DNA of 64,000 nt from an uncultured Acetatifactor sp. (GTDB taxonomy: Bacteria > Bacillota > Clostridia > Lachnospirales > Lachnospiraceae), in the NCBI GenBank assembly GCA_947625675.1, contig CANQPH010000010.1, forward strand, positions 1-64,000, read 5' to 3'. Under the pieces are notes generated by a model. The model was not told the origin of the DNA. It made no database searches and saw only the letters and a list, made by a program, of their open reading frames with translations. A program made the position numbers and the translations under genes. Positions 1 through 64,000 of this stretch are shown here, in pieces; position 1 is the first letter of the stretch; every line of letters begins with the position of its first letter.

Positions 1-1117
1 GCCAGCCCAAAAGGAGCCTGAGAAGCGTGGACTTCCCGCACCCGGAGGGGCCGGTCAGGGCGTACTTGCCGCCCTTTTTGAAGGTCAGGGACAGACCGTT
101 GAGGACGGGCTTCTCGTCATATTGGAAGGTCAGATCGTTTACAGTGATGGCGCTGCCGATTTCAGGAAGACCGTCGCTTTCCTCGTCCTGAATACTGTCG
201 CCGTGAACGGTAATTTTATCAAAATAGGGCTTTGTGGACGAGAAGGACAGCAGGAGCTGTGCCACGACGCCGATACCGTTAGAGAGACTGCCGACCAGAT
301 TTCCCCCACCCATCAGGGCGCCCTGGATAATTACGCCCCGAATGGAAAGTACGCCGATCAGACCATTCGTCAGCATCTGCATGACGATGTTGACACATTC
401 AAATCCTGCGCCGATAAACGCCTTCACATAGGTGAGTTTATATTTGGGCCTTTCGATCTGCTCACTGGCTTCCTCTGCGCCCTGGCGGAACCACTGTTCC
501 CGACCAAAGGAGCGCAAAACATCATAGCCTGCCAGAATATCTTTTAATTTGCCTGTGGCCTTGGACTGCCCCGCTTCGCAGGCCTTGCCCAGCTTCTCCA
601 TGCGCTTCGTGAAAAGCTTAGGGGCCAGCATCATTACGACCACATTGACCAGTGCCGCCACAAGCAGGGACCAATGGAGCGTCAGCAGAGCGATGGCGCT
701 GAATATAACGTTGGCCGTGCAGGCGACACACCGATAAAAGGGTTGCCAAGCAAGTTGCTCGATTTGGTTCACATCGTTGGTGAACCAGGACAGGTATTCC
801 CCAGTGTCTGTTCCGTGAAACTCCACATGGGTTTTGTGAAGCAGCGTCGCCGTCATGTCCCGCCGGACCGCATTGTTCATGTCCCGAATGGCGCGGCCCT
901 GGAGAAACTCATAGAAACTGTCGACCCACAAGAGAATAAACCATGAGCCAGTCAGTATCAACGTCCAAAAGAAAAATCCCCGCAGGTCAAGCTCAATGAT
1001 GCTCTGAAAGGTCTGCATCATCAGAAGATTGTTCCCGATTTGCAGGGCGCTCACGATAAGCAGTATCAGGATCGCCGAAAGATTGGCGAACCAATATTTT
1101 TTCAGATAATAGCTCAT
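1..1117 (-). CDS. ABC exporter, fused permease-ATPase (3' part outside window)
   Basis: The reading frame opens at an ATG just downstream of an AGGAG site and runs off the left edge, so only about 370 residues are visible. The N-terminal 300 residues have several hydrophobic helices of a type I ABC exporter membrane domain, with a conserved-looking EFLQGRAIRDMNNAVR stretch. The nucleotide-binding domain then begins, and the Walker A motif GPSGCGKST is intact around residues 356-364. Walker B and the signature motif lie outside the window. The gene follows the XRE regulator by 18 bp on the same strand, so the two are probably co-transcribed and the regulator may control export of a drug or peptide. 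The substrate cannot be told. Confidence 0.88.
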   Translation of the reverse strand, partial: MSYYLKKYWFANLSAILILLIVSALQIGNNLLMMQTFQSIIELDLRGFFFWTLILTGSWFILLWVDSFYEFLQGRAIRDMNNAVRRDMTATLLHKTHVEFHGTDTGEYLSWFTNDVNQIEQLAWQPFYRCVACTANVIFSAIALLTLHWSLLVAALVNVVVMMLAPKLFTKRMEKLGKACEAGQSKATGKLKDILAGYDVLRSFGREQWFRQGAEEASEQIERPKYKLTYVKAFIGAGFECVNIVMQMLTNGLIGVLSIRGVIIQGALMGGGNLVGSLSNGIGVVAQLLLSFSSTKPYFDKITVHGDSIQDEESDGLPEIGSAITVNDLTFQYDEKPVLNGLSLTFKKGGKYALTGPSGCGKSTLLRLLLGW

Positions 1118-1135
1118 TTTGGTCACTCCTTTTTT

Positions 1136-2029
1136 TCATTTAGATATTTGTTCTGCATCTTCCCATTTTTCACCCGACCCAAAGAGCGGCACCGGGGCGT
1201 ACAGCCGCAGATAGTTTGACTCGTACTGCACCAGCGTCCGAGCCAGCATCAGGAAGGGAATCAACTTCCAGGGCTCTAAAACCTCATAAACATTAGTCTC
1301 GCCATCCTCCAGTTCAAGCTCCATGGAGGATATCAGCTTCAACTCTGCCAGTGCCTCCAGCAGCTCTTCCACGGCCTCCCGCGCCATGTTCAGATGCTTT
1401 GTCACAACGCTTGCAGAGAACCAGCCTATTTTCCGGTTATAGATGTACTCCATCAGTTCCAAACACCCCGGCCTTGCCAAAACCGCAAAGAGCTTTCGGT
1501 ACTCTTCCTTGGGTAACAGCCATTGCCCCCAACCGCCTTGGGGTCGGGGCCACAGCGTCACAAAGGACAGATCCTCGGCATGGACATCAAAGAGGATGCC
1601 TCCCTCTGTCGCAATTTGCGAAAGCTGCAGGAGCTCGTCGCCGTCGCCGTAGGCAAATTTGCAGGATTCGGGATAGTCTGTTATAGGCAAGCTGATTTCG
1701 CTGTCCTCGTCCGGCAGGAAGTATTGTTTAACCCTCCAAACCAGCCGGCAGAACTGATCTATCCGCTCCTTTGAAGGAAATCCCCGGAGCCACCGGCCCA
1801 CTGCATCCGCCGGGTCCTCCTGCTCCCTGCCTTCCATGCCAAAGAGAGCGTCGATGGTCACGCCGAGTTGTCTGGACAAGATCGGCAACAGCTCAATATC
1901 CGGTGCGCCGCCTTTCTCCCACTTGCCCACGGCCTGATAGGACACCCCCACTAGCTTGCCCAGCTGTTCCTGTGTAAGTCCCCGCTCTTTTCGCAGAGCG
2001 GCAATACGTTCGCTTAATATATTCGGCAT
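1136..2029 (-). CDS. XRE-family helix-turn-helix regulator with long C-terminal domain
   Basis: The first 65 residues form a clear XRE/Cro-type helix-turn-helix (TQEQLGKLVGVSYQAVGKWE). The remaining 230 residues are acidic and I do not recognise them as a named domain; they may sense a ligand or partner. A stretch near residues 170-250 (AREAVEELLEALAELKL) looks like a second winged-helix-type fold. The gene sits directly upstream of the ABC exporter on the same strand, a common arrangement for a dedicated regulator of an efflux system. Its start lies 34 bp after the stop of the truncated rhamnosidase, and the ribosome binding site is weak (AAAGGA with long spacing). Confidence 0.8.
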   Translation of the reverse strand: MPNILSERIAALRKERGLTQEQLGKLVGVSYQAVGKWEKGGAPDIELLPILSRQLGVTIDALFGMEGREQEDPADAVGRWLRGFPSKERIDQFCRLVWRVKQYFLPDEDSEISLPITDYPESCKFAYGDGDELLQLSQIATEGGILFDVHAEDLSFVTLWPRPQGGWGQWLLPKEEYRKLFAVLARPGCLELMEYIYNRKIGWFSASVVTKHLNMAREAVEELLEALAELKLISSMELELEDGETNVYEVLEPWKLIPFLMLARTLVQYESNYLRLYAPVPLFGSGEKWEDAEQISK

Positions 2030-2062
2030 TCAAAACACCGTCCTTTCGTTTTGCTGGTTTCA

Positions 2063-4126
2063 TTAATAGCACAGATAGGCCGTTGGCACTTCAGGATCCG
2101 GTTTGATGAAAGCATCAGGGCCCCTCATGACCACATTGGGGACATCGGGCTCCAGCCACTCGCCCCACTGATATCGGGTATCCCACACATACTGTCCGTC
2201 ACTGCCGCCGTTTTCCGTATACCATAATTCTGAGGCCCACAGTTCATTTTTGTTTTTTGCGTTGGCGATCATGTAGTCGACCCATTTTTTGGCCGAAGCG
2301 TACTGTTGCTTCAAGATGCGCACGTCTCCGTACCGCAGATACATCGTCCAAGGTGTAATGGTGGCCGTATCGCCCCATCCGGAACTGCCATCCAAAATGT
2401 ATCCGCCGTCAGGCGCATAGATATTTGCCATGATGCTGACCATCGGGTCATACGGGGCAGAATCGTCTCCGTCTGATTTTGCCTTTTCAGCTTCAGCCGC
2501 CGCCTTTGCTAGATACTCTTTTTGCGCTTTGAGAGCAACAGGGTCATGCATCATCATACAGTTCGGTGCGATGTTGAGTATCTTTCCGTTCTCACATTGA
2601 TCCGCCGCCACGTCCTGCATCCACTTCTCAAAAAAGGGATAAACTTCCGCAAACCAACCGGCTGTTTTAGCGTAGATTTGGCTGTCACCTGTCCAGGGAC
2701 TCCTTTCGCGGGTAGGACAGTCCGTGGGCACATCGAGAAAGTTTCCTTTCTGACTCCATCGACTATTTTTCACCAGTTGGTTAACCAACCTGGAGGAACA
2801 GACAAATTCGCCGGTCTCTTCCAGAACGGAGTAAACGGCATAAGCCTCAAAGTCACCTGAGTTGATCTCCCCCTCGTAGCCGGAGATGCGCAGATACTGG
2901 AATCCAAACACAGAGAATAATGGCTCATAGGTCTCCTCGCAGGTGCCTGCGGCAATGTAATCTATCTGCTGGAATCGCTCCAGGCCAGGAATCGGGGTGT
3001 TATGTGCCACGGTGCGGTTATAAAACGCCCCATCCTTAAAGTCCTCGCCGAACTCTACCGTCACTTTTTGACCTTTCGTCAAGTTATGGAAGGTCATTTT
3101 TACATTTCCAGCAATATTCTGTCCAAAGTCGATGACAAGACTGCCCTCGCTGTCCCGCAGCGCCTTGCCCTGAAGTGCTTCCATGCGGCGTACTGGGACA
3201 CTGTTGCTGGCAATTAAGTTTTCTTTTCCTGTGTAGGCGGAGGCGGAAATACGGGCATTTTTCCACCCACTCACATCAAAACCGGGCAGCTTCCAGCCAC
3301 AGGGTTCCAGCGATGCGTCATAGACATCGCCGAGTTTCATATCGGACTGTAGAATACCGCCCGTAGAGGTGACGAAGGCATCGTCGCTGATGATGACTTC
3401 ACGGCTGCCGTCTTCATATTCCAACTCCAATTGCCCCAGGAATGCCAGCGTTGAACCGAAGTTGTTTCGCACATCCCCGCCAGTGACACCGCGCCACCAT
3501 CCGTCCGCCAAGATCACGCTCCAGACATTTTCCCCGGAGCGCAGAAGCGGCAGCACATCATAGACTTGATACTGGAGCCTCTTGTAATACATTGTGAAAC
3601 CAGGTTTGTAACGATCCTCTGTACCGAACTCACCGTTGATCCAGAACTCGTACAAACCGTGGGCGGTTTGATAGAGGCGGGCACGCTTAACAGGCTTGGA
3701 GATCATGAACGACTTGCGAAAATATTGTGCAGGCATCATTGTCATCGGGTCGGTCGTTTCCTCCGCCTCAATCCATTCGGCCTGCCAATCCTCCACACTG
3801 AGCAACCCCATCTCAAAGGATGCCGTATCACTCAGTGCGCTCTCTTCCTCGTGAAGTTCAGCAGATGCCCTGACTTCTACTTGCCAAGTATAGATGCCGC
3901 GGGAGCGCAGTGGTTCACCATCGTACTCGATGTGGGCAGAGCTTTTGGATGAAACCAGGCCCGTATCCCATATTGTCCTGGCTCCATCGTGGATCGTAAT
4001 ATGGTAGCCCGTCTGCATAACACTGGCCTTATCGCTCTGCAGTTTCCAGGAAAAGCGCGGGTGAATGTCATCAATTCCGACCGGGTTCCGACGATAATCG
4101 CACTTCAAATCGTAAATTCTGAGCAT
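2063..4126 (-). CDS. Alpha-L-rhamnosidase, GH78, C-terminally truncated
   Basis: This 687-residue protein matches the N-terminal two thirds of GH78 (bacterial alpha-L-rhamnosidase): N-terminal beta domains, then the first half of the (alpha/alpha)6 barrel. The motif DCPTRERSPWTGDSQ, which carries the general-acid glutamate of the family, is present, as is the GSSGWGDTATITPW region. The reading frame ends at TAYLCY, where intact family members continue for about 200 more residues including the ATTIWERW segment with the general base. The enzyme is therefore probably inactive, or the locus is a deletion product. A good GGAGGAG site precedes the ATG. It is divergent from an AraC-type activator, the usual arrangement for an inducible plant-glycan enzyme. 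Confidence 0.85.
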   Translation of the reverse strand: MLRIYDLKCDYRRNPVGIDDIHPRFSWKLQSDKASVMQTGYHITIHDGARTIWDTGLVSSKSSAHIEYDGEPLRSRGIYTWQVEVRASAELHEEESALSDTASFEMGLLSVEDWQAEWIEAEETTDPMTMMPAQYFRKSFMISKPVKRARLYQTAHGLYEFWINGEFGTEDRYKPGFTMYYKRLQYQVYDVLPLLRSGENVWSVILADGWWRGVTGGDVRNNFGSTLAFLGQLELEYEDGSREVIISDDAFVTSTGGILQSDMKLGDVYDASLEPCGWKLPGFDVSGWKNARISASAYTGKENLIASNSVPVRRMEALQGKALRDSEGSLVIDFGQNIAGNVKMTFHNLTKGQKVTVEFGEDFKDGAFYNRTVAHNTPIPGLERFQQIDYIAAGTCEETYEPLFSVFGFQYLRISGYEGEINSGDFEAYAVYSVLEETGEFVCSSRLVNQLVKNSRWSQKGNFLDVPTDCPTRERSPWTGDSQIYAKTAGWFAEVYPFFEKWMQDVAADQCENGKILNIAPNCMMMHDPVALKAQKEYLAKAAAEAEKAKSDGDDSAPYDPMVSIMANIYAPDGGYILDGSSGWGDTATITPWTMYLRYGDVRILKQQYASAKKWVDYMIANAKNKNELWASELWYTENGGSDGQYVWDTRYQWGEWLEPDVPNVVMRGPDAFIKPDPEVPTAYLCY

Positions 4127-4252
4127 ACTCTTTTCTCCTCCAAAGAACTTGTTCAGGAAATACTGCTAATGCTGACTGTGTTTTAAATCTATCGTCTGCT
4201 TACCAAGTATGCTGCCGCTTCTGCCTTATCGCTGTTTTGGTATGAGGACAAC

Positions 4253-5356
4253 TTGCTGGTAAAGTCCTACAACGAACAACCGCTCTCCACAGAATTAGTG
4301 CGTCTTCAAATGCAGCCATATTTCGATAGCCCAGTTCAGTTAGGTATGCTAACTACTCCGGAACAGATTCAATTTGGCATTATTCGCCATCGCAACAACA
4401 ACGCATTTCTTTTGGTAGGTCCTGCTGTTCCCTTTGAATTGAAATCCAGCCATGCTGACCTGCTGATCCAGCGATTCCGTTTGCCTCGAAAACAGCAATC
4501 CGGGGTATACAGTTGGTTTTATCATATTCCCGTGATGAACGCACCTGCGTTCAAATGTCAACTAGATATGCTCAATTTTCTGCTGAATGGAACCGAGGAC
4601 GCTATTACGCCGTTGGCCTTTCAAGATAAGCGTTACAATATAAAAATTCAATCAGAGGATATATCCTACTATGATGTCGCTGTTTATGAATTTGAGAACC
4701 GTCTCATTCCTCTAATTCGACAGGGACGCACAGACGAGGTAATTTTGCTCATGCGAAAAAAAGATGCAGTAGGGCTTGCCGCCTCCCTTGGCCCCACTAC
4801 CATCCGTACCATGAAGAACTATTTCATTTCTTCCACTGCGCTGATTTCCCGCATCGCCATAGATGAAGGGCTATTGCCAACGGTCTCGCTTTCGCTCTCA
4901 GATTACTACATAGCACGTGTAGAAAAACTCGACAACTACGCACAGATTCAAGAACTTTTGTATACGATGATGACGGACTACTGCGGCAGAATTGCACGGG
5001 TTCATGCGCTTCCATCTTCGTCCGCAACAGTCAGCGCAATCGTCCGTTTGATAGATGCCAATATCTATGAACCGCTCTCTACCGCCTCAATCGCAAAGAC
5101 TCTCCATATGAGTGCGTCTTATATCAGCCATCATTTTAAAGAGCAGACAAATAAATCCCTTTCCAAGTACATTAGTGAGCAAAAGATATTAGAAGGGCGA
5201 CTATTACTAAAAACGACTGATCTTTCCATATCCGATATTGCCGAGCGTCTGAATTTTTCAAGCCAGCAATACTTCCAGGCACAATTTAAGAAATTTACGG
5301 GAGTGACCCCGCAGGAATACCGCAGGCCTAAACGTTCATCTGTACTCTCGATATAA
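4253..5356 (+). CDS. AraC-family transcriptional regulator
   Basis: The C-terminal 100 residues hold the two helix-turn-helix motifs of AraC/XylS regulators (TASIAKTLHMSASYISHHFK and LSISDIAERLNFSSQQYFQ) ending in the family hallmark FKKFTGVTPQEYRR. The N-terminal 260 residues are a sensing domain without a recognisable name. The chosen start is a TTG four bases after a GAGGA site; the frame stays open about 20 codons further upstream with no ATG, so a different non-canonical start is possible. It faces away from the rhamnosidase gene across a 126-bp gap, suggesting it activates that gene in response to rhamnose or a rhamnoside. Confidence 0.85.
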   Translation: MLVKSYNEQPLSTELVRLQMQPYFDSPVQLGMLTTPEQIQFGIIRHRNNNAFLLVGPAVPFELKSSHADLLIQRFRLPRKQQSGVYSWFYHIPVMNAPAFKCQLDMLNFLLNGTEDAITPLAFQDKRYNIKIQSEDISYYDVAVYEFENRLIPLIRQGRTDEVILLMRKKDAVGLAASLGPTTIRTMKNYFISSTALISRIAIDEGLLPTVSLSLSDYYIARVEKLDNYAQIQELLYTMMTDYCGRIARVHALPSSSATVSAIVRLIDANIYEPLSTASIAKTLHMSASYISHHFKEQTNKSLSKYISEQKILEGRLLLKTTDLSISDIAERLNFSSQQYFQAQFKKFTGVTPQEYRRPKRSSVLSI

Positions 5357-5615
5357 TGAGATCTTTCCTGCGGCTTCTTTTGGTGCCTGCTGACGATCGG
5401 CATAGTGATTCTGGCATTGTTTGTTGGCATTCTTGCAATAAAGGGGCCTACAATAGGCAATTATCGTGCTGATGGTAAGCGAAATTTCAATCTCAAATTA
5501 ACTAACAACAAAAAACAATTCCCATTATTTAATCGATGTTCAATAGACTATCGAGTTCCAATCAACTATACTATATACAGAGGAGCTTCAAGGATTGTAG
5601 ATGAGATAGTTGAAC
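5357..5615 (+). other. Intergenic stretch with possible gene remnant
   Basis: This AT-rich 259-bp gap contains one short hydrophobic reading frame near 5385-5450 (translated LLTIGIVILALFVGILAIKG) with no start signal, which looks like the tail of a deleted membrane protein. Further on, TATACT at about 5570 could be a -10 box for the following XRE gene, but no convincing -35 was found. Nothing else was recognised. Confidence 0.3.
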
Positions 5616-6584
5616 ATGACAATAGGAAATGTTATCAAAAAATACAGGAAAAATAAAAGCATGACACAGGAGGAAATGGCTGCTCGCCTCGGTGTAACCG
5701 CTCCTGCTGTAAATAAGTGGGAAAAAGGCAACGCATTGCCGGATGTCGCTTTGCTCGCCCCGATTGCACGGCTGCTTGGTATTACGACAGATGAACTTCT
5801 GTCCTTTAAAGACGAGCTTACGGACGAAGAAATAAACCGATATTTGTCAGAGCTTCAAAAGAACCTGGAGTGCAAGGATTTCCATGAAGTATTTCTTTCC
5901 GTAAAGAAAAAAATCGAGAAATACCCGAATTGTGAAACATTGATCTGGCAGTCGGCGGATTCCCTGTTTCATGCGTTTATTCGGCAAGAGAATTATGAAA
6001 AAGCGGTGCAGTATTTGGATTATTTCTCATTGGAAAATCCGGAGCGCAAACGCAAGAAAGCCCTTGTGGACAGTAAAACGGGAAAACGGACGGAAGCCTA
6101 CCGTGCCTGCGAGGAATTGATTTATACCGGATATCAGCACATACAAATGACATTAAATGATTTGCGCATTCTTTATATGGAGGACGAGGAGCACGAAATG
6201 GCAAAGAAGTTGGTCGAGGTATCGTCCGCTGTTGCATCCGCATTTGAAATGGGCAGATACAATGAGGTTTGCTTTGGACTGGATGTCGCCGTTTGGGAAA
6301 GAGATGCTGCATGGACGGCACAGCTTATGCGGGAAATATTGGATAGCGTGGACAAAATAGGTGATTTTGCAAAATCCAAGCTTTATCAACACATGATAAT
6401 GAAGCCTGTTGACCCTGATTTTTCAATCAGGTTAAGACAGGAACTTTTGAAGTCTCTTGGAGATGAAATCTTTCATTATATGCAGGGAAATGAGGACTGG
6501 GAAAAACTATGTCAAGAGGCCGCAAAAGCGGATCTCCTGACGTTCCAAAGAAACACCCCCAGGCTCACCAGCAGAAGAAAATAA
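5616..6584 (+). CDS. XRE-family regulator with tetratricopeptide-like C-terminus
   Basis: An N-terminal helix-turn-helix (MTQEEMAARLGVTAPAVNKWE, about residues 15-36) is followed by a 250-residue alpha-helical region resembling TPR-type repeats seen in Lachnospiraceae XRE regulators. ATG at 5616 is preferred over the TTG two codons earlier. The last 24 codons overlap the convergent membrane-protein gene by 73 bp, and the final residues (TFQRNTPRLTSRRK) read like antisense of that gene rather than a natural end. This suggests the original 3' end was lost at a recombination junction. The target genes are unknown. Confidence 0.75.
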   Translation: MTIGNVIKKYRKNKSMTQEEMAARLGVTAPAVNKWEKGNALPDVALLAPIARLLGITTDELLSFKDELTDEEINRYLSELQKNLECKDFHEVFLSVKKKIEKYPNCETLIWQSADSLFHAFIRQENYEKAVQYLDYFSLENPERKRKKALVDSKTGKRTEAYRACEELIYTGYQHIQMTLNDLRILYMEDEEHEMAKKLVEVSSAVASAFEMGRYNEVCFGLDVAVWERDAAWTAQLMREILDSVDKIGDFAKSKLYQHMIMKPVDPDFSIRLRQELLKSLGDEIFHYMQGNEDWEKLCQEAAKADLLTFQRNTPRLTSRRK

Positions 6585-7576
6585 AAGCTGATACCCCGGG
6601 TCACATAAAGGGAGGGCATGAGATAGGCCTGCGGATAGATCCCGGCGAAAATGCTCTGATACATGAGCTCCGTGATCCCCTGGGAACCCGGCAGGGGCAG
6701 CATGTCCACGGCGATATAGACGCTGGCCTGCAAAAACATGACGTCCAGGGCGCTGGCCCCCGTCAGTCCGAAGCCCCGGTACACCACGTAAGCCAGGGCG
6801 AAAACGCTGCATCTTTGAAGAAAGGTAAAGGCGACCACCGCCGCCACCTTGACCTTGTGGCCCCATAGAAATGCCACCGCCTCCCCATAGCTGCGGATAA
6901 AGCCGTCGATTTTCTCCCTTCTGGCGGCGGAGGGCTTCAGGATATGGAGCCTCACGAGCCCCTGTTCCAGCCCATGCAGGAGTCTGGTCATCTTGGCGGG
7001 CAGGGCCATGACGCACAGCAAAATGACCACCAGGGCGGTGTTGAGGAAAAGCCCCAGATAGTACAGACTGTAATATCCTCCCAGATAAGCCTTCAGCGGC
7101 TTTCTCCAGAACATAACCATGGCCAGGCCTATGAGCACCAGCACGAATTTGTAGATCACCGCCACCGTCATCAACACCACGGAGCTGGCCGACAAACTGT
7201 GACCGTCTTTTTTCATGAAAAGAAGCTGCATGGGCTGGCCCCCGGTGGCGGAAGGGGTGATTCCAGAAAAGAAGAAGCCGATGAAGGAATAACCGATGCA
7301 GCAGGGGAGGGAAGCGAACCTGCCCGAGCCCCGGGCACCGCTCCCATTGCCTCCCTCCACGCTCCGCAGAAGATACCAGATCATGCATCCTTCTGCACTC
7401 ACGAAAAAAAGACCCAGCAGGAAAGCCACCCCCAGGTACAAGGGAGACATCTTTCCCAGGGCCCCCAGGATCTGTGCCGGATCCTGCCCCCGGAGCACCG
7501 CATAAAAAGTGAGGAACATGATGCCCAAAAACAAAAGGATGTTCCACAGAAATTTCCGCCGCTTCTTAGCGTCCAT
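6512..7576 (-). CDS. Lysylphosphatidylglycerol synthase TM region / UPF0104 family membrane protein
   Basis: The 354-residue product has about eight transmembrane segments and the family signature GITPSATGGQPMQ near residues 105-120, plus LPLPGSQGITE in the C-terminal half. This is the flippase-like membrane domain found in MprF and in stand-alone UPF0104 proteins, with no lysyl-transferase domain. Such stand-alone proteins usually sit next to glycosyltransferases and are thought to move lipid-linked material across the membrane. The start overlaps the upstream papain-like gene by 11 bp with GGGGAGG ahead of the ATG, so the two are translationally coupled. The 3' end overlaps the convergent XRE gene. 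Confidence 0.85.
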   Translation of the reverse strand: MDAKKRRKFLWNILLFLGIMFLTFYAVLRGQDPAQILGALGKMSPLYLGVAFLLGLFFVSAEGCMIWYLLRSVEGGNGSGARGSGRFASLPCCIGYSFIGFFFSGITPSATGGQPMQLLFMKKDGHSLSASSVVLMTVAVIYKFVLVLIGLAMVMFWRKPLKAYLGGYYSLYYLGLFLNTALVVILLCVMALPAKMTRLLHGLEQGLVRLHILKPSAARREKIDGFIRSYGEAVAFLWGHKVKVAAVVAFTFLQRCSVFALAYVVYRGFGLTGASALDVMFLQASVYIAVDMLPLPGSQGITELMYQSIFAGIYPQAYLMPSLYVTRGISFYFLLLVSLGVFLWNVRRSAFAAS

Positions 7577-8150
7577 AGGCCACCTCCCCGCCGCAGCGGC
7601 TGCTGCGGCCGATGGTTTCCTTCCGATCCTCCAGCAGCCCGGAAAGGGAACCCTCGTAGATCACCTTTTTTCTCTGCAGCAAGTAGAAATCCCTGGGCGT
7701 CACCAGAGAAAAATGCTTTTCCGAAATCAGCATGCCGTTTTGTCCCAGCAGCCTGGCCACGTAAGAGGAACAGGTATAGTGGTTCTTCTGATAAAAAGGC
7801 CGGCCCAACAGGATGAAGAACAGTCCCAGCACCGCATAGTGGAGCCGATACCTCTGCTGAAAATCCTCCTCAAGCCCCCGGCGGATGGCCGCCTTCTGGG
7901 CGGCGCTGCAGTCCAGCTCATACACCAGATACCGGGCCGTGGGAAAAGCCCGAAAAACGGCCTGCTTGTCCTCTTTTTCAAAACCGGCCAGAAGCGGGAC
8001 AGCCGGATGCCTCCGGCCCACGCTGTAAGCCTCCTCCAGATCGGAATCCATGGACAGGACCACATGGATATAGCGCTGCTTCAAAAAGGTGCGGATCAGA
8101 TACGCCAAAATCCCCGGCGTATCCACCAATGCAATGTAAATATGCGACAT
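7566..8150 (-). CDS. Permuted papain-like (NlpC/P60 superfamily) protein
   Basis: This 194-residue protein has RYIHVVLSMDSDLEEAYS near residues 26-43 and TCSSYVARLL near residues 130-140. That order, histidine first and cysteine later, matches the circularly permuted NlpC/P60 (YiiX-like) fold, with the histidine and cysteine as candidate catalytic residues. A hydrophobic segment (VLGLFFILLG) lies between them. Members of this family hydrolyse amide or ester bonds in lipids or peptides, but the substrate here is unknown. AGGAG precedes the ATG. The gene is coupled to the downstream LPG-synthase-type membrane protein and lies after a glycosyltransferase, so the three may act on one surface lipid or glycolipid. 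Confidence 0.6.
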   Translation of the reverse strand: MSHIYIALVDTPGILAYLIRTFLKQRYIHVVLSMDSDLEEAYSVGRRHPAVPLLAGFEKEDKQAVFRAFPTARYLVYELDCSAAQKAAIRRGLEEDFQQRYRLHYAVLGLFFILLGRPFYQKNHYTCSSYVARLLGQNGMLISEKHFSLVTPRDFYLLQRKKVIYEGSLSGLLEDRKETIGRSSRCGGEVAYGR

Positions 8151-8261
8151 TTATACTCTCCTCATTCGTACAAAGTCCGTTCCACTCTCTGCCGTCCTCA
8201 TCGTTCTGAAAAAACGGACTAATGTCGACAGAAAGAACATCTGTCGGCTTCTGACTTGAAT

Positions 8262-8278
8262 GTGCGCCCGTGGCGCAC
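8262..8278 (-). terminator. GC hairpin downstream of the glycosyltransferase gene
   Basis: A perfect 7-bp inverted repeat (GTGCGCC / GGCGCAC, 3-base loop) lies 10 bp after the stop of the glycosyltransferase. There is no T-run, so it may stabilise or only partly terminate the transcript. A second inverted repeat (AGTCCGTT / AACGGACT) lies between it and the papain-like gene. Confidence 0.3.
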
Positions 8279-8287
8279 GGACATGGT

Positions 8288-9457
8288 TTATTGGAACCGA
8301 TAAATCCTCTTCGCCAAACGGTACCCCGCCAATGTCAGGAAACGCCCCCATTTCCCCGGCAGGTAAGTCAGACCGCTCAGCGTCCGAAAGCGCAAGGTGC
8401 GATAGAGCCCGGGCTCCCTTTGCTTAAGCCCTTCCCAAAGCAAAGTTCTCTTCCCCATCCCTTCCTCGCTGTTCATCAGGAGCAAGTGGATGGAGGTCAT
8501 GGCCAGCATGATGGAAATATTGCGCCTCAGATAAACCGCCAGCCTGGGATGAACCCTTTCCACCTCTTTTAAATCAATGCAGCCCGCCGCCAGTTCCGTC
8601 ACCCGGATCAGCTGATCGATCCGGGAAATCATCACCTTTTCGTTGACCGACTGGTCCTCCCGCCCCAAATAATAATGATAGAGGTTCAGATCCAGATAAC
8701 AGATCCGCTCCACCAGGGGCAGAGGTTTGCAGGAAAACAAATTGTCCACGTAAAAGGTGTGCTCCGGCAGCTCCACTCCCGCCTTCCGAAGCAGCTCGGT
8801 CCTAAACAGCAGGGCGTGCATCACCAGATACTGGGAGGGGCCGAACCTCCCTGTCTGCTCCCAGCTGCAGAACTCTCCCTCCGGAAACACGTTTCGGTAA
8901 GCCATGACCTTCCCAATTCCTTCCTCCAGATGGTCATACACATAGTTGCACACCACCAGATCCGGCAGGGAAGGCGGATTGTTGTCCACATCCGAAGCGC
9001 ATACGACACCGCCATGCTTTACGTCTCCCTTCGGCAGGAAATACGGATTGTCCGCAACCTGGGCGCCGTCTTCCTTTTCTCCGTCCGAAACATCCCCGCC
9101 TGTTCCGGCTTGCGGAGAAACCTTGTCCGTCCAGGACTTCAAATATTCCAACAACCGGCCCAGAGCCCCCTCTTCCAGCCAATCATCAGAATCCACCACC
9201 TTAAAATATAGGCCCACAGCCAGCTTAAGCCCCAGATTGATTCCGGAGCCATGGCCTCCGTTAGGCTTGTGTACTACCCGGACGATTCCCGGATGACTTT
9301 TCGCCAGCCGCTCCCCGATCTCCCCGGTGGCGTCCGTGGAGCCGTCGTTGACGATCAGGATCTCCACGTCCTCGCCTCCGGGCAGAAGGGAACGGACACA
9401 CCGTTCCAGGTACTCCTGAGAATTGTAACAAGGAACGATAAAACTGATATATTTCAT
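8288..9457 (-). CDS. Glycosyltransferase family 2
   Basis: The N-terminal GT-A domain shows the GT2 hallmarks: FIVPCYNSQEYLERC at the start, VNDGSTD near residue 40 and VVDSDDW near residue 90 (the DxD metal-nucleotide site). The C-terminal half has a helical region with HTFYVDNLFS, probably acceptor-side. Compared with relatives there is an extra low-complexity stretch of roughly 55 residues (about 109-165) between the DxD motif and the NYVYDH segment. GGAGGAG precedes the ATG. It is the first gene of a likely operon with the papain-like and flippase-like genes, so it may add a sugar to a membrane lipid or surface polymer. Confidence 0.85.
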   Translation of the reverse strand: MKYISFIVPCYNSQEYLERCVRSLLPGGEDVEILIVNDGSTDATGEIGERLAKSHPGIVRVVHKPNGGHGSGINLGLKLAVGLYFKVVDSDDWLEEGALGRLLEYLKSWTDKVSPQAGTGGDVSDGEKEDGAQVADNPYFLPKGDVKHGGVVCASDVDNNPPSLPDLVVCNYVYDHLEEGIGKVMAYRNVFPEGEFCSWEQTGRFGPSQYLVMHALLFRTELLRKAGVELPEHTFYVDNLFSCKPLPLVERICYLDLNLYHYYLGREDQSVNEKVMISRIDQLIRVTELAAGCIDLKEVERVHPRLAVYLRRNISIMLAMTSIHLLLMNSEEGMGKRTLLWEGLKQREPGLYRTLRFRTLSGLTYLPGKWGRFLTLAGYRLAKRIYRFQ

Positions 9458-9649
9458 ACTCCTCCTCCAAACACAGGAAGAGTATAACAGAGCTTTCTAA
9501 ACAACTTCTTCAACTTTTCCTTAAAAATATCTTAAGGTTCAAACTGGTATGGTCGAAAAAATATATTCTGGCACTTTTCTATAGGCCACTTCTGTGCTAT
9601 CTTAGGGAAAACGTTACCGTAAATGCAAAATTTCCAAGGAGGATCTATG

Positions 9650-10477
9650 ATGGAACGCCAACAATCATATCGTTTGTTAATCATCGGAGGAGTCTTGCTG
9701 ATCGCCAGCGGGATTTTCGCCCTCTATGCCTACCGCACTTCCTATGCCCAGTCCCTGGTACAGGAGACTCTCTCGTCGGAGGAAAAGCTGGCCCTGCAAA
9801 GGCCCTATTCCTATGCCCTCGTCGCAGTGTTTTTGTCCGCACTGCTCACCGCTAAAGGGCTCTACAACGCCCTGAGGGGACAAAGCAGCGCAGAAAAAAC
9901 CGATGTCCGGCGGCTCACCATGGCAGGGCTCCTGGCCGCACTGTGCTACATCGGCTTTACTTTTTTCAAGATTGACATTCCCGTGGGAACGGAGAAGACC
10001 GCTTTTCACCTGGGCAACGTGTTCTGCGTCATGGCGGCCCTGCTGCTGGGCGGCTACTGGGGCGGCCTGTCCGGGGCCATCGGCCTGACCATCGCCGACT
10101 TGAGCACCGCCTACGTGACCAGCGCCCCCAAAACCTTCCTGTTAAAAATGTGCATCGGCCTCATCGTGGGCCTGGTGGCCCACAAGATCGGCAAGCTGAG
10201 CGACAGCCATTCTCCCAGGTACGTGGCCGTCGTGACGGTGGCGGCCAGCGCTGCGGGCATGGTGTTCAACATCATCGCCGATCCGGTGGTAGGCTATTTT
10301 TACAAAACCTATCTGCTGGGAGTGCCCCAGGACGTGGCCAAGATCCTGGCTTCCTGGAGCGCCGTGACCACCGCCGTCAACGCCGTGGTGGCGGTCATCG
10401 TTTCCAGCCTCTTCTACCTGGCCCTGCGCCCGGCCCTGAAAAAGGCCAACCTGTTCCCACAGCTGACGTCGCAGTAA
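9650..10477 (+). CDS. ECF transporter substrate-binding (S) component
   Basis: The product has six or more membrane segments and the S-component pattern AFHLGNVFCVMAALLLGG followed by GLTIADLSTAY, typical of ECF vitamin transporters of the DUF1393-like group. About 85 N-terminal residues with two extra helices precede this core. Two ATGs (9647, 9650) follow AAGGAGG; 9650 has the better 7-base spacing. The shared energising module (EcfA/A'/T) is not in this window, so this is a group II system using a distant module. The vitamin cannot be named: no riboswitch was recognised upstream. A TGCTATCTT extended -10 lies near 9593. Confidence 0.75.
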   Translation: MERQQSYRLLIIGGVLLIASGIFALYAYRTSYAQSLVQETLSSEEKLALQRPYSYALVAVFLSALLTAKGLYNALRGQSSAEKTDVRRLTMAGLLAALCYIGFTFFKIDIPVGTEKTAFHLGNVFCVMAALLLGGYWGGLSGAIGLTIADLSTAYVTSAPKTFLLKMCIGLIVGLVAHKIGKLSDSHSPRYVAVVTVAASAAGMVFNIIADPVVGYFYKTYLLGVPQDVAKILASWSAVTTAVNAVVAVIVSSLFYLALRPALKKANLFPQLTSQ

Positions 10478-10489
10478 AGAACTCTGCAA

Positions 10490-11548
10490 TTATTTGAACT
10501 CCACCCGGATCTCGCCCATGGAACATTCCAAATCCATCCTTTTCCCGGAGGCATGATGCTCCGCATCATATGCATCTTTTTCATCATGATGCTCCGGACT
10601 GTGATGGATCTCCTGTTCCAGGGCCAGGCCGGAGTATTTTTTCCCATCCAAATAAATGGTTCCCGCCGCACATTCCATGTCATAGTCATAATCCGAAACG
10701 TCCCCGTCCAGCACAAGCGCCAGGCTGCCCATGGCGCATTCTCCGTTCACGTCGCCTCCCAGGGTTCCTTCCCCTTCAAAATGCCCCATGCCCACGGAAA
10801 AATTCGATTCCCCAGATATCTCCATCTGATTCAAAAGCATTTTTCCGGCTCCTACTTCCGCAAAAAGCTCGTCCGCCGCAAGCTCCTCTATTTCTAGGGC
10901 TCCGGCCCCTACCTCCAACTCTATTTTGGAGGCTTCCAACCGCTGTGCATCAAAGGTTCCAGCCCCCAGTTCCAGGTTCACCTCTTCCAAACTTAAATTC
11001 TCCGGCAGAAAAAGCGTCACCTGGCAGCGCTGCCTCCCGTGCCCGATCCCCAACACTTCGCCCTGGATAGCCTTTACGCAGAAGCTTTCCTGATCGGTAT
11101 AAGCCTGAAATCTGCCGACATTTTCGGCCTTCACATGAATCCTGTCGTCCTCAGAAGACTGCAGCACAAAGGAGCAGCCGCCGATCTCCAGTTCCAATTC
11201 CCGGATCCCTTCCGCCGCAAATTCCCGCTCCGCATCTCCAATCATGGTTTCCCGATCCTCATCAAAGATCACATTTTCTTCAATTTCATAACCCGTTTCC
11301 CCGTCCATGGGATGTTCCTCCAGGAAATCCTCCCCCTGGGAAATTCCCTGATGCAAAAGCTCTTCTCCCTTGGAGATTCCGCTTTCCAGGCTTCCCATCC
11401 ATCCGTCAATCCGACCGCCCGTCATCCGCCTCAGCAGATCATTCATGTATTCCGTTCCCTTCACGGCATTCACCCCAAGCGCCAGTCCCAGCCCCAACAG
11501 GATCATGACGAAGGCCGCCCCCAGACATCTGCGTATCAGTTTGCCCAT
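10490..11548 (-). CDS. DUF4097 family beta-strand-repeat protein, membrane-anchored
   Basis: One N-terminal transmembrane segment (residues 7-27) is followed by a charged linker and then a C-terminal region of short repeated strands (LELGAGTFDAQ, LEVGAGALEIEEL, AEVGAGKMLL) typical of DUF4097 right-handed beta structures. The start at 11548 follows AGGAAGG and overlaps the end of the DUF1700 gene by 13 bp, so translation is coupled. The PadR-DUF1700-DUF4097 trio is widespread in Firmicutes and associated with envelope stress. A histidine-rich patch (HHSPEHHDEKDAYDAEHH) near the C-terminus could bind metal. The gene ends 12 bp from the convergent ECF gene. Confidence 0.8.
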   Translation of the reverse strand: MGKLIRRCLGAAFVMILLGLGLALGVNAVKGTEYMNDLLRRMTGGRIDGWMGSLESGISKGEELLHQGISQGEDFLEEHPMDGETGYEIEENVIFDEDRETMIGDAEREFAAEGIRELELEIGGCSFVLQSSEDDRIHVKAENVGRFQAYTDQESFCVKAIQGEVLGIGHGRQRCQVTLFLPENLSLEEVNLELGAGTFDAQRLEASKIELEVGAGALEIEELAADELFAEVGAGKMLLNQMEISGESNFSVGMGHFEGEGTLGGDVNGECAMGSLALVLDGDVSDYDYDMECAAGTIYLDGKKYSGLALEQEIHHSPEHHDEKDAYDAEHHASGKRMDLECSMGEIRVEFK

Positions 11549-12366
11549 TTTTTCCTTCCTCCCTCTTTCCAATTGGCGACACCGTTTTTAACCCAATTCG
11601 TCAGTTTCTTCACCGCTCCCACAAGAAACCGCCATATAGCCGGGGTGGCCCAAGCCGCCATCAACAGCGTCAGGGCCAGGAACAAAAGCCCCAGACCGCC
11701 GCACAGCAGACCGCAGCCGATCAGGCCCAGACCTCCCATAGGTGCGAGGAACAAGCCCCAGACTCCCAAGAATACCGATACCAGCATCACGATAAACAAA
11801 ATAATCGCCGCCATTCCGAAGCCCAGGATCAGTGCGAACCAGGCCGTGACGATTCCTACCAGGGTGCCCACCAGGCCGGTCAGGAGGGAAAAAGCCGCCG
11901 GAAGGAGAACGAGCGCCCCGCAAATGACGCCAAAGACAAGCCAAAAATCCTTGCCTGGGCCGCCCGAACCGCCGGAGCCTCCTGCTCCTCCTGCGCCGCC
12001 GGGGCCGCCAGCTCCTCCTGAACCTCCTGCGCCGCCGAGGCCTCCTGCTCCTCCTGAACCGCCAGAGCCGCCGATGCCTCCTGAACCGCCAGAACCGCCC
12101 TCTTCTCTCTGCAACTCCCCATATTTCACCACGGCGTTCTTGCGGCGAACCGTTTCCGAATCTTCGTCCCAACCGCCCTTCAAGTCCCGCTTGATGGACT
12201 CCGCCACCCGGGCAGGATTCCCCAGGGCCTCCAGCACTTCCCGCTCCTTTTCCGGGCCCGCATCCTCAAAATAATCATTATAATACTGCAGTGCCTCTTC
12301 CCGTTCCGCAGCGGGGATCTCCTGCAAAAGGCACTCCAGCTGCCTCATGAATTCCGCTCTGTTCAT
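11536..12366 (-). CDS. DUF1700 membrane protein with glycine-rich linker
   Basis: The first 85 residues (MNRAEFMRQLECLLQEIP onward, with YYNDYFEDAG) are the DUF1700 domain. The C-terminal half has four to five membrane helices. Between them lies an unusual run of about 49 residues made almost only of Gly, with Ser, Ala and Pro, in a GGSGG/GGAGG pattern. The start at 12366 follows AGAGGG; an earlier in-frame ATG at 12378 has no such site. The gene lies between padR and DUF4097 and the three probably form one operon repressed by PadR. Confidence 0.85.
   Translation of the reverse strand: MNRAEFMRQLECLLQEIPAAEREEALQYYNDYFEDAGPEKEREVLEALGNPARVAESIKRDLKGGWDEDSETVRRKNAVVKYGELQREEGGSGGSGGIGGSGGSGGAGGLGGAGGSGGAGGPGGAGGAGGSGGSGGPGKDFWLVFGVICGALVLLPAAFSLLTGLVGTLVGIVTAWFALILGFGMAAIILFIVMLVSVFLGVWGLFLAPMGGLGLIGCGLLCGGLGLLFLALTLLMAAWATPAIWRFLVGAVKKLTNWVKNGVANWKEGGRKKWAN
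11953..12099 (-). repeat. GGN-codon tandem repeat inside the DUF1700 gene
   Basis: This stretch encodes an uninterrupted low-complexity Gly/Ser/Ala/Pro linker. On the plus strand it reads as repeated CCGCC/TCCTGCTCC units of 9-15 bp. Such arrays expand and contract by slippage, so the linker length may vary between strains. Confidence 0.75.
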
Positions 12367-12375
12367 TTTCCCTCT

Positions 12376-12435
12376 CATTCTGCCGCCGATTGGGCGGCGT
12401 TTAACTCAAATGAATTTGTGTTGCAACACAAATTC
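12376..12435 (-). repeat. Dispersed intercistronic repeat, copy A (hairpin plus palindrome)
   Basis: Read on the minus strand this holds a perfect 24-bp palindrome (12412-12435, half-site GAATTTGTGTTG), then TTGAGTTAA, then a GC hairpin (GCCGCC-5-GGCGGC, 12382-12398), then GAATG and the ribosome binding site of the DUF1700 gene. The same order and nearly the same bases recur in front of DUF4130 at 20045-20090, with a degenerate form in front of gltD. Confidence 0.7.
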
Positions 12436-12449
12436 CAGGATTGAAATTT

Positions 12450-12809
12450 TTAATTTTCAATCCATTCTCCCTCGTCTCCCTGGCCGGACGGATGGAACCT
12501 TCCCTCAAACAGCCCCGTGATTTTGTCACTATACTCTCTCCATTCGCTTTCATATAATCCGAGCTGAGCCCAGCCCCGACTGGTCACCTTATAATACCGG
12601 CGGTTCCGTCCGGCGCATTCCACGTCATAAGTCTCCAGGCAGTCATCCCTCTGCAGTCTGCGGAGCACCGGATACAACGTAGATTCCGACAGTTCGATGA
12701 CCTGCCGCACCTCCTGGGTGATCTTGTACCCATAGGTTCCCTGAGGCTCCCTGGACACCACCGCCAGCACGATGGCGTCCAACAGGGCCGCTCCCGTATT
12801 GAAAATCAT
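12450..12809 (-). CDS. PadR-family transcriptional regulator
   Basis: The 119-residue protein is a standard PadR winged helix: AIVLAVVSREPQGTYGYKI, then LSESTLYPVLRRLQRDDCLE for helix 3 and the start of the wing, then GRNRRYYKVTSRG. GAGGTGATCGC precedes the ATG. It heads the operon with DUF1700 and DUF4097 and is transcribed from a near-perfect sigma-A promoter overlapped by a palindrome, so it very likely represses its own operon. PadR proteins are usually released from DNA by phenolics, antibiotics or membrane stress; the inducer here is unknown. Confidence 0.92.
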   Translation of the reverse strand: MIFNTGAALLDAIVLAVVSREPQGTYGYKITQEVRQVIELSESTLYPVLRRLQRDDCLETYDVECAGRNRRYYKVTSRGWAQLGLYESEWREYSDKITGLFEGRFHPSGQGDEGEWIEN

Positions 12810-12871
12810 GCGATCACCTCTTCAATGGCATTGCGTCATAGTAATCTCTGGTAAATCCTTTCATCTTGTTG

Positions 12872-12902
12872 ATATTATACGCTGTATAATATTATATGTC
12901 AA
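12872..12902 (-). promoter_or_regulatory. Consensus sigma-A promoter with overlapping PadR-type operator
   Basis: On the minus strand TTGACA (12897-12902) and TATAAT (12874-12879) are separated by exactly 17 bp, a full consensus match. A 21-bp palindrome (ATATTATAC-GCT-GTATAATAT, 12872-12892) covers the -10 box and part of the spacer. The position fits direct steric repression by the PadR protein encoded next to it. Confidence 0.8.
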
Positions 12903-12953
12903 TATAAATAAAATGATTTAATCAGCATATACTATAATAACTGTAAAAGCCAC

Positions 12954-13056
12954 TTGACAAGGAGTACTGCTTAAAATAGGACTATTACAGTGATCGCATT
13001 GCAGAAACCTGTGAGAGCCGCAACCGGGGGAAAGCCTGAGGGGTCTCCCTTTTTTT
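12954..13056 (+). ncRNA. Possible small RNA or orphan terminator
   Basis: A TTGACA at 12954 is followed by a GC-rich, foldable stretch and seven T residues at 13049-13055. A stem can be drawn from GAGAGCC (about 13012) to GGTCTCCC just before the T-run. The -10 box at the right distance (TAGGAC) is poor. I could not match it to a known riboswitch or RNA family. It may be an unclassified small RNA or just a terminator. The remaining gap on to 13216 holds only a weak hairpin (GGGCT/AGCCC near 13181-13200) after the DUF3791 gene. Confidence 0.3.
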
Positions 13057-13216
13057 ACTTTAGGGGGATGTTAGAATGCCAAAAATTTTTTTGAATTATG
13101 ATTAGCAGATTGAAAACTAAAAAGCGAAAAAATCTACAAATAGATATAGAAATGATAACGCCGTGCGGCGAGAACTGTGTGGGCTACAAAAAGAAAGCCC
13201 AAAGTCCCCAAAGATC

Positions 13217-13429
13217 TTAAGCCATCGAAAGCTGCCGTGCTTCAATATACATACTAATATCATCCACGATATACTGCCTGCCTGTAGTGTGCAATGCTTC
13301 ATAATAATTGCGGATATAATCAATCACTCGATAGCGGTTGAACAGATCAATTACGCTTTTCCCATTCATTCCTTTCGCATTTTTATATTCCTCAATGCAA
13401 TATACAATGAAATTGGTTTTCTCATCCAT
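13217..13429 (-). CDS. DUF3791 protein, putative antitoxin/partner
   Basis: The 70-residue product (start chosen at 13429, 8 bases after AGGAGG) matches DUF3791: NFIVYCIEEYKN, then LFNRYRVIDYIRNYYEALHT and YIVDDISMYIEAR. DUF3791 genes are commonly found beside DUF3990 genes in Clostridia. Here it is the last gene of a tightly packed trio, two bases after the stop of the middle gene. From its small size and its neighbour it is a plausible antitoxin, but this is inference from context. Confidence 0.75.
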   Translation of the reverse strand: MDEKTNFIVYCIEEYKNAKGMNGKSVIDLFNRYRVIDYIRNYYEALHTTGRQYIVDDISMYIEARQLSMA

Positions 13430-13431
13430 TT

Positions 13432-13671
13432 TCAAGCCTCCTCTGGATAAGTGATATGACCGGTTTCTCTTTCTTCCACCCACAAATCATATAATGTGGG
13501 AACACTCAAATGCCAGAGCTTTGTTTCTTCATGCTCCAACTGACGGTACAATTCGGAACTATACAGTTGTGTCAGAGCCTCCTTTTCTGTCAGTGACTGC
13601 CTCTCCATCAGCATCCGGATCAGGCGAGGAATGATAAACTCCAGCATTGCTTTAATACTCACTTCACCCAT
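13432..13671 (-). CDS. Small conserved protein in DUF3990/DUF3791 cassette
   Basis: A 79-residue helical protein (MGEVSIKAMLEFIIPRLIRM at its start). No named domain was recognised. The ATG at 13671 overlaps the stop of the DUF3990 gene by 8 bp and follows GGGAGG, so its translation is coupled to it. Its position between a likely ADP-ribosyltransferase-fold toxin and DUF3791 suggests a role as part of a bipartite antitoxin or a chaperone. Confidence 0.6.
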   Translation of the reverse strand: MGEVSIKAMLEFIIPRLIRMLMERQSLTEKEALTQLYSSELYRQLEHEETKLWHLSVPTLYDLWVEERETGHITYPEEA

Positions 13672-14167
13672 TCTGATCCCTCCCTGCACAAAAGTGTCCG
13701 ATGTACTTAAGCTCTTTCAAGGCCAACTCCGTGGTGAACGTCATCTGATCAAACAGTTTTTTTACCTTGAGCCTGGCAATCGTTTCGTTCCTAGTTAAAA
13801 TACCCTCCTCATATGCAATAAATGTCCGGTAAATTGTATCATTCGCAACAGGACCAAAAACAATATCGTAAGGCTCTCCGCAGTAACTTCCGTTTCGGTT
13901 AGCAAATACAAAATCCAACCATTCTTCATTAGGCTCCGGAAAGATCAGAACCTTATACTTGCTTTTCAGTTCATCTAATTCTGGCACGTCATACATACTG
14001 ACGCAAGGAGAACCACTTTCTCTCCGATCTGTCACTTTGCCGGCGAAGTTAACTGCCTGGTTCCGGTTGGTTGTCGTATAGAATCCATATCCGAAATCCA
14101 GCGTTCTGTTCTGAGGAACCAGCCTTGGCTGATCCACAATCATATTACTGCCATGATATACAATCAT
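13664..14167 (-). CDS. DUF3990 protein, ADP-ribosyltransferase-like fold, putative toxin
   Basis: The 167-residue protein shows the DUF3990 pattern: VYHGSN at residues 3-8, DFGYGFYTTTNRNQAVNFA at 24-42, EEWLDFVFANRN at 81-92 and DIVFGPVANDTIY at 101-113. The order H5, Y30 and a late Q/E (Q141 in DQMTF) resembles the H-Y-E/Q active site of PARP-like ADP-ribosyltransferases. Enzyme activity is inferred from family resemblance, not shown. The gene opens a coupled trio with two small genes and lies in an AT-richer patch, typical of a mobile toxin-antitoxin module. Confidence 0.7.
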   Translation of the reverse strand: MIVYHGSNMIVDQPRLVPQNRTLDFGYGFYTTTNRNQAVNFAGKVTDRRESGSPCVSMYDVPELDELKSKYKVLIFPEPNEEWLDFVFANRNGSYCGEPYDIVFGPVANDTIYRTFIAYEEGILTRNETIARLKVKKLFDQMTFTTELALKELKYIGHFCAGRDQNG

Positions 14168-14179
14168 ACCCGAACCCCA

Positions 14180-14314
14180 TCATTTTCTGTGCTTTAGCAT
14201 ATTTTCCATGAAGCGCTTCAACATTGCTGGGATACGCTTGCGACGATCAATTTGCTTCTGCAGTTCTTCGACTTTATCACTTTGTCGCCCAATATACTCT
14301 GAAACGGTCTTAAC
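14180..14314 (-). pseudogene. Remnant: C-terminal ~45 codons of a lost gene
   Basis: An open frame with no start codon encodes a lysine/arginine-rich helical tail (SDKVEELQKQIDRRKRIP near its middle) ending in KHRK and a stop 13 bp before the DUF3990 ATG. An in-frame stop lies directly upstream at 14315-14317. It looks like the 3' end of a gene that once preceded the DUF3990 cassette. I do not recognise the family. The rest of the gap to 14435 holds nothing I can name. Confidence 0.45.
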
Positions 14315-14435
14315 TCATTTACCACCCATCTATATTGTAGCCAACAAATAAGGAATAGTCAATCAAATTGTGTGCAGGAGCTCATAAAAGATACGCCGCT
14401 TACCTTTATCCTAAAAATTCCTCAGATCCTCCTTT

Positions 14436-15749
14436 TTACCGCTCCATCTTCCAGAAATATGCGCTGTAAGGGGCCAGTTCGCTTCCCCCGCCGAAATCGT
14501 GGGACTTGCCCCCAAGAAGCTCCAACGCCGTGCCGCAGCCTGCGTCAAAATGAGCATAGTAAGGGGCTTCGTCCGCATTGATGGCCACCAGGATCCGCTC
14601 TTCCGCAGATTTTCTTTCAAAGATACATTGTCTGTTGGTCAAGAGCACGGAGCGAAAGGTCCCGTAATTCAAGGCGACGGAATCCTTTTTGATCTGGGAA
14701 AGCTTTGCAATCCAATCACAAAGACCGTTCCAGACCGGCATCTCAAAGCAGGGCCGCAGAGCCGGATCCCCCTGGGACTTCTCCGCCCTTTCTCCCCATT
14801 CGCTCCCATAATAGATACAGGGAATGCCCGGCATGCCGAAGGCCAGGGCGTAAATCAAGGGAAGATGACGCTGGTCCCGCAGGATGCTGGCCACCCTTGT
14901 CAAGTCATGGTTATCCACAAAGGTCAGAAGATGCTTTCCCTTGTACAGGGTCCAGTTCTCCGGTCCGAACTGACGCAGCAGGGAATGGACGATCTCGAAA
15001 AGGTTCATGCTGTTAAAGCTGCTGTAGAGACCCTTGTAGCATTCATAATTGGTGGCGGAATGAAGCATCCCGTCATTCATCAGGCGATTATAGTCCCCAT
15101 GAAGCATTTCTCCCAGCAGATAAAAATCCGGCTTCAGCCCGTCGCAGAAGCTCCGCAGCCGCCTTACGAACCCTTCGTCCAGACTATAGGCCACGTCCAG
15201 CCGCAGGCCGTCGATATCGAATTCTTCCACCCAGCACCGGACGCTCTCCAGCAGATACTGCACCACCTCTTCGTTGCGCAGATTCAGCTTCACCAGGTCA
15301 TAATTGCCCTCCCAGCCCTCATACCACAGGCCGTCATTGTAGGGGGAATTGCCCCAGAAATCAATACGGTGGAACCAGTCTCTGTACCGGGAACCCTCCC
15401 GGTTGCGCAGCACGTCCTGAAAAGGCCCGAAGCCCCGTCCTACGTGATTGAACACTCCGTCCAGCACCACCTTGATCCCGTTTTCGTGGAGGGTGCGGCA
15501 CACTTCCTGAAAGTCTTCGTTAGTGCCCAGGCGCACGTCAATTTTCCGATAATCCCTGGTATTGTAACCATGGGTATCGGATTCAAATATCGGGGAAAAA
15601 TAAACGACATTGACCCCAAGCTTCTTCAAGTGCGGAATCCACTCCTCCACCTTTCGGATCCGGTGCTCCAGGATTCCGTCGTTCTCAAAAGGAGCTCCGC
15701 AGAACCCCAAAGGATAAATCTGGTAAAATACGCTTTCATACGCCCACAT
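14436..15749 (-). CDS. Alpha-amylase family glycosyl hydrolase (GH13)
   Basis: All four GH13 signature regions are present: DGVFNH (97-102), GLRLDVAYS with nucleophile D185, LLGEML with acid/base E214, and FVDNHD (277-282) with the transition-state-stabilising aspartate. There is no signal peptide, so the enzyme is cytoplasmic and probably acts on imported maltodextrin or cyclodextrin (neopullulanase-like). At 437 residues it has the barrel and a C-terminal beta domain but no N-terminal starch-binding module. GGAGG precedes the ATG. The gene stands alone. Confidence 0.9.
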   Translation of the reverse strand: MWAYESVFYQIYPLGFCGAPFENDGILEHRIRKVEEWIPHLKKLGVNVVYFSPIFESDTHGYNTRDYRKIDVRLGTNEDFQEVCRTLHENGIKVVLDGVFNHVGRGFGPFQDVLRNREGSRYRDWFHRIDFWGNSPYNDGLWYEGWEGNYDLVKLNLRNEEVVQYLLESVRCWVEEFDIDGLRLDVAYSLDEGFVRRLRSFCDGLKPDFYLLGEMLHGDYNRLMNDGMLHSATNYECYKGLYSSFNSMNLFEIVHSLLRQFGPENWTLYKGKHLLTFVDNHDLTRVASILRDQRHLPLIYALAFGMPGIPCIYYGSEWGERAEKSQGDPALRPCFEMPVWNGLCDWIAKLSQIKKDSVALNYGTFRSVLLTNRQCIFERKSAEERILVAINADEAPYYAHFDAGCGTALELLGGKSHDFGGGSELAPYSAYFWKMER

Positions 15750-15791
15750 GGCGATTCCTCCTTTTCCCGTACAAAAAACGACAAATATTGA

Positions 15792-16080
15792 CTATCCACA
15801 CAATCCACAGAAATCCCTTGTCCGTCATCCACAGATTTACATAATCCACTGTTTCCACAAGGCCATCTACTGGTTTTTCCCCTCCGGCCGACCGCCTTCC
15901 GCCCGTCAAAATGGAGACTTTTCCCCTTCAGAACCACGTCTTTTACAACATACGTTCGGAATACATAAAATGGATGTTTTTTGAACTTATGTAAAACATG
16001 TTATCCACCTTTCTCTCTTTTTTTCCACAAGGAAAGGTGGATAACTATACAAATATTGCTCAAATAACAGGTTATCCACA
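15792..16080. promoter_or_regulatory. Cluster of DnaA-box-like sites
   Basis: The 343-bp gap between the amylase and helicase genes holds one exact DnaA box (TTATCCACA, 16072-16080) and at least five one-mismatch copies: CTATCCACA (15792), TCATCCACA (15825), TTATCCACC (16001), TTTTCCACA (16021), and TTATCCACC on the minus strand (16036-16044). Weaker two-mismatch copies lie at 15801, 15842 and 15851. Two of the boxes form a perfect 13-bp inverted repeat (16001-16013 with 16032-16044). No dnaA or dnaN gene is nearby, so this is more likely a DnaA titration or regulatory site than the replication origin. Confidence 0.65.
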
Positions 16081-16092
16081 TACCAAAACGTT

Positions 16093-18597
16093 TTACAGCC
16101 AAGAATCCCAGAAGCGTTCCACCCTTTTGGCCACGGTATCCACCGTCACCGCCTGGAAGGATTCCCACTCTCTGGGGAACAGTTTTCGATAAGAAAACTG
16201 CAGAAACCTTTCATCCAAAAGGGCGATGATCCCCACGTCCTGAACGGTTCGAATCACCCTGCCCGCCGCCTGCAGCACCTTGTTCATGCCGGGATAACGG
16301 TAGGAATAATCGAATCCGTCCTCCCCGTTTTGGTTGAAATAATCCTTTAGCAATTCCCGCTCACAACAGACCTGGGGGATTCCGGTTCCCACCACGATCA
16401 CCCCGATCAGCCGGTCGTTTTTCAGGTCGATGCCTTCGCTGAAGATTCCTCCCAGCACGCAGAATCCCAGAAGGATATGCTCCTCCTCATCCTCCTGGAA
16501 CCGATCCAGGAAGGCCTCCCGGGCCTCTTCCCCCATGAAATCCTCCTGCAGCAGGCACTCCTTCCCCTCCCCGCCGAAATTCTCCTGATAGATCTCGTAG
16601 ACGTTCTGCATAAAGGCATAGGAAGGGAAAAACACCATGTAATTCCCATGACGGTTTTTCACGATTTCATCGATGTATCTGGCGATCCTCAAAAATTCTT
16701 CTTCAGATCGCCTGGTGTATTTGCTGGTCACGTCCTTGGCGATGAAGATGGCCCTTTTCTCCGGGGAAAAAACGGATTTGGCATAGACCTCGTAATCCTC
16801 CTTTTCTCCTCCCAGCAGGCCCTTGTAATATTGGATGGGCAGGAAAGTGGCGGAAAAAAGAATGGCGCTGCGGCCCCTTCCCATGCATTCCTGCAAATTT
16901 CTGGCGGGATTCACGCAAAAAAGCTTCACCAGGAAATGACCGTCTTCTCCCAGCCTCGTGTATTTCACGTAATTTTCATCCGCCCTCTCGTAAATATCCA
17001 GGAAATGCCGGAGTTTAAAATAAAAATCCAGAATCCTTTCCCGGATCTCGAGGCCGCCTTCCTCCTGCTCCTCCAGGTAGTCCCCCATCACGGAATGGAG
17101 CCAAATGCAGGCTTGCACCAGGGCGCCGAAATCGCTTTCGCCGGACTCCCCGCCAGTCTCTCCGCCAGTCCCGTCCAGCACCTTCCAGTCCCGGCACTCC
17201 CGTTTCAGGGCCAGCATGGCCTTATTGCAGCGTTCCAGCTGCCTTTCCATCCGCAAGGCATACCCCCCTTTTATCAGGACGGAGCGCCCCGCACTGCGGG
17301 CCTGATTTCCTACTGATTCTCCCTTTTCGGGCTCTGTCGTCCCCCGTGTTTCCTCTTTCTCCTCATCCAGAAGCTTCCCAAGCTCCCGTTTCAGCTCCAG
17401 GATCTCCTCCTTCACCAATGCGGCGCTGTACATCTCCCGGCCCCGCTCCAACAGATTGTGGGCCTCGTCTATGAGAAAAATATAATTTCCGTCGGAAGAA
17501 TCTCCGAAAAACCGCCGCAGATAGACATGGGGGTCGAAGAGGTAATTGTAATCACAGATGATACCGTCCGCAAACAAGCTCATGTCCAGGCACATCTCAA
17601 AGGGACATACCGTATGCTTCCCCGCATATTCCTCCACTTTTTCCCGGGAAAAGCTTTCCTCGTGCACCAGGAAATCATAAATGGCGTCGTTGACCCGGTC
17701 ATAGTGCCCCTTGGCGTAGGGACAATGCTCCGGATCGCACTCCACCTGCTCCAGGAAGCAGATTTTCTCTTTGGCAGTGAGCACCACGCTTTTGAAGCGC
17801 AGGCCCTGCTGCCGCAGCAGACGAAAAGTATCCTCCGCCACCGTCCTGGTAATGGTCTTGGCCGTAAGATAAAAGATCCGATCCCCCATGCCTTTTTCCA
17901 TGGCCTTCACCGCCGGAAACAGGGTGGAAACGGTCTTGCCCACGCCGGTGGGGGCCTCCAGGAACAGTTTTTTCTTATGATAAATGGTCTGATAGACATA
18001 AGTCACCAGTTCCCTCTGCCCATCCCTATAAGGGAAAGGAAATTCCAGCTGCCGGATGGAGGCCGCCCTGGCCTGGCGCCACTCCCAGGCGTAATCCGAC
18101 CACCGCCTGTATTCCTCCAGAAGCCAGTCGAACCATTCCTTCAGCACCTCCATAGGGTGTTCCTCCTGGAAATACCGAATGTCCTCGGTCTCCAGGTTGC
18201 AGTAGGTCATTCGCACCCGGATCTGAGACAGGCCTTCCCGACTCCCATAAATATAAGCGTAACAGCGGGCCTGGGCCAAATGCACCAATATAGGTTCCTT
18301 CATGCGGGCCACGTCCCGGTAAGTTCCCTTGATCTCGTCCACGGTTTTGACGCCGTCTTCCGTAAAAATGCCGTCCGCTCGGCCCTCCACCACCAGATCG
18401 TAATGTTCCGCAGGATGCACGTATTTCAAAGGCACCTCCGCCCGATAATCCCCGCCCTGCCGCTTCTGTATCATCCGGTGAATCCTGCTGCCTTCCTGCA
18501 TGGCATCCTCCGTCCCGCTCCCCCGGCGATTGTCAATATCGCCTTGCCGGAGCAGGAACTCCACCAGACTCCGAACCGATATCCTGACTTCTTCCAT
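16093..18597 (-). CDS. DinG/XPD-type ATP-dependent helicase with N-terminal PD-(D/E)XK nuclease domain
   Basis: The N-terminal 180 residues contain RADGIF and DEIKG spaced as in a PD-(D/E)XK (Cas4/RecB-like) nuclease core. The rest is a superfamily 2 helicase: Walker A EAPTGVGKT (about 214-222), the DEAH box LIDEAHNL, and four cysteines between them (CFLEQVEC, HC, CPFEMC) that fit the XPD/DinG iron-sulfur cluster. An acidic low-complexity insertion (ETRGTTEPEKGESVGN region) separates helicase blocks. Such fusions are thought to act in repair of damaged or structured DNA. The ATG at 18597 follows GGGGAGG. A 39-bp repeat array lies in its leader. Confidence 0.88.
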   Translation of the reverse strand: MEEVRISVRSLVEFLLRQGDIDNRRGSGTEDAMQEGSRIHRMIQKRQGGDYRAEVPLKYVHPAEHYDLVVEGRADGIFTEDGVKTVDEIKGTYRDVARMKEPILVHLAQARCYAYIYGSREGLSQIRVRMTYCNLETEDIRYFQEEHPMEVLKEWFDWLLEEYRRWSDYAWEWRQARAASIRQLEFPFPYRDGQRELVTYVYQTIYHKKKLFLEAPTGVGKTVSTLFPAVKAMEKGMGDRIFYLTAKTITRTVAEDTFRLLRQQGLRFKSVVLTAKEKICFLEQVECDPEHCPYAKGHYDRVNDAIYDFLVHEESFSREKVEEYAGKHTVCPFEMCLDMSLFADGIICDYNYLFDPHVYLRRFFGDSSDGNYIFLIDEAHNLLERGREMYSAALVKEEILELKRELGKLLDEEKEETRGTTEPEKGESVGNQARSAGRSVLIKGGYALRMERQLERCNKAMLALKRECRDWKVLDGTGGETGGESGESDFGALVQACIWLHSVMGDYLEEQEEGGLEIRERILDFYFKLRHFLDIYERADENYVKYTRLGEDGHFLVKLFCVNPARNLQECMGRGRSAILFSATFLPIQYYKGLLGGEKEDYEVYAKSVFSPEKRAIFIAKDVTSKYTRRSEEEFLRIARYIDEIVKNRHGNYMVFFPSYAFMQNVYEIYQENFGGEGKECLLQEDFMGEEAREAFLDRFQEDEEEHILLGFCVLGGIFSEGIDLKNDRLIGVIVVGTGIPQVCCERELLKDYFNQNGEDGFDYSYRYPGMNKVLQAAGRVIRTVQDVGIIALLDERFLQFSYRKLFPREWESFQAVTVDTVAKRVERFWDSWL

Positions 18598-18670
18598 CAA
18601 CGCCTCCCCCGTCCCTCGAAATCAAAGCTCCCAGATTCTCCGGAAAGCTTTCAAATCTTCTCAACCATGG

Positions 18671-18826
18671 GCAACGAAATCCAGATTCTCCGAACCTTTC
18701 CATCCGTAGGCGACCAAATCCAGATTTCCCAAATCTTTCCATCCGTGGACGATGAAATCCGGATTTCCCAAATCCTTCCATCCGTAGGCGATGAAATCCA
18801 AATTTTCCACATCTTCCCAGGATGTG
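18671..18826. repeat. Tandem repeat, four 39-bp units
   Basis: Units begin at 18671, 18710, 18749 and 18788 with the shared core GAAATCCAGATTTCCCAAAT and end CCATCCGTAGG; a degenerate fifth copy precedes at about 18617. Because 39 is a multiple of three, all frames stay open through the array (minus-strand translation repeats MERFGKSGFGRPR). It lies 74 bp upstream of the helicase start. There are no spacers of varied sequence, so it is not a CRISPR array. Confidence 0.8.
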
Positions 18827-18835
18827 AATGACGAA

Positions 18836-18876
18836 ACTCCCTGCCTAAGATAGCGTCTCTATCTTATACAGGGAGT
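18836..18876 (-). terminator. Hairpin terminator after the HPr-like gene
   Basis: ACTCCCTG pairs with CAGGGAGT, and TAAGATA inside pairs with TATCTTA, giving a long stem-loop 27 bp after the stop of the HPr-like gene. The following T-run is short (TTTCG), so termination may be partial. Confidence 0.55.
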
Positions 18877-18903
18877 CTCATTCCATAGTCCCATGTGTCT
18901 ACA

Positions 18904-19128
18904 TTAGCTGGCAATTCTTTTCTTCTGCAAAAAACCTTCCAATTCTTCATTGTACCCATGGTAGGATACCGTAAGAGGTTTCGAGAAGTCCAGACCATAT
19001 ACCCCAAGGAATGACTTGGCATCCACTACGTAGCGATTGTAGAAGATATCAATGTCAAAATCACATTTGGAAGTCACATTTACAAAATTCTGGACCTCAC
19101 CTGGTGTTAGCTTGATCGTCCTTTGCAT
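18904..19128 (-). CDS. HPr-like fold protein without the phosphorylated histidine
   Basis: The roughly 74-residue product resembles PTS phosphocarrier HPr: a helix (PGEVQNFVNVTSKCDFDIDI) and the VDAKSFLGVYGL motif equivalent to the HPr AKSILGVMTL region, ending in ELEGFLQK. The active-site His-15 region (GLHARPA in HPr) is replaced by KLTPGEVQNF, so phosphotransfer via His is not possible. Such proteins are common in Lachnospiraceae and their role is unknown; the regulatory serine of AKS is kept. Two in-frame ATGs (19131, 19128) follow GGAAGG; the second has better spacing. Confidence 0.7.
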   Translation of the reverse strand: MQRTIKLTPGEVQNFVNVTSKCDFDIDIFYNRYVVDAKSFLGVYGLDFSKPLTVSYHGYNEELEGFLQKKRIAS

Positions 19129-19219
19129 CATAATCCTTCCTTTCAAATGCAGTTTCCCTCATTACTAATGAATTATACACATTTCCTGTAAATTGTAAAG
19201 ACCTATTTTGTCCCAAAAA

Positions 19220-20035
19220 TCAGAACTCTGTCATATATCCCCGAAATCTCAGAGGAAGCAGGTTTCTCTGCAGCTCCAGGTTCCAGCGCTCTTCAATAGC
19301 TATAGTACGGCAGAAGCACCGAAACAGTTCCTGTATCTCCTCCTCTCCTGCGGAAAACATCAGCCTTTCTCTCGTTTGCCTCAAAGGCGCAGTTCCCCGC
19401 TCTTCAATCGACTCCCCTTCCGCTCCTGCCCGCAAAAAAATCTGCCCGCTCTGCACCAGAAACCACTCTTTCCCCACCGGATGGACGCCGCACAATCCTC
19501 TGGGCTCGTCCTGGATCAGGAAGTTTTCCTCTGGAAAACGATCTGCGAAATGAGGCATCAAAAACGCCGTCAGGTCATTCTTCGGCCCAATCCGGGCATA
19601 GAGGATGCCTCCCTCCAATTCCTGGAAACGCAGGAATCCATAGAGATGATGCAGCTCGTTGCCAGCTCCCCTGGCCAGAGCGAAAGCCTTGTGGACGTCC
19701 GGATCCGCCAGGTCGTCAAACAAATGTCCCGGCCGGCAGCCTCTCCCCAGCCCCTTCGCAATCGTCCGATACGCCGCCTGCCCTTTATCTTCGGAAGGGG
19801 AGGCCAGACAGAGACAAAGGCTTTGAAGATCCTCTTCTCCAAAACGCCGTCTCAAAGTACGCAGCACTTTCTCCGCTTTTTCTTCCTCCACCGTCACGGG
19901 ACGGTCCTCGGCAAACAGAAGGGGATCCTCCGTCAGGCAGATCCTGGTATCCCGGGGATCGCATTTTTCCTCATAGGCCCGATATATCGCCGTGAAAATA
20001 CATTCCGGGCTGTCCTCACATCGGTAAGCAATCAT
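19220..20035 (-). CDS. DUF4130 / TIGR03915-family DNA metabolism protein
   Basis: The 271-residue protein matches the family (TIGR03915 with C-terminal DUF4130) that occurs almost always next to the TIGR03916 radical SAM protein. Visible landmarks are IAYRCEDSPECIFTAIYRAY at the start, the H-rich HLYGFLRFQEL segment in the middle, and the MPHFADRFPEENFLIQD block with a C-terminal LPLRFRGYMTEF. The biochemical activity is unknown but thought to be in DNA modification or repair. GTGAGGAAAT precedes the ATG, which overlaps the radical SAM stop by 20 bp, so the two are coupled. Confidence 0.85.
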   Translation of the reverse strand: MIAYRCEDSPECIFTAIYRAYEEKCDPRDTRICLTEDPLLFAEDRPVTVEEEKAEKVLRTLRRRFGEEDLQSLCLCLASPSEDKGQAAYRTIAKGLGRGCRPGHLFDDLADPDVHKAFALARGAGNELHHLYGFLRFQELEGGILYARIGPKNDLTAFLMPHFADRFPEENFLIQDEPRGLCGVHPVGKEWFLVQSGQIFLRAGAEGESIEERGTAPLRQTRERLMFSAGEEEIQELFRCFCRTIAIEERWNLELQRNLLPLRFRGYMTEF

Positions 20036-21401
20036 ATTTCCTCACATTCCGCCGCCGATCAGGCGGCACTTGACTCAAGGGGAGTTTGTGCAGGCCGTCT
20101 GCGAAGCTGGCGTCATCAAAAAGGGACATCTGCCTGTAGGTCATTCCATCGCTTCCGAGCCGGATGCGGTCCTCCTTCTCCGTCAGGTTCCTCACGATGG
20201 CATCTTCCTCCAGCTTCAGGGGATACATGAGCCTCCCGCCACAGGTAATAAAATAAACCGCCCGCTTCAGCACCACTCCGATCTTTTTCAGATCCTGGAA
20301 GTCCAGCTTTGCGCTCCTCCTGGCGGCCACGATGCGCCGGGCACTTTTCACCCCGATCCCGGGCACCCTCAGCAGCATCTCCAGGGAGGCTTTGTTCACT
20401 TCCACCGGGAACTGTTCCAGATGCCGCACCGCCCAATCCTCCTTGGGATCCAGCAGCACGTTGAAAAAGGGCCTCTCTTCGTCCAACAGTTCCTCCGCCT
20501 CGAAGCCGTAAAACCGCAGCAGGAAATCCGCCTGATACAGGCGATGTTCCCGGAGCAGGGGCGGCCCTCCCGGCAAGGCGGGCAGAGAAGCGTCCTGGTT
20601 CACGTTCACGAAGGCGGAATAAAACACCCTTTTCAATTCAAACTTGCGGTACAGACTCTCCGCCACCTTGAGAATCTGGTAATCGTTTTCCTGGGTGGCC
20701 CCGATGATCATCTGCGTGGACTGCCCGCCGGACACAAAGCGGGGGGCATGCCGGTAAACTGTGAGTTCATTTTGATTCACCTGAATTCCCGTCTGAATCT
20801 GGCGCATGGGGCCCAAGATATTCTTCCGGTGCTTGTTGGGGGCCAGCAAGCGCAGTCCCTCCGCCGTGGGCAGCTCCAGATTGACGCTCATGCGGTCCGC
20901 CAGAAACCCGGCCCTCCGTATCAGTTCCCCGTCCGCTCCCGGGATGGCCTTCACATGAATATATCCTTGAAAACGATACTTCCCCCGCAACAGAGCCAGG
21001 GTCCGGCAGAGCAGCTCCATGGTGCAATCCGGGCTGTTCACGATGCCGGAACTCAAAAACAGACCTTCTATATAGTTCCTCCGATAAAATTCCATGGTCA
21101 GGGTACAGATCTCCTCCGGGGTGAAAATCGCCCTGGGAACATCATTGGAACGCCGGTTCAGACAATATTTACAGTCATAGATGCATTCGTTGGTCATCAG
21201 GATCTTCAGCAGGGAAATACACCGGCCATCGCTGCTGAAGCTGTGACAGATCCCCATTTTCAGACAATTCCCCACGCCGGTCCCCGTCCCCTGCCGCTCC
21301 ACCCCGCTGGAAGTGCAGGCCACGTCATATTTGGCCGCATCCGACAGGATCGCAAGCTTCTCCATCAGACTGCGGGTGCTCCCGTTTGCCAGATATTCCA
21401 T
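20016..21401 (-). CDS. Putative DNA modification/repair radical SAM protein (TIGR03916)
   Basis: The start at 21401 follows GGGAGGG. Residues 73-80 (CIYDCKYC) form the CX3CX2C radical-SAM cluster motif. The C-terminal part contains a helix-hairpin-helix (LLRVPGIGVKSARRIVAARR), a non-specific DNA-binding element. Family members pair with the downstream DUF4130 protein and are predicted to act on DNA. The last ~25 residues after LFDDASF are encoded by a dispersed repeat and are probably a non-native tail. A LexA-type box at the promoter suggests SOS control. Confidence 0.88.
   Translation of the reverse strand: MEYLANGSTRSLMEKLAILSDAAKYDVACTSSGVERQGTGTGVGNCLKMGICHSFSSDGRCISLLKILMTNECIYDCKYCLNRRSNDVPRAIFTPEEICTLTMEFYRRNYIEGLFLSSGIVNSPDCTMELLCRTLALLRGKYRFQGYIHVKAIPGADGELIRRAGFLADRMSVNLELPTAEGLRLLAPNKHRKNILGPMRQIQTGIQVNQNELTVYRHAPRFVSGGQSTQMIIGATQENDYQILKVAESLYRKFELKRVFYSAFVNVNQDASLPALPGGPPLLREHRLYQADFLLRFYGFEAEELLDEERPFFNVLLDPKEDWAVRHLEQFPVEVNKASLEMLLRVPGIGVKSARRIVAARRSAKLDFQDLKKIGVVLKRAVYFITCGGRLMYPLKLEEDAIVRNLTEKEDRIRLGSDGMTYRQMSLFDDASFADGLHKLPLSQVPPDRRRNVRKYDCLPM
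20045..20090 (-). repeat. Dispersed intercistronic repeat, copy B
   Basis: Minus-strand order is CACAAACTC, TTGAGTCAA, a GC hairpin (GCCGCC-5-GGCGGC, 20051-20067), GAATG, then GAGG ahead of the DUF4130 start. It matches copy A at 12376-12435 almost base for base over about 30 bp. It also encodes the C-terminal tail of the radical SAM protein. Confidence 0.7.
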
Positions 21402-21411
21402 GATACCCTCC

Positions 21412-21508
21412 CTTCCGGAGCGTTTATGCGGCGGTGGCAAAGACGGGTCTTCACCTCGTCTCGAGAAATTTGCGAATGCGATTTCTTATCCGCCATCAAA
21501 ACAATTTG
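21412..21508 (-). repeat. Dispersed RBS-bearing repeat, family 2, copy 1
   Basis: Shares TTCCGGAGCGTT, TTCACCTCGTCTCGA and GAGAAATTTGCGAATGCGAT, CCGCCATCAAAACAATTTGT blocks with 52057-52197. In both places the block ends in the GGAGG ribosome binding site of a minus-strand gene (radical SAM here, pyrK there). Confidence 0.65.
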
Positions 21509-21570
21509 TCATAGTTCGTAAGTTATCACAAAAATGCTTGCATTTATTTGTGATAACCTTAGAACTATGA
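21509..21570. repeat. 62-bp near-perfect palindrome
   Basis: The arms TCATAGTTC...GTTATCACAAA and TTTGTGATAAC...GAACTATGA pair at 21 of 24 positions around a 14-base loop that is itself palindromic (AATGC/GCATT). It lies in the leader of the radical SAM gene and could be a small mobile palindrome or an RNA hairpin that controls the downstream genes. Confidence 0.7.
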
Positions 21571-21606
21571 TTTGTGACGCCCCTCACAAATTACCTAGCC
21601 ATAACA

Positions 21607-21654
21607 GAACATATGTTCTATTTACAGCATAGCACACTCAATGGAAGATTGCAA
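21607..21654 (-). promoter_or_regulatory. Promoter with LexA/DinR-type SOS box
   Basis: On the minus strand TTGCAA (21649-21654) and TATGCT (21626-21631) are 17 bp apart. Directly downstream, GAACATATGTTC (21607-21618) is a perfect GAAC-N4-GTTC palindrome, the Firmicute LexA (DinR) consensus, sitting on the predicted transcription start. It controls the radical SAM-DUF4130 pair. Confidence 0.7.
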
Positions 21655-21678
21655 GACCCATTTTTCTTCAAAAAACTA

Positions 21679-21707
21679 TTGCAAAATCTGTCCAAAAGGG
21701 GTTAAAT
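21679..21707 (+). promoter_or_regulatory. asnA promoter
   Basis: TTGCAA (21679-21684) and TTAAAT (21702-21707) with a 17-bp spacer place the transcript start about 27 bases before the asnA ATG. No T-box or other leader structure fits in that distance. Confidence 0.6.
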
Positions 21708-21740
21708 ATTACTGTGAAAACCAAGAAAGCAGGTGTTTTT

Positions 21741-22751
21741 ATGCCAACCTTAAGTTTACCATCCAATTATCATTCCGATCTGAATCTGTATGAGACTCAG
21801 ATCGCCATCAAGACCGTGAAGGATTTTTTCCAGTCCATGCTGTCCAAGCAGCTGCAGCTTTTGCGGGTCACCGCCCCCTTATTCGTGGATCCGGAAACCG
21901 GTCTCAACGACAACCTGAACGGCGTGGAGCGTCCCGTGGCTTTTGATATCAAATATCAGGACGGACGAAATGCGGAGATCGTGCAGTCCTTGGCCAAATG
22001 GAAGCGTTATGCCCTGAAAAAATACGGTTTTTCCGTGGGAGAAGGCCTCTACACCGATATGAACGCCATCCGCCGGGACGAGGAAGCGGATCAGATCCAT
22101 TCCATTTACGTGGACCAGTGGGACTGGGAAAAAATCATCACCAAGGAAGAACGAACCCTGGACACCTTGAAGGACACCGTCAGGGAAATCTACAGCGTGC
22201 TGCGCAAGACGGAAAAATACATGTCCATTCATTATGATTACATCCAGGAAATTCTTCCCTATGATATTTTCTTCGTGACCACTCATGAGCTGGATGAGAT
22301 GTTCCCGGATTACACGCCGAAGGAAAGGGAATACTACATAGCGAAGGCCAAGGGAGCGGTCTGCATCATGCAGATCGGCGACAAACTGGAAAACGGCAAA
22401 CCTCATGACGGCCGGGCCCCGGACTACGACGACTGGGCGCTGAATGCGGATATCGTGGTGTACTATCCGGTTCTGGACATCGCCCTGGAGCTGTCCAGCA
22501 TGGGCATCCGGGTGGATAAGGAGTCCCTTCTTTCTCAGCTGGACAAGGCGGGATGCCCGGAACGGGCGAAGCTTCCTTTCCAGAAAGCCATCATCGACGA
22601 GGAACTTCCCTATACCATCGGCGGCGGCATCGGCCAGTCCCGCATCTGCATGTTCCTGCTGCGCAAGGCCCACATCGGGGAGGTACAGGCTTCCCTGTGG
22701 CCGGAGGAAACCATGGAAGAAGCCAGGAAAGCCGGGCTGCAATTGTTGTAA
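21741..22751 (+). CDS. asnA: Aspartate-ammonia ligase (asparagine synthetase A)
   Basis: This enzyme makes asparagine from aspartate, ammonia and ATP in the cytoplasm. The 336-residue protein aligns along its whole length with AsnA, a class II aminoacyl-tRNA-synthetase relative: GLNDNLNGVERPV, LAKWKRYALKKYGFSVGEGLYT, YVDQWDWEK, RAPDYDDW, LELSSMGIRVD and GGGIGQSRICMFLL are all present. ATG 21741 is chosen because the earlier in-frame GTG sits at the predicted transcript start. It is a single-gene unit between its own promoter and a strong terminator. Together with gltBD next door it forms an ammonia-assimilation neighbourhood. Confidence 0.96.
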   Translation: MPTLSLPSNYHSDLNLYETQIAIKTVKDFFQSMLSKQLQLLRVTAPLFVDPETGLNDNLNGVERPVAFDIKYQDGRNAEIVQSLAKWKRYALKKYGFSVGEGLYTDMNAIRRDEEADQIHSIYVDQWDWEKIITKEERTLDTLKDTVREIYSVLRKTEKYMSIHYDYIQEILPYDIFFVTTHELDEMFPDYTPKEREYYIAKAKGAVCIMQIGDKLENGKPHDGRAPDYDDWALNADIVVYYPVLDIALELSSMGIRVDKESLLSQLDKAGCPERAKLPFQKAIIDEELPYTIGGGIGQSRICMFLLRKAHIGEVQASLWPEETMEEARKAGLQLL

Positions 22752-22857
22752 AAAGACGGTAATCATACTTTCATCCCATTTTTGGGGAAAAACTCGGCAA
22801 AGGATTTGTTGCATAAAAAAATTGCCGCATGGAAAAAGAATTTGCCGCATGAAATAA

Positions 22858-22908
22858 CAGGGTTCGGATGTCCGCATCATGAATGCGCATCCAAACCCTG
22901 TTTTATTT
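22858..22908 (+). terminator. Intrinsic terminator after asnA
   Basis: CAGGGTT-GGATG pairs with CATCC-AACCCTG (one mismatch) and is followed by TTTTATTT. It lies between the convergent asnA and gltD genes and may serve both strands. Confidence 0.85.
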
Positions 22909-22967
22909 AGTTCCTGATTTATTCCAATGCTTCCTGCCTCCGGGACGGAGGACGAAACGCCCGTTTT

Positions 22968-24461
22968 TTACTGCACCACCAGGTTGGAATATCCCATCAG
23001 GCTTTCGTCCACGGCCCGGGCGGCCTCCCGGCCTTCCCGGATGGCCCACACCACCAGGGACTGGCCCCGGTGCATGTCTCCGGTGACGAAGATGTTCTCC
23101 ACGTTGGTCTGATACTTTCCAGGCAGCGTCTTTACATTGGTGCGCTCGTTCAATTCCACGCCGAAGGCTTCCGCCACATAGCCCTGGGCTCCCAGGAAGC
23201 CTGCGGCGATGAGCACGATGTCCGCCGGAAGGATTTCCTCGCTCCCCTCCACTTCCTTCATGTTCCTTCTCCCCGTGGCGGGATCCGTCTCCCAGGACAA
23301 CTTCACGATCTTCACCGCCTTCAGGTTCCCCTGTTCGTCCTTGAGGAATTCCTTCACCGTAGTCTCATAGATCCGGGGATCATGGCCGAAGAGGGCGATG
23401 GCCTCCTCCTGGCCGTAATCCGTCTTGCAGATCTTGGGCCACTCCGGCCAAGGGTTGTTCTCCGCCCTCTCATCCGGGGCCTTGGGCATCATCTCGATCT
23501 GGGTCACGGACTTGCAGCCGTGGCGAATGCTGGTGCCCACGCAGTCGTTGCCCGTGTCTCCGCCGCCGATGATGATCACGTCCTTGTCTTTGGTGTCCAC
23601 GTATTTGTGATCCTCAAAATTTGAATCCAGCAGACTCTTGGTATTGGCTTTCAGGAAATCCACCGCAAAATAGATCCCCTTGGCGTCCCTGCCGGGAGCC
23701 TTGATATCCCTGGGATTGGAGGCCCCGCAGGCCAGGACGATGCGGTCGAAGTCATGGAGAAGCTTATCCGCCTTCAGATCTTTCCCCACGTCCACGCCCG
23801 TGACGAAAGTGATCCCTTCCGCTTCCATCACCTTGATCTTGCGGTCCACAATCTGTTTTTCCAGTTTCATGTTGGGAATGCCGTACATGAGCAGGCCGCC
23901 GATACGGTCAGACCGCTCGAAGACCGTGACCAGGTGCCCCCGCTTGTTGAGCTGATCCGCCGCCGCCAGGCCGGAAGGGCCGCTTCCCACCACGGCCACC
24001 CGTTTGCCGGTGCGCACTTTAGGGGGCTTGGGATCCGCATAGCCCTTTTCATAAGCGTTCTCAATGATGGCGTATTCATTTTCCTTGGTGGATACCGGAT
24101 CCCCGTTCAGGCCGCAGGTACAGGCCGCCTCGCACAGGGCCGGACAGACCCTAGAGGTGAACTCCGGGAAGCTGTTGGTCTTCTTCAGGCGGTTGTAGGC
24201 CTCCCGCCAGTTGCCCGTGTATACCAGATCGTTCCACTCCGGCACCAGGTTATGCAGGGGGCAGCCGCTGGCCATGCCGCAGATCATCATCCCGGCCTGG
24301 CAGAAGGGCACGCCGCACTCCATGCAGCGGGCTCCCTGGAGCTGCTGTTCCTCCCTCGTCAAATGCTCCTTGAATTCCCGGAAGTGACTCACCCTGCTCC
24401 TGGGATCCTCGGAGACGCTGACCTTTCTCTCATATTCCATAAATCCAGTCGGTTTACCCAT
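22968..24461 (-). CDS. gltD: Glutamate synthase, small (beta) subunit
   Basis: GltD passes electrons from NADPH through FAD and iron-sulfur clusters to GltB. N-terminal cysteines (CMECGVPFCQ, CPLHNLVPEW, CPALCEAAC) bind the clusters. The first nucleotide-binding motif VVGSGPSGLAAADQL (FAD) and the second, IIGGGDTGNDCVG (NADPH), are intact, and the C-terminus has GDMHRGQSLVVWAIREGR. The start at 24461 (MGKPTGF) follows GGAG; upstream in-frame ATGs lie in a repeat-derived stretch. The gene follows gltB by 32 bp and is in its operon. Confidence 0.95.
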   Translation of the reverse strand: MGKPTGFMEYERKVSVSEDPRSRVSHFREFKEHLTREEQQLQGARCMECGVPFCQAGMMICGMASGCPLHNLVPEWNDLVYTGNWREAYNRLKKTNSFPEFTSRVCPALCEAACTCGLNGDPVSTKENEYAIIENAYEKGYADPKPPKVRTGKRVAVVGSGPSGLAAADQLNKRGHLVTVFERSDRIGGLLMYGIPNMKLEKQIVDRKIKVMEAEGITFVTGVDVGKDLKADKLLHDFDRIVLACGASNPRDIKAPGRDAKGIYFAVDFLKANTKSLLDSNFEDHKYVDTKDKDVIIIGGGDTGNDCVGTSIRHGCKSVTQIEMMPKAPDERAENNPWPEWPKICKTDYGQEEAIALFGHDPRIYETTVKEFLKDEQGNLKAVKIVKLSWETDPATGRRNMKEVEGSEEILPADIVLIAAGFLGAQGYVAEAFGVELNERTNVKTLPGKYQTNVENIFVTGDMHRGQSLVVWAIREGREAARAVDESLMGYSNLVVQ

Positions 24462-24470
24462 TTTCTTCTC

Positions 24471-24492
24471 CATTCCGCCGTCCATGCGGCAC
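24471..24492 (-). repeat. Degenerate copy of the intercistronic GC-hairpin repeat
   Basis: Between gltB and gltD the minus strand reads GAGTGCCGC...GGCGGAATG then GGAG and the gltD ATG, the same order as copies A and B although the hairpin is reduced to GCCG/CGGC. Confidence 0.45.
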
Positions 24493-24493
24493 T

Positions 24494-29044
<4,551 letters not shown>

Positions 29045-29122
29045 AGATCTCTCCTTTCCGGTTTCTCATCAAAAAGTCATGCCGCCAGAGCAGGAACCTT
29101 CCCGCCCCTGACTTCATGTCAT

Positions 29123-29162
29123 AAAAAAAGTCGCAAAGAAAGCCTCTGCGCTCCTTTGCGAC
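29123..29162 (-). terminator. Leader hairpin with T-run at the very start of the gltB transcript
   Basis: On the minus strand GTCGCAAAG pairs perfectly with CTTTGCGAC and is followed at once by seven T residues (29123-29129). The predicted transcript start is only one or two bases upstream of the stem. It has the form of an intrinsic terminator inside the 5' leader, so it is a candidate attenuator of glutamate synthase. Confidence 0.7.
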
Positions 29163-29169
29163 CTTCCCT

Positions 29170-29198
29170 ACTATACACCATTATGCGGGGATTGTAAA
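29170..29198 (-). promoter_or_regulatory. gltBD promoter
   Basis: TTTACA (29193-29198) and TATAGT (29170-29175) are separated by 17 bp; an A/T-rich stretch upstream could act as an UP element. Confidence 0.75.
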
Positions 29199-29262
29199 GT
29201 CTTTTTTTTTATTAAATTGTCTGATTATTTGTCAATTATAGAAATTACAGGCGAATTATCTG

Positions 29263-29407
29263 TTAATTTCCTGCTGACATGATTCAATACACTCCAGGAT
29301 CCGCCTACTCCGCAGCCGCAGTGCTGTCGCACTGTGCGATTCTGGCGTTGCCATGTCAGGTGAAATCAAATGCTCACTGCGTTCGCGCTTGATTTCCTGC
29401 TGACATG
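29263..29407. repeat. Composite repeat with three copies of a 19-bp motif
   Basis: TTRATTTCCTGCTGACATG occurs directly at 29263-29281 and 29389-29407 and inverted (CATGTCAGGTGAAATCAA) at 29352-29369. The inverted pair can fold into a hairpin, and an inner CAGTG/CACTG pair lies between. The last codons of the neighbouring hydrolase gene are inside the third copy, so the element appears to have inserted at its 3' end. Confidence 0.7.
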
Positions 29408-30159
29408 GCACAATGCAGAGTGGCGCACACGGGATAATGATCGGAAAGGTAGACTCCTTCCTCGCTGCGGTCCGTCCATTTCTCCACCTTGTCGCAGACG
29501 AAGTCCCTGTGAGCGAAAATGTAGTCGATGTCCTCCGCCCCACGGCCGAAATCATGGAAGGTGGCCCCGATCCCCGCCGTCAGGTTCCGGAGGTCCGGAT
29601 GTTCCAGCAGGACGGACAGTTCATCGCTCCCTCCCTTCGCATTCAGATCTCCCGCCAAAATGACCGGAGCCTGTGGAAACAGTTCCCTTTTCCCGAGCTC
29701 CTCCAGGATCCGGAGCAGCCCCTGCCTCCTGGCCGAAGCGCCCTCATAGTCCAGGTGTATGTTCACCAGCCGGAACACCAGGCCCGTGGAAAGCTCCTCC
29801 AGAAGCACCTCCGTACAGACTCTCGGACAAACGCTCTGCTCCCGATACCGGGAACCGGGAACGAAGGGCGTGTCCGACAGCCAGAAGGTGTGCATCTCCA
29901 TCAGGTTCATGGCATCTTTGCGATAGGCGATGCTCAGCTGCTCTCCCCGCAGATCCGTCCCTCTCCCGCAGCCGATGACGTTATAATCCTTCAGATTTTC
30001 CTTCAGCCACAGGGCCACGTGATCCGCCACCTCCTGGAAACAGATGATATCCGGCCGTTCCGTGCCGATCTTCTCCAGGATCAGAGGTTTTCGATAACAA
30101 AAGTTCTGCGCCCCGTCGCCGCCAAAATCCACTCTGATATTGAACGTGACTAATTTCAT
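29374..30159 (-). CDS. Endonuclease/exonuclease/phosphatase family hydrolase
   Basis: The 261-residue protein has all EEP motifs: TFNIR at the N-terminus, ICFQEVAD with the metal-binding glutamate, LVNIHLDYEG, LAGDLNAK with the catalytic Asp/Asn, EDIDYIF and the final SDHYPV histidine. There is no signal peptide. The substrate may be DNA, phosphoinositides or other phosphodiesters and cannot be told from sequence. AAAGGAGG precedes the ATG. The last residues (AMSAGNQARTQ) come from a dispersed repeat and may replace the original end. Confidence 0.85.
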   Translation of the reverse strand: MKLVTFNIRVDFGGDGAQNFCYRKPLILEKIGTERPDIICFQEVADHVALWLKENLKDYNVIGCGRGTDLRGEQLSIAYRKDAMNLMEMHTFWLSDTPFVPGSRYREQSVCPRVCTEVLLEELSTGLVFRLVNIHLDYEGASARRQGLLRILEELGKRELFPQAPVILAGDLNAKGGSDELSVLLEHPDLRNLTAGIGATFHDFGRGAEDIDYIFAHRDFVCDKVEKWTDRSEEGVYLSDHYPVCATLHCAMSAGNQARTQ

Positions 30160-30218
30160 AGGAACCTCCTTTTTATAACCAAATTATTACAAAATGTTAC
30201 GTATTTTCCCGTTTTCTC

Positions 30219-30247
30219 TTGACATTCCCGTAATTATTTCGTAAAAT
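30219..30247 (+). promoter_or_regulatory. Promoter of the SH3/NlpC gene
   Basis: TTGACA (30219-30224) and TAAAAT (30242-30247) with a 17-bp spacer, giving a leader of about 78 bases. The ribosome binding site in front of the ATG is weak. Confidence 0.75.
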
Positions 30248-30331
30248 AATAAAGGTGGTTTTCAAAGGAACATCTTACTCCAAAAGACGGCCACTAATTT
30301 TCCCAATTTCGTACAAGGCAAAGATAAAACC

Positions 30332-31546
30332 ATGAAAAAGTTATCCCATAAAATATCAACAACGATCCTCATTTTCTGCGCCGTCGGCCTGAGCAGTCTT
30401 TTGACCGTACAGGCCGCTTCTATCGAGAATTCCGGCGAAGTCCCAGAAACCGTCAAGGACCTCTTGATGTCTCAGGAGGTGGGCATTCTCGCCCCTGTCC
30501 CTTCCCTGGAAAACATCCCTTCCCAAGAAGTTCCCACAGCAGGGGGGATCGGCGATTCGTCTCCGGAGAGCCATGCTTCTTCACAGGAATACAGCGATCT
30601 CGCCATCGCCGACGTGAACGATTATGTCAATGTCAGGAGCACCCCGGATACAAACGGCGAAATCCTGGGGAAAATGTACGATGGCTCCGTGGCCCATATC
30701 CTGTCCGCCGTGGGCGAAGGGGAAGACACCTGGTTCCAGGTGACCTCCGGCAGCGTGGAGGGATATATCAAGGCGGAGTATTTTATCTATGGAGAAGCTG
30801 CCGCCGCCGTAATAGAGGACTATGTGACCCGTTTCGCCCAGGTGGAAGCGGACCGCCTGAACGTTCGGAAGGAAGCGGACATCAATTCCTCCAGAATCGG
30901 ATACCTGGACCACGGGGAAAAGGCAAAGATCCTGGAGCTCGGAGAGGAATGGCACAAGGTGCAGTATGCGGACGGAAGCGAAGGCTTCGTTTCCAGCCAA
31001 TATGTCACGGTGCTGGAGGAATTCAACTACGCCAAGTCCATAGAGGAAGAACGGGCGGAACAGGAAGCCAGACGCAAGGCGGAAGCGGAGGCCGCAGCCA
31101 GGGCCGCCAAGTCCGAGCAGGCCGCTCCCGAGAGCACCAATGTCACCCCTCCCTCCACCAGCTACACCAGCAACGAGGAACTGCGTTCCGCCATCGTGGA
31201 ATACGCCAAGCAGTTTGTCGGGAACAAATACGTGAGCGGCGGCAGAAGCCTCACCAGCGGAACCGACTGTTCCGGATTCACCTGTTACGTCTTTGCAGAC
31301 TTCGGCTATTCCATCAGCAGAACTCCCCAGGGACAGTGGACTTCCAACGGCAGAAGCATCTCCGTGGACGAGATCCAGCCGGGAGACGTGGTCTGCTACA
31401 GCTCCAACGGCTCCAAATGCACCCACGTGGGTCTTTACATCGGGGACGGCAAGATCGTCCATGCCGCCAACTCCAGGAGGGGCGTGGTAACGGATGACAT
31501 CTACTATGACGACACCTTCCTCGGGGTGAAGAATATCATTGACTAA
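30332..31546 (+). CDS. Secreted SH3b-SH3b-NlpC/P60 peptidoglycan hydrolase (C40)
   Basis: A signal peptide (residues 1-29, ending VQAAS) is followed by two bacterial SH3 domains (about 90-152 with VNVRSTPDTNGEILG; 165-227 with LNVRKEADINSSRIG), a charged EAR-rich linker, and a C-terminal NlpC/P60 domain (about 285-404). The catalytic cysteine is C313 in TDCSGF and the histidines are H365 (THVGLYIG) and H377. Such enzymes cut the D-Glu-diamino acid bond in stem peptides. The gene has its own promoter and its 3' end overlaps the convergent CapA gene by 11 bp. Confidence 0.93.
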   Translation: MKKLSHKISTTILIFCAVGLSSLLTVQAASIENSGEVPETVKDLLMSQEVGILAPVPSLENIPSQEVPTAGGIGDSSPESHASSQEYSDLAIADVNDYVNVRSTPDTNGEILGKMYDGSVAHILSAVGEGEDTWFQVTSGSVEGYIKAEYFIYGEAAAAVIEDYVTRFAQVEADRLNVRKEADINSSRIGYLDHGEKAKILELGEEWHKVQYADGSEGFVSSQYVTVLEEFNYAKSIEEERAEQEARRKAEAEAAARAAKSEQAAPESTNVTPPSTSYTSNEELRSAIVEYAKQFVGNKYVSGGRSLTSGTDCSGFTCYVFADFGYSISRTPQGQWTSNGRSISVDEIQPGDVVCYSSNGSKCTHVGLYIGDGKIVHAANSRRGVVTDDIYYDDTFLGVKNIID

Positions 31547-33017
31547 AGGACTGGAAACTTCTGATCTGCTCTCCGGTCAGTCCCCAGGCGCCGATGGTTT
31601 CCTCGTTCCACTCCAAGAGATCCTCCAGGGCAAAACTGATCCCTCCATAAGGAATGATTCCATGGACGGCTGCCAGCTCCTGGGTATAGTCCTCCAACAA
31701 ATAAACCCCTTTAAAACGAACGGGACCGGAAGTATAGTGGCACACCAGCGGCAGAATTCCGGTCTTTTCTTCTGCCAGTTCCACTCCCTCCTCCGTCACC
31801 CGGAAGGTCACCCAGGCCAGGCCCTCCAGCATGTTTCTGCCTCCTTTTTGGGTGGAGGCGTAATTTCCCAATGAATAAAAGCACAAGGACTTGTTGCCGT
31901 TGTCCGCCTGGATCCATTCCACCGGCTGCACCACGTGAGGATGGGTTCCGATGATCAGATCCGCCCCGGCCTCCGTCATCTGTTTTGCAAATTTTTCCTG
32001 ATACTTGGAGGGAACGGCCGAGTTTTCCGTCCCCCAGTGAGGACACACGATGACGACCTCCGCCAGTTCTTCGGCCTTCTGAATATCCAAAAGCACCTGT
32101 TCGTTCAGGGAAGTGTAATCCAACTCCCTGGTCTTCTCATTGATGGCGCAGAGCACCTCCAGACGATCCGTCACCTTCTTCGGCACGGTGCTGTAATTGG
32201 GCCCATAAGTATAATTCAGGATGGCAAAGGTCACTCCCTTCACCGTAAGCAGCGGGATCCTTCCTTCAAACCTGGAACCGTCCTCCGTTTTCCGGACGTT
32301 CTCCGTCTCACTCTCCCCGGCACCCGATGAAAACTCCTGGTTTTCTCCCGAATTTTCCTGAGCCTCTCCTGCGATCTCCTGATTTCCCGCCGATTCCTCT
32401 TCATAAGGCATGTGGAGCCCCACCATCAACACCTCGGGATGGGTCTGCCAGAACTCGATACAGTTCTCCATCCCCTCGATCCCCTGATCCGCCGAATGGT
32501 TGGTGGCATGAAGCACCACGTTGAACCCGGCGCCCGCTATGGCATCCCCCACCTGAGTGGGAGAATTGAAGCTGGGATAGCCGGTAAAGCCTTTTTCATT
32601 CCCGCCCAGAATCGTTTCCTGGTTGATGATTTTCAAATCCGCCATTTCCAGAAATTCCCGGATTCCATCAAACAAGAAAGAATAATCGTAGCTTCCGTCT
32701 CCCTGCTTTCCGGCATTGATCACGCCCAAATGCATCAGGTTGTCCCCCACGGCCATCAGGGAAATTTCATATTCTTGAAAAGCGGGAGGCTCTTCCTCCG
32801 TCTCACTCTCCTGGACATCCTCAATCTCCCTACTTTCCCGGACATCCTCAATCGGTTCCCCATAAACCTGTTCCAGGGTCTCCGACAGGGATTCGGACGT
32901 TCCCTGGGACGCAAGCGACCCTTCCCCCGATCCTTCCCCACATCCCTGGAGAAGAAGCAGCAAGCACAGCAATAGACACAGCTTCCCTGTTTTCCAGTTT
33001 CTCTTTTGTACCCTCAT
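31536..33017 (-). CDS. CapA-family (PGA_cap) metallophosphatase-like lipoprotein
   Basis: The N-terminus is a lipoprotein signal with lipobox LLQGC. After an acidic, Ser/Glu-rich spacer of about 60 residues, the CapA domain begins (SLMAVGDNLMH with a metal-binding Asp), continuing with INQETILGG, HATNHSADQG, CPHWGTE and GTHPHVVQP, the metallophosphatase-type residues of the family. CapA relatives take part in capsule (polyglutamate) synthesis; here the role in the envelope is unknown. A low-complexity insertion of about 40 residues (ESAGNQEIAGEAQENSGENQ region) interrupts the domain before the LTVKGVTFAILNYTYG strand. Confidence 0.88.
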   Translation of the reverse strand: MRVQKRNWKTGKLCLLLCLLLLLQGCGEGSGEGSLASQGTSESLSETLEQVYGEPIEDVRESREIEDVQESETEEEPPAFQEYEISLMAVGDNLMHLGVINAGKQGDGSYDYSFLFDGIREFLEMADLKIINQETILGGNEKGFTGYPSFNSPTQVGDAIAGAGFNVVLHATNHSADQGIEGMENCIEFWQTHPEVLMVGLHMPYEEESAGNQEIAGEAQENSGENQEFSSGAGESETENVRKTEDGSRFEGRIPLLTVKGVTFAILNYTYGPNYSTVPKKVTDRLEVLCAINEKTRELDYTSLNEQVLLDIQKAEELAEVVIVCPHWGTENSAVPSKYQEKFAKQMTEAGADLIIGTHPHVVQPVEWIQADNGNKSLCFYSLGNYASTQKGGRNMLEGLAWVTFRVTEEGVELAEEKTGILPLVCHYTSGPVRFKGVYLLEDYTQELAAVHGIIPYGGISFALEDLLEWNEETIGAWGLTGEQIRSFQSFSQ

Positions 33018-33047
33018 ACTCCCAAATCTTCCTCCGCCTCTATGGCC

Positions 33048-34592
33048 TCAAAACACCTTTTTCTGCCTCGCCAACAGGAACATGCCGCCGACGGTCAGCG
33101 CCACGCAGACGAGGGCCAAAGGCCAGCCGAAGATATTGATCTGGGTGAGCGCTGTATAATTCAGCAGATAATACACCAGGTTTCCCACCACATGGGCTGC
33201 CACCACCACCTTGAAATCTCCGAAATATTCATAGACATAGGCCAACAGCAGCCCCAGCAAAAGACCATAGAACATCACTGCGCCATAACCGTTGTAATAG
33301 GCGAAGAAAATGGCGGACAACACCCAGGCCATCTTAAGGGACATGAATTTCTTGGCCCCATTGTACAGGATTCCCCGGAACATCAGCTCTTCCGCCACCG
33401 GCGTACAGATGCCGAAGCTGAGCAACCCCAGAAGGACCGGGATCTCGCTGGGCGTGCCCGCAATGGACTGATAGCCTGCAGCCACGTTCACCGCTCCCAT
33501 GGCGTTCATCAGGGAGACCAGCCCCAACACCCCTGCGACGACCACCAGGGCCAAAATACAATAGTTGGACGCCGGTTCCTGCTTCAAATGGGTGAGGTGC
33601 ATTTCCTCCGTCGCTTTCCGAATCATGGGACGGGCATAAGGCAATATCATCAGCCCCGCCACCACGAAGGACACGATCTGGGCCAGAATGCCCGCCAGTC
33701 CGGTGAGGCTCACCGTTTCGCCGTTCTGAATCAGCAGATAATCCGTCAGTTCCGGATTCCGGGCCAGGCTCTGGAAAATAATGGACATGATAATGCCAAC
33801 GGCTCCCTTTGCCAGCATGAAGACCAGGTAAGGCAGCAATACTCTCCACAGAGCCTTGGTTCCCTGACTCTGGGGCTTTGCACCCCCCGGCTGCTGGGCC
33901 CTGTGCACCTCATCCATTCGTTTCTTCTCTTCCACTTCCCGCATCAGAAGCTTTTTCAGCTCCGCCACGCTCTTCACGATATAATCGGCCCTAGCTTCCT
34001 TTAGTTCCTCCATGCTGCCGTAGCCGTAAGCGACCCCGACGCTTTCGAGATGAAAAGCCCTGGCCCCCTCCACGTCATATTTCCGGTCCCCTATCATGAA
34101 GATCTCGTCATGGGGGATGGGCTTGTCCCCAAAGAACTGCCGCAGCGCTTCCACGATCACCTGGGCCTTTTTCGTCCGGGTGCCGTCCAATTCGCTCCCC
34201 AGCACCACTTCAAAATAAGAATCCAACTTGAAATGCTTCAGGATGCGCTCCACAAAGACCGTGGGCTTGCTGGAAACCACCGCCATATGCATCCCCGCCG
34301 CCTTCATCGTCCGGAGCAGATCATAAATTCCCGGATACACCTCGTTTTCAAAGATCCCGGTGTCCTGGAACCGCTCCCGATATTTGGCGATGGCCGCTTC
34401 CGCCTGTTCCTCCGTCATATGATAAAATTCCATAAAGCTGTCCTTCAGAGGCGGGCCGATAAAAGGCTCCAGCTTGTCCAAATCCGGCTCGTCTATGCCG
34501 AAATCCGCCAGAGCGTACTGCACGCAGGTGGTAATTCCCACCTTGGGATCCGTCAAGGTCCCGTCCAGATCAAATAAAAAATATTGCTTCAT
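33048..34592 (-). CDS. Fusion of HAD phosphatase and CPBP membrane protease
   Basis: Residues 1-215 are a HAD hydrolase of the phosphoglycolate phosphatase/Gph type: FDLDGTLTD (D8, D10), VVSSKP, and IGDRKYDVEGA. After a charged linker, residues 250-514 form about eight membrane helices of the CPBP (CAAX/Abi) family with the EELMFRG motif (401-407) and AHVVGN (466-471). The second motif histidine of active CPBP proteases (FxxxH) is replaced (FFAYYNG), so protease activity is doubtful. AGGAGG precedes the ATG. The gene lies 11 bp after greA and is probably co-transcribed with it. Confidence 0.85.
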   Translation of the reverse strand: MKQYFLFDLDGTLTDPKVGITTCVQYALADFGIDEPDLDKLEPFIGPPLKDSFMEFYHMTEEQAEAAIAKYRERFQDTGIFENEVYPGIYDLLRTMKAAGMHMAVVSSKPTVFVERILKHFKLDSYFEVVLGSELDGTRTKKAQVIVEALRQFFGDKPIPHDEIFMIGDRKYDVEGARAFHLESVGVAYGYGSMEELKEARADYIVKSVAELKKLLMREVEEKKRMDEVHRAQQPGGAKPQSQGTKALWRVLLPYLVFMLAKGAVGIIMSIIFQSLARNPELTDYLLIQNGETVSLTGLAGILAQIVSFVVAGLMILPYARPMIRKATEEMHLTHLKQEPASNYCILALVVVAGVLGLVSLMNAMGAVNVAAGYQSIAGTPSEIPVLLGLLSFGICTPVAEELMFRGILYNGAKKFMSLKMAWVLSAIFFAYYNGYGAVMFYGLLLGLLLAYVYEYFGDFKVVVAAHVVGNLVYYLLNYTALTQINIFGWPLALVCVALTVGGMFLLARQKKVF

Positions 34593-34603
34593 GCCGCTTC
34601 CTC

Positions 34604-35104
34604 CTAAAAACTGCGTATTTTATCCCCGTCATCCGTGGTATTTTCAATCTTTTTGATGCAGACATCATAACCGATGGCCTCGTTCACCTGGACATGGACC
34701 ACATCTCCTATCTTATGCTTCAGCAAGGCCTTGCCCAGGGGGGATTCGTCGCTGATCAGGCCTTCCAGGGAATTGCCCCGCACCGTGGTGACGATCTTGT
34801 AGGTTTCCTCCAGACCGTCCTCCAGGAATTCCACCGTCACGGTGTTGTTGATTCCCACCTCGTCCGCTGCGGAATCTTCCGAAATCACCCGGGCCGTGCG
34901 GATCATTTTCTCCAAATACCGGATCCGGCTTTCATTCTGATTCTTCACTTTTTTCGCCGCATGATATTCAAAATTCTCGCTCAGATCCCCGTGGGCCCGG
35001 GCCTCCTTCACGTCCTCCAAGGCTTTGGGACGGACCACCAGCTTCCGATATTCGATCTCTTCCTCCATCTTCTTGATATCCGTAGGCGTCAACTGATCAT
35101 ACAT
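34604..35104 (-). CDS. greA: GreA/GreB-family transcription elongation factor
   Basis: The 166-residue protein has the N-terminal coiled coil with the tip residues that enter the RNA polymerase channel (ARAHGDLSENFEYHAAK, acidic D and E at the tip) and the C-terminal FKBP-like domain (ISDESPLGKALLKHKIGD). It helps stalled polymerase by stimulating transcript cleavage. Length and motifs fit a full GreA-type factor. AAGGAG precedes the ATG. It lies directly upstream of the HAD-CPBP gene. Confidence 0.9.
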   Translation of the reverse strand: MYDQLTPTDIKKMEEEIEYRKLVVRPKALEDVKEARAHGDLSENFEYHAAKKVKNQNESRIRYLEKMIRTARVISEDSAADEVGINNTVTVEFLEDGLEETYKIVTTVRGNSLEGLISDESPLGKALLKHKIGDVVHVQVNEAIGYDVCIKKIENTTDDGDKIRSF

Positions 35105-35170
35105 GTCATTCTTCTCCTTTTTACAGTCTTTACAATGGTTCCGTCAATCGCAAGTCTCCCGCCCGTCCTC

Positions 35171-36136
35171 CTAACCCAGCACGGCGAAGATCACCGCCAG
35201 GGCCAGCATGATCTGAATGATGGCAAAACGATACACCGTCTGGGTGTTGGACCAGCCCAGCTGTTTGCGCACATGGTCGTGCAGGGGCAATCTGACATGG
35301 GACAAAAAATGGATCTTGCAGAAGCGCAGCAGAGCGATCTTCACCAATCCCAGACCTCCGTCCAGGATCAACATCAGGGCCACGAGAATATAGAGAAAAG
35401 GGTACCCCGTCTTCAGCACGGCGATACTGATAAAAAGTCCCATGGACCTGGAACCGGCATCCCCCATCATCAGCTTGCTGGGTGCGGCATTGTACCAGAG
35501 ATATCCCAGGATGCAGACGGCGAAGATCAGGATCAGGAAGGAAAAATTTCCGGCCTTTCCCCTGATCTGGTCAATGAAATAGATCGTCATGACCGTGATA
35601 ATCCCCAGGGTGCCGGACAGCCCGTCCACTCCGTCGGAACAATTCGTCACGTTCACCGAGACCCATACCAGCACGATAATGCCGAGAGCCAACACCACCG
35701 GAGGCAGGGCCAGGGTGATTCCCGGCAGGGCCAAGCCGATCTCGCTGGGATTGAAATGCAGATAAGTCAAAGCGACCAAAATGGCGACGCATAAATCGAG
35801 GAAACCCTTTTTGTATTCTCCCCAGGGAATCTTGGAAGCATCGTCCAGATATCCGGTCATCATACAGATGATCAGCAAAATCATGTAAATGGTGTTTTCC
35901 GCAGACAAGGGCGCAAAGAGCAGGGAAGAGATCACGAAGACCCAGATGAAGATAATTCCGGCCCCCTGGGGTTTGCCCACGGAACGCTCCCCCTCCACCG
36001 CATAGTCCCGTCCATGATTCTTGGGCAAACGGGAACTCAGCTTGGCCAGGGCCATCACCGTGGCGACAAAAGCGAACAGGATTCCCAGAAAAATCATCCA
36101 AGATGTGAATTCCGTCGGTACCAACTGAAACAGCAT
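35171..36136 (-). CDS. MraY-like phospho-N-acetylmuramoyl-pentapeptide transferase
   Basis: The start at 36136 follows AGGAG and gives 321 residues, the usual MraY length. There are about ten membrane segments, the acidic YLDDASK loop, NVTNCSDGVDGLSG and MGDAGSRSMG, all typical of MraY/WecA transferases that attach a sugar phosphate to undecaprenyl phosphate. The histidine motif of true MraY (HHHFE) appears here as PLHDHVRKQLGWS, as in a divergent paralogue group. The gene is outside a division cell-wall cluster, so it may be a second MraY-type enzyme. A strong promoter lies upstream. Confidence 0.82.
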   Translation of the reverse strand: MLFQLVPTEFTSWMIFLGILFAFVATVMALAKLSSRLPKNHGRDYAVEGERSVGKPQGAGIIFIWVFVISSLLFAPLSAENTIYMILLIICMMTGYLDDASKIPWGEYKKGFLDLCVAILVALTYLHFNPSEIGLALPGITLALPPVVLALGIIVLVWVSVNVTNCSDGVDGLSGTLGIITVMTIYFIDQIRGKAGNFSFLILIFAVCILGYLWYNAAPSKLMMGDAGSRSMGLFISIAVLKTGYPFLYILVALMLILDGGLGLVKIALLRFCKIHFLSHVRLPLHDHVRKQLGWSNTQTVYRFAIIQIMLALAVIFAVLG

Positions 36137-36212
36137 GCATTCTCCTATCCGTAACCAGCCTTTCCGGCCGGTTCGCTTTCCGCCAGGAATTACTCTTCTG
36201 CCGGATAGATAC

Positions 36213-36241
36213 ATTTTATATGTCTCGGAGAATAATGTCAA
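36213..36241 (-). promoter_or_regulatory. Promoter of the MraY-like gene
   Basis: TTGACA (36236-36241) and TAAAAT (36213-36218) with a 17-bp spacer on the minus strand. It overlaps no coding sequence. Confidence 0.75.
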
Positions 36242-36276
36242 GGGAAGACAGGGAATTCCTGGAACGCTTTCCGATC

Positions 36277-37275
36277 TCAACCCACTTCCAGCAGCTCCTT
36301 CGTCTCCCTGCTATATTGGTAGATCCTGCTGCTGAGCATTTCTTCCCGGGGGAAGGTCGCATTGATCTCGTGAATGGATTCCCTCATGCAGAGCGGCGAC
36401 TGACTGGCCGCAGGATGAAGAATCGCCTCATGAATGCTGGTGAACCCGATGTAATAATCTCCCAAAAGTTCGCCCAGCCGTTCCTTTACTCCCGGATAAA
36501 AAATTGCCACGGCCCCGTTGATGATCTTGGTGGTGGTGAGCCGGTATCCCAGGGCTCCTTCCATTCCATTGTCCGGATTGAGGGCGCAGGTGACGGATTC
36601 CCCTTCTCCTGGGAGAAAAATTCCTTCTTCCGGATCGTGCCTGGACCTCAGATCCGAGCTGAAATAGAGCCGGGGCGGCATCAGGGCCGCCGTGTTGCAC
36701 AGGGCGTTCTGTAAAAGCTCTTCTTCCGGAACGTTCCACCCCACCGTCATCCCCTTCTTTAGCTTCAGCGTCAGGTAATCATCCTCCCCATCATACAGGA
36801 CGCCGTACAGAGTCAGAGCAATATCCCCGATCTTCCAGAAATAGCCGTCCTCCAGCTCATAGCGGTTCAAAAAATAATTGATCGGCCGAATGATCAGCCT
36901 GTCCTTCATCTGTTCATAACCTTCCCCTCCCGGACGGAGCCAGATCTCGCTCAAACCCGCCCTCTGAATCCGGGCCAGCAGCTCCGGAAGGATTCCCTGC
37001 CAGCCTTCCCTCCTGAAACGGGTGTAGTATTCTCTGACATCCCAGCTCATCATGCTCCGAATGTTCCCTTCTCCCCAGATCACCTGGATGTAATCTCCGT
37101 GCATAACGCTGTCCTCCCGTCCGGACGTCACTCGGTTAATGTAACGGATCATGCTCAATATCTGGCCGTCTCTGGTAGTATAACCCTTTTCCAGAAGCAT
37201 AATCCGCCTCCCCCGAACCTCTTCCTGCTGCATAATGATGCGAAACAGCTCTCCCTTGAATTCCTCATAAGTCAT
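36277..37275 (-). CDS. DUF5688 family protein
   Basis: A 332-residue soluble protein with the DUF5688 layout seen many times per genome in Lachnospiraceae: an N-terminal MTYEEFKGELFRIIM, a middle RLIIRPINYFLNRYELED block and PPRLYFSSDLRS. No catalytic motif is recognised and no function is established for the family. It is related by context to regulators: an XRE gene lies upstream. AGGAGGAGCACT precedes the start. Confidence 0.7.
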   Translation of the reverse strand: MTYEEFKGELFRIIMQQEEVRGRRIMLLEKGYTTRDGQILSMIRYINRVTSGREDSVMHGDYIQVIWGEGNIRSMMSWDVREYYTRFRREGWQGILPELLARIQRAGLSEIWLRPGGEGYEQMKDRLIIRPINYFLNRYELEDGYFWKIGDIALTLYGVLYDGEDDYLTLKLKKGMTVGWNVPEEELLQNALCNTAALMPPRLYFSSDLRSRHDPEEGIFLPGEGESVTCALNPDNGMEGALGYRLTTTKIINGAVAIFYPGVKERLGELLGDYYIGFTSIHEAILHPAASQSPLCMRESIHEINATFPREEMLSSRIYQYSRETKELLEVG

Positions 37276-37502
37276 AGTGCTCCTCCTTCATGACCTTTGT
37301 CTGGCGCCGCATCCCGCCTGCCAGGGCAGCCGGTGCTGCAGCCTTGTAAAAAATAACTGGAAATTTGTTCAGCCGAAATGGCCGTTCTGATGGTACAGTA
37401 GATAATACGTCAAAACAGCCCCCCATCCTGTCTTGTCGTATTTTGGAATATATTGGAATATTTTCATCATAACATGAAAAATACGCTCTGTCATTCAACA
37501 TC

Positions 37503-37538
37503 TTGTTAAATGACAAAGTGTAACAATGATAGTATAAT
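37503..37538 (+). promoter_or_regulatory. Plus-strand promoter with dyad, antisense to the XRE gene
   Basis: ATGACA (37510-37515) and TATAAT (37533-37538) are 17 bp apart and point into the 3' end of the minus-strand XRE gene. A dyad TTGTTA-N12-TAACAA (37503-37526) covers the -35 box. No plus-strand gene follows. The remainder of the 37276-37546 gap holds nothing recognised. Confidence 0.5.
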
Positions 37539-37546
37539 ATTCAATT

Positions 37547-37882
37547 TCAACGCAAATGCGCCCAATAGGACAGCACCCTATCGCCATAATCGGTCATTTC
37601 CGTCTGTTTCAGCGTTTCCGGTTTCTCGTTCCGTTCTTCCAACAACTCCTCCATGGAAACTCCGAGACACTTACTCAGCGCATACAGATTATCGAGATTG
37701 GGAAGCCTCTTGCCCTCCAGCCACAGATAGATGGCCTGAATGGAGCCCATGTGCAGCTGCGCCTTCAGCTGGCGGGCGGTCATGTTCTGCAGCTCACAGG
37801 CCTCTCTGAGCCTCTTGCCGAACACCTCCATATCGATGGAGGGATATTCCTTTTTTTCAATATTCTTCATAAATTCAGCCAT
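37547..37882 (-). CDS. Small XRE-family regulator
   Basis: The 111-residue protein is essentially one helix-turn-helix domain (FGKRLREACELQNMTARQLK, then LHMGSIQAIYLWLEGKRLPN) with short tails. The C-terminal tail ends MTDYGDRVLSYWAHLR. The start is uncertain: ATG 37882 has AGGA only two bases away and an in-frame ATG lies at 37870. A plus-strand promoter at its 3' end would produce an antisense transcript. Confidence 0.75.
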   Translation of the reverse strand: MAEFMKNIEKKEYPSIDMEVFGKRLREACELQNMTARQLKAQLHMGSIQAIYLWLEGKRLPNLDNLYALSKCLGVSMEELLEERNEKPETLKQTEMTDYGDRVLSYWAHLR

Positions 37883-37904
37883 CTTCCTAATTCAACCGCC
37901 TTTC

Positions 37905-38165
37905 TCACGCAAATGCCTACTTTTCTTATGCAGGCACCGGCCCTTCCCAAACAAGCACCAGCCTTTCCCAAACAGACTCTGCCCTTTCCCATAAAAAGAC
38001 TCCGAAATCCTCGCCGACACCGCCCTGTTATAAGAGCTCGTCCCTTGATCGATCCCGAAGCCTTCTCTTCACTTCTTTATCTTATGTAATGTACGAAACC
38101 TTTATGTGCAAAACCTTTATACACAAAATCTTTATGCGCAAAAACTTCTTGCGCAAGAAGCTTTC
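37905..38165. repeat. Gap with two sets of short degenerate repeats
   Basis: Between the XRE and PcsB-like genes no coding region is supported. At about 37930-37995 a unit like CAAGCACCAGCCTTTCCCAAA recurs three times loosely. At about 38090-38165 a 15-18 bp unit (GCAAAACCTTTAT-like) recurs four times and ends in a hairpin TTGCGCAAGAA. Confidence 0.45.
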
Positions 38166-38210
38166 TCCAAATTCCAATCCGGCGATCTGCACCGTTCCGG
38201 ACTCCCTGCC

Positions 38211-39476
38211 TCAGATGATCCTTCTCACAGAAAGAATGGTCTTGTACTGGGCATTGTTGCCGATCTTGATCCCGGTCTTGGAGGTGCTGGCATGCACAAT
38301 CTTGCCCCCGCCGATATAGATGGCCACGTGACCGGAATAACAGATGATGTCCCCGGGCTGAGCTTCCGAATAAGAAACGGATTTGCCTGCGGATCTCTGC
38401 TCATAGGAAGTCCTGGGCAGATTGTAGCCGAAATCCTTGTATACCCTGTAGGTGAAACCGGAGCAGTCCGCCCCGTTGGTCAGGCTGGTGCCGCCGGACA
38501 CGTAAGGATTGCCGATGAACTGGCAGGCATACTTGGCGATCTTCTTGCCCAGCTCGCTGCCCGCCGCATTATCGATGGCGGATGCGTAGCCGGTGTCCTT
38601 ATAGCTCCCGTTGGCTGCGGAGCCGGATGCCGTGCCCGTTCCCTTCCCGGAGGAATTGTTCTGCTGCTGCCTGCGGGCTTCCTCTTCCTTCAGCTGCTTC
38701 AGATGCTTCTCTTCCTCCTGGATCTTCTTCTTGGCGGCGTTCGCCTGTTTCTTATATTTGGCGATCTCCGCTTCGAAATCGGCGGATTCCTTCTTCTTCT
38801 GCTCCAGCTGCCGGTCCAGCTCGTCCTTCAGCTCCTGAAGCTTCGCCTTGTCCTCCTCCAGCTGCCGTTCATCGATCTCCAGCTCATCCTTGTCGGCTTC
38901 CAGGCGGTTCCAGAGCGTCTGCACCTCTTCCTTGGTGGCCTTATAGTCCTCCAGCATCTTCTGGTCATACTGGTAGACCAGCTCCGTATACTCCGCCATA
39001 TTCAGGAATTCGCTGAAACTCCCGCTGCCCAGTAGGGTGACCAGGAAATTCGTGTCATTGTTCTCGAACATGAAACGGATGTTGGACTTCATGGAGTCAT
39101 ACTGTTCTTCTTCCCGCTTCTTGGCCGCTTCATACTCCACCTGGGCCTGTCCGATCTCCACCTGCTTCTGGGCGATAGCGTCCTTCTTCTCAGCGATCTC
39201 GTCTTCCTTCAGGCCGATGCTGGTGAACATGTTCTGCACTTCCGAGTTCAGATCCTCGATCTCCTCCTCGATCAGATCCTGCTCATCGCTCAGCCCGGAA
39301 ATCGTGCCGTTGATCTTGTCCAGATCCTTCTTGTCCCGGTCAATCTGATTCTGCACCTCGCCGATGGAAGAGGCCAGGGCCGTCATCCCGTCCCCCAGAA
39401 AGGCAGTCAGCACCGCCGTCGCCAAGCCGACAACCGTTATGAACTTTTTCCCTTGTTTGATCCAATTCTTTTTCAT
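38211..39476 (-). CDS. PcsB-like secreted coiled-coil NlpC/P60 hydrolase (C40)
   Basis: A signal peptide (start at 39476, ending MTALASS) leads into a long coiled coil of about 210 residues with heptad-like E/K/Q content, similar to PcsB and CwlO N-terminal domains that are held inactive by FtsEX. A Ser/Gly linker (NNSSGKGTGTASGSAANGS) precedes a C-terminal NlpC/P60 domain with ADCSGFTYRVY (catalytic Cys) and SGHVAIYIGGGKIVHAS (His). It probably splits daughter-cell peptidoglycan at division. There is no clear ribosome binding site; an alternative ATG at 39503 is in frame. Confidence 0.9.
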   Translation of the reverse strand: MKKNWIKQGKKFITVVGLATAVLTAFLGDGMTALASSIGEVQNQIDRDKKDLDKINGTISGLSDEQDLIEEEIEDLNSEVQNMFTSIGLKEDEIAEKKDAIAQKQVEIGQAQVEYEAAKKREEEQYDSMKSNIRFMFENNDTNFLVTLLGSGSFSEFLNMAEYTELVYQYDQKMLEDYKATKEEVQTLWNRLEADKDELEIDERQLEEDKAKLQELKDELDRQLEQKKKESADFEAEIAKYKKQANAAKKKIQEEEKHLKQLKEEEARRQQQNNSSGKGTGTASGSAANGSYKDTGYASAIDNAAGSELGKKIAKYACQFIGNPYVSGGTSLTNGADCSGFTYRVYKDFGYNLPRTSYEQRSAGKSVSYSEAQPGDIICYSGHVAIYIGGGKIVHASTSKTGIKIGNNAQYKTILSVRRII

Positions 39477-39545
39477 AGAATCAGCATACCACATCTTACG
39501 CATTTTTGCACTACTTTTTTTAAAAAATTATTACAAAGTTATTAC

Positions 39546-40937
39546 TTACAACTCGCAGTTATTCACGGTTCTGGGGAAGGGGATCACGTCCCGGATGTTG
39601 CCCATGCCGGTGAGGTACATGACGCAGCGCTCGAAGCCCAGGCCGAAGCCCGCATGCCGCACGGAGCCGTACCGGCGCAGATCCAGGTAAAAGGCGTAGT
39701 CCTCTTTTTTGAGGCCCAGCTCCTCCATCCTGCGCTCCAGCACCTCCAGCTTGTCCTCCCTCTGGCTGCCCCCGATGATCTCCCCGATACCGGGCACCAG
39801 GCAGTCCATGGCCGCCACGGTCTTGCCGTCCTCGTTCAGCTTCATGTAGAAGGCCTTGATCTCCTTGGGATAATCCGTCACGAACACGGGCCGCTTGAAC
39901 TCCTTCTCCGTCAGGAACCGCTCATGTTCCGTCTGCAGGTCGCAGCCCCAATATACCTTGTAGTCGAATTCATCGTTGTGTTTTTCCAGAATCCGGATGG
40001 CCTCTGTGTAGGTGACATGGCCGAAATCGGAGTTCAGCACGTGGTTCAGTCTCTCAATGAGCCCCTTGTCCACGAACTGATTGAAGAAGTTCATTTCCTC
40101 CGGAGCGTTCTCCAGCACGTACCGGATCACAAACTTCAACATGCTTTCCGCCAGGAGCATGTCATCCTTCAGATCCGCAAAGGCCATCTCCGGCTCGATC
40201 ATCCAGAATTCCGCCGCATGCCTGGTGGTGTTGGAATTCTCCGCCCGGAAGGTGGGACCAAAGGTATAGACGTTTTTGAAGGCAAAAGCATAGGTCTCCA
40301 CGTTCAGCTGCCCGCTGACCGTGAGATTGGTGGGCTTCCCGAAGAAATCCTGGGTGTAATCCACCTTCCCGTCCTCCGTCCTGGGCACGTTCTCCAGATC
40401 CAGGGTGGTCACCTGGAACATCTCTCCGGCTCCCTCGCAGTCGCTGCCGGTGATCAGGGGGGTGTGCACATACACGAAGCCCCGCTCCATGAAGAAGGTA
40501 TGGATGGCGTAAGCGATGAGGGAACGCACCCGGAATACCGCCTGGAAGGTATTGGTCCTGGGCCGCAGATGGGCGATGGTCCTCAGATACTCAAAGGAAT
40601 GCCTCTTTTTCTGCAAAGGATAATCCGCCGTGGAGGGGCCTTCCACCAGCACTTCCTCCGCCTGCATTTCAAAAGGCTGCTTGGCCTGGGGCGTCTCCAC
40701 GATGGTGCCCCGCACCACCACGGCGGTTCCCACGTTCATCCTGCACAACGCCTCGAAATTCTCCAGCCCCGTCCCGTAGACCACCTGCAGGGGCTCAAAA
40801 AAGGTGCCGTCGTTGATCACCAGAAAACCGAAATTCTTGGAATCCCGGTTGCTCCTGACCCAGCCGCCCACGGTCACTGACTTTCCAAAATACTCTTTTC
40901 CGTTCCGATACAATTCTCTGATATCCGTTAAATCCAT
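39546..40937 (-). CDS. asnS: Asparaginyl-tRNA synthetase
   Basis: The 463-residue protein is a class IIb synthetase: an N-terminal OB-fold ([23 protein letters not shown]) for anticodon binding and a catalytic core with motif 2 [21 protein letters not shown] and motif 3 [15 protein letters not shown]. The EFWMIEPE and GAGEMF features favour Asn over Asp. The start at 40937 follows GGAGGAG. With asnA also in this window the cell makes Asn directly and charges it directly. It lies 69 bp upstream of the PcsB-like gene. Confidence 0.96.
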
Positions 40938-40988
40938 AATCTCCTCCAAATCCGTTTGTAGTTACTATTCAACTTATAGGCGCTCCGT

Positions 40989-42122
40989 TCACTCTTCCGT
41001 CACCAGGGCGTTCTCCAGCAAAAAGTCCATCACGTCCGTCAGGACGAAATATTCCCGGAATTCTTCCCGGTCTATCTCGGCCAGCATTTCCTCCGCCGTG
41101 GCATTGTACTGGGAAGCATATTCTCCGATCCTGGCATCCAGGTCCTCCTCCGTGGCGACCAGGCCCTCCTTCTGGGCAATGGACCAGAAAGCCATCATCT
41201 GTTTCACGGAGTTGTCCGCACTGGCGGCCACCACCTGATCCAGGCTCATGCCTTCATAGAGCAGCTGGACGAAGGTTTCCGCATCCAGGCCGTACATGCC
41301 GGCCTGCATGGCGATGTTCTCCCGCACGTTGGCCGCATGCTGATCCACCAAAGCCTGGGGAAACTCCTGGAAGGAGCAGTTATTCATGACGGTGTCCAGG
41401 ATCTTGTTCCCGATCTCCGTCTGCCGTTCCTCTTCCGCCTCCTCCATCAGATAATCGTTCACATAAGTTTCCATTTCCTGCCGGTTGGAATACTCCTCCA
41501 GCCCAAAGCCTGCGATTACCTCGTCCACGATCTCCTCCGGCAAAATGTAATCCACCGTCACGGTGAATACCACCGGCGCCCCGGCCAGATCCGCATTGCC
41601 ATAGCTCTCCGGGAAGGTCAGATTCAGATCCACGGTTTCTCCCGGCATCACTCCCACCAGGCCCTCTTCGAAACCATCAATGTACTGATGGGAACCGATG
41701 GTCAGGCTTGCGCCCTGGGCCGTGCCGCCGTCAAAAGCCACGCCGTCCTTCTTGCCCACGTAATCCAGGATCACCGTATCTCCGGTCTGCACCGCCCGGT
41801 CCAGTATTCCGCCGTTTTCCGCCGTCACCTGGTACCTATACTCCTGCAGCATCGCTTCCTGCAGCTGTTCCGGCTCCACCGCCGCAGGCACTGCCGCCAC
41901 GGTGATTCCCTTATATTCCCCCAGAGTCACATAATCCTCCACCTGCAGATCCGCCAGATTCACTCTGGACGTTCCAGGGGCGTCCTGCCCAGAGTCCGCT
42001 TCCTGGCCGGACCCTGCGGCGCTCTGGGCCGAACCTTCCTCTCCGCCTTTGTCGGAACCGCAGCCTCCCAGCGAACCCACCACCAGGAGCAGGCACAAAA
42101 TCCATCCTAACGCTTTCTTCAT
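40989..42122 (-). CDS. Trigger-factor-like FKBP peptidyl-prolyl isomerase lipoprotein
   Basis: A lipoprotein signal with lipobox GSLGGC is followed by an acidic Ser/Gly spacer. The centre (QTGDTVILDYVGKKDGVAFDGG, IDGFEEGLVGVMPGE) is an FKBP-type isomerase domain, and the C-terminal 190 residues resemble the helical C domain of trigger factor. This is a surface-anchored foldase, helping secreted proteins fold outside the membrane. It stands between asnS and a MITE-like element. Confidence 0.85.
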   Translation of the reverse strand: MKKALGWILCLLLVVGSLGGCGSDKGGEEGSAQSAAGSGQEADSGQDAPGTSRVNLADLQVEDYVTLGEYKGITVAAVPAAVEPEQLQEAMLQEYRYQVTAENGGILDRAVQTGDTVILDYVGKKDGVAFDGGTAQGASLTIGSHQYIDGFEEGLVGVMPGETVDLNLTFPESYGNADLAGAPVVFTVTVDYILPEEIVDEVIAGFGLEEYSNRQEMETYVNDYLMEEAEEERQTEIGNKILDTVMNNCSFQEFPQALVDQHAANVRENIAMQAGMYGLDAETFVQLLYEGMSLDQVVAASADNSVKQMMAFWSIAQKEGLVATEEDLDARIGEYASQYNATAEEMLAEIDREEFREYFVLTDVMDFLLENALVTEE

Positions 42123-42225
42123 CCTATCTCCATCACTTTCTGCGCCCTCTCGCTGCGCACATTTTCATTTATACCACAAAATCCGCCTCTTTAAAACCCC
42201 TTTTTTCATTCTTTCAGGGATTTTA

Positions 42226-42406
42226 GTAACAGTTCAGCCAGCCGCCTGATTTGATGGAAAATCGGGCTTGCGCGAATTTTCCATCATGTCTGGCGGCGAG
42301 TCGAACTGCGTTCGACTTGGGGGCGGCCATTTTATGAGCAAAGGCAGTCGCAAAGCGACGGAAAGCGCATAGTGCGGCTTTGCGAATGGCGCAGCTGAAC
42401 TGTTAC
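42226..42406. mobile_element. MITE-like element with 13-bp terminal inverted repeats
   Basis: The 181-bp element is bounded by perfect 13-bp inverted repeats (GTAACAGTTCAGC at 42226-42238 and its complement at 42394-42406). Inside are at least three more hairpins: ATGGAAAAT/ATTTTCCAT, AGTCGAA/TTCGACT and GTCGC/GCGAC. It contains no open frame and fills the gap between the isomerase and cardiolipin synthase genes. No flanking target-site duplication was clear. Confidence 0.65.
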
Positions 42407-42431
42407 AAATTTTCAGCCAGCAATGCCCGCG

Positions 42432-43898
42432 CTACATCAACGGCGACATCAGGCGGCAGACCTGCTCCTTGAACCGGATCAGCAGCCTTCTGCCCGCATA
42501 GGCTTCTTTCGTGATCTGGGTGCAGGATTTCAGATCCTCCTGGAAAATCTCCACCATTTCCCGGGCCTTCCCTTCATGGTAGATCACCGCATTCACCTCG
42601 AAATTCAGGGCGAAGCTGCGGATGTCCATGTTGGCGGTGCCGTAGCAGAGCACCTTTTCATCCACCACGATGCCTTTGCTGTGGAGGAACCCATTGTCAT
42701 AGGTATAGCATTTCGCCCCGGCCATGACCAGATCCCCGACGTAGGAATAGGTGGCCCAGTAGACGAAAGGATGATCGGGCTTGCAGGGAATCATGATGTT
42801 CACATCGATTCCGGAACGCACGGCGATCTCCAGGGCCGACAGCACCGACTCGTCCGGGATGAAATAGGGCGTCTGGATATAGATGCTTTTCCGGGCCTTG
42901 TGAATCAGGCGCAGGTAATTGTCCCGAATCTGCTGGGCCGTGTTGTCCGGGCCGCTGGAAATGATCTGGATCCTGCACTTGTCCCGGAGTCCCGGTGCGG
43001 GTTCCCGGAAAAAGAGCTCCCTGCTCAGCAGATTTTCCTTGGCAGCATAGTTCCAGTCCAGGAGGAAGCGCAGCTGCAGCCCCAGGACCGCACTGCCCCG
43101 GATCCGAAGGTGGGTGTCCCGCCAATGACCGAATTTTTCATCCAGACCGATATACTCTTTCCCGATGTTGAAGCCGCCCACATAGCCCACCTGATTGTCG
43201 ATGACCACGATCTTGCGGTGGTTACGGTAATTGACTCTCAGCTGGAACCTCCGCAGAAAGGCCGGGAAAAATTCCGCCGTCTGGATCCCCCGTTCCTCCA
43301 GTTGTCTCCAGAATTTGTGACGAATGCCCCGGCAGCCCATGCCGTCGAACAAAAGCCTTACCTCCACGCCCTCCGCCGCCTTCCTCTCCAACACCTCCAG
43401 AATTCTCTGGAACAGGAGGTCGTCCCGGATGATGTAATATTGGATGTGGATAAAATGTTCCGCCTTTTCCAAATCCGCAATCAGGGCCTCAAATTTCGCA
43501 TTGCCGTCCACGAAGAAATCCACGTCATTGTCTGGCAGCAGCATGGAGCCGGAGGATTCCAGATTGTACATGACCAGGTCCGTGAAGCCTTCAATGTCCT
43601 CGGTGACGGAGTCGGGATCCGCCGCCTGCAGGCTGTGCTCCTGCCGCCTTATGGCATCGTTGAGCTGATCCTCCACCTCCTTGACCCGGAACATCTTCCG
43701 TTTATGCATGTCCGTGCCCAGGAGCAGATAGCAGATGAAGCCCAGGATGGGAATGAAATAGAGCAACAGGAGCCAGGCCCAGACGCTTTTGGGATCTTTT
43801 CTTTCAAAAAAAACGATGATGATGGCGAACAGCATGTTCCATATGAGGAGATGCCCAAACAAAAAACGCAGCACATCTCCCAGAAATTCCAAATTCAT
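42432..43898 (-). CDS. cls: Cardiolipin synthase (phospholipase D family)
   Basis: Two N-terminal membrane helices (about 15-60) precede two phospholipase D domains. The HKD motifs are NHRKIVVID (first) and LHSKGIVVDEKVLCYGTANMD (second). The enzyme joins two phosphatidylglycerols into cardiolipin at the membrane. The start at 43898 follows GGGAG and gives 488 residues, the normal size of bacterial Cls. It is a single gene flanked by the MITE-like element downstream. Confidence 0.94.
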   Translation of the reverse strand: MNLEFLGDVLRFLFGHLLIWNMLFAIIIVFFERKDPKSVWAWLLLLYFIPILGFICYLLLGTDMHKRKMFRVKEVEDQLNDAIRRQEHSLQAADPDSVTEDIEGFTDLVMYNLESSGSMLLPDNDVDFFVDGNAKFEALIADLEKAEHFIHIQYYIIRDDLLFQRILEVLERKAAEGVEVRLLFDGMGCRGIRHKFWRQLEERGIQTAEFFPAFLRRFQLRVNYRNHRKIVVIDNQVGYVGGFNIGKEYIGLDEKFGHWRDTHLRIRGSAVLGLQLRFLLDWNYAAKENLLSRELFFREPAPGLRDKCRIQIISSGPDNTAQQIRDNYLRLIHKARKSIYIQTPYFIPDESVLSALEIAVRSGIDVNIMIPCKPDHPFVYWATYSYVGDLVMAGAKCYTYDNGFLHSKGIVVDEKVLCYGTANMDIRSFALNFEVNAVIYHEGKAREMVEIFQEDLKSCTQITKEAYAGRRLLIRFKEQVCRLMSPLM

Positions 43899-43981
43899 GA
43901 AAATTCTCCCTCGTAAAAATTCTACGGATAAGTATAACACAATTTCTCTAAAAAATCTGTATATTTTCTATAAATGTTTTA

Positions 43982-44011
43982 TTGCCTAAAACCGGATACC
44001 TGTGATACAAT
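43982..44011 (+). promoter_or_regulatory. Promoter of the small membrane protein gene
   Basis: TTGCCT (43982-43987) and TACAAT (44006-44011) with an 18-bp spacer lie 71 bp upstream of the ATG at 44083. Confidence 0.55.
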
Positions 44012-44082
44012 AAGGATGCGTTCAGGCCGCAGGGCCGGGGCGCCCTATTACCATACTTTACATTCGTCAGGAGAATTTTGAT

Positions 44083-44559
44083 ATGAAAACACCCGTTATT
44101 GTATTGCTGGTCATTTTGGCGATCCTCATCATAGGCGTCGTGGTATTGTATTTCCTGGGCAAAAAGGCCCAGAAAAAACAGGAAGAACAGCAGGCCATGC
44201 TGGACGCCCACAAGCAGACCGTCTCCATGCTGATCATTGACAAGAAGCGAATGCCCATTCGGGATTCCGGGCTGCCCCAGTCCGTCATTGACCAGACCCC
44301 CAAGTACATGCGCCGCAGCAAGCTTCCCATCGTGAAGGTCAAGGCCGGCCCCCAGATCATGTCCCTGATCGCGGACGAGAAGATCTTCGATTCCATTCCC
44401 GTCAAAAAAGAGGTCAAGGCGGTGATCAGCGGCATCTACATCATGGACGTCAAGGGCCTCCACGGCAAGTCCGAAAAGCAGCCGGAGGTAAAGAAGAGCA
44501 AATTCAAAAAATTCGTGGAAAATCTCCAGGAAAAGGCCGGGGCCAAGCCTCTCAAGTAG
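44083..44559 (+). CDS. Membrane-anchored protein of unknown function
   Basis: The 158-residue product has one N-terminal transmembrane helix (residues 4-25) and then a basic soluble part. The middle reads KKRMPIRDSGLPQSVIDQTPKY-type sequence, and the end is very lysine-rich (VKKSKFKKFVENLQEK). I recognise it only as a type often seen in Lachnospiraceae. AGGAGAATTTTGAT precedes the ATG and a good terminator follows, so it is a one-gene unit. Confidence 0.65.
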   Translation: MKTPVIVLLVILAILIIGVVVLYFLGKKAQKKQEEQQAMLDAHKQTVSMLIIDKKRMPIRDSGLPQSVIDQTPKYMRRSKLPIVKVKAGPQIMSLIADEKIFDSIPVKKEVKAVISGIYIMDVKGLHGKSEKQPEVKKSKFKKFVENLQEKAGAKPLK

Positions 44560-44656
44560 ATGCGAGGGCCGGAGCGTGCAGCCGAATGCACAGGGGCCCG
44601 AACGGCCGGAAACCCATGGCGGCCGAATGCGAGGACCGGCTTCACATAACACAAAG

Positions 44657-44698
44657 AAGGTGCTGAACACTTTTCAACAAGTAGGTCAGCACCTTTTT
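44657..44698 (+). terminator. Intrinsic terminator
   Basis: AAGGTGCTGA pairs with TCAGCACCTT and is followed by a run of T (44694-44698). It ends the 44083 gene and, with AAGG on the other side, may also serve the convergent Hpt operon. Confidence 0.85.
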
Positions 44699-44744
44699 CA
44701 TGCCCGCCGCAGTCCCCAGGACTTCAGTCCGGACGATCATAACC

Positions 44745-45107
44745 TTACAGACCGTTGGATTCCTTAAAGGCCTTGATGGCATCCACCGTCGCCTGGTAAT
44801 CTTTTTCCACCTGTACGAACAATGCATCCGCCTCCGGGCTTCCCACTTCAGGCCGAAGAGCCTCCGTCAGGTCATGGCCCGATTTTTCCAGGCGTCCCAG
44901 CCCCAGCGTGGCACAGACACCCTTGATGGTGTGCGCAGCCCGAAAAGCTTCATGGTAATCCTTTTCCTGCATGGCCTTTTTCAAATTGTCAAAACTCGGG
45001 TCATCCAAATACCGGAGCAGGAACTTCTGCACCAATTTCTCACTGCGGAGACGCCCCATCACCTCCTCGTAAGATCCCACCTGGTCCAAGCATTCCTTCA
45101 GTGTCAT
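44745..45107 (-). CDS. Hpt (histidine phosphotransfer) domain protein
   Basis: The 120-residue all-helical protein has the Hpt signature AAHTIKGVCATLG with the phosphorylated histidine near residue 59. It passes phosphate between a hybrid sensor kinase and a response regulator encoded elsewhere. It is the last gene of the six-gene ispE operon, with no kinase nearby. Confidence 0.88.
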   Translation of the reverse strand: MTLKECLDQVGSYEEVMGRLRSEKLVQKFLLRYLDDPSFDNLKKAMQEKDYHEAFRAAHTIKGVCATLGLGRLEKSGHDLTEALRPEVGSPEADALFVQVEKDYQATVDAIKAFKESNGL

Positions 45108-45184
45108 CCTTTTTTCACATCCTTTCTCTCCCTGTTCCTATTATAATGCGTTTTTGTCACCTTTTCCCCAAATCTTGCCCGGGA

Positions 45185-45607
45185 TCACCTCTGGAGAATC
45201 TCCATGGAAAGTCTGCAGTCCGCAAGAGGTTCGTAATTTATCTCCAGCGCATAGTCCACATCCACCCTGATCTGTTCTTCTCTTTCCCGAAGCCTGACCT
45301 TGCGGGCCTCCACGCCGACCAGGAGATCTCCGAAAGGGGTAGAATAATCCGCCCTGTTCATTTTGTTCTCTTCAAAAACCATGTGTACGTTGCTCACGCC
45401 TTTTCTGGTCAGACACAGATAACCCTCCCGGAACCGGATCACATTTCGGGTCACCCCTTCCAGACCTTCCGCCGGATCCTCGTACAAAAGATAATGACAA
45501 TCATTCTTCTTGTAATACTCGGCAGCGGTCACGGTTTCCACGCTGGTTTCTTCCTCCTGAAGGTCAAACTGCAGCCCCCGGATCGTCAAAAGCACATCCT
45601 TCGTCAT
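45185..45607 (-). CDS. DUF1934 (YwiB-like) protein
   Basis: The 140-residue protein matches the DUF1934 calycin-like family: VLLTIRGLQ at the start, ETVTAAEYYKKNDCHYLLYED, then MVFEENKMNRADYSTPFGDL and the closing VDYALEINYEPLADC strands. The function is unknown. It begins directly after the murI stop with no gap, so translation is coupled. Confidence 0.85.
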   Translation of the reverse strand: MTKDVLLTIRGLQFDLQEEETSVETVTAAEYYKKNDCHYLLYEDPAEGLEGVTRNVIRFREGYLCLTRKGVSNVHMVFEENKMNRADYSTPFGDLLVGVEARKVRLREREEQIRVDVDYALEINYEPLADCRLSMEILQR

Positions 45608-46444
45608 TCAATAATCCTCGATATTCACGGTCTTGGCGGACAAAATCCCATACTTGATGATGGAATTGGCAAACTGTTTAAACTTCTCCGCCTTGTCGCT
45701 GACATAAAACTGATACCGATTGCTGCCCAAGCCCGGTTCTTCCGGATTGAGAAGCCCCTTCTCCTCCAACATCCGGCGCAGCTCCCTTGCCGTCTCGTAA
45801 GCGGGGTTCACCAGGGTCACGCCCTCTCCCATGATCTTGCCCAGGGTGGACCGAATCAGCGGATAATGGGTACAGCCCAGAATCAGCGTGTCAATGTCAC
45901 AGTCAATCAGTTCCGTCAAATAACGTCTTGCAATCTCGTCCGTCACCGGATCCTGCCACAGCCCTTCCTCCACCAGGGGCACGAAAAGAGGACAGGCCTT
46001 CCCGAAAATCGTGACCTTGCTGTTGAGCTCCTGTATGTATTGGCTGTAAATCCGGCTCCCGATGGTGGCCTCCGTGGCGATCACCCCGATTCTTCCGTTC
46101 CTGGTGACCTGGGAAGCCATCCTCGCCCCGGGCTTCACCACTCCGATAATGGGAACCTCCGTCTCCTTCTCCAAATCCTCCAGAGCGCAGGCGCTGGCGG
46201 TATTGCAGGCCACTACGATGGTCTTCACTTCATGGGTCAGCAGGAAGCGCACGATCTGTCTGGAATATCTGGTCACCGTCTCCTTCGACTTGCTGCCATA
46301 GGGAACCCGGGCCGTATCACCGAAAAAAATAATGGACTCATTGGGAATCTGACGCATGATTTCCCGAACCACCGTCAATCCTCCCACGCCGGAATCGAAC
46401 ACCCCGATGGGCGCCTTCCGAAGATCTCCTTCCCTACTATGCAT
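45608..46444 (-). CDS. murI: Glutamate racemase
   Basis: MurI makes D-glutamate for peptidoglycan. The two catalytic cysteines are seen in VVACNTASA and LGCTHYPL, and the N-terminus has IGVFDSGVGGLTV. The start at 46444 follows AAGGAG and gives 278 residues, normal for the family. The frame upstream overlaps a small membrane-protein gene whose stop is 6 bp before. Confidence 0.95.
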   Translation of the reverse strand: MHSREGDLRKAPIGVFDSGVGGLTVVREIMRQIPNESIIFFGDTARVPYGSKSKETVTRYSRQIVRFLLTHEVKTIVVACNTASACALEDLEKETEVPIIGVVKPGARMASQVTRNGRIGVIATEATIGSRIYSQYIQELNSKVTIFGKACPLFVPLVEEGLWQDPVTDEIARRYLTELIDCDIDTLILGCTHYPLIRSTLGKIMGEGVTLVNPAYETARELRRMLEEKGLLNPEEPGLGSNRYQFYVSDKAEKFKQFANSIIKYGILSAKTVNIEDY

Positions 46445-46449
46445 GGGTC

Positions 46450-46767
46450 TTACTCCTTTTTCCAATACTCCAGGCATTCCGAGAGTCTCTCGAGCAGGGC
46501 GCTACGAAAACGGACATGCCCTGGGTCCGCATTCAGGATCTTCGCATAAATGCTTCCTTCAAAATCCCATTTTATCACGTCTTCCCCTTCCTGTACAGTC
46601 CCATCTTGCTCTACGATGCGATAAGTGTCCGGCGTCAGGGAAAGCTGGGGATACAGAACGCCCCACCAGCCCAGGCAGGCACAAAGCGTCAGAAGCACGG
46701 CTCCCTTCTTCTGCAGACCTCGCACTGTCATTTTGGGATTTTCCATCAGTTGATTCATCAAAACCAT
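46450..46767 (-). CDS. Small membrane protein, unknown function
   Basis: About 105 residues with a single transmembrane helix (GAVLLTLCACLGWWGVLYP) near the N-terminus and a short extracellular or cytoplasmic domain (LTPDTYRIVEQDGTVQEGED). The start is uncertain: ATG 46767 has GGAG too close, and ATG 46758 is farther. It sits between gntR and murI in the ispE operon. Not recognised. Confidence 0.5.
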   Translation of the reverse strand: MVLMNQLMENPKMTVRGLQKKGAVLLTLCACLGWWGVLYPQLSLTPDTYRIVEQDGTVQEGEDVIKWDFEGSIYAKILNADPGHVRFRSALLERLSECLEYWKKE

Positions 46768-46825
46768 CCACTCCTTCCAAAAGTTTCCTTTCAGTTAGAG
46801 TTATTCCCAATTTCCGCCGGTTTAT

Positions 46826-47503
46826 TCAACGCCTGTCCAATCGGATTTGATTCAAAATAGCCTTCTCCTGGTTGTCAATATGGATCTTGGCCGCCTGGGA
46901 AGCGGTTTCCCTGTCCTTGCTCACGATGCTTTCATAAATAATGCGATGCTCTTTGACCAGACGCTCATGCTGGCTGAAATCCTTGATATACTCAAAACGA
47001 TAACGGTACATCTGTTCCGACAGATTATTGACCAGCTGAATGAGACGCAGATTTCCAGTGGCTTCCACGATAATGTCATGAAAGGCCACGTCCGCCTGGG
47101 CAATTCTCTTCACGTCCCCGGCGGCCACCGCCTTTTCAAAAGCGGTGCAGGCCTCTCCCAGTCTCCGGATCCCCTCCCCGTCAATGCGGTCGCAGGCCAG
47201 CTCCGCACACAAGGCGTCCAGGGTACGCCTGACCTCCAGCACGTCCTGCATGCTCTTCTCCGTGATCTGCGCCACCTCCGCTCCCCTTCTGGGAATCATG
47301 GTCACCAGACCTTCCAGCTCCAGTTTGCGGATGGCTTCCCGGATCGGGGTGCGGCTGACTCCCAGCCGATCCGCCAAATGAAGCTCCATCAGTCTCTCCC
47401 CAGGCTTCAGCTCCCCGGTGAGAATCGCCTGCCGGAGCGTGTTGAACACCACGTCTCGAAGCGGCAGGAACGTATTCATCTGTACCTGTAAATTATCCTG
47501 CAT
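46826..47503 (-). CDS. GntR-family transcriptional regulator, FadR/FCD subfamily
   Basis: The N-terminal winged helix (LRQAILTGELKPGERLME, LADRLGVSRTPIREAIRKLE) is followed by an FCD ligand-binding domain with the metal-binding-type residues in HDIIVEATGN and HRIIYESI. The start at 47503 follows GGAGG. A perfect TTTTGTATACAAAA palindrome at the operon promoter is the right kind of operator for this family, so it probably regulates its own operon with ispE and murI. The ligand is unknown. Confidence 0.88.
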   Translation of the reverse strand: MQDNLQVQMNTFLPLRDVVFNTLRQAILTGELKPGERLMELHLADRLGVSRTPIREAIRKLELEGLVTMIPRRGAEVAQITEKSMQDVLEVRRTLDALCAELACDRIDGEGIRRLGEACTAFEKAVAAGDVKRIAQADVAFHDIIVEATGNLRLIQLVNNLSEQMYRYRFEYIKDFSQHERLVKEHRIIYESIVSKDRETASQAAKIHIDNQEKAILNQIRLDRR

Positions 47504-47604
47504 GGCCCACCTCCGTTCTTCTATCATTCTTCCGTTCTTCTACTACCGTTCTTCTATCATTCCCTCGCCGCTCTTTCGGAGAAAAAAACCGTCCTTCCCC
47601 TCCG

Positions 47605-48462
47605 TCAGCAGAATCCCGTCAAAAAGACCTGCGGCGCCAGGCCTTCCGATTTCAGCTGTTCAAAAGCCTCCCTGGCCACCCTCTCGTTCACGAAGATTCC
47701 AAACACCGTGGGGCCGCTTCCGCTCATCATGCTGTTCAGGGCTCCCAGCTCCTTCATGCGCTCCTTGAGCCGACTCACAATGGGATATTTTTCCTCCGTC
47801 ACCTGTTCCAACACGTTGCCCATGCGGTCCAGAATCCCCTGAAGGCTTTCCTCCCAGATGGCTTCCACCATCCCGTCGATATCCGGATGCTTCCGAATCT
47901 CTCTGCTGTCCAGTTCCTGGTAGACCTCCTTCGTGGACACGTCGATATCCGGCTTGGCCACCATGACGAAACACTCCGGCGCAGGGTTCAGGGAAGTGAG
48001 CTTTTCCCCAATTCCTTCCGCCAGGGCGGTGCCGCCCAGAATGCAATAGGGCACGTCGGCCCCGACCCGCACTCCCAGACGCATCAATTCCTCCAGGGAA
48101 GTGTCCAGATCGAACAGTCTGTTGAGCCCTTTAAAGACGGCAGCCGCATCGCTGCTTCCTCCCGCCATGCCCGCTGCGACGGGAATGGTTTTTTTCAGCT
48201 GAATGCTGACCCCGCCGGGAATGTGATATTCCTCCATCATGATCCTGGCCGCCTTCACGACCAAGTTGTCATCGCCCAGGGGAATCCCCTTCTGATCCGT
48301 GGAAAGATGAATTCCTTCCCCGCATTTCGTAAATGTAAGCTCGTCATAAATCCCGACGGTCTGCATGATCATCCGTACCTGGTGATAACCATTGGCGAGT
48401 CTCCCCACCACGTCCAGGCCCAGGTTGATCTTCGCATATGCTTTTATCTGACAGCTGTCCAT
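47605..48462 (-). CDS. ispE: 4-diphosphocytidyl-2-C-methyl-D-erythritol kinase
   Basis: IspE is the fourth enzyme of the MEP isoprenoid pathway and a GHMP kinase. Visible are KAYAKINLGLDV at the N-terminus, the ATP-binding PVAAGMAGGSSDAAA loop and the C-terminal MSGSGPTVFGIF. The start at 48462 follows AGGAGAGG and gives 285 residues; longer upstream frames cross the promoter. It heads the six-gene operon. Confidence 0.95.
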   Translation of the reverse strand: MDSCQIKAYAKINLGLDVVGRLANGYHQVRMIMQTVGIYDELTFTKCGEGIHLSTDQKGIPLGDDNLVVKAARIMMEEYHIPGGVSIQLKKTIPVAAGMAGGSSDAAAVFKGLNRLFDLDTSLEELMRLGVRVGADVPYCILGGTALAEGIGEKLTSLNPAPECFVMVAKPDIDVSTKEVYQELDSREIRKHPDIDGMVEAIWEESLQGILDRMGNVLEQVTEEKYPIVSRLKERMKELGALNSMMSGSGPTVFGIFVNERVAREAFEQLKSEGLAPQVFLTGFC

Positions 48463-48558
48463 TCCACACCTCTCCTGTCTTGCGTCCACCACAATGGAGC
48501 CGCCGAAGCAGCCCCATTTGTCAACATGAGGATGGCGCCCAAGGCGCAGCATCCCCTG

Positions 48559-48613
48559 TTTTGTATACAAAATGATTGTACTTATTCTAATACACCGCTC
48601 TCGGATATGTCAA
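48559..48613 (-). promoter_or_regulatory. ispE operon promoter with GntR-type operator
   Basis: TTGACA (48608-48613) and TAGAAT (48584-48589) are 18 bp apart. A perfect 14-bp palindrome TTTTGTATACAAAA lies at 48559-48572, just after the predicted transcript start. Its TGTATACA core is typical for FadR/GntR-family regulators, one of which is the second gene of the operon. Confidence 0.75.
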
Positions 48614-48622
48614 TAGGTATTT

Positions 48623-50191
48623 TCACTGCCCCTTGATCAAAAGTAATTTCTGCCCGGGGAAAAGGTCATCCGTCTGAAGTTCGTTCATGGTGCGGATGGC
48701 ATCCACGGGAAGGTAATATTTTTTCCCGATATTCCAAAGATTGTCTCCGCTTTTCACCAGATAAACCGCCATGCCGGGCAGCGCTCCCAGAACGGCGCCG
48801 TCCAAAGGCCTGGCCTGAACGCTCTGAATCAGATCCGCCGACACATTGGAAAACACCGTGGTGGAGAAGCCAAGAATGGCCTTCACCTCCATCTCCTCCC
48901 CGTCCAGCATGGAGACCTGCAGCTGCTCCAGGCAGGGACGGACCTGACTGACGTCCGTTGGAGCGATTCCAGGAACCTCCAGGGTATATTGAAAAGGAAC
49001 CTGACCCTTGACATTCGCATAGGGAGCCTCGTCATTGCCGGCAATATAAAGTATCTGCAGCTGCAGGCAGCCGGAAAGCCGAATCCCGTTTTCCACGATC
49101 TGCTGATCCTCCACCGCCACCTGACCCTCGCTGTGCAGCAGCTGCAGCACCCCGTCTCCCCCTGCGGCCCTGATGCGGTCCCGCACCTGCGTCTTCCCAT
49201 TTACCCGGGACAGGAGCCTGCGCAGGGAAGCGCTGCGGACGGCGGTCTCCACCTGACTTGCGACTCCGTAAAGATCCTCCAGGATCTCCAGGTTTTCCTC
49301 TTCATAAAGCTTCATGCAAATGTTCAGGGTCAGATCCAGACATAGATTCCGTTCCTCTCCGTCCGGATCCGGCTTCACCGAGAGACAGCCCTGGCCAGGT
49401 TCCTGCGGACTCAGCTCGCACCTGATCTCCGGTATCATTCCCTCCCTGCAGCCATGGCACTCCAGCATGCCGCCAAAAGGCAGGGTATATTCAAAGGTGC
49501 GGATGGGATGATCCTCCCCCTCCCCTTCATAAAGCAGGAAAACGTTCAATTCTCCCTGAAGCTGCAGCTTCTCGGAAAGCGCCCGGAATTCCACGCCTCC
49601 CAGAGTTACGCTGCTCCAGAGAATCTGGAAAACGTTGGGGTAGTTGCCCGGCAGCCCGATCTCTTCCCGAATTCGGAAAATATCATTCTTGCTGATCGCC
49701 ATCTGGGTCAATTCCACAGGAGTTTTCCGATATTCCACCGCTTCCTCCCCATAAATTCCTATGGGGGCTTCTTCATCATAAAGCTCTTCCACCCAGGCGT
49801 TCAAGGTGAGGACGGACTGCAGATTCAGCTTTCTGGAATTGATGAGAGAAATGCTCAGATCCTCCACTTCTCCCTCCACCGTCACATGATCCGTGTTCGC
49901 CGCTCCCTGCAGATTCAATTTTTCCTCAAAAGGGACTTTCCCTTCCAGGCAGGCCAGCCCGCAGCCTCCTTCTTCCGTCCGGTAGAGCGCCTGGAACACC
50001 AGCCGTCCCCTGACATTGACATGATCCGTTCCCGGCTTCACCTCATCGATCAGGACGGTTCCTTTTTCCAGGGTCAGACCATTTACATCCGGCTTCTGGT
50101 CGGGGACGTTAAAGTCGTCCTCCAGGGTGACCTGGGTAACCGCAGATCTTGCGATGCGGTCCATATGTATGTTTTTTTTCAATAATTCCAT
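48623..50191 (-). CDS. DUF3794 repeat protein with C-terminal LysM
   Basis: The 522-residue protein has three DUF3794 (SipL-like) repeats (QTEVTLEDDFNVPDQKPDV-like starts, VELTQMAISKNDIFRIREE, and a third after LSRVNGKTQVRDRI) and a C-terminal LysM (YLVKSGDNLWNIGKKYYLPV). This is the layout of SipL, which binds SpoIVA in clostridial spores; together with the SpoIIQ-like gene at 61 kb it points to a spore former. There is no signal peptide, as expected for a mother-cell coat protein. GGAGGG precedes the ATG. Confidence 0.85.
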   Translation of the reverse strand: MELLKKNIHMDRIARSAVTQVTLEDDFNVPDQKPDVNGLTLEKGTVLIDEVKPGTDHVNVRGRLVFQALYRTEEGGCGLACLEGKVPFEEKLNLQGAANTDHVTVEGEVEDLSISLINSRKLNLQSVLTLNAWVEELYDEEAPIGIYGEEAVEYRKTPVELTQMAISKNDIFRIREEIGLPGNYPNVFQILWSSVTLGGVEFRALSEKLQLQGELNVFLLYEGEGEDHPIRTFEYTLPFGGMLECHGCREGMIPEIRCELSPQEPGQGCLSVKPDPDGEERNLCLDLTLNICMKLYEEENLEILEDLYGVASQVETAVRSASLRRLLSRVNGKTQVRDRIRAAGGDGVLQLLHSEGQVAVEDQQIVENGIRLSGCLQLQILYIAGNDEAPYANVKGQVPFQYTLEVPGIAPTDVSQVRPCLEQLQVSMLDGEEMEVKAILGFSTTVFSNVSADLIQSVQARPLDGAVLGALPGMAVYLVKSGDNLWNIGKKYYLPVDAIRTMNELQTDDLFPGQKLLLIKGQ

Positions 50192-50252
50192 AAAAAATCC
50201 CTCCATTCTTACTTATGTAAGTATATGAAGGGATTCTCCACGTTATGACATT

Positions 50253-51161
50253 TCAGCGCACCGCCCCGATCAGTTCCTTCACGTCCTGGACGCCGTATTG
50301 GCGCATATAAGCTTCTATGCCTTCCACCACTTCCACGGTGGCGTAAGGATTGGCAAAATTCATGGCTCCCACGCTGACGGCGGTAGCCCCGGCCAGCAGA
50401 AATTCCACGGCATCCTCTCCGTTGGCGATGCCTCCCATGCCGATGATGGGGATCTTCACCGCCTGGGCCGCCTGGTAAACCATGCGCACGGCCACGGGCT
50501 TGATGGCGGGGCCGCTTAAGCCCCCTGTGCGGTTGGCCAGGGCAAAGGTCCTGCGGTGAATGTCAATCTTCATGCCGGTGATGGTGTTGATCAGGGAAAG
50601 GGCGTCCGCCCCCGCCGCCTCCGCCGCCCGGGCCATCTCCCCGATGTCCGTGACGTTGGGGCTGAGCTTCATGACGAGGGGCTGTCTGGCATGCTTTTTC
50701 AATTCCTCCGTGATCCCATACAGGGCCTCCGCCCTCTGTCCGAAGGCGATGGCTCCCTCCTTCACGTTGGGACAGGAGACATTGATCTCCAACAGGGCCA
50801 CGGAAGAGCAATCCCCCAGACGCTCCACCACCTCCACGTAATCTTCCACGGTTTTACCGCAGACGTTGACGATGATTTTCGTGTCGAACTGCTCCAGAAA
50901 AGGAAGGTCCCGTTCACAGAACACCTCGATGCCAGGATTCTGCAGGCCGATGGCGTTCAGCATCCCCCCGTAGACCTCCGCCACTCTGGGCGTGGGATTT
51001 CCAGGCCAAGGCACATTGGCCACGCCCTTGGTCACTACCGCCCCCAGACGGTTCAGATCCACGAATTCCGAATATTCCATTCCGGAACCGAAGGTCCCGG
51101 ACGCCGTCATCACGGGGTTTTTCAGTTCCACCCCGGCAATGTTCACTGTCGTATGAAGCAT
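50253..51161 (-). CDS. pyrD: Dihydroorotate dehydrogenase B, catalytic subunit
   Basis: This subunit oxidises dihydroorotate to orotate with FMN. Typical features are NPVMTASGTFGSG at the N-terminus, INVSCPNVKEG with the catalytic cysteine, VMKLSPNVTD and the FMN phosphate site GMGGI...GATAVSVGA. The catalytic cysteine, instead of serine, marks class 1B, which works with PyrK encoded directly upstream. The start follows AATGAGGT. It is in the pyrC-pyrK-pyrD operon. Confidence 0.95.
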   Translation of the reverse strand: MLHTTVNIAGVELKNPVMTASGTFGSGMEYSEFVDLNRLGAVVTKGVANVPWPGNPTPRVAEVYGGMLNAIGLQNPGIEVFCERDLPFLEQFDTKIIVNVCGKTVEDYVEVVERLGDCSSVALLEINVSCPNVKEGAIAFGQRAEALYGITEELKKHARQPLVMKLSPNVTDIGEMARAAEAAGADALSLINTITGMKIDIHRRTFALANRTGGLSGPAIKPVAVRMVYQAAQAVKIPIIGMGGIANGEDAVEFLLAGATAVSVGAMNFANPYATVEVVEGIEAYMRQYGVQDVKELIGAVR

Positions 51162-51218
51162 ATTTTACCTCATTTCTGCGCTGCTTTCTGCGCATGGTTT
51201 CCAATCTTTTTCCACTGT

Positions 51219-52049
51219 TCAGATTTCCACGTCCTTCGCCTCGAAGACCGGCCCTTCCGTGCAGATCCGGGCGTTGTTCACATGGGAATGGGCGTCCTTT
51301 TCCACGGTCTTCACCACGCAGCCCAGACAGGCCCCCACCCCGCAGGCCATATGTTCCTCCAGGGAAATATAAGCCGGGATCCCCTTACTTTCCGCATAGC
51401 GTTTGATGGCCCGGAGCATGGGCATGGGGCCGCAGGCATAGATCACTTCCGCATCCAGGCCGTTTGCCGCAATGGCATCCATCACATTCCCCCTGGTGCC
51501 GGCGCTCCCGTCCTCCGTGGCCACGTAGAGCTCTCCCTGTTTCTCCAGATCCTCCGCCAGGAACAGATTGGAATCCCGATAACCCACGATGATCTGCTTA
51601 TGCGCCTCCAGCCGCCTGGCCAGCTCCAAAATGGGAGGGATGCCAATGCCGCCGCCCATGAGAAAGACCTTCCTGCCCCGTCCGGCCTCCAGCGGGAAGC
51701 CGTTGCCCAAAGGCCCCATGACCTCCACGGGTTCTCCCGCCAGATAGCCGGAAAACTCCGCCGTTCCCTTCCCTGCGACCCGGTATACCAGACGCAGGGC
51801 GCCTCGTCCGTCTCTTCCCCGCCTTTCAGCGCTTCCCGCCTCCGTGTTCCTTCCATCGGCCTTTAGGGCCTCCGCCACCTGACAGATGCTGATGGGCCTG
51901 GGCAGTAAGGTGCTCTTATCCCGGGGATAGACGCACAGGAATTGTCCCGGTTCGGCCTCCTTGGCCAGACTGGTCTCGATCCACATATCATAAATTCCGG
52001 GCCCGATCTTCTCCTGGGAGAGAAGGACCGCCGTTTCCTTTTTCTTCAT
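51219..52049 (-). CDS. pyrK: Dihydroorotate dehydrogenase B, electron-transfer subunit
   Basis: PyrK carries FAD and a 2Fe-2S cluster and passes electrons from PyrD to NAD. The FAD site RPISIC, the NAD-binding GGGIGIPPILELA, and the cluster cysteines in MACGVGACLGCVVK and ARICTEGP are present. The start at 52049 follows GGAGG; the open frame upstream is inside a dispersed repeat. A short low-complexity insertion (about KADGRNTEAGSAERRGRDGR) sits in the FAD domain before LRLVYRV. Confidence 0.94.
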   Translation of the reverse strand: MKKKETAVLLSQEKIGPGIYDMWIETSLAKEAEPGQFLCVYPRDKSTLLPRPISICQVAEALKADGRNTEAGSAERRGRDGRGALRLVYRVAGKGTAEFSGYLAGEPVEVMGPLGNGFPLEAGRGRKVFLMGGGIGIPPILELARRLEAHKQIIVGYRDSNLFLAEDLEKQGELYVATEDGSAGTRGNVMDAIAANGLDAEVIYACGPMPMLRAIKRYAESKGIPAYISLEEHMACGVGACLGCVVKTVEKDAHSHVNNARICTEGPVFEAKDVEI

Positions 52050-52056
52050 ATCAACC

Positions 52057-52197
52057 TCCATTCCGGAGCGTTCACAAGACGAGGTTTCACCTCGTCTCGA
52101 CAAGGCTTCTCCCCGTCTCGACAAGGCTTCTCCCGCCCCGAGAAATTCGCAGATGCGATTCCTCATCTGCCATCAAAGCAATTTGTGACGCTCCGGC
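52057..52197 (-). repeat. Dispersed RBS-bearing repeat, family 2, copy 2
   Basis: Homologous blocks with 21412-21508: TTCCGGAGCGTT, TTTCACCTCGTCTCGA, GAGAAATTCGCAGATGCGAT and CCATCAAAGCAATTTGT. This copy also has an internal 21-bp tandem duplication (CGTCTCGACAAGGCTTCTCC at about 52092 and 52113). It ends in a CAATTTGTG/CACAAATTG inverted repeat at 52189-52205 and supplies the GGAGG of pyrK. Confidence 0.65.
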
Positions 52198-52265
52198 ACA
52201 AATTGTAAAATGAAAAGACTTCGACTTGCCCGCTTTCACAGACATCCACTCAAGAATTTAAAGGT

Positions 52266-53552
52266 TCAGTTTATGGCATACACGATTTCCCCGCCGCAGA
52301 CAGTCATCCGCACCGCTCCCCGCAGATTCCAGCCCAGGAAGGGGGAATTGCAGGACTTGGAGGCAAATTTTTCCACCGTATGCCGGGCAGCGGTGTCCAC
52401 CAGCACCAGATCCGCCGGGCCGCCCTCCGCCAGATACCCCGCATCCAGATGATACAGGGAAGCGGGATGAAAGCTCATGCAAGCCAAAATCTGTTTCATG
52501 GTCATATAGCCCTTTTCCACCAGCTCCGTGATGGCCAGGGGCAGGGCGGTCTCCAGCCCGATGATGCCGCTGGGGGCTTCCGTGATGGATTTGGCCTTCT
52601 CTTCCGGGCTGTGCGGAGCGTGATCCGTGGCGATGAGATCGATGGTGCCGTCCGCCAGTCCCCGAAGGATGGCCTGACGGTCTTCCTCCTCCCGAAGGGG
52701 CGGATTCATCTTGGCCAAGGTGCCGTACTCGATGGCGGCTTCTTCCGTCAGGGTAAAATGATGGGGCGTGGCCTCCGCATGGATGTTATGACCCCGCCTC
52801 TTAGCCTGCCGCACCAGTTCCACGCCCTCCCGGGTGCTGATATGCTGGATATTGACGCTGGCCCCCGTCCGAAGGGCCAGCGCCAGATCCCTCTCGATCA
52901 TGGAGATCTCCGCCTCTCTGGGAGAACCGCCGATGCCGTAAAAAGCGCTGGCCTTCCCCCGGTGGATGCCATTATTGGAGATCAGGCCGGGATCTTCCTC
53001 ATGAAGGCTGATGGGCTTGTCCAGCCGGGCCGCCCTTCTCATGGCTTCTTCCAGCAGCCTGGCATCCAGCAGAGGGATCCCATCGTCGGTAAAGCCCGCC
53101 GCCCCCTGCTCCGCCAGGGCCTCCATGGGTACCAGTTCCTTTCCCTTCATCCCCAGGGTCACGTTGGCGCAGGTCTCCACATGAATGCCCGTTCCCCGTC
53201 CTTTTTCAAGAACGTAACGCAGGGTTTCCTCCCCGTCCACGCAGGGCTTCGTGTTGGCCATGAGCACCACCGTGGTAAAGCCCCCGGCCGCCGCCGCCCG
53301 GGCCCCGGACTCAATGTCTTCCTTGTAGGTAAATCCCGGATCCCGGAAATGTACGTGCACGTCCACCAGCCCGGGAGCCACCAAAAGCCCGGAAGCGTCA
53401 ATGCGCCGATATTTCTTCCGTTCCTTTTCCGGCATCTCCCCGGCCAGATTTTTACCAATCCTGCGGATCCTCCCGCCCTCCGTCAGGATGTCGAAATTGC
53501 CTTCCCGCCCGGACTTGGGATCGATCATGTAACCGTTTTCTATGAAAAGCAT
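52266..53552 (-). CDS. pyrC: Dihydroorotase (class I)
   Basis: The enzyme closes carbamoyl aspartate to dihydroorotate. Metal ligands are seen in DVHVHFRDPG (N-terminal HxH), HEEDP, INIQHIS-type SVNIQHISTREG, and ATDHAPH with the catalytic aspartate. The start at 53552 follows AAGGAG and gives 428 residues, normal for class I. It is the first gene of the pyr operon. A 20-codon leader frame overlaps its start. Confidence 0.95.
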   Translation of the reverse strand: MLFIENGYMIDPKSGREGNFDILTEGGRIRRIGKNLAGEMPEKERKKYRRIDASGLLVAPGLVDVHVHFRDPGFTYKEDIESGARAAAAGGFTTVVLMANTKPCVDGEETLRYVLEKGRGTGIHVETCANVTLGMKGKELVPMEALAEQGAAGFTDDGIPLLDARLLEEAMRRAARLDKPISLHEEDPGLISNNGIHRGKASAFYGIGGSPREAEISMIERDLALALRTGASVNIQHISTREGVELVRQAKRRGHNIHAEATPHHFTLTEEAAIEYGTLAKMNPPLREEEDRQAILRGLADGTIDLIATDHAPHSPEEKAKSITEAPSGIIGLETALPLAITELVEKGYMTMKQILACMSFHPASLYHLDAGYLAEGGPADLVLVDTAARHTVEKFASKSCNSPFLGWNLRGAVRMTVCGGEIVYAIN

Positions 53553-53602
53553 GGGGATACTCCTTGCGAACTCATCGCATCTTTGATTTCTGCAACAGCC
53601 AT
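53540..53602 (-). CDS. Possible 20-codon leader peptide overlapping pyrC start
   Basis: ATG at 53602 opens a 20-residue frame (MAVAEIKDAMSSQGVSPCFS) whose stop lies 10 bp inside pyrC in another frame. The predicted transcript start falls on or next to this ATG, so the message could begin with it. The pyrC ribosome binding site is within the frame. Whether it is translated is unknown. Confidence 0.3.
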   Translation of the reverse strand: MAVAEIKDAMSSQGVSPCFS

Positions 53603-53608
53603 AGTGCA

Positions 53609-53637
53609 ATTATAAAGCACAGGGCCGAAATAGTCAA
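53609..53637 (-). promoter_or_regulatory. pyr operon promoter
   Basis: TTGACT (53632-53637) and TATAAT (53609-53614) with a 17-bp spacer. The leader to pyrC is only about 50 bases, too short for a PyrR attenuator. Confidence 0.8.
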
Positions 53638-53674
53638 CCGGATTGCAGAGAAGGAAATCCCGGAATAGAGTGCG

Positions 53675-54085
53675 CTATTGAAAAATCACCGTTTCCTCCA
53701 GCTTCTCCGTTTTGATCACTATGTAAGGATAAGAAGCCGTCGATTCTCCCCTGGGCGGAGCTTCCGGCCCCAACAGGTCCGTGCTCACGTAAACGGCATT
53801 TTCCGTCAGGTACAATTCATTGACGGCAATGCTGTAGCCCCCGGTCTCCTGCTCCCCGTAGCCGATGACGATGTACAGATTGTCCGCATCCCTGTAGGTC
53901 AGCTTGAAGGCCTCCTTTTTTCTCTCATCGATGATGCTTTTCAATTCCTGGGAAATCATCTCTTCCCCCAGCACCGTGAAATCCAGATCCCTCAGCTTCA
54001 CCTGCTCTTTCCCCACCAGGCTGCAGCCGCACTGGATCAGTGTCAAAAACAGGGCGCACAGGACCCATCCGATTCTTTTTTTCAT
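53675..54085 (-). CDS. PrcB-family lipoprotein
   Basis: A 136-residue protein with a lipoprotein signal (lipobox LIQCGC) and a C-terminal domain of the PrcB type (GYGEQETGGYSIAVNELYLTE, SYPYIVIKTEK). PrcB belongs to a protease complex in spirochetes; in Clostridia many stand-alone lipoproteins carry the domain and their role is unknown. The gene lies upstream of the pyr promoter on the same strand. Confidence 0.7.
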   Translation of the reverse strand: MKKRIGWVLCALFLTLIQCGCSLVGKEQVKLRDLDFTVLGEEMISQELKSIIDERKKEAFKLTYRDADNLYIVIGYGEQETGGYSIAVNELYLTENAVYVSTDLLGPEAPPRGESTASYPYIVIKTEKLEETVIFQ

Positions 54086-54120
54086 CCGATTCTCTTCGTT
54101 TTTTTGTTTGTTCCATTCTA

Positions 54121-54149
54121 TGTACAGATTCGCCGAAATATGCTATACT
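54121..54149 (+). promoter_or_regulatory. plsC promoter
   Basis: TGTACA (54121-54126) and TATACT (54144-54149) with a 17-bp spacer and a TGC extension of the -10 box, 56 bp before the ATG. Confidence 0.6.
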
Positions 54150-54204
54150 GACTGTGACGGGGCAAGCCGATTGCTCTGTATCATTTTTGAGGGAGGTCAT
54201 ATTT

Positions 54205-54972
54205 ATGATCCGTTTTCTGATTGTCGCAGGCTGGGTGATCCTGTTTTTGATTCTTTCCATTCCACTTCTCATTGCGGAATGGATCATTGGGAAATTCAAT
54301 CAACCTTTGAAAGACCGCTCCTCCCTGGCCATCGTCAACTGGGCCTTCCGGGGCGTGATCCGGCTGGCCGGAGTCAACGTCATCGTCCTGGGAGAGGAAA
54401 ACGTTCCCAAAGACACCGCCGTGCTTTATGTGGGCAACCACCGCAGCTATTTTGACATCGTGCTGACCTACGTCCGGGTGCCCCGGCCCACAGGATACGT
54501 GGCCAAGATCGAAATGGCCAAGGCTCCTCTGCTCTCCAACTGGATGCGGAACCTGCATTGTCTCTTCCTGGACAGGGACAACATCAAGCAAGGCCTGAAA
54601 ATTATTCTGGCCGGAGTGGAAAAAGCCAAAAACGGCATCTCCATCTGCATTTTCCCGGAAGGCACCCGCAACAAGGTGCCGGATACCTTCCTGCCTTTCC
54701 ATGACGGCAGCTTCAAGGTGGCGGAAAAGGCCGGCATTCCTGTGATCCCCATGTCCATCGTGAATTCCGCCGCCATCTATGAGGATCACTTCCCCAAAAT
54801 GAAAAAGGCTACCGTAGTCATCGAATACGGTAAGCCTGTTTACATCAAGGATTTGGACAAAGAAACCCGCAAAAACATCGGAGCCTATTTCCAGGGAATC
54901 ATTTCTGAGACCTATTTTAAAAACAAGGCGAAATATTTCCCGGAAGACGGTGCGGGGGCATCACAGGCGTAG
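54205..54972 (+). CDS. plsC: 1-acyl-sn-glycerol-3-phosphate acyltransferase
   Basis: PlsC adds the second acyl chain in phospholipid synthesis at the membrane. After one N-terminal membrane helix come NHRSYFD (the HX4D catalytic motif) and FPEGTRNK, with IPVIPMSIVNS as block IV. GGGAGGT precedes the ATG at 54205 and gives 255 residues. It is a single gene; short tandem repeats follow it. Confidence 0.93.
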   Translation: MIRFLIVAGWVILFLILSIPLLIAEWIIGKFNQPLKDRSSLAIVNWAFRGVIRLAGVNVIVLGEENVPKDTAVLYVGNHRSYFDIVLTYVRVPRPTGYVAKIEMAKAPLLSNWMRNLHCLFLDRDNIKQGLKIILAGVEKAKNGISICIFPEGTRNKVPDTFLPFHDGSFKVAEKAGIPVIPMSIVNSAAIYEDHFPKMKKATVVIEYGKPVYIKDLDKETRKNIGAYFQGIISETYFKNKAKYFPEDGAGASQA

Positions 54973-55038
54973 CAAGCATGGTAAATACGCTGTACGCTTC
55001 CAGGCAAACATGCAGGACAGGTGCGGCCATTCGGCATT

Positions 55039-55118
55039 TCCGGGCATAGCAATACGCTAGGTGCCGCCACTCGGCTCTTCCGGGCATAGCAATACGCTAG
55101 GTGCCGCCACTCGGCCTT
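55039..55118. repeat. Tandem repeat, two 40-bp units
   Basis: TCCGGGCATAGCAATACGCT and the following GCCGCCACTCGGCT repeat exactly with a period of 40 bp (55039 and 55079); a partial degenerate copy lies before (near 55019). The whole 54973-55238 gap has no gene; a second looser pair (TTTCGGTACCG near 55117 and 55182) lies inside. Confidence 0.75.
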
Positions 55119-55238
55119 TTCGGTACCGGCAGCCCCGGATTTTTGCAACGGGCAATGCAGGCGCACGCCGCACACTGGCTCTTTCGGTACCGACATCCCC
55201 GGGGGTGCAGCAGGCATCGCAGATGTATACTCCTGCTC

Positions 55239-55634
55239 CTATAATTCTATAAGGACAGTACTTCCGTCCGCACTCTCCACTTCTACCAGCTTGAGGCCCT
55301 TGAACTTTTTCAGGCATTGGGAAAAAGCGTCATAAAGGGCTCCCAACTGTTCCGGGGTGCAGGAAAAAGATTCCTCGGTCTGCGACTCTTGTGCGGTCTG
55401 CGAGTCTTGCTCAGGCTGTGAGCTCTGCGGGGTCTGCTGATCTTGCGTAATCTGCTGGGCTTGTGCGGTCTGCAAGGCTTGAGAAGCCTGTGAGATCTGC
55501 GGCGTCTGTGAGGCAGAGTACGCATGGGAAACGCCATAGAGCAATATTTTCCGAACGATGGGGCCCCGGAGCAGAAAATTGGGCAGGAAGATTCGGATGG
55601 GCCTTTCTCCCGGTTCTTTCACTATTATTTTCAT
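55239..55634 (-). CDS. SHOCT-like domain protein with Gln/Ser-rich linker
   Basis: 131 residues: an N-terminal strand pair (RPIRIFLPNFLLRGPIVRKI), a Q/S/T-rich low-complexity linker of about 45 residues, and a C-terminal helix plus LVEVESADGSTVLIEL. The two ends match the C-terminal domain of the XRE protein encoded directly upstream (VRVNLPLLL and LVEVDSADGDHVEIYVE), so the proteins are related and may bind each other. The ATG overlaps the XRE stop by 4 bp. Function unknown. Confidence 0.65.
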   Translation of the reverse strand: MKIIVKEPGERPIRIFLPNFLLRGPIVRKILLYGVSHAYSASQTPQISQASQALQTAQAQQITQDQQTPQSSQPEQDSQTAQESQTEESFSCTPEQLGALYDAFSQCLKKFKGLKLVEVESADGSTVLIEL

Positions 55635-56134
55635 TCCACATATATCTCCACATGATCTCCGTCGGCGCTGTCCACTTCCACCAGCTTGCCTATCACGCCC
55701 TGCTCCACCATGGATAGAATCTGTTCAAAATCAATGTTTTTCCAGGCCTCTGACTTAATGCTTCCATTGATTTCCGGCATGCCCACACCGCTCTCCAGGC
55801 AGACTTTAATCAAAAGCAGAGGCAGGTTCACCCTGACCCGGTCTCCATCCGAGGAATCCACGACAATCCGCAGGATCATCTGCTCAACGGGCTTCCTCTG
55901 GGCCTTGGGCAGGAGTCTGGTCTCCGGCAGCTGCAGTTCCTGCCGCACCAATTCGTCCAGGGTGATCTGGAACAGATCCGCCAGGGCGATGAGAGTGGGC
56001 AGATCCGGGATGCTCAGGTCATTCTCCCATTTGGACACCGCCTGGGAGGACACGTTCATTTTCTCCGCCAGTTCCTCCTGGGTCATCCCCCTTGCTTTCC
56101 TGTAATCACTGATTTTCATTCCCAATGTCTTCAT
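55631..56134 (-). CDS. XRE-family regulator with SHOCT-like C-terminal domain
   Basis: From ATG 56134 the protein is 167 residues: a helix-turn-helix (MTQEELAEKMNVSSQAVSKWE) and a C-terminal half with RIVVDSSDGDRVRVNLPLLLI and KLVEVDSADGDHVEIYVE. GAGGAG lies about 10 bases upstream; ATG 56119 is an alternative. The frame is open far upstream because of a tandem repeat, but that part lacks a start signal. It is translationally coupled to the small SHOCT-like gene. Confidence 0.8.
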   Translation of the reverse strand: MKTLGMKISDYRKARGMTQEELAEKMNVSSQAVSKWENDLSIPDLPTLIALADLFQITLDELVRQELQLPETRLLPKAQRKPVEQMILRIVVDSSDGDRVRVNLPLLLIKVCLESGVGMPEINGSIKSEAWKNIDFEQILSMVEQGVIGKLVEVDSADGDHVEIYVE

Positions 56135-56159
56135 GCGTAAGTTCTCCTCTCTTCCATTC

Positions 56160-56455
56160 GATTTTCCGGCAGGCCCGGGCAATGTTCCAGCAAGTCCGGA
56201 TAACACTTCCGCAAGTCCTGGCAACGATCCAACAGGTTCGGCCAGCGTTTCGGCAAGTCCTGGCAACGATCCAGCAGGTTCGGCCAACGTTTCCGCAAGT
56301 CCTGGCAGCGATCCAACAGGTTCGGCCAACGTTTCCGCAAGTCCAGGCAACGCCTCCGCAGGTTCGGCCAATGCTTCCGCAAGTTCTTGCAACGATTCGG
56401 CAGGTTCGGCCAATGCTTCCGCAAATCCAGGCAACGATTCGGCGGGCTCCGGATA
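56160..56455. repeat. Tandem repeat of about seven 42-bp units
   Basis: Units such as CAGGTTCGGCCAACGTTTCC plus GCAAGTCCTGGCAACGATC recur with a 42-bp period. All frames are open (one minus-strand frame reads GLAETLAEPVGSLP repeated). It lies directly upstream of the XRE gene's ribosome binding site. Units differ by point changes and have no unique spacers, so it is not CRISPR. Confidence 0.8.
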
Positions 56456-56469
56456 TTGTCACTATATCA

Positions 56470-56645
56470 TGATTACAGCGTCAAAGGCTCGAATCCACGG
56501 TATGCTTGCATACCGGTGGATGAGAAGCTTTATGACGCACCCCAACATAAGGAAGAAGTGGGGCAGGGGCCCCATGGATTCCGAATGTTGGGTAGGATTG
56601 TGGAAGCTGCGAAGCAGCGTAACAATCCGTAATCACTTTTGACGC
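56470..56645. repeat. Structured intergenic element of 176 bp
   Basis: Contains TGATTAC and GCGTCAAA at one end and GTAATCA and TTTGACGC at the other, in the same order, so the two pairings cross. Inside are hairpins CCAC-GGTATGC/GCATACC-GGTGG, ACCCAACAT-type/ATGTTGGGT, and GGATTGT/ACAATCC enclosing GCTGC/GCAGC. No open frame. It may be a MITE remnant or a folded RNA. Confidence 0.55.
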
Positions 56646-56706
56646 CCAAATCATATCATGGAAAAAGAGAGGAATCCATAGAATGACAGTGGAATTCCTC
56701 CAACTG

Positions 56707-58563
<1,857 letters not shown>

Positions 58564-58582
58564 TCCGCCAAAACCCTCCCTA

Positions 58583-59605
58583 TCATTTCACCGCATAGCT
58601 CAAGATCTTTTCACACAGATCCGCAAAGTCCATGCCGACCACGGCGGCCTCCTGAGGCAGAAGGGACGTGGGAGTCATGCCGGGCAGGGTGTTGGCCTCC
58701 AGACAATAGACCTCCCCTTCCTCGCTCATCATGAAATCCATCCTGGCATAACTTTTCATCCTCAGGGCCTGGAAGACTCGTTCCGCAATCTCCTGGATTT
58801 GGCGGGTTTTTTCTTCCGAAATCTGAGCTGGGCAGGTTTCCACGGTGCTGCCGGCCTGATATTTGTTTTTATAATTGTAAAAACCCACCTTGGGAGCGAT
58901 TTCAATGATGGGAAGAGCCTTGCCCTCCATCACGCCCACGGAAAACTCCCGGCCTTTTATGTACTGCTCGATAATCACCTCGTCATCATAGCGGAAGGCC
59001 TCCTCCTTGGCCGCCGCATATTCCTCCTCGTTCCTGGCGATGCTCACTCCCACGCTGGAGCCGCCCCGGCAGGCCTTCACCATGCAGGGATAAGGCACCT
59101 TCCGCTCTTCCTTCTCCCCTTTTCGCAGCCGGATGCCCACGGGAGTGGGTATCCCATAGGTCTGAAACAAATCCTTGGTGATCCCTTTGTCCATGGCCAT
59201 GGCGGAACTGACGTAATCCGTCCCCGTATAGGGAATCCCCAGGAGCTCAAAGCAAGCCTGAATCTTGCCGTCCTCCCCGTTGGCCCCATGCAGAGCCATG
59301 AACACCACGTCCGCCATCTGACAGATTTTCAGCACCCCGGGCCCGAAGAAACTCCTGTCCCCGTCCTTCCGGAGGGCCTTCACCGCTTCCAGGTCAGGGC
59401 TGGTCTCCGCCACCCGGCCGATCCGGGCCGCCCAGTCCACGTCCCTGTCAAAAATATCTTCTATGTCTCCTTCCAGGCCCAGATACACGTCCAGGATCAC
59501 CGCCTGATGACCCCTGCTCTTCAGAGCCCGGTAGATCATGCTGCCGGTGCTCAGGGACACGTCCCGCTCCGTACTGGTTCCGCCTGCCAACACTACCACT
59601 TTCAT
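58583..59605 (-). CDS. ddl: D-alanine-D-alanine ligase
   Basis: The product supplies the dipeptide used by MurF, the next gene. ATP-grasp features are GGTSTERDVSLSTG near the start, ALHGANGEDG, GGSSVGVS, EQYIKGREFSVGV and the C-terminal EANTLPGMTPTSLLPQEA. The start at 59605 follows AAGGAGAGG and gives 340 residues. The residue after the KYQAGSTVE loop fits a D-Ala (not D-Lac) enzyme, though this is only a guess. Confidence 0.95.
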   Translation of the reverse strand: MKVVVLAGGTSTERDVSLSTGSMIYRALKSRGHQAVILDVYLGLEGDIEDIFDRDVDWAARIGRVAETSPDLEAVKALRKDGDRSFFGPGVLKICQMADVVFMALHGANGEDGKIQACFELLGIPYTGTDYVSSAMAMDKGITKDLFQTYGIPTPVGIRLRKGEKEERKVPYPCMVKACRGGSSVGVSIARNEEEYAAAKEEAFRYDDEVIIEQYIKGREFSVGVMEGKALPIIEIAPKVGFYNYKNKYQAGSTVETCPAQISEEKTRQIQEIAERVFQALRMKSYARMDFMMSEEGEVYCLEANTLPGMTPTSLLPQEAAVVGMDFADLCEKILSYAVK

Positions 59606-59662
59606 TATAGCCTCTCCTTCCCCGCCCGCTTCAAAACGGTGCAAGTCTGAAATCTGCCTTTC

Positions 59663-59691
59663 ATTTTACATTATAATCCCAAAGTAGTAAA
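59663..59691 (-). promoter_or_regulatory. ddl-murF promoter
   Basis: TTTACT (59686-59691) and TAAAAT (59663-59668) with a 17-bp spacer on the minus strand, about 58 bp before ddl. Confidence 0.6.
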
Positions 59692-59724
59692 GTATTCTTG
59701 CAAAAAAACCTTGGAGGACCAAGA

Positions 59725-60900
59725 TCAGCAAGGTCCCCCTCTGCGATAAACGATTTTTCCATCGATGATGGTATAGAGAGTTTCCGTGAAAATTTCCATG
59801 GGATTGCCGGTGAAGATGGCCACGTCCCCGTCCTTACCCGTCTCCAGGCTTCCCAGCCGGTCCGCCACCCCGCAGATCATGGCGGGATAAAGGGTGATGG
59901 CTTTGTAGCCTTCCTCCAGGGGAAGACCGGATTTCACGGCCAGCCCGGCACAGAGGGGCAGGGACTGAATGAGGGAAACAGGATGGTCCGTGGTGACCGC
60001 CGTCATGACTCCCGCCTTATTCAGCACGCCCGCAGTCTTGAAAGCCATGTTCTGGACCTCGATCTTGTTGCGGCTGGCCAGATCCGGACCCACGATGGCG
60101 GGGAACCCTTCCTTCGCCAGCTCCTCCGCAATCAGATGTCCTTCGCTGCAATGATCCAGGGTCATGCGCAGATTGAATTCCCTGGCGATCCGAATGGCGG
60201 TAAAAATGTCGTCCACCCGGTGGACGTGGGCCTTCAGGGGGATCTCCCGATTCAGCACGGGAAGCCAGCATTCCCTGGTAAAATCCTCTTCAAATTCCTG
60301 ACCCTCCCGCCTGGCCGCTTCCTTGCGCTTCTGATAAGCTTTCGCCTCCGTCAGTTCCCGGCGGAGCATCCCCGCTATGGCCATTCGGGTGGAGGGACTT
60401 TTGTTTTGACCGGAATAATTGACCTTGGGATTTTCCCCGAAGGCCACCTTCATGGCGGCGGGAGCTTTGACGATGAGATCGTCCACCCGCCTGCCCCTGG
60501 TCTTCAGGACGGCGAACTGTCCGCCCACCACGTTGGAGCTTCCGGGGCCGATCATGGCGACGGTGATTCCCGCCCGCACCGCATCGTCAAATGCGGCGTC
60601 CATGGAGTGAATGGCGTCTATGGCCCGCAGCCAGGGGGTGACGGGATCCACCGTCTCGTTGCAGTCATCCCCCTCCATGCCCTTTTTTTCCTCCGTGATG
60701 CCCATGTGGCAATGGGCCTCCATGAGGCCGGGCATCACCAGTGCGCCCGGCACGTCCAGCACTTCTTCGCCCTCCGCAGGAGAAAAGGGAACCTGCTCCC
60801 TGCTGCCCACTTCCGCTATTTTCCCATCCAAAATCCTCAGCACCCCTTGGGGAATCTCCGGCCCAGTCATGGTTTTGATGGTTCCGTTTATAATATACAT
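59725..60900 (-). CDS. Amidohydrolase family protein (imidazolonepropionase-like)
   Basis: A metal-dependent hydrolase: PGLMEAHCHMG (HxH), KAHVHRVDDI, LDHCSEGH and VTTDHPVS supply the expected metal ligands. The 391-residue product (start 60900 after AAGG) resembles the imidazolonepropionase-like amidohydrolases often annotated without a substrate. No histidine-degradation genes are nearby. It stands between the ddl-murF operon and the SpoIIQ-like gene. Confidence 0.85.
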   Translation of the reverse strand: MYIINGTIKTMTGPEIPQGVLRILDGKIAEVGSREQVPFSPAEGEEVLDVPGALVMPGLMEAHCHMGITEEKKGMEGDDCNETVDPVTPWLRAIDAIHSMDAAFDDAVRAGITVAMIGPGSSNVVGGQFAVLKTRGRRVDDLIVKAPAAMKVAFGENPKVNYSGQNKSPSTRMAIAGMLRRELTEAKAYQKRKEAARREGQEFEEDFTRECWLPVLNREIPLKAHVHRVDDIFTAIRIAREFNLRMTLDHCSEGHLIAEELAKEGFPAIVGPDLASRNKIEVQNMAFKTAGVLNKAGVMTAVTTDHPVSLIQSLPLCAGLAVKSGLPLEEGYKAITLYPAMICGVADRLGSLETGKDGDVAIFTGNPMEIFTETLYTIIDGKIVYRRGGPC

Positions 60901-60982
60901 GCCCTTATATCCTTCCTGACGCAAGGTCTTCACTTTTGCCCGCCGGCCGCTCGGTTCCGTTTTAACTTTCTGAAAAACAACA

Positions 60983-61004
60983 CCTTGCCCTCAATGGGGC
61001 AAGG
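60983..61004 (-). terminator. Terminator after the M23 gene
   Basis: CCTTGCCC pairs with GGGCAAGG (perfect 8-bp stem) and is followed on the minus strand by TGTTGTTTTTC. Confidence 0.8.
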
Positions 61005-61017
61005 CTTCCGAATTCCG

Positions 61018-62163
61018 TCAACGGAACAACGCTTCCGGATTCACCGGGATCCCGTCTTTGGTCAGTTGAAAATAAAGGTTCGTTCCCTCCACGCTGAAAT
61101 ATTTCGTGGGAGCCGCCACGTAGCCCAGAATGTCTCCGGCGTTCACATAGCTCCCCACGGACACCGTGAGATTCTGCAGCTGTCCGTAGGTGGCCTGATA
61201 ACCGCTGCCCAGATCCAGGGTCACGGCCTGGCCGATCTCAGCATCCTGGAACACGGACAGGACCTGTCCGGCCGCACAGGCGCTGACAGAATCTCCCACC
61301 TCTGCGGAAAGCATCACCGCAGGGTTGTATTTATATTGATCCAGGGTGGCAAAATAGATGCTCCCGTCCATGCTGTAGGGCATGAGCACCGCTCCGGCCG
61401 TAGGCCGAACCAGGCCGGATTCCTCGGAATACTGCAGAGAATTGGCCGCCATCGCATCCGCCGGCTGCCCGGCCAACTGCCCGGCCAATCCTTCTTCCGG
61501 CTGTTTGGCCAATTCCCCATCCATCTCTCCACCGTCCGTTTCTCCTTCCGCCAGGCCTTCCGTCACTCCGGTTCCGCTCTGCTCTCCGGCCGCCAGGTTC
61601 TGCTCATCCTCTGCTGCACCCATCGCCGAATCGGCCTCATTTTTTGCAGTATCACCCTCCGCTCCGGCGTTTTGGGCCTCCGCCGGAGACGAAATCCCTT
61701 TTTCCTCTTCCAGGGCGGCTCTGTCCTCGTCCGGCAGATTCTCCAGATCCGCCAAGCCGTCCTGCAGGGCTTCCTGATCGGTCAACCCGGGGATCTCAAT
61801 CTTATTGGAATCCACTTCGGACATGGGATCGTAATCCAGATCGTCCTCTCCCGGATTCTCCAGGGCCGCCTGATTCAAAAGCCCCGGCAGATCCGTCTTC
61901 CCTCCGGTTCCGTTTTCCTGAGCCAAACCTCCCTGGGCCGGATTTCCCGGATTCTGATTTTCCTGCTCCAGGCCTCCCTGGGCCAGTTCCCCCAGTTCGT
62001 TATCCAACTCACTGAAATCAATGGAATAGCCGTCTTCCTGTTCCTGGGCGGACTGATTTCTCATGTAAACTCCCGTCATGGTCAGGGCGGCCATCACCAG
62101 GGCTGACGATGCCAGCATAATGACTCTTTCCTTACGGACATTGTTCTTCCTGTTATTTCTCAT
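61018..62163 (-). CDS. Degenerate M23 (LytM) membrane protein, SpoIIQ-like
   Basis: A basic N-terminus and one membrane helix (VIMLASSALVMAALTMTGVYM) are followed by a long acidic, Gly/Glu/Asn-rich stretch and a C-terminal LytM fold (AVLMPYSMDGSIYFATLDQY, then VTLDLGSGYQATYGQLQNL). The zinc ligands of active M23 peptidases (HxxxD and HxH) are missing, replaced by NPAVM and NLYFQ. This is as in SpoIIQ of Bacillus, which bridges mother cell and forespore without peptidase activity. The start at 62163 follows GGAGG. Confidence 0.8.
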   Translation of the reverse strand: MRNNRKNNVRKERVIMLASSALVMAALTMTGVYMRNQSAQEQEDGYSIDFSELDNELGELAQGGLEQENQNPGNPAQGGLAQENGTGGKTDLPGLLNQAALENPGEDDLDYDPMSEVDSNKIEIPGLTDQEALQDGLADLENLPDEDRAALEEEKGISSPAEAQNAGAEGDTAKNEADSAMGAAEDEQNLAAGEQSGTGVTEGLAEGETDGGEMDGELAKQPEEGLAGQLAGQPADAMAANSLQYSEESGLVRPTAGAVLMPYSMDGSIYFATLDQYKYNPAVMLSAEVGDSVSACAAGQVLSVFQDAEIGQAVTLDLGSGYQATYGQLQNLTVSVGSYVNAGDILGYVAAPTKYFSVEGTNLYFQLTKDGIPVNPEALFR

Positions 62164-62270
62164 TTTTTCCTCCATTCCTGCCTGATAGCGCAGTACTGCG
62201 GGAAAATTCTCCCCGCCTTGTTCTTTACTACGTTTATTCTTGCCAGAAATGGAGGAATTATTCAATCTTC

Positions 62271-62864
62271 TTACTTTTCCTCCGGTTTCCTTTCTGCGGT
62301 TGGCGGCACCGTCCCGAAACCCGAAGGGACTTTGTCCGTCCCCGCTGGCGTCCTACCGGCGGGCGCCATCCCCGCACCCGAAGGAACCTTCTTTATACCG
62401 CTCACAAAGCGCTGCGCCATGACCTGCTCCATCATTTCCCTGGGCACCAGGATATTGCCGCCATAAGGGTTAATAACGCAGCCGTCCGCCGTCTCTCCCT
62501 TCCTGCGCAGGCACATGAGCATGATCTCTTCCATGGTGATGGTCACGGTAACAGCGTCCGCCAGAGGGGTCTCTTTTCCCCCGTTCCATTTCTCCGCTTC
62601 CCGCCGGTCGGAAAAGGCCATGAAATATTTCTTCCCATTTCCCGCCGTCAGAATCGGGAAGCGCACCTCGTTCTCCCTGGTCAGCTTCCGCTCCCCGTTC
62701 TCATCCGGCTCCGGCATGGGTTCAATGACCGCCGGAGTCAGGAGTTTTGCCTTCATCATTTCATTTACAAACATGTTCTTATGTTCCGGAGACGGATCCG
62801 CCTTCATCAATTCGATGGCCCCCACCAGCATGGGGTTCTCCGCCATTTTGTCATTCAGTTCCAA
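62271..62864 (-). CDS. SseB-family protein
   Basis: A 197-residue protein with an SseB N-terminal domain (NPMLVGAIELMKADPSPEHKN, FPILTAGNGKKYFMAFSDRREAE) and a Pro/Gly/Thr-rich tail that includes KVPSG repeated. The start is a TTG six bases after GGAGGG. SseB-type proteins are poorly understood. It lies 13 bp after the hydratase stop and is co-transcribed with it. Confidence 0.8.
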   Translation of the reverse strand: MELNDKMAENPMLVGAIELMKADPSPEHKNMFVNEMMKAKLLTPAVIEPMPEPDENGERKLTRENEVRFPILTAGNGKKYFMAFSDRREAEKWNGGKETPLADAVTVTITMEEIMLMCLRRKGETADGCVINPYGGNILVPREMMEQVMAQRFVSGIKKVPSGAGMAPAGRTPAGTDKVPSGFGTVPPTAERKPEEK

Positions 62865-62877
62865 TTTTTTCCCTCCG

Positions 62878-64000
62878 TCAATTCACACGGTTATAGTTAA
62901 TCAGGCATCCCTTCAGGATGATCTGGCGTTCCTCGTCCGTCAGTTCGCCCAGCCTCAGGGAAAACTCCTTCAAGCCGCCGTCCTTGATCACATAAGCGCA
63001 GATCGTCTCCTTCCTCTGCTCCACGGCCTGCTTGATGCCGGGAATAAACAGGAAATCCAGATTTTTGAAGGGAAGCTCCCCTTCTTCGATCAAGAAGGGC
63101 AGCATGCCCCAGTTGATCAGATTAGAGCGATAACGCTTGGTGGCGTATTCATGGGCGATGTTGGCCCAGCCCCCCAGCACCTTCTGACAAGAAGCGGCCT
63201 GTTCCCTGGCGGAGCCGTCCCCCGGCTTCACCGCAAAAATAGTGGAACCAAAGCCGGTGTTCTTCCGGCTCATCTCAGGATATTTGGTGCGGATCGCCTT
63301 GTAAACACTGTCCAAATCCAGGTTGGGATTGGCCTCAATGGGGCACACGTCCGCCATGACGGCCTCCTGCACCGCCCGCATCTCCTTGGCCCGTCCCACA
63401 TATGCGGGGTCCTTGCGGCTCAGGGTGAATTCCGCCAGCCCCAAGGGATTGGAGCGATAAGAGGAAGTCTCACCGGAAGGAATCAGCTCGTCCGTGGTAG
63501 TCACGGGATCATGGATCTCGCTGACCACCCGGAGCACCAGGTTCTCCGGCAGCTCGCACATGGCGGGCCAGTCCTTGATGTTGGGCCCCAGCTGGATCTC
63601 CACGTCCGGATCCGCCACACCCTTGGAATCGAATACCCTGTTTTTATAAATGTTGCTGTCAAAATGATACTTATATTTGCCGAACTCCCCGTCAAACTCC
63701 GTGGCCGGGGTCAGCACGCCCTTGTTGGCCGCCGTGGCGGCGATGGACCTGGCGTCCATCAGGGCGACGGAGGAAATCTGCCCGTTCTGCAGTTTACTGC
63801 CTTCCCGGTTCGGGAAATTCCTGGTGGAATGTCGGATGCTGAAAGCGTTGTTGGCCGGGGTGTCCCCTGCGCCGAAGCAAGGGCCGCAGAAAGCGGTCTT
63901 CAGCACTGCGCCGGTCTCCAGAATTGCGGCGGCACAGCCATTTTTGATCAGTTCCATATAAATGGGCATAGAAGCCGGGTAAACGCTCAAGGTAAAGGCA
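62878..64000 (-). CDS. Aconitase-family hydratase (5' part outside window)
   Basis: Only the C-terminal 370-odd residues are visible; the frame continues past the right edge. AFCGPCFGAGDTPANN holds two of the three cluster cysteines, and NFPNREGSKLQNGQISSVALMDARSIAATAANKG-type sequence and YRSNLINWGMLPF are typical of the aconitase swivel domain. The layout matches the YbhJ-like hydratases of Clostridia rather than AcnA/AcnB or LeuC. The substrate is uncertain. SseB follows directly. Confidence 0.88.
   Translation of the reverse strand, partial: AFTLSVYPASMPIYMELIKNGCAAAILETGAVLKTAFCGPCFGAGDTPANNAFSIRHSTRNFPNREGSKLQNGQISSVALMDARSIAATAANKGVLTPATEFDGEFGKYKYHFDSNIYKNRVFDSKGVADPDVEIQLGPNIKDWPAMCELPENLVLRVVSEIHDPVTTTDELIPSGETSSYRSNPLGLAEFTLSRKDPAYVGRAKEMRAVQEAVMADVCPIEANPNLDLDSVYKAIRTKYPEMSRKNTGFGSTIFAVKPGDGSAREQAASCQKVLGGWANIAHEYATKRYRSNLINWGMLPFLIEEGELPFKNLDFLFIPGIKQAVEQRKETICAYVIKDGGLKEFSLRLGELTDEERQIILKGCLINYNRVN

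Follow-up and report, generated by a model that had tools for sequence, protein, structure and literature searches.

Gene pair and predicted proteins

The analysed DNA (the window) was a stretch of 64,000 nucleotides from an uncultured Acetatifactor sp. of the family Lachnospiraceae. Two genes on the minus strand formed the pair described here.

20016..21401, minus strand, TIGR03916 radical SAM protein, 461 aa (682 bits; curated cut-off 343.5)
19220..20035, minus strand, TIGR03915/DUF4130 protein, 271 aa (181 bits; curated cut-off 112.25)

Both family models scored above their cut-offs, and the DUF4130 gene adjoined the radical SAM gene with an overlap of 20 bp. The start of the radical SAM gene was the ATG at 21401, preceded by a GGGAGGG ribosome-binding site. 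The encoded protein contained the motif CX3CX2C (C73, C77 and C80), three more invariant cysteines (C29, C52 and C61) and an HhH at residues 332-372. Its nearest named match, with 80% identity, came from an uncultured Lachnospiraceae bacterium. A sequence search of solved structures returned nothing but an HhH chain for the radical SAM protein, and no match at E≤1 for the DUF4130 protein. Spore photoproduct lyase was absent from 50 listed matches of further searches, an absence that excludes nothing.

The domain search of the 271-aa DUF4130 protein at E≤0.001 gave DUF4130/TIGR03915 only, and no uracil-DNA glycosylase domain, which would mark a UDG-linked base-excision operon, was found. Its predicted fold appeared to resemble DHH proteins, namely RecJ, Cdc45, NanoRNase and PAP phosphatase, and this predicted RecJ/Cdc45-like fold may serve as a first structural handle on DUF4130. 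Residues 6-12 followed the pattern C/Y-E/D-D/G-S/T-x-E/D-G in 45 sequences; D8 was D in 30 of the 45, and no column among these residues was invariant. The first motif was degenerate in DUF4130, without the conserved metal ligands of the DHH phosphoesterases (RecJ/NrnA), as judged by a general comparison with the DHH motif and not by a residue-by-residue alignment. We know of no activity assigned to the TIGR03916/TIGR03915 pair, and the NCBI names label both families 'putative'. The two proteins, a radical SAM core with an HhH motif and a partner with the predicted RecJ/Cdc45-type fold, probably act on damaged DNA.

Predicted promoter and predicted LexA operator

The following features were found upstream of the radical SAM gene.

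21606..21619, no strand assigned, predicted LexA operator AGAACATATGTTCT, a perfect 14-bp palindrome (from sequence and from conservation upstream of orthologues)
21607-21618, GAACN4GTTC core GAACATATGTTC, exact match, at about +1 to +12 of the predicted radical SAM promoter
21626..21654, minus strand, predicted promoter TTGCAA (21654-21649) - 17 - TATGCT (21631-21626), facing the radical SAM gene
21632..21643, minus strand, degenerate spacer box CATTGAGTGTGC, with the counterpart GAACATATGTGC in genome G022 (by-eye alignment of the leaders of the window and of locus L059)

The initial annotation had described a perfect GAAC-ATAT-GTTC box at 21607-21618, sitting on the predicted start of transcription behind TTGCAA-17-TATGCT. 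The box was found exactly there and extended to a palindrome of 14 bp, and because it follows directly behind the promoter it spans about +1 to +12. The promoter hexamers were weak; they matched at 8/12 positions in a manual count, under the threshold of the promoter scan, and TTGCAA-17-TATGCT was missing from the scan output. The layout was nevertheless kept in G022, a genome of the same genus, where TTGTCA-17-TAAACT is followed after 7 bases by GAACAAATGTTC (locus L059), so that the register of promoter and box is common to the two (by eye). G022 carries one box in the promoter spacer and another directly after the -10 hexamer. The window has the same plan, of which the perfect start-site box is retained and the spacer box is degenerate (by eye).

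The distance from the box to the ATG at 21401 was 205 bases, longer than in nearly all relatives. GAACN4GTTC occurred three times in the window (shuffle mean 0.74; 4 of 100 shuffles reached three), one of the other matches lying inside the radical SAM gene at 21148-21159. The pattern was present at 25 places in the whole genome compared to 28 for the reversed pattern, which is no enrichment. With a bare pattern this common a single box is weak evidence, and the strong evidence is its conservation at orthologues.

Conservation of the box in Firmicutes

TIGR03916 was matched in 91 of the 150 genomes of a family sample. Loci that included the gene start were retained, C-terminal fragments and weak matches were left out, and 89 loci including the window resulted; removal of locus L110, the sequence of which begins inside the gene, left 88 (87 from relatives and the window). 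Within 300 bp of the start, 87 of these 88 loci had a box that deviated from GAACN4GTTC at no more than one position, and 43 had an exact one. The corresponding averages over 40 rounds of dinucleotide shuffling were 8.0 (maximum 14) and 0.28 (maximum 2). In control DNA from -1100 to -900 the counts were 6/83 and 0/83, and in stretches within the gene 18/88 and 2/88. The one locus lacking a box was L105. When the interval was narrowed to 200 bp from the start, three family loci lacked a box, the window among them.

In a phylum sample, 65 of 299 genomes were above the TIGR03916 cut-off. Among the 65 upstream regions scored, two of them from one genome, 44 had a box at one mismatch or less and 15 an exact box (shuffles 4.7 and 0.15); 21 had no box at this threshold. 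A set of named genome contigs, partly of the same species and scored without shuffles, gave 62/80 and 40/80, with 18 loci lacking a box at one mismatch or less. Enrichment upstream of orthologous pairs, the absence of which the initial annotation had named as an argument against SOS control, was strong in family and phylum alike. Of the 233 promoters pooled from the overlapping sets, 96 carried two boxes and 84 a single one; three or four boxes were seen in 13, and 40 had no box. One or two boxes were usual in the Firmicutes relatives scored. Successive boxes were spaced 25-30 bp apart in 37 and 55-60 bp apart in 29 of 123 pooled distances.

Boxes at lexA and recA of the same genome

The genome's own lexA (TIGR00498) had a box, GAACGTTTGTTC, about 160 bp upstream of the first start codon in its frame. 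The recA of the genome, identified by sequence, had the two boxes GAACATTTGTTC and GAACAAATGTTT, one of them 128 bp upstream of the first ATG in its frame. Eight of the 25 genomic box places had no more than one G or C in the core, and a radical SAM, a lexA and a recA box were among these eight. The start was readable at nine of 19 recA loci, one of the nine being the own genome; each of the nine had a box at one mismatch or less, and six had an exact one. Two recA promoters of the same genus (L411 and L416) showed the two-box plan of G022 by eye.

By-eye inspection of the same genome gave further observations. The lexA box (L001, G000:C17, 1674-2245) is common to a divergent frame of 120 aa, perhaps a YneA-like division inhibitor. 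More LexA-like boxes with A/T-rich cores were seen at G000:C51:7794-7805, C74:10027-10038 and C78:127-138, one of them near a murA-like gene and another 52 bp upstream of a frame of 161 aa.

Plasmid copies and other LexA motifs

From 158 plasmid records with a homologue, of which 40 were listed, 17 were picked for variety. The reported alphaproteobacterial LexA motif is GAACN7GAAC (PMC8565304). Exact matches to it lay within 60 bp of the start in 7 of 12 alphaproteobacterial plasmid copies (average of 500 shuffles 0.018) and were missing from this interval in the other five. Within 300 bp the motif was present in 9/12, one of the two extra cases (L122) being located inside the upstream gene. 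The single betaproteobacterial copy (Caballeronia) had CTGTATAAACATACAG at -29. Betaproteobacteria, like E. coli, use a LexA motif of the CTGTN8ACAG type. The E. coli motif is reported as CTGTN8ACAG (PMC4234289). The Spirosoma plasmid copy had a GAACN4GTTC box with one mismatch, and the plasmid copies of Subdoligranulum (a Firmicute), Fusobacterium and Parabacteroides had no such box at one mismatch or less. The partner gene was annotated as UdgX family in 11 of 13 proteobacterial plasmid stretches; in the other two it was unannotated or the stretch ended before it. The presence of different LexA motifs at one and the same gene speaks for selection of SOS control.

Leader element between operator and start codon

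Nearly all of the stretch between the box and the ATG belonged to a dispersed, pseudoknotted leader element, with the following parts.

21399..21595, minus strand, dispersed leader element (DNA search, alignment and covariance model; limits of P1-P3 by eye)
21595-21585 with 21576-21570, resumed at 21509, minus strand, P1 hairpin
21510..21569, no strand assigned, 60-bp palindromic insert in P1, with ATTTGT repeats at 21504-21509 and 21570-21575
21485-21465, minus strand, P2
21462-21440, minus strand, P3
21423-21415, minus strand, 3' strand of the pseudoknot
21412-21406, minus strand, Shine-Dalgarno sequence; the element ends with the ATG at 21401-21399

A DNA search with 21402-21640 gave many partial copies in the own genome and some in relatives. 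Aligned in sense orientation, the copies terminated at the Shine-Dalgarno sequence and ATG of unrelated genes. The shared structure consisted of the P1 hairpin (about 11 bp) followed by P2, with a third hairpin in some copies, and the 9-base loop of P1 was complementary to a 9-base stretch that closely precedes the Shine-Dalgarno sequence. A covariance model based on 14 copies and a manually assigned structure matched the window only at 21399-21540, because the insert splits P1.

In the 14 copies 94.6% of cells paired, compared to 92.0% in shuffles and 30-50% with slid partners, and five pairs were changed on both sides (42 of 500 shuffles gave at least as many). The P1 loop and its distant partner covaried in 89 copies. 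The form CCGGAGCGT/ACGCTCCGG was seen in 23 of the 89, CCGAAGCGT/ACGCTTCGG in seven copies from five genomes, and GTCAGAGC/GCTCTGAC in seven copies that were all in one genome (G500). The longest pairing per copy was at least 8 bp in 75/89, against 27/89 in the reversed control. The leader RNA of the window folded at -74.7 kcal/mol compared to -50.4 kcal/mol for shuffles (z -6.5), a low energy that is partly due to the inserted palindrome.

The model found 23 copies in the own genome at E≤0.001, of which 10 were in the training set. Within the genus, 21 of 61 genomes including the own one had leader matches, with up to 48 copies in one genome; within the family, 26 of 150 had them at E≤0.0001. 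The limits and the insertion mechanism were read by hand. When 25 of the 30 own-genome matches were examined (five reverse or overlapping weak ones were left out), 19 ended within 3 bases of a start codon of an open frame. Across all genomes 89 of 102 matches were examined, leaving out the 13 weakest; 66 of the 89 lay at -5 to +1 of a start codon and 13 had no usable frame. Both fractions lean upward, because the finder preferred starts near the end of the model, which was itself set at the ATG, and neither these fractions nor the pairing counts allow for kinship among copies.

Among the 88 radical SAM loci (87 from relatives and the window) the leader was detected at E<0.1 in the window only. 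The own recA carries it shortly after the LexA box, and none of 18 other recA loci had it at E<0.1. The recA of G495 (L411) has 26 bases from box to ATG in place of the leader and looks like a site without the element. By eye, the leader also precedes pyk-, metG- and rsgA-like genes. It lies before unrelated genes and so may be neutral. The idea of a device specific to the SOS response was rejected on its absence from the 18 recA loci and on the mixed genes downstream.

Rfam 15 gave no match at E≤1 for 21300-21800 of the window. For 16 stretches with other leader copies seven matches at E≤5 were obtained, all far below the gathering scores, and a literature search for the element returned only unrelated papers. 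What is new here is a dispersed pseudoknotted leader, without an Rfam match, between a predicted SOS operator and its gene. The element itself is real and may influence translation. We suggest tentatively, and at somewhat less than even odds, that it represents an undescribed Lachnospiraceae family of dispersed pseudoknotted 5'-leaders, whose insertion at a site between the promoter and the start codon would equip captured genes, including recA and the radical SAM repair operon, with the ribosome-binding site of the element and with a further, translational level of control. If the leader regulates translation, it would be a portable control unit for many genes, recA among them. The element is separate from the SOS finding and may matter more.

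A second leader copy in the window was located at 52047-52209 on the minus strand, ending at an ATG near 52049 of a gene that is pyrK-like by eye. The palindrome recurred at G000:C78:3286-3352 with 99% identity over 67 bp; this copy has no ATTTGT repeats and precedes a cotJA-like gene (by eye). Tandem leader copies were seen by eye in L361-L364 and L366, with units of about 134-147 bp, the pseudoknot strands of which differ between units and match internally. In these copies the outer hairpin appears to pair an upstream start-like triplet (TTG, GTG or ATG) with its complement.

Proposed regulation and alternative explanations

Taken together, the sequence data are best explained by a LexA operator at 21606-21619 that covers the point where transcription of the radical SAM-DUF4130 operon is predicted to begin, with LexA as a block that DNA damage would release, proteins that probably act on damaged DNA, and a structured leader that may modulate translation. 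A probability of about 0.92 is given to this joint reading. SOS control of the pair, as proposed in the initial annotation, is strongly supported by the boxes at orthologues, the boxes at the genome's own lexA and recA and the lineage-specific LexA motifs. In undamaged cells, LexA bound at 21606-21619 would block RNA polymerase. As in established SOS biology, DNA damage would activate RecA, LexA would cleave itself, and the pair would be made. Since the leader lies between operator and ATG, the transcript would begin with a structured leader, which is supported as a structure and may modulate translation. SOS control that is conserved through changes of LexA motif ties the pair to DNA damage, and it indicates when activity of the pair should be looked for, i.e. 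after mitomycin C or UV.

It could be argued that LexA sets transcription but that the leader dominates the output at this locus, so that the pair is no longer a simple SOS gene. The leader folds far better than shuffles, has its own Shine-Dalgarno sequence, ends at the ATG and has received the 60-bp palindrome; however, part of the folding energy comes from that palindrome, and we consider dominance of the leader unlikely.

A LexA site that serves asnA, or both divergent genes, was considered very unlikely. The box does lie in the shared intergenic region, and asnA is divergent in G022 too. However, asnA has promoter-like hexamers of its own about 60 bp further on:

21679..21707, plus strand, predicted asnA promoter TTGCAA-17-TTAAAT (21679-21684 and 21702-21707), by eye, separate from the box

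Such hexamers were found in G022 as well (by eye). Within the limited flanks covered, an asnA match was found beside the pair in only 4/80 named and 3/88 family loci, yet the box was kept in 62/80 and 87/88. asnA as the target of the box was therefore rejected. The initial annotation had put the box about 130 bp from the asnA ATG and had judged it not placed to control this gene; the distance is 122 bases (ATG at 21741), and the two views agree.

That the box is a chance palindrome and the operon lies outside LexA control is even less probable and was rejected on the conservation footprint: the core is common in genome and window shuffles, but the orthologous promoters are far above shuffles and in-locus controls, a different LexA motif stands at this gene in several alphaproteobacterial copies and in the betaproteobacterial copy, and the box lies in the promoter register of G022.

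Comparison with published systems

LexA control has been proposed for CAC3343-CAC3344 of Clostridium acetobutylicum, the same kind of pair (PMC3828012). This is a prediction in one species, and its account there does not mention a leader element. Operator control alone is therefore known in kind. The initial annotation was right on SOS control, but it had missed this printed prediction as well as the dispersed leader that fills most of the interval.

COG4277 is presumably the TIGR03916 family. A COG1573-COG4277 operon belongs to the SOS network of Bacteroidetes and is cited as earlier known from Verrucomicrobia and Alphaproteobacteria (PMC8565304). As described there, it has LexA-type control like the pair in the window, but it includes a uracil-DNA glycosylase and other LexA motifs, whereas the DUF4130 protein of the window has no such domain. 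The Gram-positive core SOS regulon includes 'a radical SAM protein' of unspecified family, and Lachnospiraceae are not among the species listed (PMC7739468). In the human gut SOS meta-regulon, gut Firmicutes were scanned with the Gram-positive LexA motif; the COGs named do not include this pair, and the word 'radical' is absent from the main text (PMC3998124). LexA of Clostridium difficile has operators of the GAACN4GTTC/T type, like that of the window, and interacted with 16 of 20 tested fragments in SPR; 'radical' and 'hypothetical' are absent from the main text of that study (PMC4234289). In work on the SOS response, DUF4130 has been connected with uracil DNA glycosylases and SplB-like radical SAM proteins (PMC3765255); this contextual prediction concerns thymine modification and, as given there, includes neither operator nor fold. 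No report of SOS control of this pair across Lachnospiraceae was found in the open-licence papers searched.

Genes downstream of the pair

A DinG/Rad3-like helicase gene (16093-18600) was considered as a third gene of the operon and rejected, as a small frame with an 11/12 promoter match intervenes. A helicase match was found near the radical SAM gene in 12 of the 80 named loci, within the flanks covered. No box at one mismatch or less was present in the gap between the DUF4130 gene and the helicase, and the Pfam search found nothing in the 80-aa frame scanned at about 18900-19200. The small open frame in this interval, on the minus strand, appeared HPr-like by eye and is preceded by the promoter TTTACA-16-TATAAT.
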